Assembly: GCF_039532215.1 (NCBI RefSeq)
Contig: NZ_BAAARN010000001.1
Location: forward strand, 1,349,942-1,413,941
DNA length: 64,000 nucleotides
Origin: Pedococcus aerophilus
GTDB lineage: Bacteria; Actinomycetota; Actinomycetes; Actinomycetales; Dermatophilaceae
Direction of reading: 5' to 3'
The position numbers and the translations under genes are program-made. Below, in pieces: positions 1 through 64,000 of the stretch. The notes beneath the pieces were generated by a model, which worked only from the letters and a program-made list of their open reading frames with translations, was not told the origin of the DNA and did not search any database. Each line of letters begins with the position of its first letter. The stretch's first letter is position 1.

Positions 1-2
1 TC

Positions 3-1646
3 TTGGCGACGACGCTGGCCCTCACCCTGACGGCCTGCGCCCAGTCGGACCGAGAGTCTGGCAGCGGTTCCTCCTCCAGTGGTGGTGACACCAAGGACAC
101 CATCACGTTCGGCGCCGCGGGCGCCCCCGAGCTCTTCGACCCCTTCTACGCCACCGACGGTGAGACGTTCCGCGTCACCCGCCAGATGATGGAGGGCCTG
201 GTCGGCATCAAGCCGGGCACCGCCGACATCGAGCCCGAGCTGGCCACCAGCTGGGAGGCCTCGGCCGACGGCAAGGAGTGGACGTTCAAGCTCCGCGAGG
301 GCGTGAAGTTCTGGGACGGCGAGGCGTTCAACGCCGAGGCCGTCTGCTACAACTTCGAGCGCATGTTCGACCAGAACGAGGTCGCCGCAGGTGGCCCCGC
401 CGGCTACTGGGCCGACGTCATGGGTGCCTTCAAGTCGGACGCTGCCAACGCGCTCTACCAGAGCTGCTCGGCCAAGGACGACATGACCGCGGTCGTCAAG
501 ATCAGCCGCGCCACGTCCAAGTTCCCGACGGCGCTGTCCCTCGACTCGTTCTCCATGCAGTCGCCCAAGGCGCTCAAGGACGGCGACGCGAACAACGTCA
601 CCAAGCAGGGCGAGGGCTTCGGCTACCCCGCCTACTCCAAGAACCCGGTCGGCACCGGCCCTTACAAGCTCGACAAGTTCGACGAGGCCAACAAGACGGT
701 CACGCTCGTGCGCAACGACGCCTACTGGGGCGACAAGGCCAAGACGGCCAAGCTCGTCTTCAAGATCATCCCCGACGAGAGCACCCGTCGCCAGGAGCTC
801 GAGGCCGGCAGCATCGACGGCTACGACCTGCCGAACCCGGCCGACTGGAAGGGTCTGAAGGACTCGGGCAACCAGCTGCTGGTCCGTCCCGCCTTCAACA
901 TCCTCTACATGGGCCTCAACCCCGAGAAGAACCCGAAGCTCAAGGACCTCAAGGTCCGTCAGGCCCTCTACTACGCCCTCAACCGTGAGCAGCTCGTCAA
1001 GACCCAGCTGCCCGAGGGCGCGACCGTCGCGACGCAGTTCATGCCCGAGACGGTGGCCGGCTACAACAAGAGCCTGCAGGGATACACGTACGACAAGGCC
1101 AAGGCCCAGCAGCTCCTCAAGGAGGCCGGCGCCGAGGGCATGACCCTGACGTTCGCCTACCCGTCCGAGGTGTCGCGTCCGTACATGCCGAACCCGCAGA
1201 AGATCTACGAGGCCATGCGCACCGACCTCGAGGCCGTCGGCATCAAGGTCAACGTCGTCACCAAGCCGTGGAACGGTGGCTACCTCGACACCGTCGACAA
1301 CGGTGGCTACGACGCGTGGCTGCTCGGCTGGACCGGCGACTACAACTCCGCCGACAACTTCATCGGCACGTTCTTCGCCAACTTCAAGGCGAACGACTTC
1401 CACACCAGTGCGACGTCGTACGGCGAGAAGCTCTCCAAGGACCTGCAGGCCGCAGACGGCATCGTCGACGAGAACGAGCGCAACGCCGCCTACGAGAAGG
1501 TCAACCAGGAGATCATGGAGCAGGACCTGCCCGGTCTGGCGATCAGCCACTCCCCGCCGGCCCTGGTCGTCAGCGAGAAGGTCAAGGGTCTCGTCGCGAG
1601 CCCGCTGACCGCCGAGACGTTCTCCTCGGTGACGGTCACCAAGTGA
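3..1646 (+). CDS. Peptide ABC transporter substrate-binding lipoprotein (5' end cut off)
   Basis: Extracytoplasmic solute-binding protein of family 5 (DppA/OppA type), which captures peptides or similar substrates for the importer encoded downstream. The visible 547 residues begin inside the signal peptide: LTLTAC is a lipobox whose Cys would be lipidated, so the true start lies before the window. Low-complexity S/G residues then lead into the fold. The NPVGTGPYKL signature, the VRQALYYALNRE segment and a C-terminal LPGLAISHSP segment are typical of the family. Followed after 164 nt by two permeases and two ATPases on the same strand, with a hairpin in between. Substrate is not predictable. 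Confidence 0.93.
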   Translation: MATTLALTLTACAQSDRESGSGSSSSGGDTKDTITFGAAGAPELFDPFYATDGETFRVTRQMMEGLVGIKPGTADIEPELATSWEASADGKEWTFKLREGVKFWDGEAFNAEAVCYNFERMFDQNEVAAGGPAGYWADVMGAFKSDAANALYQSCSAKDDMTAVVKISRATSKFPTALSLDSFSMQSPKALKDGDANNVTKQGEGFGYPAYSKNPVGTGPYKLDKFDEANKTVTLVRNDAYWGDKAKTAKLVFKIIPDESTRRQELEAGSIDGYDLPNPADWKGLKDSGNQLLVRPAFNILYMGLNPEKNPKLKDLKVRQALYYALNREQLVKTQLPEGATVATQFMPETVAGYNKSLQGYTYDKAKAQQLLKEAGAEGMTLTFAYPSEVSRPYMPNPQKIYEAMRTDLEAVGIKVNVVTKPWNGGYLDTVDNGGYDAWLLGWTGDYNSADNFIGTFFANFKANDFHTSATSYGEKLSKDLQAADGIVDENERNAAYEKVNQEIMEQDLPGLAISHSPPALVVSEKVKGLVASPLTAETFSSVTVTK

Positions 1647-1678
1647 CCCGAGGCTGACCTCGGACCACCCCGTTCCAC

Positions 1679-1716
1679 CTGTGGCCGTCCCAGCACCATC
1701 GCTGGGGCGGCCACAG
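1679..1716 (+). terminator. Hairpin between binding protein and permease genes
   Basis: Arms CTGTGGCCGTCCCAGC and GCTGGGGCGGCCACAG pair over 16 positions (one G-U) around a 6-nt loop, with no U tract. It sits between the binding-protein stop and the first permease. In ABC importer operons such hairpins often stabilise the binding-protein message and partly terminate, so that the soluble component is made in excess; that role is inferred. Confidence 0.6.
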
Positions 1717-1810
1717 TCGTGTACAAACAACGTCGTACCCGCGTGATCCCCCGCAGGCGGGTCCCGACCGTCGATGGCGACCGTCGACGACAGAAGGAGA
1801 TTGAGTCCCT

Positions 1811-2821
1811 GTGCTGAGATTCATCCTGCGAAGGCTGCTGCAGATGGTGGGGGTGGTCGTCGTGCTGTCCCTGCTGGTGTTCCTCTGGCTGCGTGCCCTG
1901 CCCGGCGGCACCGTGTCCGCCATCCTCGGCGAGAAGGCCACGCCCGAGCGCCGTGCCGCCCTGGAGAAGGCCCTCGGCCTCGACGAGCCCATCTACGTGC
2001 AGTACTGGGAGTTCATCAAGCGCGCCGCCCGGGGCCAGTTCGGCGCGAGCACGGGCGTCCAGCCCGGCACCGACGCCATGCAGGTGTTCGTCCAGCGGTT
2101 CCCGGCGACGCTCGAGCTGAGCTTCTTCGCGCTGCTGTTCGCGATCGCGCTCGGCATCCCCCTCGGCTACATGGCTGCGCGCCGCCGCGCCTCGTGGTTC
2201 GACAACACCTCGGTCATCGGGTCCCTCATCGGGGTCGCCGTCCCGGTGTTCTTCCTGGCCTTCCTGCTCAAGTACTGGTTCGCCATCCAGCTGAACTGGC
2301 TGCCCGTCTCAGGTCGCCAGGACTCCGGCATCGACGCCACCCGGATCACCGGGTTCTTCGTCCTCGACGGCCTGCTGACGCGCGAGTACGACGCGGCGTG
2401 GGACGCGCTCAAGCACCTGCTGCTGCCGGCGCTCGCCCTGGCCACCATCCCGTTCGCGGTGATCTTCCGCATCACGCGGGCGTCCGTGCTCGACGTGATG
2501 GACGAGGACTACGTGCGGACCGCCGAGTCCAAGGGCCTGACCACGCGCATCATCCGTGGCCGGCACGTCCTGCGCAACGCGCTCCTGCCCGTGGTCACGA
2601 CCATCGGCCTGCAGACCGGTGGCCTCCTCGTCGGGGCCGTGCTCACCGAGCGCGTCTTCTCCTGGGGCGGCATCGGCGAGGCCGTCGCCGTGGCGTTCAC
2701 CCGCCGTGACTACGCCGTCCTCCAGGTGTGCATCCTGATGGCGGCCGTCACCTTCGTGATCATCAACCTTCTCGTCGACATCGCGTATGCCGTGATCGAC
2801 CCCCGAGTCCGGACGAGGTGA
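1811..2821 (+). CDS. dppB: Peptide ABC transporter permease, DppB type
   Basis: Inner-membrane permease of the dipeptide/oligopeptide importer, 336 residues. It starts MLRFILRRLLQMVGVVVVLS, a typical DppB first helix, and contains the binding-protein-dependent transport (BPD_transp_1) domain. The EAA loop that contacts the ATPases is seen around YVRTAESKGLTTRIIRG, and a final helix ends in VDIAYAVIDPRVR, the usual DppB C-terminus. GTG start preceded by AGAAGGAGA at about 10 nt. The next permease begins 6 nt after the stop. Confidence 0.92.
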   Translation: MLRFILRRLLQMVGVVVVLSLLVFLWLRALPGGTVSAILGEKATPERRAALEKALGLDEPIYVQYWEFIKRAARGQFGASTGVQPGTDAMQVFVQRFPATLELSFFALLFAIALGIPLGYMAARRRASWFDNTSVIGSLIGVAVPVFFLAFLLKYWFAIQLNWLPVSGRQDSGIDATRITGFFVLDGLLTREYDAAWDALKHLLLPALALATIPFAVIFRITRASVLDVMDEDYVRTAESKGLTTRIIRGRHVLRNALLPVVTTIGLQTGGLLVGAVLTERVFSWGGIGEAVAVAFTRRDYAVLQVCILMAAVTFVIINLLVDIAYAVIDPRVRTR

Positions 2822-2826
2822 CCCGA

Positions 2827-3828
2827 GTGAGCAACCCCCTCAACCCCGAGAACCTGGATCCCAGGACCAAGAAGCAGAAGATCGACAGCCTCGCGGCACA
2901 GTCGGGTGGCACCGGCGTGCTCACCGTCGACGACGCCGGACACATCGAGGAGAGCGGCGGTGTCTCGCTCATCGCGAGCGCCTGGAAGCGGCTGCGTCGC
3001 AACCCCGTGTTCCTGCTCGGCGCCGGCATCACCCTGCTCTTCATCCTGCTGGCCATCTTCGCGCCGCTCATCGCGCCGCACGACCCCACCAAGGGCCTGC
3101 TGCTGGACAAGGTCCGGCCCCAGAGCAACCCGGTGCCCGGCCCCGAGGCGGGCTTCCCGCTGGGCGCCGACACCTCGGGCCGCGACGTCCTGTCGCGCCT
3201 CATCGTCGGGAGCCGCCAGACCCTCGTCGTCGGTGTCTTCGCCACGCTCTTCGGCCTGGCCGGCGGCCTGTCCCTCGGTGTCCTCGCCGGCGCCTTCGGC
3301 GGGTGGGTCGACTCGCTCGTCATGCGCGTGGTCGACGTGATGCTGTCCATCCCCTCGCTGCTCCTCGCGGTGTCGATCGCGGCCCTCGCGCAGCAGCCCA
3401 GCCAGTGGACCGTCATCATCGCCATCGCCACCGTGCAGATCCCGATCTTCGCCCGCCTGCTGCGCGGGTCGATGCTGGCCCAGCGCTCGAGCGACCACGT
3501 CCTGGCGGCCCGTGCCCTGGGCGTCAAGAAGTCGGCGATCGTCTTCCGGCACATGCTCCCGAACTCGCTCGGCCCGGTGATCGTCCAGGCGACGCTGGTC
3601 ATCGCCGGTGCCATCATCGACGCCGCCGCGCTGTCCTTCCTCGGACTGGGCAACCCCGACGACCGGCAGCCGGAATGGGGCCAGATGCTGGGCGCCGCCC
3701 AGAGCCAGATCTTCGACAACCCCGCGCTGGCCGTCTGGCCGGCCGTCTGCATCATCGTGGTGGCCCTCGGGTTCACCCTGATGGGCGAGTCGCTGCGCGA
3801 GGCCCTCGACCCCAAGAGCCGGAGGTAG
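2827..3828 (+). CDS. dppC: Peptide ABC transporter permease, DppC type
   Basis: Second permease, 333 residues from the GTG at 2827; longer readings would overlap dppB. A roughly 60-residue hydrophilic N-terminal region precedes the first helix (WKRLRRNPVFLLGAGITLLF), larger than in enteric DppC. The periplasmic PLGADTSGRDVLSRLI motif is characteristic of DppC/OppC. The EAA loop lies near HVLAARALGVKKSAIVFRHM and the C-terminus is GESLREALDPKSRR. Paired with dppB to form the channel. Confidence 0.92.
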   Translation: MSNPLNPENLDPRTKKQKIDSLAAQSGGTGVLTVDDAGHIEESGGVSLIASAWKRLRRNPVFLLGAGITLLFILLAIFAPLIAPHDPTKGLLLDKVRPQSNPVPGPEAGFPLGADTSGRDVLSRLIVGSRQTLVVGVFATLFGLAGGLSLGVLAGAFGGWVDSLVMRVVDVMLSIPSLLLAVSIAALAQQPSQWTVIIAIATVQIPIFARLLRGSMLAQRSSDHVLAARALGVKKSAIVFRHMLPNSLGPVIVQATLVIAGAIIDAAALSFLGLGNPDDRQPEWGQMLGAAQSQIFDNPALAVWPAVCIIVVALGFTLMGESLREALDPKSRR

Positions 3829-3833
3829 TCGAC

Positions 3834-3917
3834 ATGACCGAACTGAACTGGCCACGCTCCTCACCCTTCCGGGCCTCACTCCTTCGTCGCTCGTTTCCTC
3901 AGGGAGTCGTCGCATGA
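3834..3917 (+). other. 27-codon ORF coupled to the dppD start
   Basis: Between dppC and dppD, an ATG at 3834 opens a 27-codon frame whose TGA (3915-3917) overlaps the dppD ATG (3914-3916) in an ATGA junction. Its first codons (ATG ACC GAA) match those of dppD. GGAGG at 3821-3825 lies 8 nt upstream, whereas dppD itself has only a weaker AGGGAG. It could be a leader peptide, or a dppD start region displaced by a small insertion. No family recognised. Confidence 0.3.
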
Positions 3918-4933
3918 CCGAAACGATCCAGAACAGCCAGCGCACCAGCAACGACCAGCAGCCCCTGCTGTCGGTCCGCGACCTGCGCGTCACCTTCCAG
4001 CGCTCCGGCGAGAAGCCGTTCGTCGCCGTCGACGGTGTGAGCTTCGACGTCCGGCCCGGCCAGACGGTCGGCCTGGTCGGCGAGTCCGGCTGTGGCAAGT
4101 CCGTCACGTCGCTGGCCATCATGGGCCTGCTCCCGCAGCGCGGGGTCAAGGTCGAGGGCGAGGTTTTCTACGGCGACACCGACCTGCTCAAGCAGTCGGC
4201 CGACCAGATGCGGGACCGTCGCGGTCGCGACCTCGGCATGATCTTCCAGGACCCGCTGTCCTCGCTGAACCCCGTGGTGCCGATCGGCGTGCAGGTCACC
4301 GAGGTGCTCGAGCGGCACCGCGGCCTGTCCCGCAAGGCAGCCGTCCCGCTGGCCAAGGACATGCTCGACAAGGTCGGCATCCCGGACGCCCAGCGCCGGC
4401 TCAAGGACTACCCGCACCAGCTGTCCGGCGGGATGCGCCAGCGCGCGCTCATCGCGATGGCCCTCGCCTGTGCCCCCAAGGTCCTCATCGCCGACGAGCC
4501 GACCACGGCCCTCGACGTGACCATCCAGGCGCAGATCCTCGCCCTGCTCAAGGAGCTCGTCGAGGACAGCGGCACCGCGCTGGTCATGATCACCCACGAC
4601 CTCGGTGTCGTCGCCGGCCTCGTGGACCGGATCAACGTCCTGTACGCCGGCCGCATCGTCGAGCGCGGCGACCGCCACCCGCTCTTCGCCGAGCCCCGTC
4701 ACCCGTACACGCACGGCCTGCTCGGCTCCATACCCCGTCTGGACGGTGAGCGGGGGTCGAAGCTGACCCCCATCCCCGGCTCGGTGTCGGACAACCTGCC
4801 GTGGGCGAGCGCGTGCGCGTTCGCACCCCGGTGCTCCCAGCCCATCGACGTCTGCGTCGAGAAGACCCCCGAGCTCGTGGAGGACGGCCCCCGGGCGCTC
4901 CGCTGCCACAACCCCGTGGAGGTGTCCCGGTGA
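3914..4933 (+). CDS. dppD: Peptide ABC transporter ATP-binding protein, DppD type
   Basis: Cytoplasmic ATPase subunit, 339 residues. Walker A is GESGCGKS, the Q-loop lies in [13 protein letters not shown], the ABC signature is LSGGMRQR, and Walker [12 protein letters not shown] is followed by the switch His in MITHDLGVV. The C-terminal oligopeptide/dipeptide extension carries the cysteines that form the Fe-S-like cluster motif ([15 protein letters not shown]). Its TGA overlaps the GTG of the second ATPase by two bases. Confidence 0.94.
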
Positions 4934-6054
4934 CCGTCAGCGACGAGATCCTCGTCGACGTCAAGGACGTCAAGGTCCACTTCCCCATCAAGCGCGGGGT
5001 CATCTTCGACAAGACGGTCGGCCACGTCTACGCCGTCGACGGCGTGGACCTGCAGATCCGCAAGGGCGAGACCTACGGCCTGGTCGGTGAGTCCGGGTGC
5101 GGCAAGTCCACCCTCGGGCGCGCCATCCTCAACCTCGAGCCGCCGACGTCGGGCTCGGTCGAGTTCGACGGGATCGACATCGCTGCCCTCAAGGGCGAGG
5201 AGCTGCGGCACAAGCGCCAGGACATCCAGATGGTGTTCCAGGACCCGATGGGCAGCCTCGACCCGCGCCAGACCGTGGAGTCGCTGCTGCTCGAGGGCAT
5301 GAAGGCGCACGGCCTCGCCAAGGACGGGAAGCAGGCGAACACCCGGCTGCGCGACCTGCTCAAGGCGGTCGGGCTGCCGGTCGCGGCGCTGAAGAAGTAC
5401 CCGCACGAGTTCTCCGGCGGACAGCGCCAGCGCATCGGCATCGCCCGCGCGCTGTCGGTGAACCCCAAGCTCATCGTCGCCGACGAGCCGGTGTCAGCCC
5501 TCGACGTGTCGGTGCAGGCGCAGGTCATCAACCTCCTCGAGGAGCTGCAGGACGAGTTCGGCCTGACCTACCTCGTGGTGGCCCACGACCTCGCCGTCGT
5601 GCGCCACATCAGCGACCGGATCGGGGTCATGTACCTCGGCGCGATCGCCGAGGAGGCCGACGCGGAGGACCTCTACACCAAGCCGCTGCACCCCTACACG
5701 CGGGCGCTGATGTCGGCCGTCCCGGTGCCCGACCCGGTGATCGAGGACCGTCGCGAGCGGATCCTGCTCCAGGGCGACCTCCCCTCCCCCGCCAACCCGC
5801 CCACCGGCTGCCGGTTCCACACCCGGTGCCCGTGGCGGCAGGACACCAAGTGCGACACCGAGCGGCCGCTACTGCGTTCGCTGAAGATCGCCGGGGTCCC
5901 GGAATCGCACCGCGTGGCCTGCCACTGGGCCGAGCAGATCGAGTCCGGGGAGCTGAAGATGCACACCGTCAAGGCATCGCTCACCGCCCAGACCGACCTC
6001 ACCAGCGGTGGCGACGACTTCCTCGGCCCGGCGTCGGTCCAGGAAGCCCTCTGA
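4930..6054 (+). CDS. dppF: Peptide ABC transporter ATP-binding protein, DppF type
   Basis: Second ATPase subunit, 374 residues from the GTG at 4930, which overlaps the dppD stop. Walker A is GESGCGKST, the signature FSGGQRQRIGIARAL and Walker B LIVADEPVSALD. The C-terminal extension has the GCRFHTRCPWRQDTKC cysteine cluster typical of OppF/DppF, followed by an unusually long tail of about 40 residues. Last gene of the importer operon; a strong hairpin follows 36 nt later. Confidence 0.94.
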   Translation: MTVSDEILVDVKDVKVHFPIKRGVIFDKTVGHVYAVDGVDLQIRKGETYGLVGESGCGKSTLGRAILNLEPPTSGSVEFDGIDIAALKGEELRHKRQDIQMVFQDPMGSLDPRQTVESLLLEGMKAHGLAKDGKQANTRLRDLLKAVGLPVAALKKYPHEFSGGQRQRIGIARALSVNPKLIVADEPVSALDVSVQAQVINLLEELQDEFGLTYLVVAHDLAVVRHISDRIGVMYLGAIAEEADAEDLYTKPLHPYTRALMSAVPVPDPVIEDRRERILLQGDLPSPANPPTGCRFHTRCPWRQDTKCDTERPLLRSLKIAGVPESHRVACHWAEQIESGELKMHTVKASLTAQTDLTSGGDDFLGPASVQEAL

Positions 6055-6089
6055 CGCAGCCCACCACGGCCCGTCCGGTCCGGCACCTC

Positions 6090-6126
6090 GGTGTGCCGCG
6101 TGCGCACCTCGCGCACGCGGCACACC
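6090..6126 (+). terminator. Perfect 16-bp terminator hairpin after the peptide importer
   Basis: GGTGTGCCGCGTGCGC and its exact complement GCGCACGCGGCACACC flank a 5-nt ACCTC loop. No U tract, as is usual in high-GC actinobacteria. It closes the dpp operon before the next gene at 6200. Confidence 0.8.
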
Positions 6127-6199
6127 GCTGTCCGGGGCGGGAGGTGAGGTGAGGCTGGGCTTCGGTGACAGGCTCGTCGATCCTTGCCAGAGTGGTGCC

Positions 6200-6508
6200 A
6201 TGTCGCGACTGCTGAACCACGAGGAGATCGACCGCCAGCTCGGTGACCTGCCCGGGTGGGCGGTGGACGGCCCCCTCATGCGGGCGACGTTCGAGGCTCC
6301 CGACTTCCCCGCCGCGATCCGCCTCGTCGACGAGGTCGCCGCCGACGCGGAGTCGATGAACCACCACCCTGACATCGACATCCGTTGGCGCACGGTCGGA
6401 TTCGTGCTCTCGACGCACGACCAGGGTGGCCTGACCCAGCTCGATGTCGAGCTCGCCCACCAGATCTCCCAGGCCGCTGCGCGGATCGGGGCGCAGGCCC
6501 GTGGCTGA
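6200..6508 (+). CDS. 4a-hydroxytetrahydrobiopterin dehydratase (pterin carbinolamine dehydratase)
   Basis: Small 102-residue PCD/DCoH protein that dehydrates 4a-hydroxytetrahydropterin to quinonoid dihydropterin, normally recycling the cofactor of aromatic amino acid hydroxylases. The diagnostic MNHHPDIDIRW motif (His55, His56), the THDQGGLT segment (His73) and Asp82 are present. Start at 6200 gives the usual family length. No phenylalanine hydroxylase or other pterin enzyme lies in the window, so its partner is unknown; some bacterial homologues act in molybdopterin or regulatory roles instead. The next gene overlaps its end by 8 nt. Confidence 0.9.
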   Translation: MSRLLNHEEIDRQLGDLPGWAVDGPLMRATFEAPDFPAAIRLVDEVAADAESMNHHPDIDIRWRTVGFVLSTHDQGGLTQLDVELAHQISQAAARIGAQARG

Positions 6509-7226
6509 GGTCGGGATCGAGGTCGTCCCGCACGAGGGCGAGGAGCACGACACCGGCATCGGCGCGCGGCTGAACTGGCTGCGCGCGGCCGTGCTGGGCG
6601 CGAACGACGGCATCGTGTCCACCGCCGGCATCGTCATCGGTGTCGCGGCCGCCACCAGCGAGCGCTCGGCCATCATGACCGCGGGTGTGGCCGGCCTGGC
6701 CGCCGGTGCGATGAGCATGGCGGCTGGGGAGTACGTCTCGGTGAGCACCCAGCGGGACACCGAGAAGGCGTTGCTGGCCAAGGAGACCCGCGAGCTGCGC
6801 GAGATGCCCGAGGAGGAGCTCGCCGAGCTCGCAGAGATCTACGAGGGGAAGGGCCTCACGCCCGAGCTGGCCCACGAGGTCGCCGTGCAGCTGACGTCGC
6901 ACGACGCGCTCGGCGCACACGCCGAGGCCGAGCTCGGCATCGACCCGAACGAGCTGACGAACCCCTGGCACGCCGCCTGGGCCTCGATGGTGGCCTTCAC
7001 CGCGGGCGCCCTGCTCCCGCTCGTGGCGATCCTCCTGCCGCCGCAGGGAGCCCGCGTCACCGTGACGGCCCTTGCCGTCGTCGCCGCCCTCGCAGGCACC
7101 GGAGCGGTGAGCGCCCGGCTCGGCGGGGCCCCCCGTCGCCCGGCCGTGCTGCGCAACGTCGCAGGGGGCGTCCTGGCGATGGCGGTCACGTACGGCATCG
7201 GCGCCCTGGTCGGCACCCAGCTCTGA
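6501..7226 (+). CDS. VIT1/CCC1 family membrane transporter
   Basis: 241-residue membrane protein of the VIT1/CCC1 family, whose members move Fe2+ or Mn2+. Helix 1 holds the hallmark LGANDGIVSTAGIVIGV, followed by the AAGAMSMAAGEYVSVSTQRD segment. An acidic Glu-rich cytoplasmic domain (about residues 95-150, with EMPEEELAELAEIY) matches the metal-binding domain of the family. Three further helices finish the protein. The GTG start overlaps the previous gene, so the two are probably co-transcribed. Metal specificity cannot be read from sequence. Confidence 0.88.
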   Translation: MAEVGIEVVPHEGEEHDTGIGARLNWLRAAVLGANDGIVSTAGIVIGVAAATSERSAIMTAGVAGLAAGAMSMAAGEYVSVSTQRDTEKALLAKETRELREMPEEELAELAEIYEGKGLTPELAHEVAVQLTSHDALGAHAEAELGIDPNELTNPWHAAWASMVAFTAGALLPLVAILLPPQGARVTVTALAVVAALAGTGAVSARLGGAPRRPAVLRNVAGGVLAMAVTYGIGALVGTQL

Positions 7227-7234
7227 CCGGGGCG

Positions 7235-7265
7235 CGGCTCCCGCGGCTCCTCGCCTCGGGAGCCG
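7235..7265 (+). terminator. Short hairpin after the VIT1-like gene
   Basis: CGGCTCCC and GGGAGCCG pair across a 15-nt spacer 9 nt after the stop codon. It is a modest structure in a 152-nt gap; a termination role is plausible but unproven. Confidence 0.4.
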
Positions 7266-7378
7266 TCGCAGGACCTCCCCTCGCGGAACTTCCCGCCGCG
7301 GGGAGCCGTTGAGCCGACTCACCCCCGCCCGCCCCGTCGTCCGCGGACGACCGACCAAGGATCGGTGAGTCCCCAGCC

Positions 7379-8677
7379 GTGTCCGGCTATTGGCTCGACA
7401 TCGCCCTCGTCGCCACCCTCGTCCTGCTCAACGCCGTCTTCGCCGGGAGCGAGATGGCCCTGGTCTCGCTCAGGGAGGGTCAGCTCAAGCAGCTGGAACG
7501 GTCCGGAGGAGCGCGGGCCGAGCGCCTGGTCCGGCTCGCGCGGGACCCCAACCGGTTCCTCGCCACCATCCAGATCGGCATCACCCTGGCCGGGTTCCTG
7601 GCCTCGGCGACCGCGGCCGTGTCCCTCGCCGAGCCGCTCGTGCCGTACGCCGAGGCCCTCGGCTCGGCCGCCGAGCCCGTCGTGGTCGCGGCCGTCACCC
7701 TGGTGCTGGCGTTCCTCACCCTCGTCCTCGGTGAGCTCGCCCCCAAGCGCCTCGCGATGCAGCTGGCCCTGCCGTGGGCCCTGGCCGTCGTCCGTCCCCT
7801 CGACGCGCTGTCGACCCTGTCGCGTCCCGCCGTGGCCGTCCTCGGGAAGTCGACCGACGTCGTCGTGCGCCTGCTCGGCGGCAGGGCCGAGGCCGCGTCC
7901 GACGACATCTCCGCGGAGGAGCTGCGCGACCTCGTCACGAGCAACCCCGAGCTCAACGACGAGCAGCGCGAGATCATCAGCGGCGCCCTCGAGCTCAGCG
8001 AGCGGACCGTGCGGCAGGTGCTGGTGCCCCGTGGCTCGGTGCTCTCCCTGCCTAACGACGCCACCGTGGCCCGGGCCCGGGACACGATGGCTGCCTCGGG
8101 CCACTCCCGGGTGCCCGTGACCCACGGCAACCACCTCGACCGGGTGATCGGCATCATCCACTGGGGTGCGGTCATCCACGGCGGCGACGAGCCCGTCGCC
8201 GCCCGGGTGCAGCCGGCACTGATGCTCCCCGAGACCGTGCGCATCTCCGAGGCCCTGCGCCAGTTCCGCGAGGAGCGCCAGCAGATGGCCATCGTCATCG
8301 ACGAGCACGGCTCCGTCGAGGGCATCGTCACCCTCGAGGACCTGCTTGAGGAGATCGTCGGGGAGATCTGGGACGAGACCGACCCCGACGTCCTGGACGC
8401 CCACCAGGAGGCCGACGGCACGGTGGTCCTTCCGGGGACCTTCCCGGTCCACGACCTGGTCGACGTGGGGGTCGAGCTCGACGTCGCCCCCTCCACCGAC
8501 TACGCCACCGTGGCCGGGCTCGTGCTCAAGCTGCTCGGCCGCGTGCCGGACCGACCGGGTGACGTCGTCTCGACCGAGCGGTGGACGATCGAGGTCCTGG
8601 CCGTCGCCCACCACGCGGTGACAGAGGTGCGCATCGCGCCGGTGCCCGGGGCCTCGCCGGCCGAGGTCCAGCACTGA
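7379..8677 (+). CDS. CNNM/HlyC-CorC family membrane protein with CBS pair
   Basis: 432-residue integral membrane protein. The N-terminal DUF21/CNNM domain (residues 1-190) starts with a helix and the FAGSEMALVSLREGQLKQL motif. Next come two CBS domains (about 205-330, with RQVLVPRGSVLSL and ILDLL-type EGIVTLEDLLEEIVGEI), and a C-terminal CorC/HlyC transporter-associated domain (345-425). Related proteins handle Mg2+ or Co2+ export; the hemolysin label is historical. GTG start at 7379 puts the first helix at the N-terminus. Single gene as far as can be seen. Confidence 0.88.
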   Translation: MSGYWLDIALVATLVLLNAVFAGSEMALVSLREGQLKQLERSGGARAERLVRLARDPNRFLATIQIGITLAGFLASATAAVSLAEPLVPYAEALGSAAEPVVVAAVTLVLAFLTLVLGELAPKRLAMQLALPWALAVVRPLDALSTLSRPAVAVLGKSTDVVVRLLGGRAEAASDDISAEELRDLVTSNPELNDEQREIISGALELSERTVRQVLVPRGSVLSLPNDATVARARDTMAASGHSRVPVTHGNHLDRVIGIIHWGAVIHGGDEPVAARVQPALMLPETVRISEALRQFREERQQMAIVIDEHGSVEGIVTLEDLLEEIVGEIWDETDPDVLDAHQEADGTVVLPGTFPVHDLVDVGVELDVAPSTDYATVAGLVLKLLGRVPDRPGDVVSTERWTIEVLAVAHHAVTEVRIAPVPGASPAEVQH

Positions 8678-8699
8678 CCGAAGATTTCCCGGGACAGGT

Positions 8700-8729
8700 G
8701 CATCCCCGGAGGACCTCCGCGCGGAAGTA
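8700..8729 (+). promoter_or_regulatory. Possible ECF-sigma promoter before the FAS1 gene
   Basis: GCATCC at 8700-8705 and CGGAAGTA at 8722-8729 are spaced by 16 nt, about 50 nt before the FAS1 start. The layout suits an ECF promoter and the linked sigma factor is the obvious candidate, but one weak match does not establish it. Confidence 0.2.
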
Positions 8730-8779
8730 GGGGCAGGACGGTCCACGAAGGACCGCCACGAGCCCCTGGAGGTCCACCG

Positions 8780-9430
8780 ATGTACCTGCGCAGAGTCAGC
8801 TCCGCCGTCGTCGCCGCCGCACTGGCGACCACCCTGCTCGCCCCCGCGGCGAGCGCAGCACCGACCTCCACGGCCCCCACGGGGACGAAGAGCCTGGCTG
8901 CGGTGCTCACCGCGGACGGCGACACCTTCGACCGCAACTGGTACGACTACGACATCCTCACCGAGGCCGTCCTCGCGGTGCTCGCGGCCAAGCCCGACAG
9001 CCCCGTCAAGGTGCTCACCGACGGCTCGGTCCCCCTGACGGCCTTCCTGCCCAACGACCGCGCGTTCCAGGTGCTCGTCGCCGACCTCACGAAGAAGTGG
9101 CCGACCTCGGAGAAGGCCACCTTCACCACGCTTGCCGGCGCCGTCGGCATCGACGCGATCGAGAGCGTCCTGCTCTACCACGTCGTCCCCGGCGCGACGA
9201 TCGACTCGGGTGCGGCCCTCAAGGCCGATGGGGCGAAGCTCGCCACCGCCCTGCCGGGCGCCTCCATCACGGTGGACGTCATCTCGGCGCGCTTCAAGCT
9301 CGTCGTCCTGCGCGACAACGACAGGAACGACCTGAACCCCCTGCTCAACCCGCGAGCCCTGGACATCAACAAGGGCAACAAGCAGATCGCGCACGGCATC
9401 GTCCTCGTGCTCCGCCCGATCGACCTCTGA
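8780..9430 (+). CDS. Secreted fasciclin (FAS1) domain protein
   Basis: 216 residues with a Sec signal peptide ending near AAPAASAAPTS. A single FAS1 domain follows, with the conserved FLPNDRAFQVLV block and a second block around VESVLLYHVVPGATIDSG. FAS1 domains mediate adhesion at the cell surface or matrix. Strong GGAGG ribosome site 7 nt before the ATG. It heads a same-strand group with a DUF4397 protein, a class F sortase and a sigma/anti-sigma pair. Mycobacterial MPT70/MPT83 are FAS1 proteins controlled by SigK, so this is probably a target of the sigma factor here (inference). No LPxTG anchor is visible. Confidence 0.9.
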   Translation: MYLRRVSSAVVAAALATTLLAPAASAAPTSTAPTGTKSLAAVLTADGDTFDRNWYDYDILTEAVLAVLAAKPDSPVKVLTDGSVPLTAFLPNDRAFQVLVADLTKKWPTSEKATFTTLAGAVGIDAIESVLLYHVVPGATIDSGAALKADGAKLATALPGASITVDVISARFKLVVLRDNDRNDLNPLLNPRALDINKGNKQIAHGIVLVLRPIDL

Positions 9431-9471
9431 CCCCCGACCGTCACCTCCGTCATCACAGACAAGGACCCATC

Positions 9472-10284
9472 ATGAAGACCACCCGCATCCTCGCCGTGGC
9501 CGTGCTGGCTGTGGCCGCGACCGGTGTCGCCCTGCCCGCCCAAGCGGCCGACGACGCCACCGTGACCGTGGTGCACGGCATCCCCGGCTCCACCGTCGAC
9601 GTCTACGCCAACGGTGAAGAGCTGCTCGCCGACTTCGAGCCGGGCACCGTCACCGACCCCGTGACCCTCCCGGCCGGGCAGTACGACCTCAAGGTCACGG
9701 CGGCGAACGCCGGGGCCGACGGCGACGCCGTCGTCGAGGCCAACGACGTCACCGTTCCCGCCGGGGCGAACGTCTCGGTCGTCGCGCACCTCACCGCCGA
9801 GGGCGAGCCGGCCCTCACGCCGTTCGTCAACGACGTCTCCAAGGTCGCTGCCGGCCAGGCCCGCCTCACCGTCCGCCACACGGCCGCCGCCCCCGCGGTG
9901 GACGTGCGCGCCAACGGTGACGCGGCGTTCGAGGGCCTGACCAACCCGAAGGAGGCCAAGGCCGACCTCCCCGCCGGGACGATCAGCGCCGACGTCACCC
10001 TCGCCGGCACCGACACCGTGGCCATCGGCCCGACCGACGTGAAGCTCACGGAGGGCACCAACACCATCGTCTACGCCTACGGCAGCGCCGAGGACGACAG
10101 CCTCGCCCTCGCCGTGCAGACGATCTCGGGCCTGCACTCCTCGCCCGGCTCGGTCCCCGCCGGCTCCGGCGGCCAGGCCGCGCTCGCGACGGACCTGTCC
10201 CGTATGGCGCTCGTGGGCTCGGCCGCGCTGGTGGCCGGCGCGCTCGTCCTGGTCCGCCGTCGTCCCGGCACCGTCCGGGCCTGA
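9472..10284 (+). CDS. Secreted DUF4397 domain protein with C-terminal membrane anchor
   Basis: 270 residues. A signal peptide ends at LPAQAADDA. Two DUF4397 beta-sandwich repeats follow, recognisable from VTVVHGIPGSTVDVYANGE and LTVRHTAAAPAVDVRANGD. A Gly/Ser linker leads to a hydrophobic segment (MALVGSAALVAGALVLV) and a basic RRRPGTVRA tail. The layout is that of a sortase substrate, but the sorting pentapeptide is not a clean LPxTG. AAGxLP-type or LPAGSGG-like variants were looked for; only VPAGSGG is seen before the helix. Lies between a FAS1 protein and a class F sortase, so surface display is likely. Confidence 0.85.
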   Translation: MKTTRILAVAVLAVAATGVALPAQAADDATVTVVHGIPGSTVDVYANGEELLADFEPGTVTDPVTLPAGQYDLKVTAANAGADGDAVVEANDVTVPAGANVSVVAHLTAEGEPALTPFVNDVSKVAAGQARLTVRHTAAAPAVDVRANGDAAFEGLTNPKEAKADLPAGTISADVTLAGTDTVAIGPTDVKLTEGTNTIVYAYGSAEDDSLALAVQTISGLHSSPGSVPAGSGGQAALATDLSRMALVGSAALVAGALVLVRRRPGTVRA

Positions 10285-10329
10285 GCGGACAGCAGCGGGA
10301 CAGACCGAGCCGAGCAGGAGACCACCGGG

Positions 10330-11058
10330 ATGTCCGTGAACGGAACGCGCGGGAGGGTGGCGGCCGCGGTGGCTGCCGCCCTCCTCGCGGGTGCCCTCAC
10401 GACCTGGGCGACGCGGCCGGCTGCGGTCGACGACCCCGGGGACCTGCGGCGGGCGAGCAGCGAGAGCACGGCGCCGCGCGCCATACCGGGCTCTCAGTCC
10501 GTGGCCCCGTCGGGTCAGGTCACCACCTCGTCCGCCACCGGCACCCCTATGCCGTCCGGCACCTCTGAACCGGCGCCGTCCCCCGCCCCCTCCCGGGGGG
10601 CGGCGTCCGTGCCCGCGGCACCGACCCGGGTGGTGGTCCCGCGGCTCGGCGCGCGGATGGCCGTCGCCCCTGTCGGCGTGGACCGGCTGGGCGCCATGAC
10701 CATCCCCGAGGACCCCCGGGTCGCGGGGTGGTACCGCTTCGGGGCGGCTCCGGGCGGTGGTGCGGGAGCCACGGTCCTGGCGGCGCACGTCGACGACAGC
10801 GAGTACGGGACCGGTCCGCTGGCCCGGCTGCAGACGCTGCGGAAGGGTGACGCCGTGAGTGTCACCGCGGGACGCACGGTGCACCGCTACCGGGTGACCT
10901 CGGTGCTGCGCCTGGCCAAGGGCGAGCTGGACACCGACGAGCTGTTCGACCGTGGCGGGCCCCCGCGGCTGCACCTCGTGACCTGCGGGGGCAGGTTCGA
11001 CCGGGCGACCGGGCACTACGAGGACAACGTCGTGGTCGTCGCGACACCGGTGGGCTGA
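10330..11058 (+). CDS. Class F sortase
   Basis: 242-residue membrane-anchored transpeptidase. N-terminal helix (residues 9-27) and a long Ser/Pro/Ala-rich linker to about residue 97 precede the sortase beta-barrel. The catalytic His153 lies in LAAHVDDS and Cys219 in LVTCGGRFD. The catalytic Arg is not assigned with certainty: the usual position near the YxDNVVV strand reads YEDN, and Arg222 or Arg226 are alternatives. Class F sortases are typical of Actinobacteria. AGGAG ribosome site upstream. The probable clients are the two secreted proteins encoded just before it. Confidence 0.9.
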   Translation: MSVNGTRGRVAAAVAAALLAGALTTWATRPAAVDDPGDLRRASSESTAPRAIPGSQSVAPSGQVTTSSATGTPMPSGTSEPAPSPAPSRGAASVPAAPTRVVVPRLGARMAVAPVGVDRLGAMTIPEDPRVAGWYRFGAAPGGGAGATVLAAHVDDSEYGTGPLARLQTLRKGDAVSVTAGRTVHRYRVTSVLRLAKGELDTDELFDRGGPPRLHLVTCGGRFDRATGHYEDNVVVVATPVG

Positions 11059-11063
11059 CCGCC

Positions 11064-11651
11064 GTGACTACAGTGGAAGGCGTGTTGGCCCTGGACGAGC
11101 TGGTCGCGGAGCAGGACGACCTCGCCGCCCGGTTCGTGTCCGGCTCGCGCGAGGCCCTCGCCGAGGTCTACGCGCGGTGGTCGGCCCTCGTCTACACCGT
11201 GGCCCTGCGGGCCCTCGACGACGCCCACGACGCCGAGGACGTCACGCAGCAGGTCTTCGTGTCGGCGTGGGGTAGCCGGCACACGCTTCGTCCGCGCGAG
11301 GGCGCCCTGCCCGGGTGGCTCATCGGCATCACGCGCCACCGGATCGCCGACGTCCGCACCCAGCGCTACCGTCGGGCCCGCAACGTCGCCGCCGTGGCCG
11401 CGCTGGCCCCCGAGGTCGGCTCGCCGCCGACCGAGGCCGACATCGCGCAACGGCTGCTCGTCGCCCACGAGGTCGACCGCCTGGGCGAACCGCGGGCCAG
11501 CGTGCTCCGAATGGCGTTCATCGAGGACCTCCCCCAGGAGGAGATCGCCCGCCGGCTGGACCTGCCGCTGGGCACCGTCAAGAGCCACGTCCGCCGCGGA
11601 CTGGTGCAGCTGCGCAACCGACTGGAGGAGGTGGACGATGTCGCACCTTGA
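11064..11651 (+). CDS. sigK: ECF-type RNA polymerase sigma factor, SigK-like
   Basis: 195 residues with sigma region 2 (about 22-90, including DDAHDAEDVTQQVF and the GWLIGITRHRIAD segment) and region 4 (about 135-190, with QEEIARRLDLPLGTVKSHVR as the helix-turn-helix). Starts 5 nt after the sortase; GTG at 11064 or 11073 are both possible. Its 3' end overlaps the anti-sigma start by 14 nt, which favours equal synthesis of the pair. The SigK assignment rests on the RskA-like partner and the FAS1 neighbour, not on an alignment. Confidence 0.85.
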   Translation: MTTVEGVLALDELVAEQDDLAARFVSGSREALAEVYARWSALVYTVALRALDDAHDAEDVTQQVFVSAWGSRHTLRPREGALPGWLIGITRHRIADVRTQRYRRARNVAAVAALAPEVGSPPTEADIAQRLLVAHEVDRLGEPRASVLRMAFIEDLPQEEIARRLDLPLGTVKSHVRRGLVQLRNRLEEVDDVAP

Positions 11652-12390
11652 CGAGGAGACCTTGGCCGGGTTCGCGTTCGGCGACACCGACGCCGCCACC
11701 GACGACCTGGCCCACGTGTCCACCTGCGCCACGTGCAGCGCCACGGTGGCCGAGCTCCGCAGGGTGGCCGCCGCCGTGGCGACCTCGCCCCGGCGGGCCG
11801 ACCTGGCGACTCCCCCGGCAGGGCTGTTCGACCGGATCGAAGCCCAGATCGACGACGAGGAGCGACGCGGCGACCTGCCTGCGCACGACGTCCTCGGACA
11901 GCCGCGTGCCACGGCGACGCAGGCCCCTCGCGTCCGACGACCGCGGCGACGGTGGGCGCCTGCCGCCTGGGCCGGTGGCGCGGCTGCTGCGGGCATCGCC
12001 ATCGGGCTCCTTGCGGGGTACGCCGTCTGGAACGAGCCCACTCCTCCCGCTCCCGTGGAGGTCGCCAGCACCCAGCTCGACACCCTCGACACCCAGCAGT
12101 GGCTGGGTCGGGCCACGCTGCTGCGCGAGGACGACGACACCGAGCTGCTGTCGGTCAGCACCGAGCGTCTCGACGCCGGGTCGGGGTACCTCGAGGTGTG
12201 GCTGATCAACCGCGACGGGAAGCGGATGGTGTCGCTGGGCGTGCTGCGGGCCGACGGTCGGTCCTCGTTCCCGGTCACGCAGCAGCTCCTGGACGAGGGG
12301 TACGTCATCGTCGACATCTCCCGCGAGGGGTTCGACGACAAGCCCGAGCACTCGGGCGACAGCCTGGTCCGGGGGACGTTGCGGAGCTGA
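11638..12390 (+). CDS. rskA: Anti-sigma factor, RskA family
   Basis: 250-residue membrane anti-sigma factor. The N-terminal zinc-binding motif His26-x3-Cys30-x2-Cys33 is present. A basic stretch (RPRRRW) leads to one transmembrane helix (about 108-131). The outer RskA domain has STERLDAGSGYLEVWLINRD and YVIVDISREGFDDKPEHSGDS, the family signature. It would hold the sigma factor at the membrane until regulated proteolysis releases it. A GGAGGAGG ribosome site lies inside the sigma gene. Confidence 0.9.
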   Translation: MSHLDEETLAGFAFGDTDAATDDLAHVSTCATCSATVAELRRVAAAVATSPRRADLATPPAGLFDRIEAQIDDEERRGDLPAHDVLGQPRATATQAPRVRRPRRRWAPAAWAGGAAAAGIAIGLLAGYAVWNEPTPPAPVEVASTQLDTLDTQQWLGRATLLREDDDTELLSVSTERLDAGSGYLEVWLINRDGKRMVSLGVLRADGRSSFPVTQQLLDEGYVIVDISREGFDDKPEHSGDSLVRGTLRS

Positions 12391-12405
12391 CCCTGCGAGT
12401 GCCGC

Positions 12406-12609
12406 TCAGACGTCGAGCTTGCCCATGCTGGGCAGGGCCAGGACGGTCGGGACGGCGGCGACGCGCACCTGCGGTGGCGCGTGCAGGGCCTCGACGGCCG
12501 CCCCCGTGCGGGTGACGGGCACGGAGAGCGCGGCGGCGATCACCACGGCGGTGGTGAGGCCGCGGGGGCTCAGCAGTGGACGGTGGAGGGTGGCAGCAGC
12601 GAGGTTCAT
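12406..12609 (-). CDS. Small hypothetical exported or membrane protein
   Basis: 67 residues from the ATG at 12609. The sequence has a hydrophobic stretch (residues 18-30, GLTTAVVIAAALS) that could be a signal peptide or a membrane helix, and no cysteines. No family recognised. It is transcribed towards rskA, with 15 nt between stops. The frame stays open far upstream, but the upstream part is low-complexity and overlaps the HNH gene, so only the short form is proposed. It may not be a real gene. Confidence 0.35.
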   Translation of the reverse strand: MNLAAATLHRPLLSPRGLTTAVVIAAALSVPVTRTGAAVEALHAPPQVRVAAVPTVLALPSMGKLDV

Positions 12610-12673
12610 GGGACCACCGTGGTGGTCACCGCTGGCGAGCCCGTATGGCGCCGCTGTGGGCTCCCTATGACCG

Positions 12674-13729
12674 TCACCGCTCGCAGACGAGCCCGTCGTC
12701 GTCGCGGTCCTGGTACCAGTCGTACTCGGGGTCGGCGCCACGACGGTACGGGCCGTACCCGGCGGCGTTCGCCTCACGGCAGGTCCCGAACCGTGGATCC
12801 GTTTCGGAGCTTCGGGTCTTCGTGCCGGAAGGGGTGGGGCTGGCGGCTGCACGGGTCGGTGCAGGCCCGGTTGTGACGCGGCCCCCGCCGAGCGGGACGG
12901 ACGCCGACGCCCTGGGCAGCGCCTGGCCCGGGCAGCTGCTGAGCACCCGGATCACCGCATCTCGCTCGGCCGCCGTGACCCACAGGCCGTAGCGGTGCTT
13001 CACCGCCACCTGGCGGGCGACGTAGGAGCAACGGACCGCCTTGCGGGGCGGCAGCCAGGTCGCGGCGTCGCCGTCACCCTTGCGGGCGTTGGTCGGGCCG
13101 TCGACGGCGAGGAGGTTCAACGGGTCGTTGGCGAAAGCAGTGCGGCGAGCGGTCGACCACTGCTGGGCGCCCTTCTGCCACGCGTCGGAGAGCGCGACGA
13201 CGTGGTCGACCTGCACTGCGCTCGAGGTGCCGGAACCCCTGACGAAGCCGATCTTCTTCCCGGTGTAGGGGTCGAGGAGGGTGCCGGTGAGGACGAGGCA
13301 GCCGTTGGTGCCTGCCTTGAGCGTGAAGGGTGCGAGGTCGCGGCGCAGGATGTCGTTGCGGGTGTCGCAGCCGTTGCGGTCGGTGTCGGCCCACGCCTGG
13401 CCGAACTCGCCGCGGTCGTAGCCCGTCATTGGCGCACGCCCCTTGACCCGGAGCACGGCCAGGGTCGTGACGGCCGTGCCGGGGCGGACCGTCGTGGTGG
13501 GTGCCGAGGGACGCGGGGCCGGCTCCGGTGAGGTGGTCGACGCAGGCCCGGTCGTCCCCGCCGGGACGGCTGAGGCGGCGGTGGGCTGGCGCCCCTCGGG
13601 GTCCACGGAGCCGGTCAGCGTGGAGAAGGCCGGGGAGTCGGCGTTCGCCGGCATGCACCCCGAGGTCGTGGCGACCAGCAGGACGAGCCCGGCGAACGCG
13701 GGCCAGCAGGAGTCGGGACGGCGAATCAT
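12674..13729 (-). CDS. Lipoprotein with HNH nuclease (DUF1524) and excalibur domains
   Basis: 351 residues from the ATG at 13729; a GTG five codons earlier is an alternative. Lipobox ATTSGC near residue 25 predicts a lipoprotein. A Thr/Pro/Ala linker precedes the DUF1524 nuclease domain with the catalytic VQVDHVVALSDAW segment, FANDPLNLLAV and KGDGDAATWLPP. A second linker leads to a C-terminal excalibur calcium-binding motif (DRDDDGLVCE). Such secreted nucleases are common in Actinobacteria and may serve nutrient scavenging or competition. No immunity gene is evident beside it. Confidence 0.85.
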   Translation of the reverse strand: MIRRPDSCWPAFAGLVLLVATTSGCMPANADSPAFSTLTGSVDPEGRQPTAASAVPAGTTGPASTTSPEPAPRPSAPTTTVRPGTAVTTLAVLRVKGRAPMTGYDRGEFGQAWADTDRNGCDTRNDILRRDLAPFTLKAGTNGCLVLTGTLLDPYTGKKIGFVRGSGTSSAVQVDHVVALSDAWQKGAQQWSTARRTAFANDPLNLLAVDGPTNARKGDGDAATWLPPRKAVRCSYVARQVAVKHRYGLWVTAAERDAVIRVLSSCPGQALPRASASVPLGGGRVTTGPAPTRAAASPTPSGTKTRSSETDPRFGTCREANAAGYGPYRRGADPEYDWYQDRDDDGLVCER

Positions 13730-13859
13730 GAGCAGGCACAGCACTTTCGAGGGGGGATCCTCACCGTACGTGCTGCCTCGTCACCGACCCGCCAGACCCG
13801 GACAAGCCTGGCCGAAGAGACGAGGGTGCGCTGGCCCTGCTGGCCCGGCTCGGGTCGGG

Positions 13860-14504
13860 TCAGGCGGGGTGCACGGCGTAGTCGATGGGCTTGCAAGTCC
13901 CGCCGTTGGACTTCTCAGCCGAGCACGCGGTCAGGCCGACGTGCAGGTCCATCTCGGCACGCACCGTGAACCGGTCTCCGGCGGTCGAGGTCGGGGGGTC
14001 GATGTGCAGCTCCCCCGAGGGCTCGGGCCAGACGTTCATGAAGATGTTCAGGGTCGTGGTCACCATGTCCGGGGTGACCCCGAACGGCGCCAGGCCGGTC
14101 ACGAGGTTCTCCAGGCAGCTGGGGTGGTAGGCGCCCTCGAACTCCGGGTAGAGCAGGTCGAAGGTCTGCTGGCTGCACGGGGTGAGCAGGAAGTCGTGCC
14201 GCCCGCAGGTGTCCTCGACCACCGTGAGCATCGGGGTGCTCCGGTTGCTGTAGAGCGTGTGACCGGTCGTGAGGAAGATCGTGTTGGCGAAGTCGATGGT
14301 GCGCCCACTCGACAACCACTCGGCGTGGTCGTCCGCGCTGAAGCAGAACAGGTCGCTCACCTGGCCGCCCGTCGGGTCGACGACGGTCAGCTGCTCGCCC
14401 GCGCGCAGCAGGAACCCTGTCCCCGTCTGCGGCGCCAACCGCTGGAGCCCGGCGGCGGCCTCCCGGGTGTCGCCGGCCTGCGTGGGGCTGTCCTTCGGGC
14501 TCAC
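13860..14504 (-). CDS. DUF1989 (urea carboxylase-associated family) protein
   Basis: 214 residues of the DUF1989/UAAP family. Conserved blocks seen are VSDLFCFSADD, DTCGRHDFLLTPCS and the C-terminal CSAEKSNGGTCKPIDY; the conserved Cys and His residues suggest a metal site. Family members accompany guanidine/urea carboxylases, and their exact role is unsettled. The start overlaps the stop of the YqcI-family gene in an ATGA-type 4-nt overlap, so the two are translated together. No carboxylase lies in the window. Function therefore remains open. Confidence 0.85.
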   Translation of the reverse strand: MSPKDSPTQAGDTREAAAGLQRLAPQTGTGFLLRAGEQLTVVDPTGGQVSDLFCFSADDHAEWLSSGRTIDFANTIFLTTGHTLYSNRSTPMLTVVEDTCGRHDFLLTPCSQQTFDLLYPEFEGAYHPSCLENLVTGLAPFGVTPDMVTTTLNIFMNVWPEPSGELHIDPPTSTAGDRFTVRAEMDLHVGLTACSAEKSNGGTCKPIDYAVHPA

Positions 14505-15241
14505 GGGGTCTCCTCGTCGAAGTTCACTGGGGCGGCCCAGTCGGTGGGCACCGCTCGGCCGGAGTACTGCCGGGCCTCGGAGCCGGCCCCGTGGTCGGCG
14601 ACCATGGGGTTGACGTCGCCCTGCAGGGCGGTGTCCCGCCGTCGGATGGTGTCACGCATCCGCTCGAAGCGGTCGGACGCGCGCAGGTCCTCGAACTGCT
14701 GGTGCAGGTTGAAGACCAGGGTGGGCAGCGGTGTCCGGCGGGCGATCCTCGAGGCGGCCGGGTGCAGGCCGACCACGAAGTACGCGGTCCCGGCGACGCT
14801 GAAGGCGAAGTGCGGGTTGCCGGGGTCGTCCGACACCTGCGGGTTCCAGGGTTGGCGGTCGGCCTCGTGCAGCTTCTCGAGCTGGCGCCACAGGAGCGAC
14901 TCGAACTGCCCCTCGTCGTCGACCACCGTGTCCGGGAAGACCGCCACGAGCGAGGCGAACCCCGCCGACTGGTCGGTGTCACGGCCGAAGTCGCGCAGGG
15001 CGTCGTGCAGTCCCCGGGTCGCCTCCTCGGAAGCCATCTCCCCCAGGGCCACGACGGTCGCCCGGTCCCGGTTGAACACCGACCGGGCCCCGAGGCAGGG
15101 GTAGTCGGGGTGCAGCACCATCGACTCGAGCGCACCGTCGACCTCGAGGGGGTCGCGGCGGTCCGGGTCCTCGGCGAGGTCCCGGGTGAGCTGCAGGAGG
15201 GTCGGCTCGTCGGCACGGACGTCGTGGAGTGCCTCGCTCAC
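14501..15241 (-). CDS. YqcI/YcgG family protein, probable heme enzyme
   Basis: 246 residues, GTG start. Family landmarks are DYPCLGARSVF (Cys49), the NPHFAFSVAGTAYFVVGLHP segment, TLVFNLHQQFEDLR and the C-terminal SEARQYSGR. Characterised relatives include GntA, a heme-dependent N-hydroxylase of a guanidino substrate in guanitoxin synthesis, so an oxidation of a guanidino- or ureido-type compound is possible here (inference by family). Middle gene of a three-gene unit, 2 nt after the hemerythrin stop and overlapping the DUF1989 gene. Confidence 0.85.
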   Translation of the reverse strand: MSEALHDVRADEPTLLQLTRDLAEDPDRRDPLEVDGALESMVLHPDYPCLGARSVFNRDRATVVALGEMASEEATRGLHDALRDFGRDTDQSAGFASLVAVFPDTVVDDEGQFESLLWRQLEKLHEADRQPWNPQVSDDPGNPHFAFSVAGTAYFVVGLHPAASRIARRTPLPTLVFNLHQQFEDLRASDRFERMRDTIRRRDTALQGDVNPMVADHGAGSEARQYSGRAVPTDWAAPVNFDEETP

Positions 15242-15243
15242 GG

Positions 15244-15741
15244 TCAGGAGACCACCGCGTCGACGACCTTCTTCAGCGCACTCGGCTGCGCCGGCGACCG
15301 CGGGGCCGTCTTCTTCGACTCGAGGAGTCGCTCACCGAGCTCGCTGAGCTGCTTGCGTCCCAGCCCTTCGCGCACCTTGGGGAACCAGTCGTTCTCCTCC
15401 TCGTCCATGTGGTGTCGCACGTTCTCGATGAGGACGCTCGTCTTCGCGTGGAACCGCTCGTCCGACGGCTTCATGGGCACCAGCTCCATGACGAGGACGT
15501 CGGCCACGTGGTGCTCCTCGTAGGACTCGAGCACGTCGTCCTCGAGGTCGGGAAGCAGGCGACGCACCTCCGGGTACATCACCTCGTTCTCGATGTACGT
15601 GTGCACCGTGAGGAGCTCGATGCACTTCTTCACGATGGCGCCCTGGCGGGCGGGCGTCGTCGTCGACTTCTCGAACTCGCGGAAGAGCGCTCGGACCTCT
15701 TTGTGGTCGGCTCGCAGGATGGTGATGGCGTCAGTGGACAT
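15244..15741 (-). CDS. Hemerythrin HHE domain protein
   Basis: 165 residues with a hemerythrin-like four-helix bundle. The di-iron ligands are spread over LRADHKEVRAL, HTYIENEVMYPEV, YEEHHVADVL and VRHHMDEEENDWFP. The C-terminal 35 residues are a basic, unstructured tail. Such proteins bind O2 or NO or sense redox state. It leads an operon with the YqcI-family and DUF1989 genes, so it may supply or sense oxygen for that putative oxidation (inference). ATG at 15741 has a modest GGAGCC upstream. Confidence 0.88.
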   Translation of the reverse strand: MSTDAITILRADHKEVRALFREFEKSTTTPARQGAIVKKCIELLTVHTYIENEVMYPEVRRLLPDLEDDVLESYEEHHVADVLVMELVPMKPSDERFHAKTSVLIENVRHHMDEEENDWFPKVREGLGRKQLSELGERLLESKKTAPRSPAQPSALKKVVDAVVS

Positions 15742-15756
15742 GGAGGCTCCAGATGC

Positions 15757-15787
15757 AGAAGGGTCGAGCCACACGGCTCGACCCTTT
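15757..15787 (-). terminator. Terminator hairpin after whiB
   Basis: AAGGGTCGAGCC and GGCTCGACCCTT pair perfectly over 12 bp around ACAC, bounded by A-rich and T-rich bases. It lies between the whiB stop at 15825 and the hemerythrin start at 15741 on the same strand, so it separates the two units. Confidence 0.75.
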
Positions 15788-15824
15788 CTGGCTACCCGCG
15801 ACGTGGCGGGCCAAACACGATCCG

Positions 15825-16127
15825 TCAGACGGCCTCGCCGACGGCGTGCGTGCCCCGACCCATGCGGATGAGCTCGCGCTCCTCCGGGGTGGTGGCGCCC
15901 CAGACGCCGTACGGCTCGCGGACGGCCATGGCGTGCTCGAAGCAGTTCTTGAGGACCGGGCACTCGCGGCACATGGCCTTGGCGCGCTCGTCCCGGCTGA
16001 GTCGACGGTTACCGCGCTCAGCGTCCCCGGCGAAGAACTCGTTCGGGTCGGAGTTGCGGCACGCCCCGTCGACCTGCCAGTCGTAGTTGCTCAACAGGGG
16101 CTGGGGAAGACGCTTGATGCTGGCCAT
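15825..16127 (-). CDS. WhiB-family iron-sulfur transcriptional regulator
   Basis: 100 residues from the ATG at 16127, chosen because AAGGAG lies 8 nt upstream; an in-frame ATG at 16187 would add an implausible leader. The four cluster-ligating cysteines are in GACRN and in CRECPVLKNC. The GVWGATTPEERE turn replaces the usual GVWGG. A short basic and Arg-containing C-terminus may bind DNA, but the WhiB7 AT-hook is absent. WhiB proteins act with the main sigma factor. Divergent from a MerR-type gene across a palindromic, AT-rich intergenic region. Confidence 0.93.
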   Translation of the reverse strand: MASIKRLPQPLLSNYDWQVDGACRNSDPNEFFAGDAERGNRRLSRDERAKAMCRECPVLKNCFEHAMAVREPYGVWGATTPEERELIRMGRGTHAVGEAV

Positions 16128-16160
16128 GGGGTTCTCCTTGCGGCGCTGGTGAAGTGGTTC

Positions 16161-16180
16161 ACAACTTATGCAAAAGTTGT
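16161..16180. promoter_or_regulatory. Palindrome in the whiB-merR intergenic region
   Basis: ACAACTT and AAGTTGT flank ATGCAA. The palindrome covers the predicted whiB -10 box and touches the predicted merR -35 box, so one bound dimer could control both genes. MerR-family autoregulation is common; binding by this MerR is inference. Confidence 0.5.
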
Positions 16181-16191
16181 TCATCATGCAA
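16163..16191 (-). promoter_or_regulatory. Predicted whiB promoter
   Basis: On the minus strand TTGCAT (16191-16186) and TAAGTT (16168-16163) are separated by 17 nt, a good housekeeping-type spacing. Start of transcription would fall about 30 nt before the whiB ATG. Confidence 0.45.
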
Positions 16192-16207
16192 CACCAGTGA
16201 ATAAGTT
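16177..16207 (+). promoter_or_regulatory. Predicted merR promoter with 19-bp spacer
   Basis: TTGTTC (16177-16182) and TAAGTT (16202-16207) are separated by 19 nt, the long spacer typical of MerR-controlled promoters. The predicted transcript would begin only a few bases before the ATG at 16221, giving a near-leaderless message. Confidence 0.4.
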
Positions 16208-16220
16208 CTAGAGTCGAAGC

Positions 16221-16595
16221 ATGCCCTCAACCCCCATCGCACCCATGAACACGCGGGTGACCGGGGACCGGATCACCCGCTCGATCCCCCTCCGGGTCCT
16301 GCCCGACCTCGCCGTCGTCGAGACCGTGTCCGCCGAGATCGAGTGGTCAGTGGGCGTCGTCGCCGATCGTCTGGACATCCCTGCTGCCACGTTGCGCAGC
16401 TGGGACCGCCGGTACGGCGTGTCACCGTCCCAGCGCAGCGCGGGCGGTCACCGGCGGTACACCGAGGGCGACGTCCTGCGGGTCGCTGCGGTGCAGCGCT
16501 TCGTCGACCAGGGCGTGCCCACCCAGACCGCAGCTCGCGTCGCCCTGGCCATGGACCCCCAGCGACTCCGGACCGAGTCGCTCCTGCGTTCCTGA
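16221..16595 (+). CDS. MerR-type DNA-binding protein without effector domain
   Basis: 124 residues. After about 40 N-terminal residues comes a MerR winged helix: VGVVADRLDIPAATLRSWDRRYG, QRSAGGHRRYTEGDVLRV and VQRFVDQGVP. This resembles the DNA-binding part of the LitR/CarH branch, but the B12-binding effector domain is missing, and so is a dimerisation coiled coil of normal length. It may work as a bare repressor or with a partner. Divergent from whiB, with a shared palindrome. Confidence 0.85.
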   Translation: MPSTPIAPMNTRVTGDRITRSIPLRVLPDLAVVETVSAEIEWSVGVVADRLDIPAATLRSWDRRYGVSPSQRSAGGHRRYTEGDVLRVAAVQRFVDQGVPTQTAARVALAMDPQRLRTESLLRS

Positions 16596-16643
16596 CGGCA
16601 CCTCGCGCAGCAGCCCAGCGCTGGGATCCCAGCCTCGGCCGAC

Positions 16644-17570
16644 TCAGGCCCGGACCACCTCGTGGTGCTCGACGGGGATGGAGGCGCCCCGCGCGCGCCT
16701 GCCGGTCGAGCCGAGCAGGACCCCGGCGACGACCACGACCCCGCCGAGCACCTCCCACGGCGTGGGTCGTTCATCGAGGGCGAGCGCAGCCGTGGCCATC
16801 CCGACCACGGGGACGAGCATCGAGAACGGTCCGACGACCCCGGCGGGGTGGCGGGCCAGGAGCCACGTCCAGATCCCCGACCCGACGACGGTCCCGATGA
16901 GCACGGTGTACGCGAGACCGATCCACGCCGGCGCGGCCTGCGCCGTGAACGACGTGACGAGAGAGTCGGTGATGTCGTGCGGTCCTTCGAGCAGCAGGGA
17001 CAGGGCGAGCATCGGAACGGGGACGACCACGGACATCCACAGCGTGAGGTGCAGCGGGTTCGGCGGTGCCGCCAGCCTGCTCGACAGGTTGCCGAGCGCC
17101 CACCCGAGCGCGCCGAGCAGCACGAGCACGTAGGGCACGAGCTGGGCCACCCCGGCCCGGGACACACCGACGACGACCATCCCGGCGGCAGCCACGGCGA
17201 CCCCCCACCACTGGCGCCCCCGCACCCGCTCCTTGAGCAGCAGTGCGCCGAGGACCAGCGTGAACGGTCCTGACGCCTGGAGCACCAGCGACGCGAGGCC
17301 CGCGGGCATCCCCGCAGCCATCCCGCTGTAGAGGAAGGTGAACTGCAGCACCCCGAACCCCACGCCGTAGCCCACCAGCCAGCGGGTCGCCACCTTCGGT
17401 CGCGGGACGAACAGCATCGTCGGGATGGCCAGCAGGGCGAAGCGCAGGGCGACGAGGAACAGCGGTGGGAACTGTTGCAGCGACAGGTGGATCGCGAGGA
17501 AGTTCACCCCCCAGATCAGGGCGACGGCGCACGCGAGGAGGCGGTGGAACGGCGTCAGGCCCGAGGTCAT
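16644..17570 (-). CDS. EamA/DMT family transporter
   Basis: 308 residues with about ten transmembrane helices in two EamA repeats. The first repeat opens with LLACAVALIWGVNFLAIHLS, and each half ends in a helix preceded by a short acidic turn (LLLKERVRGRQWWG, LDERPTPWEVLG). Members export amino acids, nucleosides or drugs. Start at 17570 is preferred because the longer reading runs through the regulator's palindrome. Divergent from a LysR regulator, the usual arrangement for a substrate-induced exporter. Confidence 0.88.
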   Translation of the reverse strand: MTSGLTPFHRLLACAVALIWGVNFLAIHLSLQQFPPLFLVALRFALLAIPTMLFVPRPKVATRWLVGYGVGFGVLQFTFLYSGMAAGMPAGLASLVLQASGPFTLVLGALLLKERVRGRQWWGVAVAAAGMVVVGVSRAGVAQLVPYVLVLLGALGWALGNLSSRLAAPPNPLHLTLWMSVVVPVPMLALSLLLEGPHDITDSLVTSFTAQAAPAWIGLAYTVLIGTVVGSGIWTWLLARHPAGVVGPFSMLVPVVGMATAALALDERPTPWEVLGGVVVVAGVLLGSTGRRARGASIPVEHHEVVRA

Positions 17571-17599
17571 CGCTCGAGCATGCGCGACGTCGGCACGTA

Positions 17600-17619
17600 G
17601 CACAATCGCAAAGTTGTGC
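17600..17619. promoter_or_regulatory. Probable LysR operator between eamA-like and lysR genes
   Basis: GCACAA and TTGTGC form an inverted repeat around 8 nt in the 71-nt gap between the divergent genes. Size and position match a LysR-type binding site controlling both promoters. Confidence 0.5.
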
Positions 17620-17641
17620 ATCGATGGTTAAGGTCGCCTTC

Positions 17642-18571
17642 ATGGACCCGCGACACCTCGAGCTGCTCCGCGAGCTTGCGGACCGCGGCACCCTCACCGC
17701 GGTCGCCACCGCCACCCACCGGACCCCCTCCGCAGTGTCCCAACAGCTCCGCTCCGCCGAGCGTGAGGCCGGTATGCCGCTCGTGGAGTCCCACGGGCGC
17801 GGCGTGCGGCTGACTCGGGCCGGGCTCCTGCTGGCCGAGGGTGCCGTGGACGTCGCGACCGCCCTCGCCCGGGTGCGCGCCAGGCTCGACGCCCTGCGGG
17901 ACGCACCGGTCGGCACGGTGACGATAGGAGCCCTGCCCAGTGCTGCCGAGGTCCTCGTGCCGGAGTTGGTGAACCGGTTGCAGGACAGTGGAATTCGTAT
18001 CGTTCTCGAGGACTTCGACGTGGCCGAGTCCGACTTCGCCGGACGGGCAGCAGATCACGACATCGTCATCGGTCACACCATCACGGGAGAGGCACCCGCG
18101 GGTTCGACCCACCTGCACCACCGCAGCCTCGCCGAGGAGCCCCTCGACGTGGCTCTGCCCGTCGGTCACCGGCTTGCTCGCCGCAGGCAGCTGACTCCCG
18201 ACCTGGTGGCCGGCGAACGCTGGATCGGCGTCCCCGAGGGCTACCCCTTCGACACGGTCCTCATCGCGATCGAGAACGCCACCGGGCGGCGGATCGACCG
18301 GGTGCAGAGGCTCCGGGACAACCGCGTGGTGGAGGCGATGGTCGCGCGGGGCCTCGGCCTGGCACTCCTTCCACGCTTCACCACCCGCGTGCGCCCGGGG
18401 GTGGTCACCAAGCCGCTGACCGGGGTCCGAGCGGCTCGTCACGTCGTCGCGCTCTCGAGGCCCGACGTCGCCGAGCGCGTCGCCGTCCGGGCCGTCCTCG
18501 ACCTGTTGGCCGAGATCGGCACCCAGGCATCGTCCGGCGAACTCCCCCACACCGGTCGCAAACGACCCTGA
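17642..18571 (+). CDS. LysR-family transcriptional regulator
   Basis: 309 residues from the ATG at 17642; an in-frame ATG at 17624 is possible. The N-terminal winged helix includes LTAVATATHRTPSAVSQQLRSAE and the wing GRGVRLTRAG. The C-terminal substrate-binding domain begins at TVTIGALPSAAEVLVP. It most likely controls the divergent EamA-type exporter through the palindrome between them. Effector unknown. Confidence 0.9.
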   Translation: MDPRHLELLRELADRGTLTAVATATHRTPSAVSQQLRSAEREAGMPLVESHGRGVRLTRAGLLLAEGAVDVATALARVRARLDALRDAPVGTVTIGALPSAAEVLVPELVNRLQDSGIRIVLEDFDVAESDFAGRAADHDIVIGHTITGEAPAGSTHLHHRSLAEEPLDVALPVGHRLARRRQLTPDLVAGERWIGVPEGYPFDTVLIAIENATGRRIDRVQRLRDNRVVEAMVARGLGLALLPRFTTRVRPGVVTKPLTGVRAARHVVALSRPDVAERVAVRAVLDLLAEIGTQASSGELPHTGRKRP

Positions 18572-18819
18572 CGTGCGGATCGGCTAGTCACAAGGGGCTA
18601 TGGCGACCGCCCCGCAGCGCTGCGAAGGTGACGACAGGACCCAAGAAGCCGGACGAGTGATCGTGGCGCGAAAACCGGACCACTCGTCCACCGCAGGCGC
18701 GAGACCGTGAGCGGCGTCGCCGACGCCCCAGCCGGTCTCCGGCGCACTACCGAGACGTGTGGCCCGCGTCACCCCGTGACGCGTACGCCGGCCATCGGCG
18801 CCCTCGTCAGAGTGCCGGC
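18572..18819. other. Gene-free gap between convergent lysR and ychF
   Basis: 248 nt between the two stop codons. Short frames exist but none shows a family, ribosome site or signal peptide. I see no strong hairpin. Confidence 0.6.
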
Positions 18820-19905
18820 CTAGACGTTGAAGCGGAACTCCACGACGTCGCCGTCGGCCATGACGTACTCCTTGCCCTCGATGCGGACCTTGCCTGCGGA
18901 CTTGGCCGCCGCCATGGAGCCCGCCTCGACGAGGTCGTCGAAGGACACGATCTCGGCCTTGATGAACCCACGCTGGAAGTCGGTGTGGATGACTCCGGCC
19001 GCCTGCGGTGCGGTCCACCCGCGACCGATGGTCCACGCGCGCGACTCCTTGGGCCCGGCCGTCAGGTAGGTCTGCAGGCCCAGGGTGTGGAACCCGGTGC
19101 GCGCGAGCTGGTCGAGCCCGGACTCGGTGGCGCCGAAGGACTCGAGGAGCTCCATCGCCTCGTCGGCCTCCATCTCCATGAGGTCCATCTCGAGCTTGGC
19201 GTTGAGGAACACGGCGTCGGCGGGCTCGACGAGCGCCCGCAGCGAGGCGTGCAGCTCGGCGTCGCCGAGCTGGTCCTCGTCGAGGTTGAAGACGTAGATG
19301 AACGGCTTGGTGGTGAGCAGGCCGAGCTGGCGCGCGTCATCGAGGTCGACCCCGGCAGCCGCACCGGCTGCATACAGGGTGTGGCCCTCCTCGAGGACCT
19401 TCTGCGCCGCCACGGCGTTGGCGTGGGAGGCCTTCTTCTCCTTCTGGATCCGCGACTCCTTCTCGAGGCGCGGCACGGCCTTCTCGAGGGTCTGCAGGTC
19501 GGCGAGGATCAGCTCGGTGTGGATCGTCTCGATGTCGGACGCGGGCGAGACCTTGCCGTCGACGTGGACGACGTCGCCGTCCTCGAACGCGCGCACGACC
19601 TGGCAGATCGCGTCGGCCTCGCGGATGTTGGCGAGGAACTTGTTGCCCAGCCCCTCCCCCTCAGAGGCACCGCGGACGATGCCGGCGATGTCGACGAAGG
19701 ACACGGTCGCGGGGAGGATCTTCTCCGAGGAGAAGATCTCGGCGAGCTTGCCCAGGCGGGAGTCCGGCAGGGGCACGACCCCGACGTTCGGCTCGATGGT
19801 CGCGAACGGGTAGTTCGCGGCGAGCACGTTGTTCTTGGTCAGGGCGTTGAACATCGTGGACTTGCCGACGTTGGGCAGACCGACGATTCCGATAGTGAGA
19901 GCCAC
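18820..19905 (-). CDS. ychF: Redox-regulated ATPase YchF (OLA1 family)
   Basis: 361-residue Obg-related ATPase that associates with ribosomes. G1 is GLPNVGKST, the switch region carries NYPFATIEPNVG, G3 is DIAGIVRGA, and the nucleotide-specificity site reads NLDE, the NxxE form that gives preference for ATP over GTP. The C-terminal TGS domain ends in VMADGDVVEFRFNV. Conserved actinobacterial neighbour of ispH and xseA, which here lie 9-12 kb further on. Confidence 0.96.
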   Translation of the reverse strand: MALTIGIVGLPNVGKSTMFNALTKNNVLAANYPFATIEPNVGVVPLPDSRLGKLAEIFSSEKILPATVSFVDIAGIVRGASEGEGLGNKFLANIREADAICQVVRAFEDGDVVHVDGKVSPASDIETIHTELILADLQTLEKAVPRLEKESRIQKEKKASHANAVAAQKVLEEGHTLYAAGAAAGVDLDDARQLGLLTTKPFIYVFNLDEDQLGDAELHASLRALVEPADAVFLNAKLEMDLMEMEADEAMELLESFGATESGLDQLARTGFHTLGLQTYLTAGPKESRAWTIGRGWTAPQAAGVIHTDFQRGFIKAEIVSFDDLVEAGSMAAAKSAGKVRIEGKEYVMADGDVVEFRFNV

Positions 19906-19917
19906 AAGGCCGAGAGT

Positions 19918-20781
19918 CTACCGTCGCGGCGTGGCGGCCCTCGCCAGCTGCCGGGACAGCGCGACGAGGCGTCCCTCGCTGTCCCAGACCTCTGCGTCCT
20001 CCTCGAGGTAGCCACCCGACATGGTGCGGCTGGTGAGGTTCACGCGCAGCCAGCCCGGCGCCGGGCGGGCCCGCACGTGGGCGGTCAGCTCGAGCGTCGG
20101 CGCCCAGCCGGGCAGGCCCAGCTCGAAAGCCACCGGTGGCAGCGCGTCGACGGCGAGGAGCAGCAGCAACGGGTCGGGCTCCCGACCGTCGACCATACGC
20201 AGCCATCCCCGGATGACACCGTTGCCCGACGGCTTGCCCATCGCCCAGCCCGTCGTGGCCGGGTCGAGGCGCAGGTCAAGGCGTTCCAGCAGGGACGCGG
20301 CCTTGAGGAAGGACGGTGGCGCCTGCTCGGTCGAGAGGCACCGGTCCGGCGGCGGGAGGTCGGGCGGGGTGGCCGTGGTGGTGGCCTCGCCATCCATCGT
20401 CGCGAGGTCGCCATAGCTCGCGAGGACCCGGATGCGCTCGACCTCGCCGCCGGCTCCGTCGTCCTGGAGCAGGGAGGCCTGTCCGTTCGAGACCGCGCGA
20501 CCGCGTCGGAGCACGGAGGTCCGCACCGTGGCCGGCCCGGGTGCTCCGGGCGTCAGGTAGTACGCGCTGATCGCGAGCGGGTGCGGGTGTGCCGGGCGGT
20601 CACCGTCGGCGGCGCCGAGCTCGGCCGCGAGCGCGCGACCAGCGATGGACAGGAGCATCCCGCCGTTCACGCCACCGCCGATCCGCCACCCGTCGCCGAG
20701 CGCGGCGTCGTACGTGCCGGGTTCGCCGTCGCGCGCCGTGACTGCCGATCCCTCGTCGAACTCGCTGACCTGCTCGCCCAT
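19918..20781 (-). CDS. Acyl-CoA thioesterase-like protein
   Basis: 287 residues from the ATG at 20781, chosen for the GGAAGGACG upstream. Double-hotdog layout of the TesB-like thioesterase family: GGVNGGMLLSIAGRAL in the first half and LELTAHVRARPAPGWLRV with AEVWDSEGRLVALSRQL in the second. Such enzymes hydrolyse acyl-CoA thioesters in the cytosol. Follows the metalloprotease gene on the other side of a hairpin, so it may be transcribed separately. Confidence 0.82.
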   Translation of the reverse strand: MGEQVSEFDEGSAVTARDGEPGTYDAALGDGWRIGGGVNGGMLLSIAGRALAAELGAADGDRPAHPHPLAISAYYLTPGAPGPATVRTSVLRRGRAVSNGQASLLQDDGAGGEVERIRVLASYGDLATMDGEATTTATPPDLPPPDRCLSTEQAPPSFLKAASLLERLDLRLDPATTGWAMGKPSGNGVIRGWLRMVDGREPDPLLLLLAVDALPPVAFELGLPGWAPTLELTAHVRARPAPGWLRVNLTSRTMSGGYLEEDAEVWDSEGRLVALSRQLARAATPRR

Positions 20782-20800
20782 CCCACGTCCTTCCGTCACC

Positions 20801-20843
20801 GTGCGCGGCACACCATTCCTCGACAGGAGGGTATGCCGCGCAC
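20801..20843 (-). terminator. Hairpin after the metalloprotease gene
   Basis: GTGCGCGGCA and TGCCGCGCAC pair perfectly, extended by ACC/GGT past a mismatch, with a 14-nt loop. It begins 8 nt after the metalloprotease stop and ends about 20 nt before the thioesterase ATG. Confidence 0.65.
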
Positions 20844-20850
20844 GGTCACC

Positions 20851-23385
20851 TCACGGGGTCGCCGTGGTGCGCGCCACTGCCCCGGGTGCCGCCGCAGGTG
20901 CCGGCGCAGGGGCGTCGGCAGGTGCCGCGGGCGACGCCGTGCTCGCGGGCGTCGTCGTCCCGGAGGTCGAAGACGCGCTGGGCGACGCGCTCGGTGACGC
21001 GCTCTGGCTCTGCGGCGACGACGGGCTCGGCTCGCTCGACGACGAGGGGGCCGAGGTCCCGCTCGTCGCAGTCCCGCCCGAGGTCGGGGACGGCGCGCTG
21101 CCCGACGTCGTCGCGCCGGTCCCGGACGTCGTCGGCGTCGTCGACGACGTGGCAGTCGTCGACGGAGCCGTCGAGGTCGTGGCGGTCGAGCCGGTGGTGG
21201 CCGACGGGCTGCTCCCCGGCTCCGGCTCGATCCAGGCAGGGTCCTGCCGCAGGATGGCGAGGATCTGCTGCTCGTACGCGCTCAGGCGGCCCTGGAGCTC
21301 GCTCAGCGGGACGTCCTGGATCGTCGCACCGAAGGCCGAGATCTCCGCCCACAGGGCATCGAGCGCCGCCGTGCTCTGGGCGTTGAGCGGACCGGACAGG
21401 GTCACCACGAGCTGCGTGGCGAGGGCCTGGGTGACGCACTGGACGCAGTTGTAGTTGACGGCGGCAGCGACGTTCTCGGGCACGATGACCTGTGCGTCGC
21501 CGACGATGACCACGACCTGGAACGCCACGGCCACGGCCTGGCACCCCGTGCAGGACGCGAGGGCGTAGGCCTCGTTGGCGTTGGCGACGGTGTCGCCGTC
21601 GGCCCAGACGAGGGCGAAGGCGACGTCGTAGAGCGAGGAGCCGTCGGTGGTGTTGACGGCCATGGCCTGGTTGTCGCCCTCCCCCGGCGGCAGCGGCTTG
21701 TCGAACGGGAAGACCCAGGTCGGCAGGGCCGAGCCGTCCGGCGCGGTCTGGCCGGCGCGCGGCACCATGACCACGGCGAGCCGGGGCGCGTCCGGGGTCC
21801 CCAGGGCCGCACCCTGTGGGAGGATCGCCCGACCCGTCCCATGCCGGCCCTCCTCGATCCGGGTCGGCGCACCGGAACGCACCAGCGTCGCGTTCACCGC
21901 GTCACCGACGGTGCCCCGTTCGTAGGCCTGCACCGGCCGGTAGGTCCCCTGCTGGGGCCACCACGCCCAGACCAGCCCGGCCACGACGGCGAGCGCCGCG
22001 ACCCCGGCGACCCCGCGCCGTACGGGGTGGCCCTCGGTCCGGCGCCACGTGCCCACGGCGACCTGCTTGACGAAGCGGGACACGATGAAGGCGACACCGG
22101 CGACGGGCAGCGAGATGGCCACGATCGACAGGACCCGCACGGCCACCGCCAGGAGGTCACCATCGGCGAGCTGGCTCTCCAGGCGGGCCCACTGACGGCC
22201 CACCGAGGCCCACGCCGTCCCGGCCACCCGCGGGAAGCTCAGGACCATCATCACCAACGAGAACGCCAGGATCGGGACGACGACGAGCACCCAGGTCGTC
22301 ACCACGGCCCGGGCCCACGGCTTGAGGACCTTGGCCTCGGGGTCGTTCCAGTGCTTCGGGAGCAACGACACGAGAGTGGGCCTGATCCGGTGGTAGAGGT
22401 CCGGGACACCGGTGACGTCGGCCAGCACGTGGTAGCCGTCGAAGCGCACCAGCGGCGCCAGCTGGCGCACCATCTGCAGGACCTGGGTCGCGATGATGAG
22501 CAGGATCGCGTCCCAGCCCGTCGCCCACCACACCCCGAACATCGCCACGGCGACGATGGCGTTGAAGTACAGGCCGCCGAGGTCGGTGCGCACCCGTCCG
22601 GCACGGCCGAGGCGGTAGCTGTCGGTCACGTCAGTGTAGAACGCCGGCCACACGAGGTACAGGCCGGTGCCCATCGCCCCGGGGGTGGCACCGCCGTACC
22701 GCGCGGCCGCGGCGTGACCGAACTCGTGGAACCCGGCGGACACGACCGTGAGCGCGAACACCGCCAGGAGCAACGCCGGCTGGTCGAAGGCCTGGTGCGT
22801 CGCGGATGCGAGACCCTTGTGCCACAGGACCCAGCCACAGACCGCGAAGAACGCCGCCATGACCAGGGCGACCACCACGGGCGCGAACAGCAGCGCGAAC
22901 GGCGCCGTCGCCCTGCGCGTGACGTCGGGGTCGGTGACGACGTAGCGGAATCGCAGTCCCAGCAACGGATTCGCGCGCTTCAGCTCGGGGTCCGAGCCGT
23001 CCGCCTTCTTGAGGACCCCGATGGTGCGGAGCTTCGCGTCGCAGAGCGTCGCGACGTCCTCGGCCCGGACCTGTCGCCCTATCGCCGCACCGACCGCCTC
23101 GGCGATCTGGGTGGTGGTGCGGCGGCCGTCGACCTGCTCGAGGACGGCATACAGCAGGGGCGTGAGCTGGATCGTCTGGCCGTCGCCACGTCGCACCAGC
23201 GCCGGCGCGACGCGGTACCCCGACCCGGGCACCTCGCCCAGGAGCTGCACGCCGTCGGCGAGGACGGGGACGTCGATACCGGTCGGCTGGACGTTCGTGG
23301 CGGTCGCTGAGCCTGCCCTCGAACCGGTCGGTTCGGGGGCAGGCTGGCGCCCGGTCGGGGCGCCGGGCCCCTCGAAGGGAGTCAC
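20851..23385 (-). CDS. Multidomain membrane metalloprotease with PqqD/RRE-like N-terminus and CxxC outer domain
   Basis: 844 residues. Residues 60-128 resemble a PqqD/RiPP-recognition winged helix (IQLTPLLYAVLEQVDGRRTT, then DVATLCDAKL). A site-2-protease-like membrane domain (about 158-470, some ten helices) has the zinc motif HEFGH at 220-224 and a DGYH at 316-319 as the third-ligand region. After the last helix (460-476) lies an outer domain (480-720) with two CxxC pairs: Cys612/Cys615 and Cys647/Cys650. The final 120 residues are Ser/Thr/Pro/Ala-rich. YydH-type RiPP proteases share the membrane core. It starts 21 nt after the repeat protein gene. Substrate and biological role are not known to me. 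Confidence 0.8.
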   Translation of the reverse strand: MTPFEGPGAPTGRQPAPEPTGSRAGSATATNVQPTGIDVPVLADGVQLLGEVPGSGYRVAPALVRRGDGQTIQLTPLLYAVLEQVDGRRTTTQIAEAVGAAIGRQVRAEDVATLCDAKLRTIGVLKKADGSDPELKRANPLLGLRFRYVVTDPDVTRRATAPFALLFAPVVVALVMAAFFAVCGWVLWHKGLASATHQAFDQPALLLAVFALTVVSAGFHEFGHAAAARYGGATPGAMGTGLYLVWPAFYTDVTDSYRLGRAGRVRTDLGGLYFNAIVAVAMFGVWWATGWDAILLIIATQVLQMVRQLAPLVRFDGYHVLADVTGVPDLYHRIRPTLVSLLPKHWNDPEAKVLKPWARAVVTTWVLVVVPILAFSLVMMVLSFPRVAGTAWASVGRQWARLESQLADGDLLAVAVRVLSIVAISLPVAGVAFIVSRFVKQVAVGTWRRTEGHPVRRGVAGVAALAVVAGLVWAWWPQQGTYRPVQAYERGTVGDAVNATLVRSGAPTRIEEGRHGTGRAILPQGAALGTPDAPRLAVVMVPRAGQTAPDGSALPTWVFPFDKPLPPGEGDNQAMAVNTTDGSSLYDVAFALVWADGDTVANANEAYALASCTGCQAVAVAFQVVVIVGDAQVIVPENVAAAVNYNCVQCVTQALATQLVVTLSGPLNAQSTAALDALWAEISAFGATIQDVPLSELQGRLSAYEQQILAILRQDPAWIEPEPGSSPSATTGSTATTSTAPSTTATSSTTPTTSGTGATTSGSAPSPTSGGTATSGTSAPSSSSEPSPSSPQSQSASPSASPSASSTSGTTTPASTASPAAPADAPAPAPAAAPGAVARTTATP

Positions 23386-23406
23386 GTCAGCGTGTTCTGG
23401 CGCCGA

Positions 23407-24081
23407 CTACTGCGAGACGTCCGAGGACTGGTCCGTCGTCGCGTTCGCGTCGGCGTCGATGTCCTGGGTGATGATGGCGTCCTGCTGGGCGAGCGCCGCG
23501 GCGTCGGAGTCGATGGAGCCGACGTTGGCGGCCACGGCCGCGTCGATCGGCGCTGCGACGTTGGCGTTGGCGGCCACGGCCCCTGCGATGGGCGCGGCGA
23601 GGTCGAGGTCGGCCGCGAGGTCCACGTCGACGTTGAGGAGGGGTCCGTCGAGGGCACCACCGGCGTCGATCGCGTCGGTCGGCGAGGCACCGTCCACCGG
23701 GACGGTGGGCTCGGTCGTCGGCGTCTGGGTGGCCTCGTCCACGGGGGCCGGCGCGGCGTCGGCCTGGTCGATGGTCGAGTCCTGGCTCCCCTCGGCGACG
23801 GCTTCACCGGTGATGCCCTGGTCGATGATGACGCCCTGGTCGGCGAGCGCCTGGGCCTCCGAGCCGACGGACAGCACGTTGGCGCCCACGGCCGCATCGA
23901 TCGGGGCGGCGACGTTGGCGTTCGCCGCGACCGCGAGGTCGATCGGCGCAGCGGCGTCGAGGCCGATGTCGAGGTCCGCATTCAGGTCGAGGAGGCTGAT
24001 GACCTCCTTGTCGGGCAGTGCGGTGCTGCCTTCGGCAGCGAGCTCCTCCGCGGTCAGCGGCGGCATGGTCGAGTCAGTCAT
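23407..24081 (-). CDS. Repeat-rich acidic protein paired with the metalloprotease
   Basis: 224 residues from the ATG at 24081 (GGAG upstream). No signal peptide. The N-terminus (residues 1-32, ending LPDKEVISLLDL) resembles a leader. Two long copies of about 58 residues (37-95 and 154-212) follow, each made of AAPIDxAVxANxNV units and ending in an ALAxQxxIIxQxI segment, joined by a Thr/Pro/Asp-rich linker. Almost no aromatic or basic residues and no Cys. Encoded immediately before the metalloprotease, so it is the natural candidate for its substrate or binding partner. I recognise no characterised family. Confidence 0.75.
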   Translation of the reverse strand: MTDSTMPPLTAEELAAEGSTALPDKEVISLLDLNADLDIGLDAAAPIDLAVAANANVAAPIDAAVGANVLSVGSEAQALADQGVIIDQGITGEAVAEGSQDSTIDQADAAPAPVDEATQTPTTEPTVPVDGASPTDAIDAGGALDGPLLNVDVDLAADLDLAAPIAGAVAANANVAAPIDAAVAANVGSIDSDAAALAQQDAIITQDIDADANATTDQSSDVSQ

Positions 24082-24201
24082 GGTGCACTCCGTGTCTCGG
24101 ACGAATTCCCCCGGCAAGATGACTCGGCGACACTAGCGGTGCCGCTCGCCAGCCGCACGCCGAATGGCATGGTGACCTGCGGAAATGGCGTCACGCGGCG
24201 G

Positions 24202-25107
24202 TCAGAGGGCGGGCAGTCCGTCCTCGAGGTACGCCGCCGGGCCGGCGTGCGTCGCGAGGAAGGCCAGCAGGCGCTGGTTGTATGGCGCGACGTGCCGGTC
24301 GAGTTCCTCCTCCGCCACCCAGTGGACGGCGCGGATCTCCCGGGGCTGGAGCGTCGCGCGGGCGACGAAGTCGTCGTCGACGACCCCGAGGTCGAAGACG
24401 AAGACCGTCGCGTCGGACCAGCCGCGCCACGGCGGCAACCAGTTGACCGCGAGCAGCCCGCGGACCTCGACGTCGACACCGAGCTCCTCCCGGACCTCCC
24501 TCACCACGCAGTGGGCCGGCGACTCGTGCGGGTCGACGACGCCTCCCGGGAGGTCCCACTCCTGCTTGTAGACCAGCTCGCACAGCAGCACTTGGCCACC
24601 GGCGTCGCGGAGCACGCCCTGGGCGATGGCGCGCTTGGTGGGCAGGGCGGAGTTGAGCTGGGCGATGAAGCCCTCCCTGCTCTCCGGCGACGGGTCGTCG
24701 TCGAGCACCCCCAGCACCACGACGTCACCGCGGCCCCCAGGGACGTTCTGCGAACGGCTCACGCCCTCCTTGCGCAACCCGGCCCGCATGGCTGCCCGGA
24801 CCGAGTCGCGGTCGGCGTCCTCGACCCTCGCCTCGACCCGCCGGAGCCCCAGGTCGTCGAACGCCCAGCGGAGCACGAGGCGCAGGGCCCGCTCGACGAT
24901 GCCGACGCCGCGGTACTCCGGCACGAAGACCCAGATGACCTCGGCATCACCGTCGGCGCCCAGCAGCAGCTCGACCCTGCCGACCCGCTCGTGCTGCCAG
25001 TGCACCTCGAAGGCCCGGACGTCGTCCTGGTCGGGTTCCTCCCCGACACCGCGGACGACGAGGTCGTCATCGACCAGGGCGGGCTCGGGGGCCGCTGCGG
25101 TGCTCAT
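24202..25107 (-). CDS. GNAT-Nudix fusion protein
   Basis: 301 residues from the ATG at 25107. The N-terminal half (1-140) is a GNAT acetyltransferase, with VIWVFVPEYRGVGIVERALR as the acetyl-CoA motif. The C-terminal half (about 160-300) is a Nudix hydrolase whose box is complete: GGVVDPHESPAHCVVREVREEL. Fusion of the two suggests the acetyltransferase and pyrophosphatase act on one nucleotide or cofactor derivative, or that one part is regulatory. Divergent from rmuC. Confidence 0.85.
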   Translation of the reverse strand: MSTAAAPEPALVDDDLVVRGVGEEPDQDDVRAFEVHWQHERVGRVELLLGADGDAEVIWVFVPEYRGVGIVERALRLVLRWAFDDLGLRRVEARVEDADRDSVRAAMRAGLRKEGVSRSQNVPGGRGDVVVLGVLDDDPSPESREGFIAQLNSALPTKRAIAQGVLRDAGGQVLLCELVYKQEWDLPGGVVDPHESPAHCVVREVREELGVDVEVRGLLAVNWLPPWRGWSDATVFVFDLGVVDDDFVARATLQPREIRAVHWVAEEELDRHVAPYNQRLLAFLATHAGPAAYLEDGLPAL

Positions 25108-25235
25108 CGCCCGCACGACCCGGACAGGGCTCCCGGGCGCACGGGGTGGTGTGGTGCGGTCTCTGCCATGTCCGGCACGCTACCTGCCGCGCTGCCTCCC
25201 GCTCCCTGTCGGTGGGGGCTGGCACAGTCCTGGCC

Positions 25236-26468
25236 ATGGAACTCGTCCTCGCCCTGCTCGTCGGCCTCGTCCTCGGCGCGGCTGTCGCCGTCGCGGTGTG
25301 CCGCCAGCTCGGCGTCGTCCGCGGCGCCGGCGTCACCGCCGAGCGCGACCTGCTGCGCGAGCGCGTCGTGGACCTCGAGGCCGCCCTCTCCGACGACGCC
25401 CAGACGGCTGCGGCCCTCGCTCCCCTGCGCGACGCGCTGGGGCGGGTCGAGCAGCAGGTGGGCACCCTCGAGCGCGACCGGACCCACCAGTACGCGGCGC
25501 TGGAGCAGACGATGGCCCAGGTGCACGCCTCGACGACGGCGCTGGGCCGTCAGACCCAGAGCCTGGCCGGGTCGCTCAACGCCTCGACCGTGCGTGGCGC
25601 CTGGGGCGAGGTGCAGCTGCGACGGGTCCTCGAGCACGCCGGCCTGCTGGCACGGTGCGACTTCGACGAGCAGGTGCACCGGGTGAGCCGTCACGACCGA
25701 CAGGTCCGCCCCGATGTCGTGGTGCGACTGCCCGGCCAGAAGTTCCTCGTCGTCGACTCCAAGGCACCGATGGTCGCCTTCCTCAAGGCGCAGGCCGACG
25801 ACCTGCCCGGCGACGAGCGGACCCGGCTGCTGCGCGAGCACGCCTCGCACCTCCAGGGGCACGTCAGGGCCCTCGCCGCCAAGGACTACTGGTCGGCGTT
25901 CGAGAGCTCACCGGAGATGGTCGTGTGCTTCGTGCCCAGCGAGGCCATGCTTTCGGCCGCCCTCGCCGCCGACCCCAGCCTGCACGAGGACGCGATGGCC
26001 CGCCGCGTCGTGCTGGTGGGCCCCGGCACCCTGATGGCCCTGCTGCGGACGGTGGCCTTCACCTGGCAGCAGGACGCGCTGACGGCCAACGCCCGCGAGC
26101 TGATGGCCGTCGGTCGCGAGCTCTACGCGCGCCTGGGCACCCTCGGCAGCCACACCGCGCGGATGGGCGGTGCGCTGCAGCGGTCCGTCGAGGCCTACAA
26201 CCAGATGGTCGGCGCCCTCGAGTCACGGGTCCTGGTGACCGCACGACGGATGCACGAGCTCGAGGTGGTCGAGGACGAGCTGCCCGTCGCCCGTCCCGTG
26301 GAGACCGGACCGCGGGTCCTGACGGCGGTCGAGCTGCTCGAGGCCGCGACGGCGCAGGACGCCAGGCCTCAGCTGGACCTGTCGGCCGAGTCCCTGGGCC
26401 GGGCAGCGGCAGGGACCGTGAGCGACGACGCGGCGCCGAGGTGGACGGGCAGGGAGTCGACCGCGTAG
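25236..26468 (+). CDS. rmuC: DNA recombination protein RmuC
   Basis: 410 residues from the ATG at 25236. N-terminal membrane anchor (ELVLALLVGLVLGAAVAVAV), a coiled-coil region (about 30-125) and the RmuC nuclease-like core with GAWGEVQLRRVLE, RPDVVVRLPGQKFLVVDSKAP and the LVGPGTLMALLRTVAFTWQQ segment. RmuC limits inversions at short repeats in E. coli. Its last 100 nt overlap the convergent P450 gene, so the two messages are complementary at their 3' ends. Confidence 0.93.
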   Translation: MELVLALLVGLVLGAAVAVAVCRQLGVVRGAGVTAERDLLRERVVDLEAALSDDAQTAAALAPLRDALGRVEQQVGTLERDRTHQYAALEQTMAQVHASTTALGRQTQSLAGSLNASTVRGAWGEVQLRRVLEHAGLLARCDFDEQVHRVSRHDRQVRPDVVVRLPGQKFLVVDSKAPMVAFLKAQADDLPGDERTRLLREHASHLQGHVRALAAKDYWSAFESSPEMVVCFVPSEAMLSAALAADPSLHEDAMARRVVLVGPGTLMALLRTVAFTWQQDALTANARELMAVGRELYARLGTLGSHTARMGGALQRSVEAYNQMVGALESRVLVTARRMHELEVVEDELPVARPVETGPRVLTAVELLEAATAQDARPQLDLSAESLGRAAAGTVSDDAAPRWTGRESTA

Positions 26469-27685
26469 ACGATCGACTGGTCGCGGAACCTCAGCTGTGC
26501 GGGGTGGACGGCCAGGGCCATCTCCGGGAACCGTCGGGCGAGCCGTGGAAAGGCCATGCGCAGCTCGAGGCGCGCCAGCTCGGCACCGACGCAGCGGTGG
26601 AAGCCGTGGCCGAAGGCGAGGTGCGGTGAGGGCGGACGGTCGGGACGGAAGGTGTCGAGGTCGGGACCGATGCGGGGGTCCCGGTCGCCGCGGGCCAGCG
26701 CGACGATGACCACGTCCCCCTTGCGGACCTTGCGCCCGAAGAGGTCGTGGTCCTCCAGGGCGAACCGGGGGAACGCGATCTGGACCACCGAGAGGTAGCG
26801 CAACATCTCCTCCACCACCCGGTCGATCGAGGCGGGGTCGTCACGGACGAGCTCGAAGTACGGGCGGTCGCGCAGCAGGACGAGCGAACCCAGCGCGAGC
26901 ATGCTGGCCGTGGTCTCGTAGCCCCCCGTGAAGACGCCGTCGGCCAGGCCCGCGATCTCCTCATCGCTGACCTCGTCGCCGGCCTCCGCGATGATCCGGC
27001 CGAGCAACCCGTCGCCGGGGTCCTGCCGCTGGCGCCTGGTGGCTTCGAGCAGGAAGCCGCGCGACGCCGAGATCGCCCCGAACGCCCCTGCCCCGCCGGC
27101 TGACACGTCGAACCGCGCGTGCGACAGCGCCTGGAAGCGCGCCCGGTCCTCGGCCGGCAGGCCCAGCAGCTCGCAGATCACGAGGAAGGGGATCGGGAAG
27201 GCGAAGTCCTCCACGATGTCGACCTCGGGCCCCTTGGCTGCCATCAGGTCGAGCTGGGCGTCGATGATGTGCTCGATCCGGGGCGTCAACCGTTGGATCC
27301 GCCGCATGGTGAACTCCGGGGTCAGGAGTCCGCGCAGCCGGGTGTGCTCCGGGGGGTCGGTGAACCCGAGCCCACCGACGGCGCCACCGCTGGCCCCGAC
27401 GTAGGGCCGCACGTCGTTGCTGTACCTCCCCTGGTCCGCCAGGACCGCCTTGCCCTCGGGGTGGCCCGACACCAGCCAGATGTTCATCCCGAACATGTGG
27501 GCGAGCCGGTGCACGGGCTCCCCGGCGCCCGGCCCGAGCCGGGTCGTGGGGTCCAGGCCGTCGCGCCGCAGCGGACGCAGGAGGCGGCGGGGCACCGAGT
27601 CCAGCAGCGACAGGTCGACGACGGCGGGTCCGCGGGCCACGAGGCGCCGCAGGATCCGCCTCCTCGTCGCCGACAGGTCGATCAT
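26369..27685 (-). CDS. Cytochrome P450
   Basis: 438 residues. The heme-binding loop FGHGFHRCVG places the thiolate ligand at Cys365. The I-helix oxygen-activating segment is GGYETTAS (254-261), without the usual Ala before Gly-Gly, and the ExxR motif is at E293/R296. Soluble bacterial P450, so it needs separate ferredoxin and reductase; none is nearby. Starts 2 nt after the tetR stop, so both are in one transcript. Substrate unknown. Confidence 0.93.
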   Translation of the reverse strand: MIDLSATRRRILRRLVARGPAVVDLSLLDSVPRRLLRPLRRDGLDPTTRLGPGAGEPVHRLAHMFGMNIWLVSGHPEGKAVLADQGRYSNDVRPYVGASGGAVGGLGFTDPPEHTRLRGLLTPEFTMRRIQRLTPRIEHIIDAQLDLMAAKGPEVDIVEDFAFPIPFLVICELLGLPAEDRARFQALSHARFDVSAGGAGAFGAISASRGFLLEATRRQRQDPGDGLLGRIIAEAGDEVSDEEIAGLADGVFTGGYETTASMLALGSLVLLRDRPYFELVRDDPASIDRVVEEMLRYLSVVQIAFPRFALEDHDLFGRKVRKGDVVIVALARGDRDPRIGPDLDTFRPDRPPSPHLAFGHGFHRCVGAELARLELRMAFPRLARRFPEMALAVHPAQLRFRDQSIVYAVDSLPVHLGAASSLTVPAAARPRDSADRSS

Positions 27686-27687
27686 GG

Positions 27688-28299
27688 TCAGACGGTACCC
27701 GCGCGCACCGCCAGATCGGTGAGGTGCGCGCGCACGGCGGCGCGCAGTCTCGTGCGGGGCAGCTGCCGGGGGTACATCGTCCCGTGCACCGCGAGCCCGT
27801 CGAGCAGGCCGTGCAACCGGTCGGTCTCCCCCACGACGTCGAGGTCCGCAGCGGCGTCGTGCGCCAGGTGGCGCACGACGCCGTCGCACAGCCCGCGCAG
27901 GCTGCGGTGCGCGTCGTCGGCCAGCGCCCGGAGGTGCTCGTGGGTCCGGGCACTGGCGAGCAGGGCCAACCACACCTCCGACTCGGCCTTGCGTTGGGCG
28001 TCCAGCGGCAGCACCTCGCCGAGGACCTCGACCAGCGCCTCGAGGTCGGCCTGCTCGCGGTCGAGCGCATCAAGGCGTTGCTGGACCCGCGCCTTCGCCC
28101 GCTCGCCGAGCGTCGTCATGGCGAAGGCCATGAGCTCGTCCTGGCTCGAGAAGTAGTGGCGGATTGCCCCGGTCGACCACCCCGCCTCGGCCGAGACGGT
28201 GCGCACCGACGCCGCGGCCACGCCGTCACGCAGGACCACCCGCCACAGGGCATCGGCGATCTCGTCACGACGCTGCTCGTGGTCGACGACTTTGGGCAT
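27688..28299 (-). CDS. TetR-family regulator of the P450 operon
   Basis: 203 residues from the ATG at 28299. The N-terminal helix-turn-helix is in VRTVSAEAGWSTGAIRHYFSSQ, and the C-terminal domain is all-helical, with a TetR_C_6-like look. Two CACGNNCGTG sites stand in front of it, 26 bp apart, consistent with autoregulation and control of the P450 gene downstream, and perhaps of the divergent membrane protein. Confidence 0.9.
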   Translation of the reverse strand: MPKVVDHEQRRDEIADALWRVVLRDGVAAASVRTVSAEAGWSTGAIRHYFSSQDELMAFAMTTLGERAKARVQQRLDALDREQADLEALVEVLGEVLPLDAQRKAESEVWLALLASARTHEHLRALADDAHRSLRGLCDGVVRHLAHDAAADLDVVGETDRLHGLLDGLAVHGTMYPRQLPRTRLRAAVRAHLTDLAVRAGTV

Positions 28300-28311
28300 G
28301 CCTTGTTCTAT

Positions 28312-28350
28312 CACGACCGTGCTAGATTATTTCGCAACACGTTCGTGCTA
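28312..28350. promoter_or_regulatory. Paired TetR operator
   Basis: CACGACCGTGCTA (28312-28324) and CACGTTCGTGCTA (28338-28350) are direct copies of one near-palindromic element spaced 26 bp start to start. They lie between divergent genes, over the predicted promoters. Confidence 0.6.
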
Positions 28351-28368
28351 AATAGATTGGATGCCGTC

Positions 28369-28926
28369 ATGCTGGTCGGGTTGATCCTCGTCTGCGAGGT
28401 GCTCTTCTGGGTGGTCCTGCTGTCCGGGCTGGCTGCTCGCTACCTCTTGCGTCGCGAGCGCCTCAGCCGGGTGCTGCTCGTCTCCGCTCCCCTGGTCGAC
28501 CTCATCCTGCTCACCGCGACGGCCCTAGACCTGCGCGCCGGCGGCACCGCGACGGTCGCCCACTCCCTCGCCGCCGTCTACATCGGCGTCTCCGTGGGGT
28601 TCGGCCATCGCATGGTCGCCTGGGCGGACGAGCGCTTCGCGCACCGGTATGCCGGTGGGCCGGCCCCCACACCGAAGCCGCGGCACGGGCGCGCCCACGC
28701 CGCACACGAACGTCGCGCGTGGCTGCACCACCTCACGGCCTGGGCCGTGGGGTGCGGCCTGCTGGCGCTGGCCGTCGTCCTCGTCGGCGACGCCGAGCGA
28801 ACCGCCGCCCTGTGGGGCACGGCGAGGCTGTGGACGCTCGTCCTCGTCGTGGACGGCGTCATCAGCCTGAGCTACACCGTGCGCCCCCGTCCCGAGGAGG
28901 ACCGCGTACCTGCGGGCGCGCGGTGA
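28369..28926 (+). CDS. Conserved hypothetical membrane protein
   Basis: 185 residues with about four helices: 2-23, 35-52, 60-80 and 120-165 (the last as two). A His/Arg-rich loop (FAHRYAGG ... RHGRAHAAHERRAW) lies between helices three and four. I do not recognise the family. Divergent from the tetR-P450 pair, sharing the operator region. In many Actinobacteria a small membrane protein sits between rmuC and ispH, so it may belong to that conserved block instead. Confidence 0.7.
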   Translation: MLVGLILVCEVLFWVVLLSGLAARYLLRRERLSRVLLVSAPLVDLILLTATALDLRAGGTATVAHSLAAVYIGVSVGFGHRMVAWADERFAHRYAGGPAPTPKPRHGRAHAAHERRAWLHHLTAWAVGCGLLALAVVLVGDAERTAALWGTARLWTLVLVVDGVISLSYTVRPRPEEDRVPAGAR

Positions 28927-28938
28927 CCGCCCCGGTGA

Positions 28939-29964
28939 CTAGTGGAGCGAGCCGGCTTCCTCGAAGGCGCCGTCGTGGCGCATCTTGTCGCTCATTCCTC
29001 GCGCCTTGAGGTCGCGGCGGATCTCGTTGGGCAGGGAGAACAACAGGCTCTCCTGCGCGGCGACGACCGGGGTAACGTCGCCGTACCCGCGCTCGGCGAG
29101 GTAGGCCAGCACGTCCCGGACCAGGACCTCGGGCACCGAGGCGCCGGAGGTGACCCCCACCGTGGCAACCCCCTCGAGCCAGGCCTCGTCGATCTCGTCG
29201 GCGTAGTCGACCAGGTGACCGGCCCGGGAGCCGTGCTCCACGGCCACCTCGACGAGGCGCACGGAGTTGGAGGAGTTGCGCGAGCCGACGACGATCATGA
29301 GATCGCAGTCGGGTGCCATCTGCTTGACCGCGAGCTGGCGGTTCTGGGTGGCGTAGCAGATGTCGTCGCTGGGCGGGTCCTGCAGCGACGGGAACCGCTC
29401 GCGGAGCCGTCGCACGGTCTCCATCGTCTCGTCGACCGACAGCGTGGTCTGCGAGAGCCACACGACCTTGTCCGGGTCGCGGACGGTGATGTTCTCGACG
29501 TCGTCGGGGCCGTCGACGAGGGTGATGTGCTCGGGCGCCTCGCCCGAGGTCCCGACGACCTCCTCGTGGCCCTCGTGGCCGATGAGCAGGATGTCGAAGT
29601 CGTCGCTGGCGAAGCGCACGGCCTCGCGGTGCACCTTGGTGACCAGCGGGCAGGTCGCGTCGATCGTCTTGAGGCTCAGCGCCTTGGCCTCCTCGTGCAC
29701 GACGGGGGCGACTCCGTGGGCGCTGAAGATGACCGTGGCGCCCTCGGGCACCTCGTCGGTCTCCTCGACGAAGATCGCGCCGCGCTTCTCAAGGGTCGTG
29801 ACGACGTGCTTGTTGTGGACGATCTCCTTGCGGACGTAGACGGGCGGTCCGTAGAGCTCGAGCGCCTTCTCCACCGTGACGACGGCGCGGTCGACGCCCG
29901 CGCAGTACCCGCGGGGCGCGGCCAGGAGCACGCGCTTGGTGGGCTGTCCGGTGGTGTCAGTCAT
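28939..29964 (-). CDS. ispH: 4-hydroxy-3-methylbut-2-enyl diphosphate reductase
   Basis: 341 residues; last step of the MEP pathway, making IPP and DMAPP with a [4Fe-4S] cluster. The three cluster cysteines lie in [25 protein letters not shown] and [11 protein letters not shown]. The [19 protein letters not shown] block carries the catalytic His and Glu neighbourhood. Full length. Its partner in the conserved order, xseA, is 1.7 kb away beyond the DoxX/TetR insert. Confidence 0.96.
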
Positions 29965-30069
29965 GGCTCCATCGTAGGTTGCCGCTCCCTACCACCCCAA
30001 TCCGCCCGCAGCGCCCCCTGGCGGGCCGGGAGCGGACGTCGCGCCACCCCGATCTGCCAGGGCCACTGA

Positions 30070-30441
30070 TCAAAAGGCCTGCGGCCCGAAGCGCTGCCAG
30101 GCGACGAACGCCGCCACCAGCAGCACGGGAAGGTTGATCGCGAGCGCCTGCGCCTCGCCACGGCGCACATGGACCACCGCCGCGAGGGCCATGGTGAGGG
30201 CCAGTCCGGCTGCCGCGAGCGGCGTCAGCACCACCGCGATGCCGGTGACCGCGGGCAGCACCAGCCCGATCGCACCGAGGAGCTCGACCGCACCGATGAA
30301 CTTCACGGTGCCGGCCGAGAAGTCCTCGACCCACGGAAGCTTCTCGTGGAGCTTGTCCTTCGGCTGGCTCAGCTTGGTCACGCCGGCCATGGCGAAGAAG
30401 AGGGCCAGCACGACCTGGAGGATCCAGAGCAGGGTGTTCAT
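30070..30441 (-). CDS. DoxX-family membrane protein (copy 1)
   Basis: 123 residues, four helices, DoxX/DoxX-like family. It starts MNTLLWILQVVLALFFAMAG and has the KLSQPKDKL turn after helix 1. A near twin of the same length lies at 31202-31573. Some DoxX proteins take part in thiosulfate or quinone-linked redox; many are uncharacterised. Divergent from a TetR gene with a palindrome between them, so it is probably repressed by it. Confidence 0.85.
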   Translation of the reverse strand: MNTLLWILQVVLALFFAMAGVTKLSQPKDKLHEKLPWVEDFSAGTVKFIGAVELLGAIGLVLPAVTGIAVVLTPLAAAGLALTMALAAVVHVRRGEAQALAINLPVLLVAAFVAWQRFGPQAF

Positions 30442-30465
30442 GGTGCACGCGTCCTTCGGGTCCAT

Positions 30466-30518
30466 CAAGTGGAGGCCATCCTCCACTCTGTCATCGAGGG
30501 CAACAGCACAAGTGGAGA
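30466..30518. promoter_or_regulatory. TetR operator between DoxX copy 1 and tetR
   Basis: AGTGGAGG (30468-30475) and CCTCCACT (30480-30487) form a perfect palindrome around CCAT. A further half-site, AGTGGAGA, follows at 30511-30518. It lies in the 101-nt gap between the divergent genes. Confidence 0.65.
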
Positions 30519-30542
30519 ACCTATTCCGGTTAGTCTGGCGAG

Positions 30543-31214
30543 ATGACCTCCCCACCCCTGCGCGCCGACGCCGAGGCCAACCGCGCCCGCCTCGTCAAGG
30601 CCGCCCAGGAGGTCTTCTCGGAGCAGGGCGTGTCCGCCCCCCTCACCGAGGTCGCCGCACGCGCCGGGGTCGGGATCGCGACGTTGTACCGGCGATTCCC
30701 CGACCGTTCGGACCTCGTCGCCGAGGCGTTCCAGGACGTGGAGACCCGGTACGCCGCCAGCGCAGACGCAGCCCTCGCCGAGCCCGACCCCTGGCTGGCG
30801 TTCGCCGGGCTGGTCGAACGGATGGCCGCGCTCCAGGCGGAGAACCGGGGCTTCGCACACCTCGTCCAGTCGTTCCCGTCGACCGGGTCGGCCGACCGGC
30901 GTGGGCGCAGCTCGCGCCGCGAGGCGGGCTACCGCAAGGTCGTCCAGGTCATCGACCGCGCCGTGGGCGCCCGGGTGCTGCGGGAGGACTTCAGCCCCGA
31001 GGACCTCCCGGTGCTGACCTTCGCGGTTGCCGGGATCATCGAGACCACCCGGGACGACCTGCCCGAGGCCTGGCGACGCCACGTCCAGTTGTTCCTCGAC
31101 GCCTGCCGCCCCGACGCGGCCAGCCCGCTGCCCCCTGCACCTGAGCCCATGGCGCTCCAGCGCGCGATGCTCAGGGCCGCGAGGCGACGCCAGACCCGCG
31201 GTCAGAGCGGGTAG
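30543..31214 (+). CDS. TetR-family regulator between two DoxX genes
   Basis: 223 residues. Helix-turn-helix: LTEVAARAGVGIATLYRRFPDRSDLV. The C-terminal domain is of the SbtR/TetR_C_33-like kind. It is divergent from DoxX copy 1 across a palindrome, and convergent with DoxX copy 2, whose stop codon it overlaps by 13 nt. The duplicated target-like genes on both sides suggest the regulator controls both. Confidence 0.9.
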   Translation: MTSPPLRADAEANRARLVKAAQEVFSEQGVSAPLTEVAARAGVGIATLYRRFPDRSDLVAEAFQDVETRYAASADAALAEPDPWLAFAGLVERMAALQAENRGFAHLVQSFPSTGSADRRGRSSRREAGYRKVVQVIDRAVGARVLREDFSPEDLPVLTFAVAGIIETTRDDLPEAWRRHVQLFLDACRPDAASPLPPAPEPMALQRAMLRAARRRQTRGQSG

Positions 31215-31573
31215 GACCCGAACCGCGCCCAGGCGACGACCAGCGCCAGCACGGCCAGCACCGCGTTGCCGGCCACCATCGGCCACTCCTTGAGCCGCAG
31301 GTGCGTGGCGATGGCCCCGATCATGACCAGCACCAGCCCGGCAGCAGCCAGCGGGGTGAGCCAGGTGAGCACGTCCAACCAGCCGGGCAGGACCAGACCG
31401 AGCGCCCCGGCCACCTCGGCCGCGCCGATCCCGCGGATCGCCTCCTGGGAGAACCCGTCCACCCACCGCATCTGCTCGCGCAGCTTCTCCCTCGGCTGGA
31501 CCAGCTTCAGGACCCCGGTGAGGAGGAAGACGAGGGCCAGCAGCACCTGGAGGACCCACACGAACGTGTTCAT
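31202..31573 (-). CDS. DoxX-family membrane protein (copy 2)
   Basis: 123 residues, starting MNTFVWVLQVLLALVFLLTG and ending WARFGSYPL, closely parallel to copy 1 (ending WQRFGPQAF). Four helices. The equal length and aligned start, KLVQPREKL turn and C-terminus point to duplication of one ancestor. It overlaps the 3' end of tetR by 13 nt on the opposite strand. The start region shares the 79-nt gap with the divergent xseA. Confidence 0.85.
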   Translation of the reverse strand: MNTFVWVLQVLLALVFLLTGVLKLVQPREKLREQMRWVDGFSQEAIRGIGAAEVAGALGLVLPGWLDVLTWLTPLAAAGLVLVMIGAIATHLRLKEWPMVAGNAVLAVLALVVAWARFGSYPL

Positions 31574-31651
31574 GTCCCGATCCTGCTCCCACCGACGACT
31601 CGGCGTGCGCCGACACGCGAGGCCGTCCCCCCGGTCTCCTAGAGTGAGCGG

Positions 31652-32926
31652 GTGACCGGCCCCGAGCAGCGCCCACCCCTGCCCGAGCGGGCCGGCGACA
31701 CGACGGCCGAGGCCCCGTGGCCGGTGCGGCTGCTCAGCATGAAGATCGCGGAGTACGTCGAGAAGATGTCCGTGCTCTGGGTCGAGGGACAGGTCGTCCA
31801 GCTGACGCGACGTCCCGGGCAGCGCACGGCCTACCTCACCCTGCGCGACCCCGACGTCGACATGTCCCTCTCGGTGGCGATCTCCACCAACGCCCTGGAC
31901 GCCATGCCGGTCCCGGTCACCCAGGGAGCACGGGTGGTCCTCCAGGCGAAGCCGGTCTTCTGGACCCAGCGCGGTTCGCTCATGCTCGACGCCCGCCAGA
32001 TCCGTCCGGTCGGGGTGGGCGAGCTGCTGGCGAGGGTCGAGCACCTCAAGCGCACGCTGGCCTCCGAGGGCCTGTTCGACCCCGGCCGCAAGAAGCCGTT
32101 GCCGTTCCTGCCGCGGACCGTCGGCCTGGTCTGCGGGCGCGCGAGCGCGGCCGAGAAGGATGTCGTCGAGAACGCGCGGCGCCGCTGGCCCACGGTGCGG
32201 TTCGAGATCCGCGAGGTCGCCGTCCAGGGACCCCAGGCCGTGCAGGAGGTGATGGCCGCCCTCACCGAGCTCGACGGCGTGGACGGGGTCGACGTCATCG
32301 TCATCGCCCGGGGCGGGGGGTCGGTCGAGGACCTGCTCCCCTTCAGCAACGAGGCCCTGCTGCGCGCCGTGGCGACGGCCCGCACGCCGGTCGTGTCGGC
32401 CATCGGGCACGACGTCGACACCCCGCTGCTCGACCACGTCGCCGACTGGCGCGCCTCCACCCCGACCGACGCGGGCAAACGCGTGGTGCCGGACGCGCAC
32501 GAGGAGCGCCGCGGCATACGACAGTCGCGTGAACGGGCCCGTCGGGCCCTGGCCGGGCACGTCGCGAGCGAGCGCCGCCACCTCGTCGCCCTGCGCTCGC
32601 GTCCCGTGGTGGCCAACCCCACCGCCATGATCGACGCCCGTCGGGCCGAGCTCGACGCCCTCACCGACCGTTCGCGACGACGCGTCCTCGCCTCGGTGCA
32701 CCGGGCCGGCGACCAGGTCGGCCACCTCCGTGCGCAGGTCCGCACCCTCTCGCCGTTGTCCACCCTCGAGCGCGGGTATGCCGTGGTGCAGCACCGCGAC
32801 GGCGGCGTGGTCATGGACCAGGACGACGTCGCCCCCGACGAGCTGCTGCGGGTGCGCGTCGCCCGCGGCGACTTCGCCACCCGCGTGGTGGGCCTGCCGA
32901 CCGACCCGTCGTCCGAAGCCGGTTAG
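31652..32926 (+). CDS. xseA: Exodeoxyribonuclease VII large subunit
   Basis: 424 residues. N-terminal OB-fold (about 30-125; VLWVEGQVVQLTRRPGQRTAYL) followed by the catalytic domain with LVCGRASAAEKDVVENARRRW, VIVIARGGGSVEDLLPF and SAIGHDVDTPLLDHVADWRASTP. Degrades single-stranded DNA with XseB. GTG start; the small subunit follows 11 nt later. Confidence 0.95.
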   Translation: MTGPEQRPPLPERAGDTTAEAPWPVRLLSMKIAEYVEKMSVLWVEGQVVQLTRRPGQRTAYLTLRDPDVDMSLSVAISTNALDAMPVPVTQGARVVLQAKPVFWTQRGSLMLDARQIRPVGVGELLARVEHLKRTLASEGLFDPGRKKPLPFLPRTVGLVCGRASAAEKDVVENARRRWPTVRFEIREVAVQGPQAVQEVMAALTELDGVDGVDVIVIARGGGSVEDLLPFSNEALLRAVATARTPVVSAIGHDVDTPLLDHVADWRASTPTDAGKRVVPDAHEERRGIRQSRERARRALAGHVASERRHLVALRSRPVVANPTAMIDARRAELDALTDRSRRRVLASVHRAGDQVGHLRAQVRTLSPLSTLERGYAVVQHRDGGVVMDQDDVAPDELLRVRVARGDFATRVVGLPTDPSSEAG

Positions 32927-32937
32927 GCTCCCCCACC

Positions 32938-33174
32938 ATGGCCAAGGGAGCAGAGCAGACCTCGTCCACCGACCAGTTCCCCGACGTCGCGGAGCTGTCC
33001 TACGAGGCGGCGCGCGACGAGCTCATCTCGATCGTCGCGCAGCTCGAGGGAGGTCAGGTGGGCCTCGAGGAGAGCATGCGGCTGTGGAAGCGCGGCGAGG
33101 CGCTGGCAGCCCACTGCAGCACCTGGCTCGACGGTGCCGAGGCGGCGCTCACCGAGGACGCCGACGGCAGCTGA
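32938..33174 (+). CDS. xseB: Exodeoxyribonuclease VII small subunit
   Basis: 78 residues with the typical helical hairpin: ELSYEAARDELISIVAQLEGG, then LEESMRLWKRGEALAAHCSTWL. A 17-residue hydrophilic N-terminus precedes it. Binds XseA in several copies. Confidence 0.94.
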   Translation: MAKGAEQTSSTDQFPDVAELSYEAARDELISIVAQLEGGQVGLEESMRLWKRGEALAAHCSTWLDGAEAALTEDADGS

Positions 33175-33213
33175 GGCCGACCTCCCCCACAGGAGCCGCC
33201 GGCCTCCCGGCGG

Positions 33214-33771
33214 TCAGCCGGCCGGGACCCTCTCCAGGGTGCCGGCGAACGCCGCGAGCTCGTCGATCGTCGCCGTCCCGGTGACGATCGTGGTCAGCTC
33301 GTCACCGGCACCGGCCTTGTGGACGAGGCTGTTCTGCACCTTGCCGCTGCGCACGTAGGTGTTCCACGTCCGGCCGCCGGCCTCCACCGAACCCGTCATG
33401 GCGGCGCGGTTGGTCTGCGCCTCGATCCACTTCGCCGTGGCGTCCTTGGTCTGCTCGAGGGCGACGTAGTTGCCCGTCGGCGACTGGTATCCGGCGTGCC
33501 AGGTCTTGAGCCCGTCGGTGGAGGCGACGTAGCGGACGCTCGTCGCCTTCCAGCCGTCCGGGAGGTTGGCGGGGCGCTCGATGGGCCAGCCGCTCTCGCG
33601 CGCGATCTCGACCGACGCCCCCGTGACGTCCACCGGAGGCTGCGACACGTTGCTGACCCGGGGCACCACGGCCACCAGGGCCGCGACCAGGACACCGATC
33701 ACCAGCAGCGAACGGACCATGTTGGCCGCGGTGCCGTTGGCGTACGAACTGCGGGGTGCCGGGGTGCTCAC
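33214..33771 (-). CDS. DUF4245 membrane-anchored protein
   Basis: 185 residues from the GTG at 33771. A short N-terminus ends in NMVRS, followed by a helix (MVRSLLVIGVLVAALVAVVP) and an outer DUF4245 domain with RESGWPIERPANLPDGWKA and GLKTWHAGYQSPTGNYVAL. Function is unknown. The gene sits beside glpX in many Actinobacteria, including mycobacteria, which supports the call. Divergent from glpX. Confidence 0.88.
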   Translation of the reverse strand: MSTPAPRSSYANGTAANMVRSLLVIGVLVAALVAVVPRVSNVSQPPVDVTGASVEIARESGWPIERPANLPDGWKATSVRYVASTDGLKTWHAGYQSPTGNYVALEQTKDATAKWIEAQTNRAAMTGSVEAGGRTWNTYVRSGKVQNSLVHKAGAGDELTTIVTGTATIDELAAFAGTLERVPAG

Positions 33772-33868
33772 ACCCCCATGGTCCCTGACCCGGACCGGTG
33801 GGCGCCAACCGCCCCCGCCACCGATAGTCTCGGGGCACTCACCCGCCGCCGCGTGAAGGATCTGATGC

Positions 33869-34921
33869 ATGTCCGAGCAGCACCTCCCGTCGTCCCTCCG
33901 CGTGGGTGTCGAGGCGCCTGACCGCAACCTCGCCCTCGAGCTCGTCCGCGTCACCGAGGCTGCTGCCATGGCAGGTGGCCGGTGGGTGGGCCGTGGCGAC
34001 AAGAACGGCGCCGACGGTGCCGCGGTCGAGGCCATGCGGACCCTCATCTCGACGGTGTCGATGAAGGGGGTCGTCGTCATCGGCGAGGGCGAGAAGGACG
34101 ACGCTCCCATGCTCTACAACGGCGAGGAGGTCGGTGACGGCAACGGTCCCGAGTGCGACGTCGCCGTCGACCCCATCGACGGCACCACCCTGACGGCCAA
34201 GGGCCAGTCGAACGCCGTGGCCGTGCTGGCCGTGGCCGACCGCGGCAGCATGTACGACCCGTCGGCGGTCTTCTACATGGACAAGCTCGTCACCGGTCCC
34301 GAGGCGGCCGACGCCGTCGACATCCGCCTGCCGGTCGCCGAGAACATCCGACGCGTCGCCAAGGCCAAGCGCGAGACGGTGGAGGACGTCACCGTCGTCA
34401 TGCTCGACCGCCCCCGCCACGACAAGCTCGCCGCCGAGGTGCGCGAGGCCGGGGCCCGGCTGCGGCTCATCTCCGACGGCGACGTCGCCGGCGCGATCAT
34501 GGCGGCTCGCGACGACACCGGCATCGACCTCCTGCTCGGTGTGGGCGGCACCCCCGAGGGGATCATCGCCGCCTGCGCCATCAAGTGCATGGGCGGCGTG
34601 ATCCAGGGCCGGCTCGCCCCCAAGGACGACGAGGAGCGCCAGCGCGCGATCGACGCCGGCCACGACCTCGACCGGGTGTTGTCGACCAACGACCTGGTCC
34701 GCGGCGAGAACTGCTTCTTCGTGGCGACGGGCATCACCGACGGCGAGCTGCTGCGCGGTGTCCGGTACCGCGCGGGCGGGGTGACCACGCACTCGCTGGT
34801 CATGCGCAGCAAGTCGGGCACGATCCGCCTCATCGAGAGCCACCACCAGCTGGCCAAGCTCAGAGCGTACAGCTCGATCGACTTCGACCACGCGACCCCC
34901 CACCTCCAGGACGCGCGATGA
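33869..34921 (+). CDS. glpX: Class II fructose-1,6-bisphosphatase
   Basis: 350 residues. Metal and phosphate site motifs [15 protein letters not shown] and VDPIDGTTL are intact. Hydrolyses fructose-1,6-bisphosphate in gluconeogenesis, the usual enzyme for this step in Actinobacteria. Its TGA overlaps the ATG of a PfkB-family kinase (ATGA). Confidence 0.95.
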
Positions 34922-35835
34922 CCCAGCGGCTGCTCGTCGTCGGCGAGGCCCTCGTCGACATCGTGACCGACGCCAGCGGCGAGTCCGCCGAGCACATCGG
35001 CGGCAGCCCGGCGAACGTCGCGGTGGGTCTGGCCCGGCTCGACCACACGGTCGACTTCGCGACCTGGCTCGGCGACGACGAGCGCGGGGACCGCATCGCC
35101 GGCCACCTCAAGCGCCACGGCGTCCACGTGCTCCCCGAGAGCCTCGGGGCCGAGCGCACCTCGGTGGCCGCGGCCACCCTCGACCAGGGCGGCGCAGCGA
35201 CCTACGACTTCGACCTGCACTGGGAGCTCCCCGAGGTGGCCCTCGCCCCGGGCACCACCCACGTCCACACGGGCTCGATCGCCACCGTGCTCCTCCCCGG
35301 CGCCCAGAGCGTGACCGGCGCCCTCCGCGCGGTGCGGGAGGTGGGGACCGTCTCCTACGACCCCAACATCCGCCCCAGCATCATGGGCGACCTCGACGCC
35401 GTGCGGGAGCGGGTGGAGGAGCTCGTGGCCCTGTCCGACGTGGTCAAGGCGAGCGAGGACGACCTGGACCTGCTGTACCCCGACCAGTCGCCCGAGCAGG
35501 TCATGGCCCGGTGGGTCGGGCTCGGGGCGGCGATGACCCTGGTCACCCTCGGCGGCGACGGCGTGGTGTATCGGGTCGCCTCCGGAGACGAGAGCGTCAC
35601 CGAGCCGGCGCGTGCCGAGCGGGTCGTCGACACCGTCGGAGCCGGCGACTCGTTCATGGCCGGGCTCGTCTCCGGGCTCGTCGTCGCAGGGCTCCTCGGC
35701 GACCCCGGTGCTCGCGAGCGCCTGCGGGGCGCGACACTGGAGGACGTGAGGCCCGCCGTCGACCGCGGGCTCGCCACGAGCGGGGTCACCGTCGGCCGGG
35801 CCGGGGCCTATGCCCCCAGCCTCGACGAGCTGTAG
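34918..35835 (+). CDS. PfkB-family carbohydrate kinase
   Basis: 305 residues, ribokinase fold. The N-terminal GEALVDIV and [16 protein letters not shown] segments bind the sugar. The C-terminal signature [13 protein letters not shown] holds the catalytic Asp. Looks fructokinase-like, but the substrate is not certain. Translationally coupled to glpX by ATGA. No transporter beside it. Confidence 0.88.
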
Positions 35836-35918
35836 ACCAGAACCACGGGTCAGGGCTGTGGACCCCGAGCCGTCGTCACGAGCTGTTGTCGCTGCGGCGA
35901 CCTGAGGACAGGAGCACC

Positions 35919-37633
<1,715 letters not shown>

Positions 37634-37637
<4 letters not shown>

Positions 37638-38152
37638 GCGAATCGTCAACGACTGCACAGGGTTTCGACGACCTGGTCGAAGCCAACAAGCGGTACGCCG
37701 AGACCGAGTTCTCCACCGGGGGGTTCGACGGCATCGCCCATGCGGGCGTGGCCATCGTGACCTGCATGGACTCACGCATCGACCCGTTGCGGCTCGTCGG
37801 CCTCAAGCCCGGCGACGCGAAGATCTTCCGCAACCCCGGTGGTCGGGTCACCTCGAACGCGCTCGAGGCGCTGGTGCTCGGGGTGCACCTGCTCGGCGTC
37901 AAGCGGATCCTCATCGTGCCGCACACGCGGTGCGCCATGGCTGCCAACACCGAGCAGGAGCTGCGCGCCAGGATCGGCGAGTCCGCCGGTCAGGACGCGT
38001 CGTGGCAGGCCTTCCACGTGGTCACCGACCAGCGGGCCGCGCTCGGTGCCGACGTGGCCGCCGTGCGCAGCCACCCGCTGGTCCCCGACAGCGTCGCGGT
38101 CGGGGGCTTCCTCTACGACGTCGACAGCGGTTTGCTCGACCAGCTGTTCTAG
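37634..38152 (+). CDS. Beta-carbonic anhydrase
   Basis: 172 residues; GTG start overlapping the fumarase stop (GTGA). Zinc ligands are Cys in TCMDSRID, plus His and Cys in VPHTRCAM; the Asp-Arg dyad of CMDSR is intact. [20 protein letters not shown] is typical of the plant-type beta class. Interconverts CO2 and bicarbonate, supplying carboxylases around the TCA cycle. Coupling to fumarase implies they are made together. Confidence 0.92.
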
Positions 38153-38155
38153 GGG

Positions 38156-38215
38156 ACAACGCACGAGAGGCGGGGTACGGCGCGTGGTGAGCACGCGCCA
38201 TACCCCGCCTCTGCG
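38156..38215. terminator. Long bidirectional terminator between convergent genes
   Basis: AGAGGCGGGGTA + GGCGCGTG pairs with CACGCGCC + TACCCCGCCTCT, with one C-A mismatch and a GTGAG loop, and ACGCA/TGCGT extends the base. It lies 10-60 nt after the carbonic anhydrase stop and just before the stop of the Ohr gene on the other strand. Confidence 0.8.
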
Positions 38216-38229
38216 TGGGGTGGAGAGGG

Positions 38230-38658
38230 TCAGACGCCCTTGGCCGTGATGGTGACGTCGATGTTGCCGCGGGTGGCCTTGGAGTAGGGGCAGAACTCGT
38301 GGGCGAGCTCGGCGAGGCGCTGGGCCGTCGCGTCGTCGACACCGGGGATCTCGGAGTTCAGCGTGACCGCGAGGCCGAAGCCCGAGTCGGTCTTGCCGAA
38401 GTTCACGTCGGCCGTGGTGGTCGAGGCGCTGGCGTCGACCCCTTCCTTGCCGGCCACGGCAGCGAGGGCGCCGTTGAAGCAGGAGGCGTAGCCGGACGCG
38501 AAGAGCGTCTCCGGGTTGGCCTTCGGGTTGGACTTGCTGCCGGGCTTGCCCAGGGGCAGGTCTACGACGCCGTCCTCACTCTTCACGCGTCCCTCGCGTC
38601 CACCCTGGGCGGAGGCGGCGATGGTGTAGAGGGTCTCGTTGACTGCTTCGAAAGGCAT
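38230..38658 (-). CDS. Organic hydroperoxide resistance protein (Ohr/OsmC family)
   Basis: 142 residues. The two redox Cys of the Ohr subgroup are in GYASCFNGALAAV and EFCPYSKATRGN. It reduces organic hydroperoxides with dihydrolipoyl-type thiols. Starts MPFEAVNETLYTIAASAQGGREG, the normal Ohr N-terminus. No ohrR regulator is adjacent. Confidence 0.93.
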   Translation of the reverse strand: MPFEAVNETLYTIAASAQGGREGRVKSEDGVVDLPLGKPGSKSNPKANPETLFASGYASCFNGALAAVAGKEGVDASASTTTADVNFGKTDSGFGLAVTLNSEIPGVDDATAQRLAELAHEFCPYSKATRGNIDVTITAKGV

Positions 38659-38811
38659 TGATCGTCCTGTCTGTCGGTGATCGGGTACGTCTGCGGCAAC
38701 TCGTCCCGCACCGCCACCATTCCCGGGGGTCCACGACACGAGACGTGGTGACGGTCACGCCTGCTCGCTCTCGGACGGCGCGCGTGGGGGCGGCTCGATA
38801 GGTTGCGGTGC

Positions 38812-40065
38812 ATGACCTCCCCGCCGCGACACGTCGTCGTGATCGGCGGCGGGATCCTGGGACTCGCGGTGGCCGAGCGGTTGTGCCGGACCCAGCCCGG
38901 CACCCAGCCCGGCACCCAGCCCAGGACCCAGGTCACCGTGGTCGAGAAGGACGACGGCTGGGCCCGGCACCAGACCGGGCACAACAGCGGCGTGATCCAC
39001 TCGGGCCTGTACTACCCGCCCGGGTCGGCCAAGGCCAGGATGTGCCGGGCCGGGGCGGCCGCCATGGTCACGCTGGCGCGTGAGGAGGGGATCTCCCACG
39101 AGGTCTGCGGCAAGCTCGTCGTGGCGACCCGGGAGGACGAGCTGCCCGGGTTGCGCCGCCTGCTGGACCGGGGTCGGGCCAACGGTCTCGGGGTGCGCGA
39201 GCTGGACGCGGCCGGCGCCCGCGAGCACGAGCCCCACGTCGCTGCCCTGGCGGCCCTGCACGTGCCCGAGACGGGGATCATCGACTACTCCGCGGTGTGC
39301 GCGGTGCTGGTGCGACGGCTCGAGGACTCCGGCGCGACCCTGCGCCTCGGCACGGAGGTGCTCGGGGCCCACGACACCGACGGTGGTCGCACCGTGCTGC
39401 GGACCACCCGTGGCGACCTCACGGCCGACCTCGTGGTGTCCTGCGCGGGGCTGCACGCCGATGTCGTGGCCCGCCTGCTCGGACACCAGCCGTCGGCGCA
39501 GATCGTGCCCTTCCGCGGCGAGTACTACGAGCTGACCCCGCAGGCCGCACCGCTCGTCCGAGGGCTCGTCTACCCCGTGCCCGACCCCGACTTCCCCTTC
39601 CTCGGGGTGCACCTCACCCGCGGGGTCGACGGGCACGTGCACGCAGGGCCCAATGCCGTGCTCGCGTTCGCGCGAGAGGGCTACAACTGGCGCACGGCCT
39701 CGTGGGCCGACCTGCGCTCCACCCTGGGCTTCCCCGGGTTCTGGCGGCTCGCCGCCCGCCACTACCGGGCGGGGGCCCGGGAGGTGGCTCGTTCGGCGTC
39801 CCGACACCTGTTCGGCGACAGCCTCCGCAGGCTCGTCCCGGACCTGCGGGACACCGACCTCGTGCCGGCACCGGCCGGGGTACGCGCCCAGGCCCTGCGT
39901 CCCGACGGCACGCTCGTCGACGACTTCCTCGTCGAGCGCGCCGGTCGGGTCGTCCACGTCCTCAACGCCCCGTCACCGGCGGCGACCAGCGCCCTGGAGA
40001 TCGCCCGCCACATCGTCGACGACCTCCTCGGGCTGGGTGGTCTCAGAGGGCCAGGCGCTCCCTGA
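38812..40065 (+). CDS. lhgO: L-2-hydroxyglutarate oxidase family FAD protein
   Basis: 417 residues of the DAO superfamily. FAD-binding [13 protein letters not shown] at the N-terminus. LhgO-typical segments are [33 protein letters not shown] and [19 protein letters not shown]. Oxidises L-2-hydroxyglutarate to 2-oxoglutarate with transfer of electrons to quinone or O2. A tandem repeat lengthens the loop after the first helix (residues 27-39). The 3' end overlaps glmM by 23 nt on the other strand. Confidence 0.9.
38889..38931 (+). repeat. 12-bp tandem repeat inside the LhgO gene
   Basis: About 3.6 copies of CACCCAGCCCGG encode Thr-Gln-Pro-Gly repeats between the FAD helix and the next strand, where relatives have a short turn. 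Copy number is a multiple of three, so length changes keep the frame. Confidence 0.85.
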
Positions 40066-41398
40066 CCACGTCGACGAGGCGACCGGCGACTGCCTGGGCC
40101 TCGTCCTCGTCGCCCGCCTCCACCATGACGCGGACCACCGGCTCGGTGCCGGACTTGCGCAGCAGCACGCGACCGGAGCCGGCAAGCGCCGCCTCCTCCT
40201 TGGCCACGGCCTCCTGGAGCTCGACGTCGCTCTCGACCCGGGACTTGTCGACGCCCTTGACGTTGATGAGCACCTGGGGCAGGCGGCGCATCACGGTGGC
40301 GAGCTCGGACAGCGGTCGCCCGGTGGCCTTCACCCTCGCCGCGAGCATCAGACCGGTCAGCACACCGTCGCCGGTGGTGCCGTGGTCGAGGAAGATGACG
40401 TGGCCGCTCTGCTCCCCGCCGAGCGACAGCTCCGAGGCCCGCATCTCCTCGAGCACGTAGCGGTCGCCGACCCCCGTCTGGCGCACCGTGACGCCTTCGC
40501 GCTCCATGGCCTGGATCAGCCCGAGGTTGCTCATGACCGTGGCGACCAGGGTGTCCTGGGCGAGGGTGCCGCGCTCCTTCATGTCGACCGCGAGGATCGC
40601 CATGATCTGGTCGCCGTCGACCTCGGTGCCGTCGGCGTCGACCGCGAGGCAGCGGTCGGCGTCACCGTCGTGGGCGATGCCCAGGTCGGCACCCTTGGCC
40701 TTGACGGCAGCCTTGAGGTGGTCGAGGTGGGTCGAGCCGTAGCCGTCGTTGATGTTGAGGCCGTCGGGCTCGGTACCGATCTCGTGCACCGTCGCACCCG
40801 CGAGGCGGAACACCTCGGGGGACACCGAGCTCGCCGCGCCGTGGGCACCGTCGATGACGACGGTCACGCCGTCGAGCCGGTTGGGCAGGACAGCCAGCAG
40901 GTGGGAGATGTAGCGCGTGTGCCCGTCGGGCATCGTCACGACCCGGCCCACGTCGGCGCCGGTCGGGCGCTCCCACTCCTGGTCGAGGCGAGCAGCGATC
41001 TCGTCCTCCACCGCGTCGTCGAGCTTGTGCCCACCCGTGGCGAAGAACTTGATGCCGTTGTCGGGCATGGCGTTGTGGGACGCGGACAGCATCACGCCGA
41101 AGTCGGCATGGGTGTCGGCGGTGAGGAAGGCGATCGCCGGCGTCGGGAGCACGTGCGCGTGGTAGACGTCGACCCCGGCCGAGGCGAGGCCGGCGATCAC
41201 GGCGGCGGACAGGAACTCGCCGGAGGCGCGCGGGTCGCGGCCCACGACGGCCTTGGGACGGCGTCCGTTCCTGCGCGCCTCGTCCCCCAGGACGTGGGCG
41301 GCGGCGATGCTCAGCCGCAGGGCGAGCTCGGCGGTGATGTCGACGTTGGCGAGGCCGCGGACGCCGTCGGTCCCGAACAGTCGTGCGGGAGTGGCCAT
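40043..41398 (-). CDS. glmM: Phosphoglucosamine mutase
   Basis: 451 residues from the ATG at 41398. The phosphoserine loop is [16 protein letters not shown], the Mg2+ loop DGDADRC, the sugar loop GEQSGH and the phosphate loop [11 protein letters not shown]. Converts glucosamine-6-P to glucosamine-1-P for peptidoglycan precursors. Conventionally follows rpsI in Actinobacteria, as here, but separated by a repeat array and a terminator. Confidence 0.96.
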
Positions 41399-41726
41399 GG
41401 GTGGTGAACCTTTCGGTGGTCGGGCGCCCCCGCGGCACATGGTCGGACCGTCGCCGCGACGGGCACCCGTGAACACGGGCATCCCGAGGAACCTACTCCC
41501 CCGGACGCCGCGATGGCGGCACCCGACCTGCGGGTGCCGCCATCGCGGTGGTGAAACGGTGAGCGCCGGTATGGCGCCCAGCCGGATCAGCGCTGTGGAG
41601 CCAAGCGGGTGAGCCTGGCGCCAGCCATGATCCTTCAGCGCGGTGGAGCCAAGCGGGTGAGCCTGGCGCCAGCCATGATCCTTCAGCGCGGTGGAGCCAA
41701 GCGGCTGAGCCTGGCGCCAGCCAGGA
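41399..41726. other. Gene-free interval between glmM and rpsI
   Basis: 328 nt without a credible gene. It holds an 18-bp perfect hairpin (41508-41548), a GGTATGGCGCC word near 41570 and three tandem 48-bp repeats ending at the rpsI stop codon. The glmM promoter is expected between the hairpin and 41398, but no clear boxes were found. Confidence 0.8.
41508..41548 (-). terminator. Perfect 18-bp hairpin between rpsI and glmM
   Basis: CCGCGATGGCGGCACCCG and its complement CGGGTGCCGCCATCGCGG flank a 5-nt ACCTG loop. Located to stop rplM-rpsI transcription before glmM. Confidence 0.8.
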
Positions 41727-41731
41727 TCAGC
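41588..41731. repeat. Three tandem 48-bp repeats abutting the rpsI stop
   Basis: Units start at 41588, 41636 and 41684. The first two differ at about one position (CAGCGCT versus CAGCGCG); the third diverges at its end, where it runs into the rpsI stop (41727-41729). Each has the palindrome CTGGCGCCAG at its centre. Sequence before the array (GGCGCCCAGCCGGATCAGCGC) resembles the end of a unit, so it is a partial fourth copy. Confidence 0.9.
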
Positions 41732-41736
41732 GCTTG
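41697..41736 (-). terminator. Hairpin overlapping the rpsI stop codon
   Basis: CCAAGCG, CTGA and CCTGGC pair in order with GCCAGG, TCAG and CGCTTGG around GCCA, with single-base bulges. The stem includes the rpsI stop and the last codons. Only the third repeat copy forms the full stem. Confidence 0.5.
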
Positions 41737-42227
41737 GAGTACTGAGGCGCCTTGCGGGCCTTCTTGAGACCAGCCTTCTTGCGCTCCGGGACGCGGGCGT
41801 CGCGGGTGAGGAAGCCGGCCTTCTTGAGTGCGGGACGGTTCAGCTCCTCGTCCACGCCGTTCAGCGAGCGGGCGACGCCGAGGCGGACCGCGCCGGCCTG
41901 GCCGGAGGGGCCACCACCGTGGACGCGCACGAGCACGTCGTAGGCACCGTCGAGCTCGAGCAGCGTGAGCGGCTCGTTGACGATCTGCTGGTGGACCTTG
42001 TTCGGGAAGTACTGCTCGAGCGTGCGCCCGTTGATCTTCCACTCGCCCGTGCCGGGGACGATGCGCACGCGGGCGATGGCCTGCTTGCGACGACCCGTTG
42101 CGGCGCCCGGAGCCGACGCGCTGGGGCGACGGACGGCCTCGCCGGAGACGGGGCCCTCGGACTCGGAGGTGTACTCGGTGAGCTCGACCTCGTCGGTCGA
42201 GTCGATGTTCTCGGTGGTGTCAGCCAC
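41727..42227 (-). CDS. rpsI: 30S ribosomal protein S9
   Basis: 166 residues, GTG start. A 43-residue acidic N-terminal extension typical of Actinobacteria precedes the S9 fold ([19 protein letters not shown]). The C-terminal tail that reaches the P-site tRNA ends KAPQYSKR. Second gene of the rplM-rpsI operon, 42 nt after rplM. Confidence 0.97.
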
Positions 42228-42269
42228 GTGATGTCCTCAATTCGCTTTCTTGCACAGGTCCTTGCGGAC

Positions 42270-42713
42270 TTACTGCGCGACCTGTGAGATCTCGAAGGGC
42301 TTGGGCTGCTGGGCCTGGTGCGGGTGCTCGGCACCGGCGTAGACCTTGAGGTGGGTCAGCTGCTCGCGCCCGAGGGTGGTGTGGGGAAGCATGCCGCGGA
42401 CGGCCTTCTCCACAGCCTTCTCGGGGCTCTTGGCGAGGAGCTCGGTGTAGGAGGTGCTCCGCAGACCGCCCGGGAAACCGGAGTGGCGGTACGCCTTCTT
42501 CTGCTCGAGCTTGGCGCCGGTGAGGGCGACCTTGTCGGCGTTGATGATGATGACGAAGTCACCACCGTCGACGTGCGGCGCGAAGGTGGTCTTGTGCTTG
42601 CCGCGCAGGAGGATCGCGGTCTGGGACGCCAGGCGACCCAGGACGACGTCCGTGGCGTCGATGACGTGCCAGGTCCGAGTGACCTCGGCCGGCTTCGGGG
42701 TAAAAGTGCGCAA
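42270..42713 (-). CDS. rplM: 50S ribosomal protein L13 (TTG start)
   Basis: 147 residues. The start is the TTG at 42713, giving the conserved N-terminus (M)[20 protein letters not shown]; the next in-frame ATG would delete conserved residues. [16 protein letters not shown] and [10 protein letters not shown] are the family signatures. AAAGGG lies upstream. A 90-nt leader with a bulged hairpin precedes it. Confidence 0.95.
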
Positions 42714-42748
42714 TGTACTGGCCCTTTGCTTGCTGGGAAGGATCCGCA

Positions 42749-42799
42749 TGCCGTGGGCGCCCGAGGCGCTGGTGTGTCGCCTTGCGAGGGCGCACGGCA
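42749..42799 (-). promoter_or_regulatory. Hairpin in the rplM leader
   Basis: TGCCGTG-CGCCC pairs with GGGCG-CACGGCA, with a 2-nt bulge, inside the predicted 5' leader of rplM. Ribosomal protein leaders often carry autoregulatory structures; whether L13 binds it is unknown. Confidence 0.35.
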
Positions 42800-42811
42800 C
42801 AACAGTGCTCA

Positions 42812-42840
42812 AGTTTACGGGCGGGCGGGTCTGCACCCAA
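42812..42840 (-). promoter_or_regulatory. Predicted rplM-rpsI promoter
   Basis: Minus-strand TTGGGT (42840-42835) and TAAACT (42817-42812) are 17 nt apart. It is the best sigma-70-type match in the 235-nt gap between the divergent rplM and the ArsR-like gene. Confidence 0.5.
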
Positions 42841-42912
42841 ATCGCCGCGGCACCCCGGGCAAAGGTGCCCTGACCTGCGGAAACGCCTCAACGATGCGGT
42901 CATGCACAGATC

Positions 42913-42946
42913 TTGTGCAAACAGAGTGTGCAAAGATATTGTGCAC
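42913..42946 (+). promoter_or_regulatory. Promoter and three 13-bp-phased repeats before the ArsR-like gene
   Basis: TGTGCA occurs at 42914, 42927 and 42940, exactly 13 bp apart, with an inverted TGCACA at 42903. TTGTGC (42913-42918) and GATATT (42935-42940), 16 nt apart, make a likely promoter that the repeats cover. Transcription would start at or next to the ATG at 42949, giving a leaderless message. Confidence 0.55.
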
Positions 42947-42948
42947 AC

Positions 42949-43563
42949 ATGACCTCTCCCAGCACCCCAGATCCGTCCGACTTCGTGGGGCTGCGCCTCG
43001 ACGCGTCCTCGCTCAAGGTGCTCGCCCACCCGTTGCGGTCGCGGTTGCTGTCGACCCTGCGGGTCGGTGGACCCGCGACGGCGACGGCACTGGCCACGAC
43101 CTTGGGCACCAACTCCGGGGCCACCTCCTACCACCTGCGCAAGCTCGAGTCCGTCGGGCTGGTCACCGACACGGGAGATGGCGAGGGGAAGCGCCGCCTC
43201 TGGCGGGCTTCGACGGACTACCACTCCTTCGACGCCAGCGACTTCGCCGGTGACGAGGACGCCGAGACGGCCCTCAACTGGCTGGTCCGCGACTACAGCC
43301 GCCACCTCGGCGAGCAGTTCGAGCGCTGGCTCGACGTCGAGGAGGCCTGGCCGGTCGAGTGGCGCGACGCCGCCGGCATGAACGACTCCTTCATCGTCGC
43401 CACCGCGGCGCAGGTCGAGGAGCTCAAGGCCGAGATGGGCGACCTGCTGGCACGGTACCGACGGGTCGGGCAGGGCAACCCCACCGCGAGGCGGCTGGCC
43501 GTCTACACCCTCCTCTACCCCCTCGACCTCGACCGGGTCCCCCGGGGAACGGACCCGTCGTGA
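42949..43563 (+). CDS. ArsR-type winged-helix regulator
   Basis: 204 residues. The N-terminal winged helix has LKVLAHPLRSRLLSTLRVGG, ALATTLGTNSGATSYHLRKLESVGLV and a Gly-rich wing. The C-terminal half, rich in Trp and acidic residues, has no metal-binding Cys pair, so it is not a classic metal sensor. Its TGA overlaps the start of an MFS pump, which it most likely represses together with itself. Confidence 0.88.
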   Translation: MTSPSTPDPSDFVGLRLDASSLKVLAHPLRSRLLSTLRVGGPATATALATTLGTNSGATSYHLRKLESVGLVTDTGDGEGKRRLWRASTDYHSFDASDFAGDEDAETALNWLVRDYSRHLGEQFERWLDVEEAWPVEWRDAAGMNDSFIVATAAQVEELKAEMGDLLARYRRVGQGNPTARRLAVYTLLYPLDLDRVPRGTDPS

Positions 43564-44858
43564 CCGCCTCCCCCGTCTCGGCCTCCCCCGTCACGGCGCT
43601 GCGGGCCCGTCGCGTCCTGCTGCTGCTGACGTTCACCCGGTGGTTCCCGGTCGGCCTGACCATCGGCGTGACCACCCTGCTCGTCCTCGAGCGCGGCATG
43701 AGCCTGGCCCAGCTCGGTGTCATCTTCGCCATGCAGGGCTTCGTCGTCCTCGGGCTGGAGCTCCCCACCGGGGGTTTCGCTGACGCCCTGGGTCGCCGCC
43801 CGGTCCTCGTGGCGTCGGCGGTCGTCGCCCTCGTGTCCGCACTGGTGTTCATCACCTCCCACACCTTCACCGGCTTCGTCGTGGCGCTGCTCCTGCAAGG
43901 CGTCTTCCGGGCGCTCGACTCCGGACCGCTCGAGGCCTGGTACGTCGACACCGCCCACGCCGACGACCCCACGACGAAGGTCGAGGACGGGTTGTCCCGG
44001 GCGGGGATGGTGCTCGGCCTCGCGATCGCCTCCGGGGCGCTGGTCTCCGGCGGGCTCATCGCCTGGCACCCGGTGCGCGCGCTGACCGCGCTGGAGTTTC
44101 CCTACTGGTGCGCGATCGGCTTCTTCGTCGTCCACCTCGTCGCCGTGTGCGTGCTGGTGCGCGAGCCCCTGAGCCACGTGGACTCCACCGGCCTGCGCCG
44201 TGCCCTGCGCTCGGCCCGGGAGGCACCGCAGGTCGTCACCGACGGCCTGCGCCTGCTGGGGCGCTCGCGCGTGCTGCTCTGCCTGGTCCTCGTCGAGGTC
44301 TTCTGGTCCGTCGGGATGATCGCCTTCGAGACCTTCATGCCGGTCCGGCTGGCAGAGCTCGCCGGCGGGGAGACGCGTGCCGGCGCTCTCATGGGGCCCG
44401 TGTCGGCGGCCGCCTGGGGCCTGTTCGCGCTCGGTTCCGCCGCCGCCGGGCTCGCCAGCCGTCGCCTCGGCGTCGCGTGGACCGCGGTCCTGGCCCGCAT
44501 CCTCAACGGCGCCTTCATCGTCGTCATGGGCCTCATGCTCGGGCCCGTCGGCCTCATCACGGCCTTCCTCGTGACCTACACGCTGCACGGCTCCGGCGGG
44601 CCGGTGCACAGCACGCTGCTCCACCGCCAGGCGCACTCCCGCAACCGGACCACCGTGCTGTCGATGAACTCCATGGTCGCCGGCGGTTCGTTCAGCATCG
44701 GGATGCTGGTCCTCGGCCCGGTCGCCGAGCACACCAGCACGGCCACGGCGATCGTCGTGGCCGGCGGGTTCAGCATCCTCGGGGCGGCGCTCTACCTGCC
44801 CGCCATCCGCCAGGAGCGCACCGACGGTCCGGTGGCCACCGAGCCCACCCCGGCCTGA
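43560..44858 (+). CDS. MFS transporter coupled to the ArsR-like regulator
   Basis: 432 residues, about 12 helices. The loop 2-3 motif is seen as GGFADALGRRPVLVAS, and the second half begins around LLCLVLVEVFWSVGM. Resembles drug/proton antiporters of the tetracycline/multidrug sort. GTG start overlapping the regulator stop (GTGA), a common repressor-efflux layout. Substrate unknown. Confidence 0.88.
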   Translation: MTASPVSASPVTALRARRVLLLLTFTRWFPVGLTIGVTTLLVLERGMSLAQLGVIFAMQGFVVLGLELPTGGFADALGRRPVLVASAVVALVSALVFITSHTFTGFVVALLLQGVFRALDSGPLEAWYVDTAHADDPTTKVEDGLSRAGMVLGLAIASGALVSGGLIAWHPVRALTALEFPYWCAIGFFVVHLVAVCVLVREPLSHVDSTGLRRALRSAREAPQVVTDGLRLLGRSRVLLCLVLVEVFWSVGMIAFETFMPVRLAELAGGETRAGALMGPVSAAAWGLFALGSAAAGLASRRLGVAWTAVLARILNGAFIVVMGLMLGPVGLITAFLVTYTLHGSGGPVHSTLLHRQAHSRNRTTVLSMNSMVAGGSFSIGMLVLGPVAEHTSTATAIVVAGGFSILGAALYLPAIRQERTDGPVATEPTPA

Positions 44859-44875
44859 GCGCCCAGACTGGAGCC

Positions 44876-45523
44876 ATGCGTTCCTTCCTCGCCGGCGTCG
44901 TCAGCACCCTCGTCGTCCTCGCGGTCGCCGCGGTCCTGCTCGTCACCAGCCTCCCGGTCGCCGACCCGGCGCCGGCCGCACCGGCCCCCGGCCGCCCCGC
45001 GGGCGCGCCCAGCAGCGTCGCGAAGGGAGAGACCTGGCTCGGTGACGTCGACCTCTCGAGCAGCAGCGTGCTCACCTCGGACGGCCCCCTCACGGACGTG
45101 CGTGCCACCGGCGCCGACGTGCGGCTGACGTCGAACGGCCTGCGGGCGGGTCGCCTCGACCTCGACGCCGTCCTGCCCTTCGCCACCGCCGCCCGCCAGA
45201 TCGGGGACGTCGAGCTGTATGACGCGGGCAACGGACGCGCGGGCGTCCGCCGGACCGCGACCGTCCTGGGTCGCGACATCGCGATCCGCGCCACCGGCAC
45301 CGTCACCGCGGTGGACGGCCAGCTGGTCATCGAGCCCGAGAGCGTCGACCTGGGCGGTCCGGACTTCGTGGACTCCGCACTGTCTGCGGCCGCCCGCCGG
45401 TTCGTGACGATCCGGCACACCGTCACCGGCCTCCCGGCAGGGATGCGCCTCACCCGGGTCTCGGTGCAGGAGAACGGGTTCCGCGCCACGCTCACCGGCA
45501 ACGACGTCATCCTCAACCAGTAG
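44876..45523 (+). CDS. LmeA-like (DUF2993) lipid-binding protein
   Basis: 215 residues with an N-terminal signal/anchor helix (FLAGVVSTLVVLAVAAVLLV) and a DUF2993 domain: DVRATGADVRLTSNGLRAG near the middle and MRLTRVSVQENGFRATLTGNDV at the end. LmeA in mycobacteria binds phospholipids and affects lipomannan. Starts 17 nt after the MFS gene, so it is probably in the same transcript. Confidence 0.8.
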   Translation: MRSFLAGVVSTLVVLAVAAVLLVTSLPVADPAPAAPAPGRPAGAPSSVAKGETWLGDVDLSSSSVLTSDGPLTDVRATGADVRLTSNGLRAGRLDLDAVLPFATAARQIGDVELYDAGNGRAGVRRTATVLGRDIAIRATGTVTAVDGQLVIEPESVDLGGPDFVDSALSAAARRFVTIRHTVTGLPAGMRLTRVSVQENGFRATLTGNDVILNQ

Positions 45524-45547
45524 CGCCCCGACCGGCGACAGGGACGC

Positions 45548-45587
45548 GACGAGGGCCCCGGGGCAGGTTGCACCCGAGGCCCTCGTC
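45548..45587. terminator. Bidirectional terminator before the pullulanase stop
   Basis: GACGAGGGCC and GGCCCTCGTC pair exactly, extended by CGGG/CCCG past one mismatch. Between the convergent DUF2993 and pullulanase genes. Confidence 0.75.
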
Positions 45588-45594
45588 GTGTCGG

Positions 45595-48500
45595 TCAGCG
45601 CTGGACGAACACCGCCACCGTGCGCGGCGGCACCGTGGCCGAACCGGTCGCGCTGTTCCACGACGAGGCCTTCACGACCGCGTCGCTGCCGCCCGCCTGC
45701 ACCGGCGAGAGGGCCAGCGAGGCCCCGGCGAGGCCGGGCACCTTCTGCGTCACGGCGTCCGGCGAGGCGTTGATGACGACGACCAGACCCTTGAGCCGCG
45801 GGTCGGCGTCGGTGCCCTTCGTGTCGTCGATCCGCATCGCGATGACGCCGGCCTTCGCGTCCGTCGTGCCGCTGGCGGGGTAGCTCACCTTGGCTCGGAT
45901 CGCGTCGGCGGTGCCGAGACGGAACAGCGGCGTGGAGAACCGCAGCTGGAGCAGCTGCTGCGCCTGGGCGCTGGCGGTCTGGACGTCCGCCGCCGACGGC
46001 TTGAGGGCCGGGTCGGCGAGCAGCGGCTTCATGTACGACCACTTCGACTCGTTGTCGGCCTTGATCGGCAGGCCCCGGCCGAAGCCGTTGTCCGCCCCGG
46101 TCCAGTCGAGGACGTTGAACCAGTCACCGCTGTCGTAGCTGTTGCGGTCCAGCGACTTGCTGCGCAGCAGGTCGGCGCCCGCGTGCCAGAACGACGGCGT
46201 CTGCGCCAGCGCGGTCGTCGCCAGCGACACCGAGTTCATCCGCACCCGGTCCTTCATCGTCGTGGCCTGCGGCAGTTTGAACGCCAGGCTGTCGAACAAC
46301 GTCTCGTTGTCGTGGGCGTCGACGTAGGTGATGACCTCGTCCGGCTGCTCGGCGTAGCCCGCCGGGGAGCCGTTGTAGTCGACGTCCTTGCCCTGCGCCA
46401 CGGCACCGGTCTCGTTGAGCCGGAAGGCGAACGAGCGCAGGTTGCCCGCCATCCCGAGCTGCACGAGGTCGGTGTCGTGCTTGAGTCGCGTTGCGGCAGA
46501 AGGGTTGGCAGCGCTGTCACCGTTGGGATCGGTCGCCTCGCCGCTGCCGAAGCCCTGGGTGCGGGGGTTCTCGTCGAACGGCCCACCACCACGGACCGCG
46601 TCGCGCAGCCGGTCGGAGAAGGTGCCGATGTGGGTGCCGGCGAGCTGGCCCTGCGTGGCCTGCTCGAAGCGGGCGTTGTCGGCGACCTCGCCGAAGTTCC
46701 AGCCCTCGCCGTACAGCGTCACCTTCCTGCCGTCGACACCGTCCTTCGCCGGCGTCAGCTGGTTGAGCGCCGCACGGACCGCCAGCATGTTGGCCTTGCT
46801 GTGGTGGCCCATGAGGTCGAAGCGGAACCCGTCGACCTTGTAGTCACGGGCCCAGAGCACGACGGCGTCGACCATGGCCTTCTGCGCCATGGCGTGCTCC
46901 GTGGCGACGTTCTGGCAGCAGGTGGACGTCTCGACCGCCCCCGTCGCGTTGAGGCGCTGGTAGTACCCGGGGACGACCTTGTCCAGGACGCTGGTCGCAG
47001 CCTGGCCGGAGGTGGGCGTGTGGTTGAAGACCTGGTCCAGGACGACCCGCAACCCGTCACGGTGCAGGCCCCCGACCATGGTCCGGAACTCGGCCACCCG
47101 GGTGCCACCCTCGGCCCGCGCGGGGGTCGAGGCGTACGAACCCTCCGGAGCCATCCAGTGCCACGGGTCGTAGCCCCAGTTGAAGGCGTCACCGGCGCGG
47201 GTCGGCTCGATGCAGGCCTGCTGCTGCTCGCTGTCCGGCGCGAACGACTGCAGGTCGCAGGCCGGCTTGGCCTGCTTCGCCGGGTCCTCCTCGATCGAGG
47301 CGATGTCGAAGGTCGGCAGCAGGTGCACGGTGTTGAGGCCGGCCGCAGCCAGCTTCTTCAGGTGCTTGGTCCCGTTGCCGTTCTCGGCGAACGCGAGGTA
47401 GGAGCCACGGTTCTCGGCGCTCACCGTCGGGTCGCTGATCGAGAAGTCCCGCACGTGCAGCTCGTAGATGGTCGAGTCGACCGTCTTCCTCAGGGCCGGG
47501 GCCTTCGTGGTGGACCAGAGTGCCGGACGGTAGGACGCGTCCTTGAGGTCCACCGCCACCGACCGGGTCGAGTTGAGGGTCAGAGCCACCGAGTAAGGGT
47601 CCGTGACCTGCGTGGTCTCGACCTTGCCGGTGCTGGGGACCCAGACCGTGACCTCGTAGAGGTACCGCGCGTTGGGCGAGCCCGCGGTGGCGGACCACGA
47701 GCCGTCGTCGGCCCTCCTCATCGCCGTCCGTGTCGCCGCACTGGTCGGTGCGTCCGCCGCGGCGCGGGGCGACCAGGTGAGGAGGTCGACCTTCTGCGCG
47801 GTGGGCGCCCACAGGCGGAAGCTCGGCGTCCGGCGCGCGAAGGTGACGCCGTAGGCGCGCTTGCTCGCGGCCGCTGCATACAGGTCGTCGAGGACGTAGG
47901 CGATCTGCACACCAGTGGCGTCGAGCAGGCGGCTGAGGGAGTCGTACATGCCGACGGCCACCTGGCCACGCAGGATCTCGGGCACCCGCTTGACGTCCTT
48001 CTTGGCGAGGTCCAGGGCGAGGTAGCCCTTGAGCTCGGGGTGGGCCGTCGTGACCGCCGTGCCGAGCCCGTCGGGGTCGAGGGTCAGCGGGAGCGACGAT
48101 CCACCGGTGATGTCCTCGGCGTCGACCGCGAGCCCGCCGTCGGCGGACCAGGCGAGGCGCCACTTGAGCAGCGCGGGGTTGGCCCCCTCGGGGACCATGG
48201 CCGCAGGCCACGCGATGGTGTCGCGGTCGACCCAGATGGCCCGCTGCTTGGTGAGGTCCGGCGCCGAGCCGGCCCGCGCGACCTTGATCGTCGTCTCGTG
48301 CGTCGCGAGGTCGTAGGAGATCGAGGTGATCAGGCCGTCGGCGGGCACGGTGACCGAGATGTTCGCACCGTTGGGCGCGCCCCCGGCTCCGTAGTTCTCG
48401 TCCCAGCTCAGGCCGTGGGCGACCTTGAACTCGTAGGTCCCGGCGGGGAGCCGGTCGGTCGACCACGTGTAGGTCTTGTCACCGTCCGGGTCCTGCAGCC

Positions 48501-51402
48501 ACGGCTGCATGCAGTCCGGGCTCCAGTCCGCCGGGCAGCCCAGCTCGCTCTGGAACGACCCGGCAGCCGTGATGATCGGCCCCTGGGCGTCGGAGGTCAC
48601 CCAGTGGGTGGCGTGGTCGTAGTAGAACGTCACGGGACCAGTCGGTGCGGTGTAGCTGATGTTGTCACCGTTGGGGCGTCCACCGGCTCCGTAGTTCTCG
48701 TCCCAGGCCTTGTTGATGGCCGCCTTGTAGGCGTGCTCGGCCGGCGGGATCGTGTACGTGCCCTTCCAGATCTGGTCCTTCGGGTCGAGCGTCAGCTGCG
48801 CCTCGTCGCACGCCGGCGACCAGTCCGCCGCGCAACCCATCTCGCTGTTGTGGTCACCGGCGACGGCGACGTTGTCGGGCTGGGTCACCGGGCCGACGCC
48901 ACCACCGTCACCACCGCCGGGCGGCGCGGGGTCGCCGACGATGCCGTAGGACGAGGAGGCCGACACGTGACCGGCGTTGTCCTTGGCCACCGCGCGGTAC
49001 TCCAGCAGCGTGCCCTTCGCCATCGAGGTGACGTCGTGGAAGACGCGGTACGGGGCGTTGTCGTCCGTGCCGAGCTTCTGCCAGGCCTTGGTGCCGATCG
49101 GACGGTAGAGGAAGGTCACCTGCGCGAAGGTGTTGTCGGGGATCGCCGCACCGATCTCGGCGCGCCCGCCCACGACACCACCCGCACCCGGGGAGGTCAG
49201 GTAGACGGCCGGGGCCGACTTGGGCTTGTCCATGGGGGACGTGGCCTTCCAGACCGACACCGACTGGGCCGGAACCGTCACGGTGACGCGACCGTCCTTG
49301 GCCGAGCGCACGGTGTTCGTCGCGCCGTACACCGGGGCGAACTTCTGGTTGTGGCCGTAGGTCGCGAACGTCGCCGACTTGGCCGTCGTCGCGTTGTTGG
49401 CCGCCACGACGTACTCGACGCGCTTGCCCTTGTCGATGCGCGAGAAGGCGAAGATGCCGGCGTTGCTGCTGGCGTAGCGGTGCACCTGGGCACCGTCGGC
49501 GAGCGCGGGGTTGGCGGCCCTGACCGCGGCCAGCGACTTGATGTGCTGGTAGAGCGGCGAGCTCGTGGAGTAGCGGTCCTTGGAGCCGGCGGTGCCGCCG
49601 AGCACGGGCTGCGTGGTGTAGCCGCGGTCGACCGTGCCGTCGGGCTTGGTGCGGTCGGCGACCTTGGTGGCGAACATGTCCTGGCGGGCGTCCTTGTCAC
49701 CGCCGTAGCCGACGAAACCCTGCTCGTCGCCGTAGTAGGTGATCGGTTGTCCGCGGGTGAGGTACATGAGGGAGTCGGCGAGCTTGACCCGCGACATCAG
49801 CGCGGGACCGACCTCGTCCTTGCCCTGGAGCAGGTAGCCGACGCGACCCATGTCGTGGTTGCCGAGGAAGGTCGGCAGCTGGTACGCGTTGGAGTCGGTG
49901 TCGGTGTAGTGGTCGTCGTCGGCGTAGAGGTCACGCAGGTCCGTGCCCGACTTGCCCTGGGCCCAGTTGGTGGCCTGCGCCTGGAAGCCGAAGTCGAGGG
50001 TGGCCTGGAGCTTGCCGGTCGTCGTGTACTGCGACATCACCGACGGGCGGGCGTCGTAGACCTCGCCGAACATGAAGAAGTCGTCGTTCTTGCGGCTCTT
50101 GGCCTGCTGCACCATCGCCGGCCCGAAGGACTGCCAGAACTCCATGTTGACGTGCTTGACCGTGTCGATGCGGAAGCCGTCGACCCCGAAGTCGACCCAC
50201 GCCTTGTAGATGTCCTCCATGCCCTTCTCGACGTCCTGCTGCTCGGTGAACAGGTCGTCGAGGCCGACGAAGTCGCCGTACTCGGAGGACTCGCCGGCGA
50301 AGGTCGAGTCACCGCGGTTGTGGTAGTTCGTCGGGTCGTTCAGCCAGGACGGGACCTTGGCCGTGGAGTCACCGGGGTTCGAGAAGACCGGGGTGTACGG
50401 GAAGGAGGTCTGGGGGTCCATCGCCGGGAACCCGGGCTTGCCCGCGTACGCCTTGTCGTCGAAGACGGTGCCGTCCGCGTCCTTGTACGGGAAGGCCGTC
50501 TTGTCGCGGTAGGTGTACTGCCCCTCCTCGTAGTTGATGACGTCCGCGGTGTGGTTGGTGATGATGTCGAAGAAGACCTTCATCCCCTTCCCGTGGGCGG
50601 CGGCGATGAGGGCCTTGAGGTCGGCGTTGGTGCCGAGGTGCGGGTCGACCTGGGTGAAGTCGGTGATCCAGTAGCCGTGGTAGCCGGCACTCTCGGTGCC
50701 GGGCGTGCCCTGCACGGGCTTGTTCTTGAACGACGGCGTCAGCCAGATCGCGGTGGTGCCCAGGCCCTTGATGTAGTCGAGCTTTCCCTGGATGCCCTTG
50801 AGGTCACCACCGTGGTAGAAGCCCTTGTCGGTCGGGTCGTACCCGGTCTTGAGCCGCGAACCCGTGAGCCCTCCGAGGTCGTTGCTCGTGTCGCCGTTGG
50901 CGAAGCGGTCCGCCATGACGAAGTAGTAGCGCTCCTTGGTGAGCGGCTCGCGCAGCGAGTCCCCCGCCCAGGCCTGGTCCGCCGCGGTGGCCGGCCCGGA
51001 GATGCTGAGGGGGCGGATGCCGATCTGGTGCGTCTCGTCGTCGTAGGTGAACTCGACCTTCGAGGGTCCCTTGAGGACGAGCGGCAGGTTGTCACCGCCC
51101 TTGGTGCCGCCGGCGCCGTAGCTCTCGTCCCACGAGTGGTTGATCGCCACCTTGTACTCGTAGGTCCCCGCGGGGACCGCCATGGTCTTGGCGTATGTCG
51201 TGCTGCCGCCGACCTGCGCGAGGTCGGTCGCGGTGCAGTCCGGGGACCAGTCCGCGTCGCAGCCGAGCTCGGACTGCAGGGACCCGACGAGGGTCACCGT
51301 CCGGTCGGCCGCCTGGGCTGGGGTCGCGGTGAGCGGGACCAGCGCTCCGGAGAGGACGAGCGCTGCGCTACTGACGGCGGCGATGACGGACGAACGGGCC
51401 AT
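45595..51402 (-). CDS. Secreted two-domain amylopullulanase
   Basis: 1,935 residues with a signal peptide ending at TPAQAADR. Order, with approximate residues: X25 module (35-130); GH13 alpha-amylase-like domain (155-600) with DGFRIDTVKH (about 411), FMFGEVYD (447) and FLGNHDMGR (519); an Ig-like linker (730-820); two more X25 modules (840-940, 944-1037); pullulanase N-domains and CBM48 (1050-1290); a second GH13 domain with the pullulanase signature NWGYDPWHW (about 1409), DGFRFDLMGHH (1527), YGEGWNFGEV (1567) and YVDAHDNETLFD (1697); a C-terminal pullulanase-type beta domain (1790-1935). It would cut alpha-1,4 and alpha-1,6 bonds of starch or glycogen outside the cell. AAAGGAG ribosome site; CTTGC repeats upstream. 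Confidence 0.93.
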   Translation of the reverse strand: MARSSVIAAVSSAALVLSGALVPLTATPAQAADRTVTLVGSLQSELGCDADWSPDCTATDLAQVGGSTTYAKTMAVPAGTYEYKVAINHSWDESYGAGGTKGGDNLPLVLKGPSKVEFTYDDETHQIGIRPLSISGPATAADQAWAGDSLREPLTKERYYFVMADRFANGDTSNDLGGLTGSRLKTGYDPTDKGFYHGGDLKGIQGKLDYIKGLGTTAIWLTPSFKNKPVQGTPGTESAGYHGYWITDFTQVDPHLGTNADLKALIAAAHGKGMKVFFDIITNHTADVINYEEGQYTYRDKTAFPYKDADGTVFDDKAYAGKPGFPAMDPQTSFPYTPVFSNPGDSTAKVPSWLNDPTNYHNRGDSTFAGESSEYGDFVGLDDLFTEQQDVEKGMEDIYKAWVDFGVDGFRIDTVKHVNMEFWQSFGPAMVQQAKSRKNDDFFMFGEVYDARPSVMSQYTTTGKLQATLDFGFQAQATNWAQGKSGTDLRDLYADDDHYTDTDSNAYQLPTFLGNHDMGRVGYLLQGKDEVGPALMSRVKLADSLMYLTRGQPITYYGDEQGFVGYGGDKDARQDMFATKVADRTKPDGTVDRGYTTQPVLGGTAGSKDRYSTSSPLYQHIKSLAAVRAANPALADGAQVHRYASSNAGIFAFSRIDKGKRVEYVVAANNATTAKSATFATYGHNQKFAPVYGATNTVRSAKDGRVTVTVPAQSVSVWKATSPMDKPKSAPAVYLTSPGAGGVVGGRAEIGAAIPDNTFAQVTFLYRPIGTKAWQKLGTDDNAPYRVFHDVTSMAKGTLLEYRAVAKDNAGHVSASSSYGIVGDPAPPGGGDGGGVGPVTQPDNVAVAGDHNSEMGCAADWSPACDEAQLTLDPKDQIWKGTYTIPPAEHAYKAAINKAWDENYGAGGRPNGDNISYTAPTGPVTFYYDHATHWVTSDAQGPIITAAGSFQSELGCPADWSPDCMQPWLQDPDGDKTYTWSTDRLPAGTYEFKVAHGLSWDENYGAGGAPNGANISVTVPADGLITSISYDLATHETTIKVARAGSAPDLTKQRAIWVDRDTIAWPAAMVPEGANPALLKWRLAWSADGGLAVDAEDITGGSSLPLTLDPDGLGTAVTTAHPELKGYLALDLAKKDVKRVPEILRGQVAVGMYDSLSRLLDATGVQIAYVLDDLYAAAASKRAYGVTFARRTPSFRLWAPTAQKVDLLTWSPRAAADAPTSAATRTAMRRADDGSWSATAGSPNARYLYEVTVWVPSTGKVETTQVTDPYSVALTLNSTRSVAVDLKDASYRPALWSTTKAPALRKTVDSTIYELHVRDFSISDPTVSAENRGSYLAFAENGNGTKHLKKLAAAGLNTVHLLPTFDIASIEEDPAKQAKPACDLQSFAPDSEQQQACIEPTRAGDAFNWGYDPWHWMAPEGSYASTPARAEGGTRVAEFRTMVGGLHRDGLRVVLDQVFNHTPTSGQAATSVLDKVVPGYYQRLNATGAVETSTCCQNVATEHAMAQKAMVDAVVLWARDYKVDGFRFDLMGHHSKANMLAVRAALNQLTPAKDGVDGRKVTLYGEGWNFGEVADNARFEQATQGQLAGTHIGTFSDRLRDAVRGGGPFDENPRTQGFGSGEATDPNGDSAANPSAATRLKHDTDLVQLGMAGNLRSFAFRLNETGAVAQGKDVDYNGSPAGYAEQPDEVITYVDAHDNETLFDSLAFKLPQATTMKDRVRMNSVSLATTALAQTPSFWHAGADLLRSKSLDRNSYDSGDWFNVLDWTGADNGFGRGLPIKADNESKWSYMKPLLADPALKPSAADVQTASAQAQQLLQLRFSTPLFRLGTADAIRAKVSYPASGTTDAKAGVIAMRIDDTKGTDADPRLKGLVVVINASPDAVTQKVPGLAGASLALSPVQAGGSDAVVKASSWNSATGSATVPPRTVAVFVQR

Positions 51403-51470
51403 TGACAGCTCCTTTGCTGCGGGGGTGCGGGCACACCCTAGGCCCGCTGAGACCAGACCCGCCAGAGGCC

Positions 51471-51490
51471 CTGCAAGTTTCAGCAAGAAA
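51471..51490 (-). promoter_or_regulatory. CTTGC direct repeats before the amylopullulanase gene
   Basis: On the minus strand CTTGCTG and CTTGCAG are 10 bp apart, about 70 nt before the start codon. CTTGCA-type direct repeats are the operators of the LacI-family maltose regulator (MalR/Reg1) before Streptomyces amylase genes. Control by such a regulator is inference; none is encoded in the window. Confidence 0.45.
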
Positions 51491-51548
51491 TTGCGATCTC
51501 TTGACCTGCGCAGACGCGCGGTGTTCGCCCAGATCGGCCGGGTGCCGG

Positions 51549-53231
51549 TCAGCGGGTGCGGGCCACCCGACCCTCGTCCCACACCGGCTCGTTGCTCTCG
51601 TACACCCGGCCGTCGGCGCCGAAGACGAGGAAGCGGTCGAAGCTCCGGGAGAACCACCGGTCGTGGGTCACGGCGATGACGGTCCCCTCGAACGCAGCCA
51701 GCCCCTCCTCCAGGGCCTCGGCCGAGTGCAGGTCGAGGTTGTCGGTGGGTTCGTCGAGGAGCAGGCAGGTCGCCCCGGACAGCTCGAGCAGCAGGATCTG
51801 GAAGCGCGCCTGCTGCCCACCGGAGAGCGAGTCGAACGTCTGCTCGCTCGCCCGCGCCAGGCCGTAGCGATCGAGCGCCCGAGCCGCCTCCTCACGCGGC
51901 TTTCCCACCCGGTGCTCGTCACCGCGGTGCAGGATCTCCAGCAGGGTGCGACCGGTCAGCGACGGCTGCTCGTGCGTCTGGGCGAACCACCCGGGGCGGA
52001 CCCTCGACCCGAGCCGGAGCCGACCGGTGTGCTCGACCGGCGTCGGGACGACGTCCCCCACGGGACGGTGCTCGAGGTCGGGGTCGCTGCCGCCACAGGC
52101 GACCAGCCGCAGGAAGTGCGACTTGCCCGAGCCGTTGCTCCCGAGGACCGCGACGCGCTCCCCGAACCAGACCTCGAGGTCGAAAGGACGCATCAGCCCG
52201 GTGAGCTCGAGCCCCTCGGCGATGACGGCGCGCTTGGCGGTCCGCCCTCCCTGCAGACGCATCCGCACGTTCTGCTTCAACGGGATCGCCTCGGGCGGCC
52301 CCGCCTCGACGAACCGGCGGAGCCGGGTCTCGGCAGCCTGGAGCTTGGGCGCCATGTCGGAGTTGTAGGACGCCTTCTGGCGGTACATCACCACGAGGGC
52401 CTTGAGCTTGAGGTGCTCCTCGTCCCAGCGCCGGGCCAGCTCCTCGAGCCGGGAGTTCCGGTCGTCGCGGGCCTGCTGGTACGTCGCGAAGCGGCCAGGG
52501 TGGACCCACAGGCTCGACCCGGCGCTGCCCGGCTCGAGGGTGGCGATCCGTGTCGCCACGCGGTCGAGCAGCTCGCGATCATGGCTGACGAACAGGACCG
52601 TCTTGGGCGAGGCGATGAGTTGGTCCTCGAGCCAGCGCTTGGCGGGCACGTCGAGGTAGTTGTCCGGCTCGTCGAGCAGGAGCACCTCCTCCGGACCGCG
52701 CAGCAATGCTTCGAGCACGACGCGCTTCTGCTCACCGCCGGAGAGGGTGGTGACCTTGCGCCACTGCGCCTTCTCGAACGGCACACCCAGCGCCGCGACC
52801 GTGCAGACGTCCCAGAGGGTCTCGTAGTCGTAGCCGCCGACGTCACCCCAGGTGACCAGCGCCTGCGCGTAGGCCATCTGGTCGGACTCCTGATCGCGCT
52901 CCATCATGGCCAGCTCGGTGCGGTCGATCTCCGCAGCGGCCTCACGGATCGGCGCGGGTGCGACCGAGACGAGGAGGTCACGGACGGTCGAGTCGTCGCG
53001 GACCGAGCCGACGAACTGCCGCATCACCCCGAGCCCACCGGACCGGGTGACGGCCCCGTCGTTCGCGGTCAGGTCGCCCGCGATGATGCGACCGAGGGTC
53101 GTCTTGCCCGTCCCGTTCGGACCGATCAGCGCGACCTTGGCCCCCTCCCCGACCCGGAGCGAGACGTCGCCGAGCAGCGGCCTGCCGTCGGGCAGGACGA
53201 AGCTGACGGAGTTGACGTCGATGTGGCCCAC
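51549..53231 (-). CDS. ABC-F family ATP-binding protein
   Basis: 560 residues with two ABC cassettes and no membrane segments. Walker A sites GPNGTGKTT and GSNGSGKS, signatures LSGGEQKRVV and LSGGQQARFQ, Walker B sites LLLDEPDNYLD and LLLDEPTDNLD. The linker between them (about 240-310) is basic and helical. ABC-F proteins act on the ribosome, some giving antibiotic protection and others aiding translation; which applies is not clear. The EQ2-type Glu residues are intact. Confidence 0.9.
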   Translation of the reverse strand: MGHIDVNSVSFVLPDGRPLLGDVSLRVGEGAKVALIGPNGTGKTTLGRIIAGDLTANDGAVTRSGGLGVMRQFVGSVRDDSTVRDLLVSVAPAPIREAAAEIDRTELAMMERDQESDQMAYAQALVTWGDVGGYDYETLWDVCTVAALGVPFEKAQWRKVTTLSGGEQKRVVLEALLRGPEEVLLLDEPDNYLDVPAKRWLEDQLIASPKTVLFVSHDRELLDRVATRIATLEPGSAGSSLWVHPGRFATYQQARDDRNSRLEELARRWDEEHLKLKALVVMYRQKASYNSDMAPKLQAAETRLRRFVEAGPPEAIPLKQNVRMRLQGGRTAKRAVIAEGLELTGLMRPFDLEVWFGERVAVLGSNGSGKSHFLRLVACGGSDPDLEHRPVGDVVPTPVEHTGRLRLGSRVRPGWFAQTHEQPSLTGRTLLEILHRGDEHRVGKPREEAARALDRYGLARASEQTFDSLSGGQQARFQILLLELSGATCLLLDEPTDNLDLHSAEALEEGLAAFEGTVIAVTHDRWFSRSFDRFLVFGADGRVYESNEPVWDEGRVARTR

Positions 53232-53459
53232 GGGTCAAGGGTGCTGCACGCGGCAGCCCGCCGTCACCTCGATATCGCCCGCTGGTGGCGGTCGGCGAAG
53301 ACGCCTGCGGGCCCGGGCGCAAATCTGCCGCCGAATGCGCGCCGGTCGGAGGGGGTCCGGCTGGCCGTACGGGTGAGGCGACCGTCAAGGATCGACCAAG
53401 CCGCGCCCCCGCCCACCGTCGTCCCGGCAACCATCGTCGTGTTGTCGAAAGGACGCTCC

Positions 53460-54386
53460 GTGCACCTCACCACCACTTCACAGCGTGCCCTCGTTATGGT
53501 CACCCTCGTGTCCCTCCTCGGCGTCCTGGGCGTCAGCGCCGCCGCACAGGCGGACGCCGCCCCGCGCGCCGCGAAGGGCAAGCGGGTCGCTGCCGCCGTC
53601 ACCCGCGTCGACCGCCCGGCGGCCGCCCGCGCGATGTGGGTGTGGGACACCTCGGACCCGGCGGGGGTCGTCGCCCTCGCCACCTCCCGCGGCATCGGCC
53701 AGCTGTATGCCGCCGTGCCCCCGAACGTGGGCACCTCGCCCCAGCTCGCCGACCTCCGCGAGCTGGTCGGCCTCGCCGACGCGGCCGGGCTGCGGGTCGA
53801 CGCCCTCGGTGGCGACGTGGGCTGGGTCGACGACCCCGCGTGGGTGGTCGGTAACTGGCTCAAGCCGGCCCTGGCCACCGGCTTGTTCACGGGGGTGCAC
53901 GTCGACATGGAGCCCTACAACACCCCCGCCTGGACCAAGAGCCGCAAGACGGTGGTCAAGAAGTACCTCGCCGCCCTCGACGCCTTCCAGGTCGCGGCGG
54001 GCGCCACCCCGATCGAGGCGGACATCCCGTTCTGGTTCGACGAGGTCCCGGCCAACGGCTCGACCTTCGACCGCGAGATCATGAAGCGCACCGACGCCGT
54101 GACGGTGATGGCCTACCGGCGGCTCGCCGACGGCCCGGATGGCACGATCGCCTTGTCCGCCAACGAGATCCGCTCCGGCGCTGGGCTCGGGGTGAAGGTC
54201 CGCATCGGCCAGGAGACCAACCACCTCGGCGACGACCCGACCTCCGTGAAGCAGACCTTCCACGGCCAGACGCTGACGCAGATGGAGACCCAGCTCCGTC
54301 TCGTCACCGCGGCGTACGACGGTTCGGCAGGCTTCGCCGGGCTGGCGATCCACGACGCCATCGGCTACGCCGCCATCACCGACTGA
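53460..54386 (+). CDS. Secreted TIM-barrel-like hypothetical protein
   Basis: 308 residues from the GTG at 53460 (GAAAGGA upstream). Signal peptide ends near AAAQADAAPR. The mature part looks like a glycosidase-type barrel: MWVWDTSDPAGVVALATSRG, LGGDVGWVDDPAWV, GVHVDMEPYN with acidic residues at a strand end, DAVTVMAYRR, VRIGQETNHLG. I cannot place it in a named GH family. The convergent truA overlaps its last 11 nt. Divergent from the ABC-F gene across 228 nt. Confidence 0.7.
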   Translation: MHLTTTSQRALVMVTLVSLLGVLGVSAAAQADAAPRAAKGKRVAAAVTRVDRPAAARAMWVWDTSDPAGVVALATSRGIGQLYAAVPPNVGTSPQLADLRELVGLADAAGLRVDALGGDVGWVDDPAWVVGNWLKPALATGLFTGVHVDMEPYNTPAWTKSRKTVVKKYLAALDAFQVAAGATPIEADIPFWFDEVPANGSTFDREIMKRTDAVTVMAYRRLADGPDGTIALSANEIRSGAGLGVKVRIGQETNHLGDDPTSVKQTFHGQTLTQMETQLRLVTAAYDGSAGFAGLAIHDAIGYAAITD

Positions 54387-55257
54387 CGGTTCCGGGTAGC
54401 GAGCGCACCGAGCGTGACTCGGCGGCGCGGGCCGCGAGGCCCTCCTCGCCCGGGTAGACGACCTCCTCGAGGGACAGCCCGTGCGGCGGCATCACGCTCA
54501 CGGCAGGGTCGCGACGGCTGGCCCGCAGGACCTGGGCCGGCCAGTCCCGGGGCCGCCTGCCCTCCCCGACCGGCACGACGACCCCCACGAGGGAACGCAC
54601 CATCGAGTGGCAGAAGGCGTCGGCGACGACCGTGGCCGCAAGGGTCCCGTCGTCCAGCCGGTCCCACGAGTACTCCAGCAGGGTGCGGACGGTGGTCGCG
54701 CCCTCACGCTTCTTGCAGAACGCCGCGAAGTCGTTCAACCCCACCAGGGTCCGCGCCGCGGCGTCCATGGCCTCGACGTCGAGCGCCTTCTTCGTGAGCA
54801 CGGTGTCGCGCCGGCGCAGCGGGTCGGCGTGGGCGGGGTCGTCGGCGAGCCGGTAGAGGTAGCGACGGCGCAGCGCCGAGAACCTGGCGTCGAACCCCTC
54901 GGGGGCCGGCCCCACCCTGCGCACGACGACGTCCGCAGGGAGTATGCCGCCGAGCCGGGTCCGCGCGGCGACCCCCGGCTCGCGGTCGGAGCGACCGGGC
55001 ACCGCGGCCCACGCCGCGGCATCGACGTCGGCGTGCACGACCTGGCCACGGGCATGGACACCGGCGTCGGTGCGGCCGGCCACCGTGAGCCGCACCGGTG
55101 CAGGAGCCCGCAGCAGCGTGGTCAGCGCAGCCGACAGCTCCCCCTCGACGGTGCGCAGCCCGGGCTGGGCGGCCCACCCCGAGAAGTCGGTCCCGTCGTA
55201 CGCGAGGTCGATCCGGATCCGGAGCGTGCGAGCGGGTGCGTCCGCCTCCTCGACCAT
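54376..55257 (-). CDS. truA: tRNA pseudouridine synthase A
   Basis: 293 residues; makes pseudouridine at tRNA positions 38-40. The catalytic Asp is in AGRTDAGVHARGQVVH. YDGTDFSGWAAQPG and FCHSMVRSLVG are the other signatures. It normally follows rplQ directly, but here an acyltransferase and an opposite-strand MFS gene lie between. Confidence 0.95.
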   Translation of the reverse strand: MVEEADAPARTLRIRIDLAYDGTDFSGWAAQPGLRTVEGELSAALTTLLRAPAPVRLTVAGRTDAGVHARGQVVHADVDAAAWAAVPGRSDREPGVAARTRLGGILPADVVVRRVGPAPEGFDARFSALRRRYLYRLADDPAHADPLRRRDTVLTKKALDVEAMDAAARTLVGLNDFAAFCKKREGATTVRTLLEYSWDRLDDGTLAATVVADAFCHSMVRSLVGVVVPVGEGRRPRDWPAQVLRASRRDPAVSVMPPHGLSLEEVVYPGEEGLAARAAESRSVRSLPGTVSR

Positions 55258-55335
55258 GCCGCCAGCCTATCGACGGACGGGTGGCGCGTTCTCGACTCCA
55301 CCCCACGGCTGGGGTCGTTCTGCCACAGTGTCCCG

Positions 55336-56526
55336 GTGAGCGATCCGAGGACCACCGCGGCCACCTCAGCCGACTCCCTGTCGCGGCAGCGCTTCGGCAT
55401 CGCGGCGACCTTCGCGGTCCAGGGGCTGCTGTTCATCTCGGTGACGACGCGGCTGCCGCGCTTCCAGGACCGTTGGGACCTCGACGAGCTGTTCATCACG
55501 GGGCTGCTGCTCATGGTGGTCCTGCTCGCCGGGGTGGGCTCGGTGCTCAGCGAGCCGGGCGCCCGCCGGCTCGGGAGCGCCACCGTGCTGCGCACGGCGT
55601 TCGGCCTCATCGCGGTCGGGCTCGCTCTCGTCGCCCTCGCCCCCCAGCGCGGAGTCTTCGTCGCCGGTCTTGCCGTCTACGGCGTCGGGCTCGGCGCCGT
55701 GGACGCGGCGGGCAACATGCAGGCCGTCGCCCTCGAGCACCGCTGGGGTCGCACGATCCTGCCGTCCTTCCACGGGGCGTGGACCGTCGGCGGCATCGTC
55801 GGCACCCTCGTCGCCATCGCGGTGACCGGGCTCGACCTGACGTCGGGGTTGCTCCCGCTCGCTCTGGTGGCTGCGCTCGTCACGGCCGTCCCCCTGCTGC
55901 CCCACGCGGTCTCGGCCGTCGGCGACGCCCCGGCGTCCGTCCCGCTCGACATCCCCTGGCGACGCATCAGCCTCCTGGGGGCGGCGATGGTGCTCTTCTA
56001 CATGGTCGACACGGCCGCCACGACCTGGGGACCGGTCTTCCTCAAGTCCACCCATGGCGCCCCCGAATGGCTGCTGCCGCTGGCCACCCTCCCCTACCTC
56101 GTCGCGAGCGGCCTGACCCGCCTCCTCGGCGACCGGTCCGTCGAACGCTTCGGCTCGGTCCCCCTGCTGCGGGCGGGGGCCCTCGCCGCCAGCCTGGGGC
56201 TGGCCGTCATCGTCTTCTCCCCGACCTGGCCGGTGGCGGTCCTGGGGTTCACCGTGGTCGGCGCTGCTGTCGCCGTCATCGCGCCGCTGAGCTTCTCCGC
56301 AGCGGCGGTGGTCGCCGGTGACGGGGTGGACGGCGAGGCACGTCGGGCGCGGGTCGACGCCGTGATCGCCCGCTTCAACCAGTTCAACTACCTCGGTGGC
56401 CTGCTCGGTGCGGTGCTCACCGGTGCGGTCGGGCAGGACTCGCTGCGGGTCGGCTTCGCGGTCCCCATGGTCCTGGTGCTGCTCATCCTCCCGCTGGCCC
56501 CGGTGTTCCGCGCCCGTCGCGTCTGA
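55336..56526 (+). CDS. MFS transporter
   Basis: 396 residues, about 12 helices, GTG start at 55336. LPRFQDRWDLDELFITGLLL in the first loop and the GLGAVDAAGNMQAVALEHRWGR segment recall the sugar/FucP-like and YfkF-like MFS group that includes predicted fucose permeases. Substrate not predictable. Transcribed against its neighbours truA and the acyltransferase. Confidence 0.85.
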   Translation: MSDPRTTAATSADSLSRQRFGIAATFAVQGLLFISVTTRLPRFQDRWDLDELFITGLLLMVVLLAGVGSVLSEPGARRLGSATVLRTAFGLIAVGLALVALAPQRGVFVAGLAVYGVGLGAVDAAGNMQAVALEHRWGRTILPSFHGAWTVGGIVGTLVAIAVTGLDLTSGLLPLALVAALVTAVPLLPHAVSAVGDAPASVPLDIPWRRISLLGAAMVLFYMVDTAATTWGPVFLKSTHGAPEWLLPLATLPYLVASGLTRLLGDRSVERFGSVPLLRAGALAASLGLAVIVFSPTWPVAVLGFTVVGAAVAVIAPLSFSAAAVVAGDGVDGEARRARVDAVIARFNQFNYLGGLLGAVLTGAVGQDSLRVGFAVPMVLVLLILPLAPVFRARRV

Positions 56527-56568
56527 CGGGCAGCACGAGGCACACCGCACCCGGCCGCGGCGGCGTGG

Positions 56569-58692
56569 TCAGGGCCACACCCCTGAATCCCGCAGGCGCC
56601 GCTCGAGCACGGGTGCCAGCGTCGCGGCATACGTCCGGGTGAGGTGGTTGTCGTCCAGGTAGACCCAGACGTTCCCCACCGAGGGCGGGCACACGCCCTC
56701 GGGACAGATGTGGTCGGTCAGGTCGATCGACGCGAACCCGTCGGTGCCGGCGAGCGCGTCGGCCGGGTTGGCCGCCGCCAGCTTGCGGGTCACCGGTGCG
56801 CGGCAACGCGGGGACGAGTCCCCCTCCTCGAGGACGCAGCCGACCACCCCGAACGTCCACCGTGGGTTGTCGCGCAGCCCCACGACCGGTATGCCGCGTC
56901 CGGTCAGGGCGCGCACGGCGGCTGGGTACCCACCCACGAGGCGCTCCGCCGCCGTGCTGCGGTGGGCCGCCGTCGACACCGTGACCACGAGGTCGGGCCG
57001 GTGCCTCAGGAGGTAGTCCGTGGCGGCGGCGTTGATGGCGCCGCACTCCCCCTCCCGGCTCGCCGCGTCGCCGAAGGAACAGCCGCCCTTGAGCAGGGCG
57101 ACCAGTCGCCAGCCCTGCGCCCGCGCCGTGGGTTGGAGCGCAGCGAGCCACTGCTCGGCGTGCGAGTCGCCCACGACGACGACGGTGCGGCTCGCCGTCC
57201 CCGGCGGCTCCTGGACCGTGCAGGTCAGCGGGGCCTCGGCCGCCCAGGCTCCCGAGCACCGCTGGGGCAGGGAGACGAACTCCTGCCTCAGGGCGGTGGT
57301 CGCCGGGAGGCGGTCCTCGACCGGCAGCTGGGCCGTCGTTGCGCCCGCTGCGGTCCCGGTCCGGACCTCGACCGCGCGGGCTCCCGGGTACTGCGCCACG
57401 GCCACGCCTGTGGCCACGAGCGTCGAACGGTCGGCATCCGCGTCGAGGCGGGCCAGTCCGAAGCCGCAGACGGCCACGGCGGGGAGCAGGAAGGCCCCCA
57501 CGACGGTCGCGGACCGCCAGCTGGGCCCCTGCGTCCGCGGCAACCGGCGCAGCGGCTCCTCGACGAAGCGGGAGAGCAGCAGGGCCAGCACGAGCGAGGA
57601 CCCGACGACGGCGGCGCCGTCCACCAAGCCGGCACGCGAACGGCCGCTGGCGGCCAGCCACAGGACGAGGACGGGCCAGTGCACGAGGTAGAGGGTGTAG
57701 GCCGTCCCGCCGAGCCGGACCAGCGCCGCGGACGAGAGGACCCGGTCCACGGCGAACCGGTGTCCGGTGCGTCCGGCCACGAGGACCGCTGCCGCCGAGA
57801 GGGTCGGCCACAGCGCGAGGTAGCCGGGGAAGGCCTGCGTCACCTGGAGCACCAGGCCACAGCTGAGCATGCCGACGATCCCCGCCCAGCCCAGCACCAC
57901 CCGGGCCACCAGGGGCAGGGCGACCCTGGCGGCCGCCAGGGCGAGCAGCGTCCCGAGGGCGAACTCCCAGAGGCGGGCTCCCCCGTCGAAGTAGGCGAAG
58001 GCCTGCCGCTCCCGGGTCGTCACGACCGAGTAGACGAAGGACACGACGAAGACGGCTCCGAAGGCCAGCGCGACGAGGCGTCGAAGCGGCCACCCGGAGC
58101 GGCGGGACAGCACGGCGAGGGCGACCAGCAGCAGCGGCCAGAGCACGAACACCTGGCCCTGCAGCGACAGCGACCAGAAGTGCTGCAGCGGGCTCGCGAG
58201 CCCCTGGTCGGCGGCGTAGTAGTCCACGGACCGACGGGCCAGCAGCCAGTTCTGGGCGTAGCCGAGCGAGGCCGCGGCCTCGACGAGCAGGTCCCGCCAG
58301 CGCGTGGCCGGCAGGACGAGCCACGACGCGACCAGGGTGGCCACGACGACCACGGCCGCTGCCGGCACGAGCCGCTGGAAGACGTGCAGCCAGTGCCGTG
58401 GCAGCCAGACACGTTCGCCCGACTCGAGCCTGCGCACGAGGCTGCCGCTCATGAGGAACGCCGACAGCAGGAGGAAGACGTCGATGCCACCGGACACCCG
58501 GCCCAGCCACACGTGGTAGGTCACCACCATGAGGACCGCGAGGGCACGCAGCCCCTGGACCTCGGGCCGGTAGCCGCGTGGGATCGCCGATCCGGTGGCC
58601 GGGATGCGCCCGCCCGTGCTGGTCGTGTCGGGTGTCGTGGCCGTGGTCCGGGGGGTGGCAAGGGTCACGGCGCCAGTCCACCGAGTCGTCAT
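56569..58692 (-). CDS. OafA-type acyltransferase with SGNH domain
   Basis: 707 residues. An N-terminal acyltransferase-3 membrane domain (about 40-395) has YRPEVQGLRALAVLMVVTYH and GGIDVFLLLSAFLMSG. A C-terminal periplasm-facing SGNH domain (about 470-705) has the catalytic Ser in VVVGDSHAEQW and the Asp/His pair in YLDDNHLT. Such proteins O-acetylate cell-wall or surface glycans. It separates truA from rplQ. Confidence 0.92.
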   Translation of the reverse strand: MTTRWTGAVTLATPRTTATTPDTTSTGGRIPATGSAIPRGYRPEVQGLRALAVLMVVTYHVWLGRVSGGIDVFLLLSAFLMSGSLVRRLESGERVWLPRHWLHVFQRLVPAAAVVVVATLVASWLVLPATRWRDLLVEAAASLGYAQNWLLARRSVDYYAADQGLASPLQHFWSLSLQGQVFVLWPLLLVALAVLSRRSGWPLRRLVALAFGAVFVVSFVYSVVTTRERQAFAYFDGGARLWEFALGTLLALAAARVALPLVARVVLGWAGIVGMLSCGLVLQVTQAFPGYLALWPTLSAAAVLVAGRTGHRFAVDRVLSSAALVRLGGTAYTLYLVHWPVLVLWLAASGRSRAGLVDGAAVVGSSLVLALLLSRFVEEPLRRLPRTQGPSWRSATVVGAFLLPAVAVCGFGLARLDADADRSTLVATGVAVAQYPGARAVEVRTGTAAGATTAQLPVEDRLPATTALRQEFVSLPQRCSGAWAAEAPLTCTVQEPPGTASRTVVVVGDSHAEQWLAALQPTARAQGWRLVALLKGGCSFGDAASREGECGAINAAATDYLLRHRPDLVVTVSTAAHRSTAAERLVGGYPAAVRALTGRGIPVVGLRDNPRWTFGVVGCVLEEGDSSPRCRAPVTRKLAAANPADALAGTDGFASIDLTDHICPEGVCPPSVGNVWVYLDDNHLTRTYAATLAPVLERRLRDSGVWP

Positions 58693-58739
58693 GACGCCCC
58701 GGTGGCCCGACAGCGACCGGCGGGTGAAGCAGACATGGC

Positions 58740-58776
58740 GAAGGGCCGCCCACCCCGGTGGGGTGGACGGCCCTTC
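58740..58776 (-). terminator. Terminator after rplQ
   Basis: GAAGGGCCG and CCACCCC pair with GGGGTGG and CGGCCCTTC across one C-A mismatch and a GGT loop. It ends the alpha operon 24 nt after the rplQ stop, and lies between rplQ and the acyltransferase gene. Confidence 0.8.
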
Positions 58777-58799
58777 GAGTGCAGCCAGGGGCTACGAGG

Positions 58800-59501
58800 T
58801 CAGGAACCGGCCTTGGTGAAGCCAGCCTTCTCGGCGTCCTCGGCGGACTTGAACCAGAACTCGGCCACGGTCTGCTCGAACCACTGGCCATCGGCCTCAT
58901 GGTACTTGCCGGAGTCGGCGTTGCCCTTGACGACGTAGGCCTCGTCGGGCGAGGAACCGTCCTCGTTCGCGGCGACAGCACCCTCGGGAACCGCCGCAGC
59001 CTCGGTGGTGGTCTCGGTCGTGTCCTCGGCCTTGGCCTCGTCCTCGGCGGCCTTGGTCTCGGCAGCAGCGTCCTTGGCCTCGGCCTGCTTGGCGGAGCGC
59101 TTGGTGGCGGCCTCCGCCTCCTTGACCGTGGCCTTCTTGGCGATGGGCTCGCGGACGAGCTCGATCACGGCCATGGGGGCGTTGTCACCCTTGCGGGCGC
59201 CGATCTTGGTGATGCGGGTGTAGCCACCGGGACGCTCGGCCATGTCGGGCGCGATCTCGGTGAAGAGACGGTGCACGACACCCTTGTCGGAGATGACCGA
59301 CAGGACGCGACGACGGGCGTGGAGGTCACCGCGCTTGGCGAACGTCACGAGACGCTCGGCCAGCGGGCGCAGGCGCTTGGCCTTGGCCTCGGTGGTGGTG
59401 ATGGAGTCGTGCTCGAAGAGCGAGCTCGCGAGGTTCGCCAGGATGAGGCGCTCGTGAGCCGGACCGCCGCCGAGACGGGGACCCTTGGTGGGCGTAGGCA
59501 T
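58800..59501 (-). CDS. rplQ: 50S ribosomal protein L17 with long C-terminal extension
   Basis: 233 residues; the L17 fold takes the first 118 ([20 protein letters not shown] to IELVREP). A 65-residue Ala/Glu/Lys/Thr linker then leads to a small C-terminal module (about 190-233) with [20 protein letters not shown] and [16 protein letters not shown], seen on some actinobacterial ribosomal and secreted proteins. Last gene of the alpha operon. Confidence 0.95.
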
Positions 59502-59563
59502 TCTTAGGTTCTCCTTGGTGTGTGAGGTGGCGGTGTTCGGACCGCCACCTCAGCGGCGGTTGG

Positions 59564-60598
59564 TCAGAGCTGCTCGTCTTCGGCCAGCGCGCGGCCGTCG
59601 TCAGCGAAGTCGTCGTCGTAGTCGCCGTAGTTGTCAGCGATCGCGCTCGGGTCGAACCCGGGCGGGCTGTCCTTGAGCGCCAGGCCCATGCCGACGAGCT
59701 TGGCCTTGACCTCGTCGATCGACTTCGCACCGAAGTTGCGGATGTCGAGCAGGTCGGCCTCGCTGCGTCCGACGAGCTCACCCACGGTGTGGATGCCCTC
59801 GCGCTTGAGGCAGTTGTAGGACCGGACGGTGAGGTCGAGGTCCTCGATCGGCAGCGCCAGGTCGGCGGCCAGAGCGGCGTCGGTCGGCGACGGGCCCATG
59901 TCGATGCCCTCGGCCTCGACGTTGAGCTCACGGGCCAGGCCGAACAGCTCGACCAGGGTCTTGCCGGCGGAGGCCATGGCGTCACGGGGAGCCATCGAGT
60001 TCTTCGTCTCGACGTCGACGATGAGCTTGTCGAAGTCGGTGCGCTGCTCGACACGGGTCGCCTCGACCTTGTAGGTCACGGCGAGCACGGGCGAGTAGAT
60101 GGAGTCGACCGGGATGCGGCCGATCTCCTGGTCGCCGGACTTGTTCTGGTTGGCGGAGACGTAGCCGCGACCGCGCTCGACGGTCAGCTCCATCTCGACC
60201 TTGCCCTTGCCGTTGAGCGTGGCGATGTGCAGGTCGGGGTTGTGCACCTCGACACCTGCGGGCGGCGCGATGTCCGCAGCGGTGACCGGGCCGGAGCCGG
60301 TCTTGCGCAGGTACATCACGACGGGCTCGTCGTGCTCCGAGGAGACGACCAGGCCCTTGATGTTGAGGATGATCTCAGTGACGTCCTCCTTGACCCCGGG
60401 GATCGTGGAGAACTCGTGCAGCACACCGTCGATGCGGATGCTGGTGACGGCGGCACCGGGGATGCTCGACAGGAGCGTGCGGCGCATGGAGTTACCGAGC
60501 GTGTAGCCGAAGCCGGGCTCGAGGGGCTCGATGACGAAGCGGCTGCGGTTGTCCGCAACGACCTCTTCGCTGAGTGAGGGGCGCTGTGCGATGAGCAC
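59564..60598 (-). CDS. rpoA: RNA polymerase alpha subunit
   Basis: 344 residues. N-terminal dimerisation domain with [21 protein letters not shown]-terminal DNA-binding domain with [20 protein letters not shown] and [14 protein letters not shown]. The C-terminal tail is very acidic. The TTG/ATG-rich start region reads [12 protein letters not shown], normal for Actinobacteria. rplQ follows 62 nt later. Confidence 0.97.
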
Positions 60599-60707
60599 GG
60601 GGTGGTTCCTTTCTCGTCGGCGACCGCTATATGACGCCGATGAAGTCGCCGGTTGTCAGCCGGCCGGCCGGTCCACCTCTGTCTGTGGTCCGGACCAGAT
60701 CCGCTCG

Positions 60708-60742
60708 GTATGGCGCGGGCGCACGGGGCGCCCGCGCCATAC
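60708..60742 (-). terminator. Perfect 15-bp hairpin between rpsD and rpoA
   Basis: GTATGGCGCGGGCGC pairs exactly with GCGCCCGCGCCATAC around ACGGG. It sits 12 nt after the rpsD stop within an otherwise continuous ribosomal operon. It may attenuate transcription into rpoA or protect the upstream message from decay. Confidence 0.6.
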
Positions 60743-60753
60743 GGAGGTGTGGA

Positions 60754-61362
60754 TCAGTTCTTCGAGTAGAGCTCGACGATCAGCTGCTCCGTGAGGATCG
60801 TGTCGATCTGCGCACGCTCCGGGAGCTGGTGGATCATGATCTGCAGCGTGCCCGGGACGACCTGCATCCAGGCCGGGGTGGGGCGCTCGCCGAAGGTCTG
60901 GCGAGCCAGCTCGATCGGGAAGGTGTTCACGGACTTCTCGCGAACGGTGATGATGTCGTACTGCTCGACGCGGTAGGACGGGACGTCCACGCGCACGCCG
61001 TTCACCTCGAAGTGGCCGTGCGTGACGAGCTGGCGCGCCGCACGACGGGTGCGGGCCAGGCCGGCGCGGTAGACCACGTTGTCCAGGCGGGACTCGAGGA
61101 TCTGCAGCAGGGTCTCACCGGTCTTGCCAGAGCGGCGCGAGGCCTCCTGGTAGTACCCGCGGAACTGCTTCTCCATGACGCCGTAGGTGAAGCGGGCCTT
61201 CTGCTTCTCCTGCAGCTGGGTGAGGTACTCCTTCTCCTGCATCCGGCGACGGCCGTGCTGGCCGGGCGGGAAGGGACGGAGCTCGAAGTTCTTGTCGCCG
61301 CCGACGAGGTCGACCTTGAGGCGACGCGACTTCTTGGTGATGGGGCCGGTGTAACGAGCCAT
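60754..61362 (-). CDS. rpsD: 30S ribosomal protein S4
   Basis: 202 residues; primary 16S rRNA-binding protein. ARYTGPITKKSRRLKVDLVG at the N-terminus, and the S4 RNA-binding domain has ESRLDNVVYRAGLARTRRAA. The N-terminal zinc cysteines are absent (zinc-free form). Starts 23 nt after rpsK. Confidence 0.97.
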   Translation of the reverse strand: MARYTGPITKKSRRLKVDLVGGDKNFELRPFPPGQHGRRRMQEKEYLTQLQEKQKARFTYGVMEKQFRGYYQEASRRSGKTGETLLQILESRLDNVVYRAGLARTRRAARQLVTHGHFEVNGVRVDVPSYRVEQYDIITVREKSVNTFPIELARQTFGERPTPAWMQVVPGTLQIMIHQLPERAQIDTILTEQLIVELYSKN

Positions 61363-61385
61363 GAGTGTTCTCTATCTCCCAGTTC

Positions 61386-61789
61386 TCAGACGCGACGGCG
61401 CTTGGGCGGGCGGACGCCGTTGTGCGGCGAGGGGGTGACGTCGCTGATCGCGCCAACCTCGAGGCCGGTGGCGGTCAGGGAGCGGATGGCGGTCTCACGA
61501 CCGGAGCCCGGACCCTTGACGAAGACGTCGACCTTGCGCATGCCGTGCTCCATCGCGCGACGGGCGGCAGCCTCGGCAGCCATCTGCGCGGCGAAGGGGG
61601 TGGACTTGCGCGAGCCCTTGAAGCCGACCTGGCCGGCGGAGGCCCAGGAGATCACGGCACCGGTGGGGTCGGTGATCGAGATGATCGTGTTGTTGAACGT
61701 GCTCTTGATGTGAGCGTGCCCGTGGGCGACGTTCTTCTTCTCCTTGCGGCGCACCTTCTTGGCGCCAGCGGTACGAGCCTTGGGAGGCA

Positions 61790-61790
<1 letters not shown>
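61386..61790 (-). CDS. rpsK: 30S ribosomal protein S11
   Basis: 134 residues. [20 protein letters not shown] and [14 protein letters not shown] are typical, as is the C-terminal [17 protein letters not shown]. The ATG shares one base with the rpsM stop (TAATG). Confidence 0.97.
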
Positions 61791-62167
<377 letters not shown>

Positions 62168-62427
62168 GTTGTGTGTTCCTTTGTGTTTCACCGGAGGTCT
62201 GGTGCAGTACCGTTCCGGGCTCGTTCCCGAAGCTTTCCTCGGGGCACCGGTCCTCGGCCTCCGGGCCGGGGGTGACGTCCTGGTCGGCATGGATGTCGTC
62301 TGGTCGACGACGCCGCGCACAGGGGCCGGGTACTGCGTCATTCACTTGTCTGCGCTTCTCGAAGAGTTGCGACTGGTGCTCCGGGCGTGGCCCGGTGCGG
62401 AGGTCCCTGTCGGGACCCAGGTCATGC
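62168..62427 (-). other. Gap between rpmJ and rpsM
   Basis: 260 nt inside the ribosomal operon, long for this cluster. No credible gene. It may hold a secondary promoter for rpsM-rplQ, but I found no convincing boxes. Confidence 0.5.
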
Positions 62428-62541
62428 TCAGCCCTGGCGCTGCTTGTGGCGCAGGTTCTCGCAGATGACCATGACCCGACCGTGACGGCGGATCACCTTG
62501 CACTTGTCGCAGATCTTCTTGACGCTCGGCTGAACCTTCAT
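62428..62541 (-). CDS. rpmJ: 50S ribosomal protein L36
   Basis: 37 residues: [20 protein letters not shown] to the C-terminal HKQRQG. Zinc ligands Cys11, Cys14, Cys27 and His32 make it the zinc-binding (C+) form. Too short to be found by length alone; identified by its sequence and place after infA. Confidence 0.96.
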
Positions 62542-62611
62542 AGCCTCTGCTTCGAGTCGATCTGGCACTGCCGACCCGGACGGGCCTGCAGGTCTTGCGG
62601 TTGGTGCGTGC

Positions 62612-62833
62612 TCAGCGGTAGCGGAAGACGATCCGGCCACGGGTCAGGTCGTACGGGCTGAGCTCAACGACCACACGGTCCTCGGGGAGGATCCGGATGT
62701 AGTGCTGACGCATCTTGCCCGAGATGTGAGCGAGAACCTTGTGACCGTTCGTGAGCTCGACCCGGAACATCGCGTTCGGGAGAGCCTCGACGATCGTGCC
62801 CTCGATCTCGATGACACCGTCCTTCTTGGCCAT
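62612..62833 (-). CDS. infA: Translation initiation factor IF-1
   Basis: 73 residues, one OB fold: [20 protein letters not shown] to [16 protein letters not shown]. Binds the 30S A site during initiation. Heads infA-rpmJ-rpsM-rpsK-rpsD-rpoA-rplQ with its own predicted promoter. Confidence 0.97.
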
Positions 62834-62920
62834 AGCCTCCACAATCTGCTGCATCGGTCTGCCCCAGGCTGGAACAGACACATGGAAACCGGCACGCGCG
62901 CACACGCATGCCGACGTAAC

Positions 62921-62950
62921 AGTCTACGTCAGGCCCCCCTCAGGCACGAA
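62921..62950 (-). promoter_or_regulatory. Predicted infA operon promoter
   Basis: Minus-strand TTCGTG (62950-62945) and TAGACT (62926-62921), 18 nt apart, in the 161-nt map-infA gap. TAGACT with following GTTACGTC resembles infA upstream regions of other Actinobacteria, from memory. It would give a leader of about 80 nt. Confidence 0.5.
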
Positions 62951-62994
62951 ATCGCGCCGGGACGAGCAGGGACCGTGCAGGACGGAGCGCGAGC

Positions 62995-63837
62995 TCAGCC
63001 CAGCGGGGCGTATGGCGCGCCGGCGGCTTCCAGCCGCTCCTTGCCACCGTCGAGCGCGGTGAGCACCCACAGCCCGTCGTCGGTGACCGCGACGGTGTTC
63101 TCCCAGTGGGCGGCGCGGGAGCCGTCGGTGGTGACGACGGTCCAGTCGTCGGCCAGCACCCGCGTCTCGGCGGACCCGAGGGTCACCATCGGCTCGATGG
63201 CGACCGTGACGCCAGAACGCACCGTCGGCCCCTTGTCGCGCACGCGGTAGTTGGGCACCTGCGGGTCCATGTGCATGGCCGTGCCGATGCCGTGGCCGAC
63301 GTACTCCTCGACGATCCCGTAGTCGCGGCCGAACCGCTCCCCCGAGGCGACGACGCTGTCCTCGACACCGGCGCCGACCTCGTACAGCGACTCCCCCACC
63401 GTGAGCGCAGCGATGCCGGCCCACATGGAGTCCTCGGTGGCGTCGATGAGCTCGAGGTCCTCCGGGCGCCCGGCCTCACGACCGCCGACGATCACCGAGA
63501 TCGCGGCGTCGCCGTGCCAGCCGTCGACGATGGCCCCGCAGTCGATGGAGATCAGGTCGCCCTCGGCCAGAACCCGCGAGCCCGGGATGCCGTGCACGAC
63601 CTCCTCGTTGACCGACGTGCACAGCGAGCCCTTGAAGCCGTGGTAACCCAGGAACGACGGCGTCGCGCCGCAACCCCGGATGTGCTCCTCGGCCAGCTCG
63701 TCGAGCTGCTTGGTCGTCATGCCGGGGCGCACCGTCTGCGCCATCAGCTGAAGGGTCTGACCCACGACCAGGCCGGCCCTGCGCATGCGCAGGATCTGGT
63801 CAGGGGTCTTGGTGTCGATCTTGGACCGGCCGAACAT
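62995..63837 (-). CDS. map: Type I methionine aminopeptidase
   Basis: 280 residues; removes N-terminal Met. Metal ligands lie in SIDCGAIVDGWHGDAA (two Asp), GHGIGTAMH (His), IEPM (Glu) and WENTV (Glu). The ATG shares one base with the adk stop (TGATG), so the two are coupled. Confidence 0.96.
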   Translation of the reverse strand: MFGRSKIDTKTPDQILRMRRAGLVVGQTLQLMAQTVRPGMTTKQLDELAEEHIRGCGATPSFLGYHGFKGSLCTSVNEEVVHGIPGSRVLAEGDLISIDCGAIVDGWHGDAAISVIVGGREAGRPEDLELIDATEDSMWAGIAALTVGESLYEVGAGVEDSVVASGERFGRDYGIVEEYVGHGIGTAMHMDPQVPNYRVRDKGPTVRSGVTVAIEPMVTLGSAETRVLADDWTVVTTDGSRAAHWENTVAVTDDGLWVLTALDGGKERLEAAGAPYAPLG

Positions 63838-64000
63838 CAGGAACGAGCAACCCCTTCGAGGGCCGTGGAGATGCGCGCGAAGACCTCGTCGACCGAACCC
63901 ATGCCGTCGACCTGCACGAGCAGGCCGCGCTCGGAGTACACCTCGGTCAGCGGAGCGGTCTCACGACGGTAGATCGCCTGGCGCTCACGGATGACCTCTT
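63837..64000 (-). CDS. adk: Adenylate kinase, C-terminal part (runs off the window)
   Basis: The last 53 codons and the stop are visible. The fragment begins [20 protein letters not shown] and ends [10 protein letters not shown], matching the final helices of bacterial adenylate kinase. Position just before map in the spc/alpha cluster supports the call. N-terminus lies beyond 64000. Confidence 0.88.

Follow-up and report, generated by a model that had tools for sequence, protein, structure and literature searches.

Co-occurrence of a leader-bearing repeat protein with an RRE–site-2 protease fusion whose outer domain goes with β-unit cores in actinobacteria

The window analysed here, a 64,000-nucleotide stretch of the Pedococcus aerophilus genome, contains a gene for an acidic repeat protein followed by a gene for a membrane metalloprotease, which we interpret (with a probability of roughly 0.6) as a minimal leader-guided processing pair whose core then meets a related outer domain on the protease. 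Leader-guided processing as such is very probable; ordered assembly of the released cores is a tentative proposal. The new observation is that, across the loci compared, an outer domain with CxxC pairs goes with cores made of β-type units and not with other cores. Such a leader-guided maturation system, of two or three genes, would be very small and a good setting in which to examine whether a site-2 protease can itself deliver a protein to the outside, as has been suggested for epipeptides.

As the preliminary description had it, the genes for an acidic 224-residue repeat protein (40 acidic residues, 1 basic) and an 844-residue protease lie in this order 21 nt apart, both on the minus strand (Table 1), and each gene has a single match in its own genome. 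An alternative TTG 12 codons 5′ of the precursor ATG is also open, and relatives align from the ATG, not from this TTG. Self-comparison of the repeat protein gave a best offset of 118 with 48 of 106 residues identical, versus 33 for the best of 1,000 shuffles over the same offset range. Over a 64-residue block, the two copies agree at 39 residues and at 135 of 192 nt, so the earlier claim of two 58-residue copies is about right. The leader region aligns with short precursors from other loci (E 9e-12). No signal peptide was seen by eye on the precursors, and scans of 13 precursors against Pfam and 14 against NCBIfam gave nothing above cut-off, the few sub-threshold matches being taken as noise. 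The predicted structure of the repeat protein (pLDDT 46) was too poor for fold assignment.

Table 1. Features of the precursor–protease pair, in window coordinates.
Feature	Coordinates	Strand	Basis
Precursor: acidic repeat protein of 224 aa, with leader, linker and two β-type units	23407..24081	-	ATG start; orthologues
Leader region, residues 1-34, with LTAEELAAEGSTALPDKEVISLLDLN	23980..24081	-	L22, P23, K25 and E26 invariant in 15 rows; aligns with short precursors
Unit 1, residues 43-106	23764..23955	-	Q82, Q88 and Q100 invariant; Q106 nearly invariant
Pro/Thr/Asp-rich variable linker, residues 107-160	23602..23763	-	widely differing length among orthologues
Unit 2, residues 161-224 (C-terminal end of the protein)	23410..23601	-	Q200, Q206, Q218 and Q224 invariant
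844-aa fusion of RRE/PqqD domain, site-2 (M50-type) protease and outer domain	20851..23385	-	GTG start
RRE/PqqD-like domain, residues 37-129	22999..23277	-	model matches leader-binding RRE domains of solved structure
Site-2 protease core in the membrane, with the final TM helix, residues 165-476	21958..22893	-	core matches site-2 proteases
HEFGH zinc motif, residues 220-224	22714..22728	-	HExxH in 85/85 proteases
DGYH motif, residues 316-319, presumed third zinc ligand	22429..22440	-	DGY in 84/85 proteases
Outer domain, residues 570-715, with two helices and three N-x-A-x-A stretches (CxxC after two of these)	21241..21678	-	
CTGC, residues 612-615	21541..21552	-	
CVQC, residues 647-650	21436..21447	-	
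Ser/Thr/Pro/Ala-rich tail, residues 736-844	20854..21180	-	similar in most of 18 aligned relatives

The N-terminal domain of the protease is predicted to form a three-stranded sheet and a three-helix winged-helix fold, as in RRE/PqqD domains; the proposed RRE-like N-terminus is borne out by this comparison, and the zinc and CxxC motifs named earlier are all present. From co-occurrence and leader conservation, the domain would bind the leader of its cognate precursor. The HExxH and distal DG zinc motifs lie within the membrane core, as in site-2 proteases of the M50 clan, and the sole protease that lacks DGY (L139) is interrupted by a stop. The Pfam Peptidase_M50 profile (PF02163) scored 11.7 bits, below its gathering cut-off of 27.2, and Foldseek alone returned no match for the protease model at E ≤ 0.001.

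Across actinobacteria, the association between protease and precursor is, by comparison of loci and genomes, real and close to strict. All 37 discovery loci have an upstream leader-bearing open reading frame (ORF), found post hoc. In the later set, 45 of 48 newly fetched loci have, upstream of the protease and on its strand, a leader motif learned from the earlier loci (43 of 46 once two duplicates of discovery loci are excluded), and the three misses have just 70, 24 and 46 bases of upstream DNA; every examined locus with enough upstream DNA has a leader-bearing partner. (The 48 derive from 51 class-level protease matches, omitting the window, G010, which is the same as L044, and a second G241 fragment at a contig start.) Leader matches above 8 bits were all on the protease strand; one match each in L128, L150, L155 and L156 overlaps the mechanically extended protease frame. 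Within the genus, a repeat-protein orthologue lies upstream of the protease in all six further protease-bearing loci fetched, an unrelated M50 protein (G004) having been dropped before counting. At the family level, the repeat protein occurs in 9 of 119 genomes, all nine of which also have the protease. At the class level, the protease occurs in 46 of 296 genomes (about one in six) and the short-precursor profile matches 42, 41 of them among those 46. The remaining genome (G206) has its precursor near a contig end (bases 631–882, minus strand). Precursor counts omit plasmid matches H3 and H4 and the distant loci L026–L032 and L083–L085. Chance co-occurrence of the protease and a leader ORF does not account for the later locus set or for the two phylogenetic profiles, and is rejected. 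A plain search of genome contigs with P0001 found no match, whereas searches with conserved core segments succeeded.

A leader consensus containing L-P-x-[RK] is common to all precursor types seen, and the cores differ (core types were assigned by hand from the sequences; the short-core hidden Markov model (HMM) gives low scores to some two-unit proteins). The outer domain, as far as the compared sequences go, tracks the β-unit type of core: it accompanies β-unit cores in 31 of 32 discovery loci and other cores in 0 of 4, and in the later set it accompanies β-unit cores in 28 of 29 judged loci and other cores in 0 of 14. The exceptions are L020 (discovery) and L143 (later). The discovery table omits L014, whose locus ends inside the protease; the later table omits 5 of the 48 loci (L122 and L141, cut off downstream; L131, L139 and L145, with no upstream DNA) and includes L118 and L135, which are identical to discovery loci. 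Kinship confounds this co-segregation, as 13 of the 14 non-β loci come from one family, and two non-β loci (L157 and L159) have less than 1,500 bases of downstream DNA each. The presence of the outer domain follows core type within Streptomyces (L007, L019 and L025 versus L006 and L024) and within genus g79 (L118, L120, L124, L126 and L130 versus L134). An outer domain that follows the core makes direct partnership a specific prediction, and we consider it somewhat probable that the domain is the cognate partner of the core. Whole-model structure searches listed no match for the outer-domain region; hydropathy also flags residues 617–635 within it, where the predicted model shows strands.

The outer domain likely carries the β-type unit of the substrate itself, on sequence statistics that are mixed. 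The conserved N/A/N/[A,T]/A/Q columns have the same spacing (0/4/6/14/18/20) in both precursors and outer unit 2. With the short-core HMM, 18 of 32 outer-domain ORFs ranked above the first unrelated ORF among 4,028 and 14 below it; only four had E below 0.01, and the outer domain of the window ranked 79th (E 22). When residues were shuffled (300 shuffles each for 10 of 13 outer domains), the real score was never reached in seven and was reached 1, 4 and 35 times for L010, L016 and L015, respectively. Parity-keeping shuffles (500 each, best domain) never reached it in six of ten and did so 1, 3, 8 and 78 times for L012, L013, L016 and L015; with summed scores, the corresponding counts were 7 for the window and 275 for L015. 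Alignment of short precursors with outer domains by hhalign gave E 0.0024, yet a probability of 12%, and alignment of the repeat protein with outer domains gave nothing real.

Among curated families, the protease best matches MpaP/DapP, which removes daptide leaders (NF041824; 97 bits, E 1.3e-27), though short of the equivalog cut-off of 300. According to PMC10036551, this enzyme is an RRE-dependent intramembrane peptidase that takes off the leader, and the leader residues mutated are E-L-D-P-M-E-x-P, which may loosely resemble E-L-L-P-x-R-E here. Both systems combine an RRE-fused intramembrane metalloprotease with several leader-bearing precursors. Unlike MpaP/DapP, the protease here has an extra outer domain and a Ser/Thr/Pro tail; daptide precursors end in Thr, whereas the repeat protein ends in SSDVSQ; and the window pair has no adjacent daptide-type modifying genes or ABC transporter (no alcohol dehydrogenase, aminotransferase, methyltransferase, DUF-RRE or ABC gene of that type among 13 window neighbours scanned with Pfam, six also with NCBIfam). 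The epipeptide protease EpeP/YydH/LiaK (NF058609), also of the site-2 type, scored 36 bits where the cut-off is 225, and epipeptide systems differ in that no radical-SAM gene lies among the window neighbours scanned. TmcP (DUF3267) is likewise a site-2-clan leader peptidase working in the membrane; it is of a different family and has an escort (TmcE), a DsbA-like protein (TmcD) and an ABC transporter (TmcBC) as partners, as given in PMC13252029. Judged from search listings, the open PMC literature, as distinct from subscription papers, has no description of the present protease/precursor family.

Neighbouring ORFs were compared all against all at 82 of 85 loci, with flanks of differing and sometimes short length; clusters were counted if present in at least four loci and 30% of a group, for ORFs of at least 90 aa defined mechanically without a gene caller, so that short genes can be missed. 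Among the clusters listed, no exporter or modifying gene recurs in most loci of any one type, which suggests a minimal system; the earlier statement that no ABC exporter or radical-SAM gene is adjacent holds for the window neighbours scanned. ORFs with Walker A and LSGG motifs occur at 7 of 85 loci, and four of the 12 type III loci (three distinct, L019 and L118 being one locus) have a MacB/FtsX-type permease with an ABC ATPase 3–4 kb away on the opposite strand. A radical-SAM-like Cys motif occurs at 3 of 85 loci, twice overlapping the protease in another frame. The 13 type VI loci have DUF2142 (6), DUF1003 (5) and aldo/keto reductase (4) neighbours.

From the earlier interpretation, the pairing, the RRE fold and the site-2 core stand; we infer the remaining steps of leader binding, cleavage, export route and assembly. 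The cytosolic RRE domain would bind the leader of the repeat protein (LPDKEVISLL) and present it to the site-2 core, which would make its cut at the membrane, close to where leader and core join. The two-unit acidic core would reach the outside either through the protease or along some general pathway; according to a review (PMC10885120), an epipeptide site-2-type protease presumably performs both cleavage and export, a precedent for the missing exporter. The released core would then meet the outer domain, which probably contains a β-type unit like that of the core, with CxxC at the turns, and may serve as cap, anchor or template.

The cores might instead be secreted or surface-displayed killing peptides, often made in sets, of a minimal bacteriocin or peptide-antibiotic system. 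A conserved leader with variable cores would suit this, as would a BTAD-type regulator beside all eight type V loci and the finding that, in the later set, 14 of the 17 β-type loci with short precursors have at least two leader ORFs. Products of site-2-type proteases (epipeptides, daptides and TMcins) are described as bioactive in PMC10885120, PMC10036551 and PMC13252029, and the two-protein bacteriocin CdzC/CdzD, which aggregates on the Caulobacter surface (PMC5380434), offers a parallel. We nevertheless consider such a system unlikely: no immunity-gene candidate common to most loci of a type was seen among the clusters listed, the acidic two-unit core is unlike a typical membrane-active peptide, and the outer domain is left unexplained.

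That last objection applies equally to a signalling system, in which the protease would free a pheromone or envelope signal that an adjacent regulator reads. M50 proteases process pheromones in other systems, and the BTAD-type gene of type V and an HTH-like gene adjoining 10 of the 12 type III loci (the one scanned falls just short of the Pfam cut-off) could be such regulators; no regulator recurs beside loci of the window type in the clusters listed, however, and the conserved cores are long and strand-patterned, which makes this reading very unlikely. There is a similarly slim chance of a true RiPP pathway whose modifying enzymes are encoded close to the pair in certain lineages, or at other places in the genome. 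The loci have the leader–core precursor and RRE-bearing partner that mark RiPP systems, the protease is related to the daptide peptidase, type IV cores contain two Cys and are rich in Gly, and a P450 gene lies about 2.3 kb from the window precursor and near the pair in four other loci of the genus, which makes five of the seven same-genus loci. Against this, the P450 motif occurs at 7 of 85 loci, five being these syntenic same-genus loci, which also share YchF and other flanking genes; the P450 scores 39.6 bits with a RiPP-family profile, far below the cut-off of 525; and no enzyme is common to most loci of any type among the clusters listed.

Beyond the leader-guided pair itself, RiPP-style leader logic might build a surface structure, with a leader-guided site-2 protease freeing polymerising β-unit subunits and a subunit-related nucleator here fused to the protease; we regard this extension as rather unlikely. 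The curli proteins CsgA and CsgB consist of strand-turn-strand units with N/Q ladders, and their nucleator is related to the subunit, as would be the case here. Unlike curli, the present precursors have a different repeat signature and no signal peptide visible by eye. Pfam scans, which miss remote repeats of this kind, listed no curlin match for the 13 precursors. If the extension holds, processing and templating would sit on one molecule in the protease-fused type, and exchangeable cores (β-unit, Gly/Cys and Asn/Ser/Pro) would make a general leader-addressed surface-delivery platform across actinobacteria. The outer domain is either fused to the protease or encoded by a separate gene; the only copy found in the locus DNA of L138 and L140 lies upstream on the opposite strand, and the separate copies of L132, L007, L013 and L019 have, by eye, signal-peptide-like starts.

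The leader-plus-RRE/S2P system is real and widespread, and in the window it consists of two minus-strand genes. One encodes a 224-aa repeat protein (the precursor), and the other, GTG-started and 21 nt downstream, an 844-aa fusion of an RRE/PqqD domain, a site-2-protease (S2P) core and a CxxC-bearing outer domain (residues 570–715). The preliminary description had recognized this cassette correctly: the first protein is acidic and internally repeated as it had stated (40 D/E versus 1 K/R; 48/106 identities at an offset of 118 in self-comparison, against a best of 33 among 1,000 shuffles), and the HEFGH, DGYH and two CxxC motifs claimed for the protease are all present. Each gene has one match within its own genome. 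The suggestion that the product would be many repeat-derived peptides is now disfavoured.

Coordinates of the pair, its window neighbours and two ORFs from related protease loci (L008, L013).
Feature	Position	Strand	Remark
Repeat protein (precursor)	window:23407-24081	-	
RRE/PqqD–S2P–outer-domain fusion (protease)	window:20851-23385	-	
GNAT acetyltransferase–NUDIX fusion	window:24202-25116	-	directly upstream of pair
Cytochrome P450	window:26369-27973	-	~2.3 kb upstream of repeat-protein gene
Stand-alone CxxC outer domain	L008:5203-6057	+	upstream of precursor
Small basic protein	L013:6387-6671	+	within type II precursor cluster

An alignment search of named genomes yielded 25 loci, of which 18 were actinobacterial and close; these, together with two Streptomyces plasmid, six same-genus and ten family loci and the window, formed a discovery set of 37. 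The preliminary description had proposed checking whether the pair co-occurs across actinobacteria, and it does: all 37 loci have at least one upstream same-strand ORF whose leader centres on a shared L-P-x-[RK] and whose core varies, and a leader HMM built from 43 earlier leaders found such an ORF in 45 of 48 later loci (fetched of 51 matches; 296 class genomes searched, protease in 46). The three misses have just 70, 24 and 46 bases of upstream DNA. Removal of two later loci identical to discovery loci leaves 43/46, and among new clusters at 90% identity the leader ORF is present in 37/40. Profile searches agree: the repeat-protein profile matched 9 of 119 family genomes, all nine with the protease, and of the 42 genomes (of 296 in the class) matched by the short-precursor profile, 41 also encode the protease. 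Five protease genomes lack a short-precursor match—four have type IV or VI precursors detected by the leader HMM, and the fifth (G230) is truncated where its contig stops.

We sorted the precursors by core into six types of our own assignment: window-like two-unit repeat proteins (type I); single-unit peptides, LPDRE(A/Q)MSLINAN..., mostly of 67–81 aa (type II); peptides of ~70 aa, LPGREALG... (type III); Gly-rich peptides with two Cys, LPERAVLS... (type IV); peptides of 63–80 aa, LPxRETL... (type V); and Asn/Ser/Pro-rich cores behind LPERxTL, met in the later set only (type VI). Profile comparison joined type I to the short precursors (E 9e-12), with both leader and unit aligned. Type IV precursors, with an LPERAVLS-like leader and a Gly-rich two-Cys core, occur in L006, L021, L022, L024 and L134; no outer domain was found near these loci, and they may be a distinct class of product belonging to this protease family.

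The outer domain, sought with an HMM of the CxxC region, is an unusual third element that tracks the core type of the substrate. It was present in 31/32 discovery loci with a β-unit core versus 0/4 with other cores, and in 28/29 judged β-unit-core loci of the later set versus 0/14 others, a link confounded by kinship in that 13 of the 14 belong to one family; inside Streptomyces, and inside genus g79, the outer domain also tracks core type. The exceptions are L020 (discovery set) and L143 (later set). The domain is fused in type I and mostly a separate downstream gene with β-unit short precursors (later set: fused in 13/13 two-unit loci, separate in 15/15 single-unit loci possessing one); in L138 and L140 the sole copy found lies upstream on the opposite strand. 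Because several separate copies begin with signal-peptide-like sequences, and the fused domain follows the last membrane segment (458–476), the outer domain is likely located outside. In L137, L138 and L140, the HMM of the outer domain also hits ORFs on the opposite strand, upstream of the precursors, at E 4e-18 to 5e-24, which suggests divergent extra or sole copies. L008 has an extra stand-alone outer domain in addition to the copy already fused to its protease.

Judged from sequence, the outer domain is likely related to the substrate unit, the alternative being convergence upon one β-architecture. Short precursors conserve N, A, N, A, A, Q at spacing 0, 4, 6, 14, 18, 20, and the second outer unit has N, A, N, T, A, Q at identical spacing; the turn Ser..Ser of the precursor unit is often Cys..Cys in the outer domain. 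With an HMM from 25 short cores, 18 of 32 outer-domain ORFs outranked the first unrelated ORF among 4,028 (best E 3.3e-5), and several aligned at the three expected places; just 4/32 had E <0.01, 14 ranked below the first unrelated ORF and the window's own outer domain came at rank 79. Two shuffle controls were clean for 7/10 and 6/10 outer domains, with a clear failure for L015. Comparison by hhalign of short precursors with the outer domain gave E 0.0024 yet a probability of 12%, and that of type I with the outer domain nothing real. The first 'unrelated' ORF of the HMM ranking (E 3) was the small basic protein of L013, in which a strand-patterned stretch, NIVAAVNVAQSDTTTHASSSQHLDIVQN, is reminiscent of the precursor unit.

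MpaP is described as an RRE-dependent remover of daptide leaders (PMC10036551), and EpeP as probably performing both cleavage and export (PMC10885120). By analogy with these, we propose that the RRE domain would recruit the precursor leader, the S2P core would cut the precursor and the precursor core would be delivered outside, where it may meet the outer domain—a third element that may itself be related to the substrate core. The leader-plus-RRE/S2P system is a new variant among RRE-dependent leader-peptidase systems, and no description of it was found in the literature searched.

The system looks minimal: a comparison of neighbouring ORFs covering 82/85 loci revealed, among the matches listed, no exporter or tailoring enzyme common to most loci of any type. 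Neighbours recurring within types include an HTH-like gene (10/12 type III loci), a MacB/FtsX-type ABC pair (4/12 type III loci, three distinct), a BTAD-type (SARP-like) regulator near every type V precursor pair (8/8, L073–L077 and L146–L148; one exemplar confirmed in Pfam) and, among 13 type VI loci, DUF2142 (six), DUF1003 (five) and an aldo/keto reductase (four). One flank of the window pair encodes a thioesterase and YchF; the opposite flank encodes the GNAT–NUDIX protein, RmuC and the P450. GNAT–NUDIX relatives lie near the pair in four other same-genus loci and in L078 and L079; the P450 is syntenic in 5/7 same-genus loci and rare elsewhere, with a homologue in L156.
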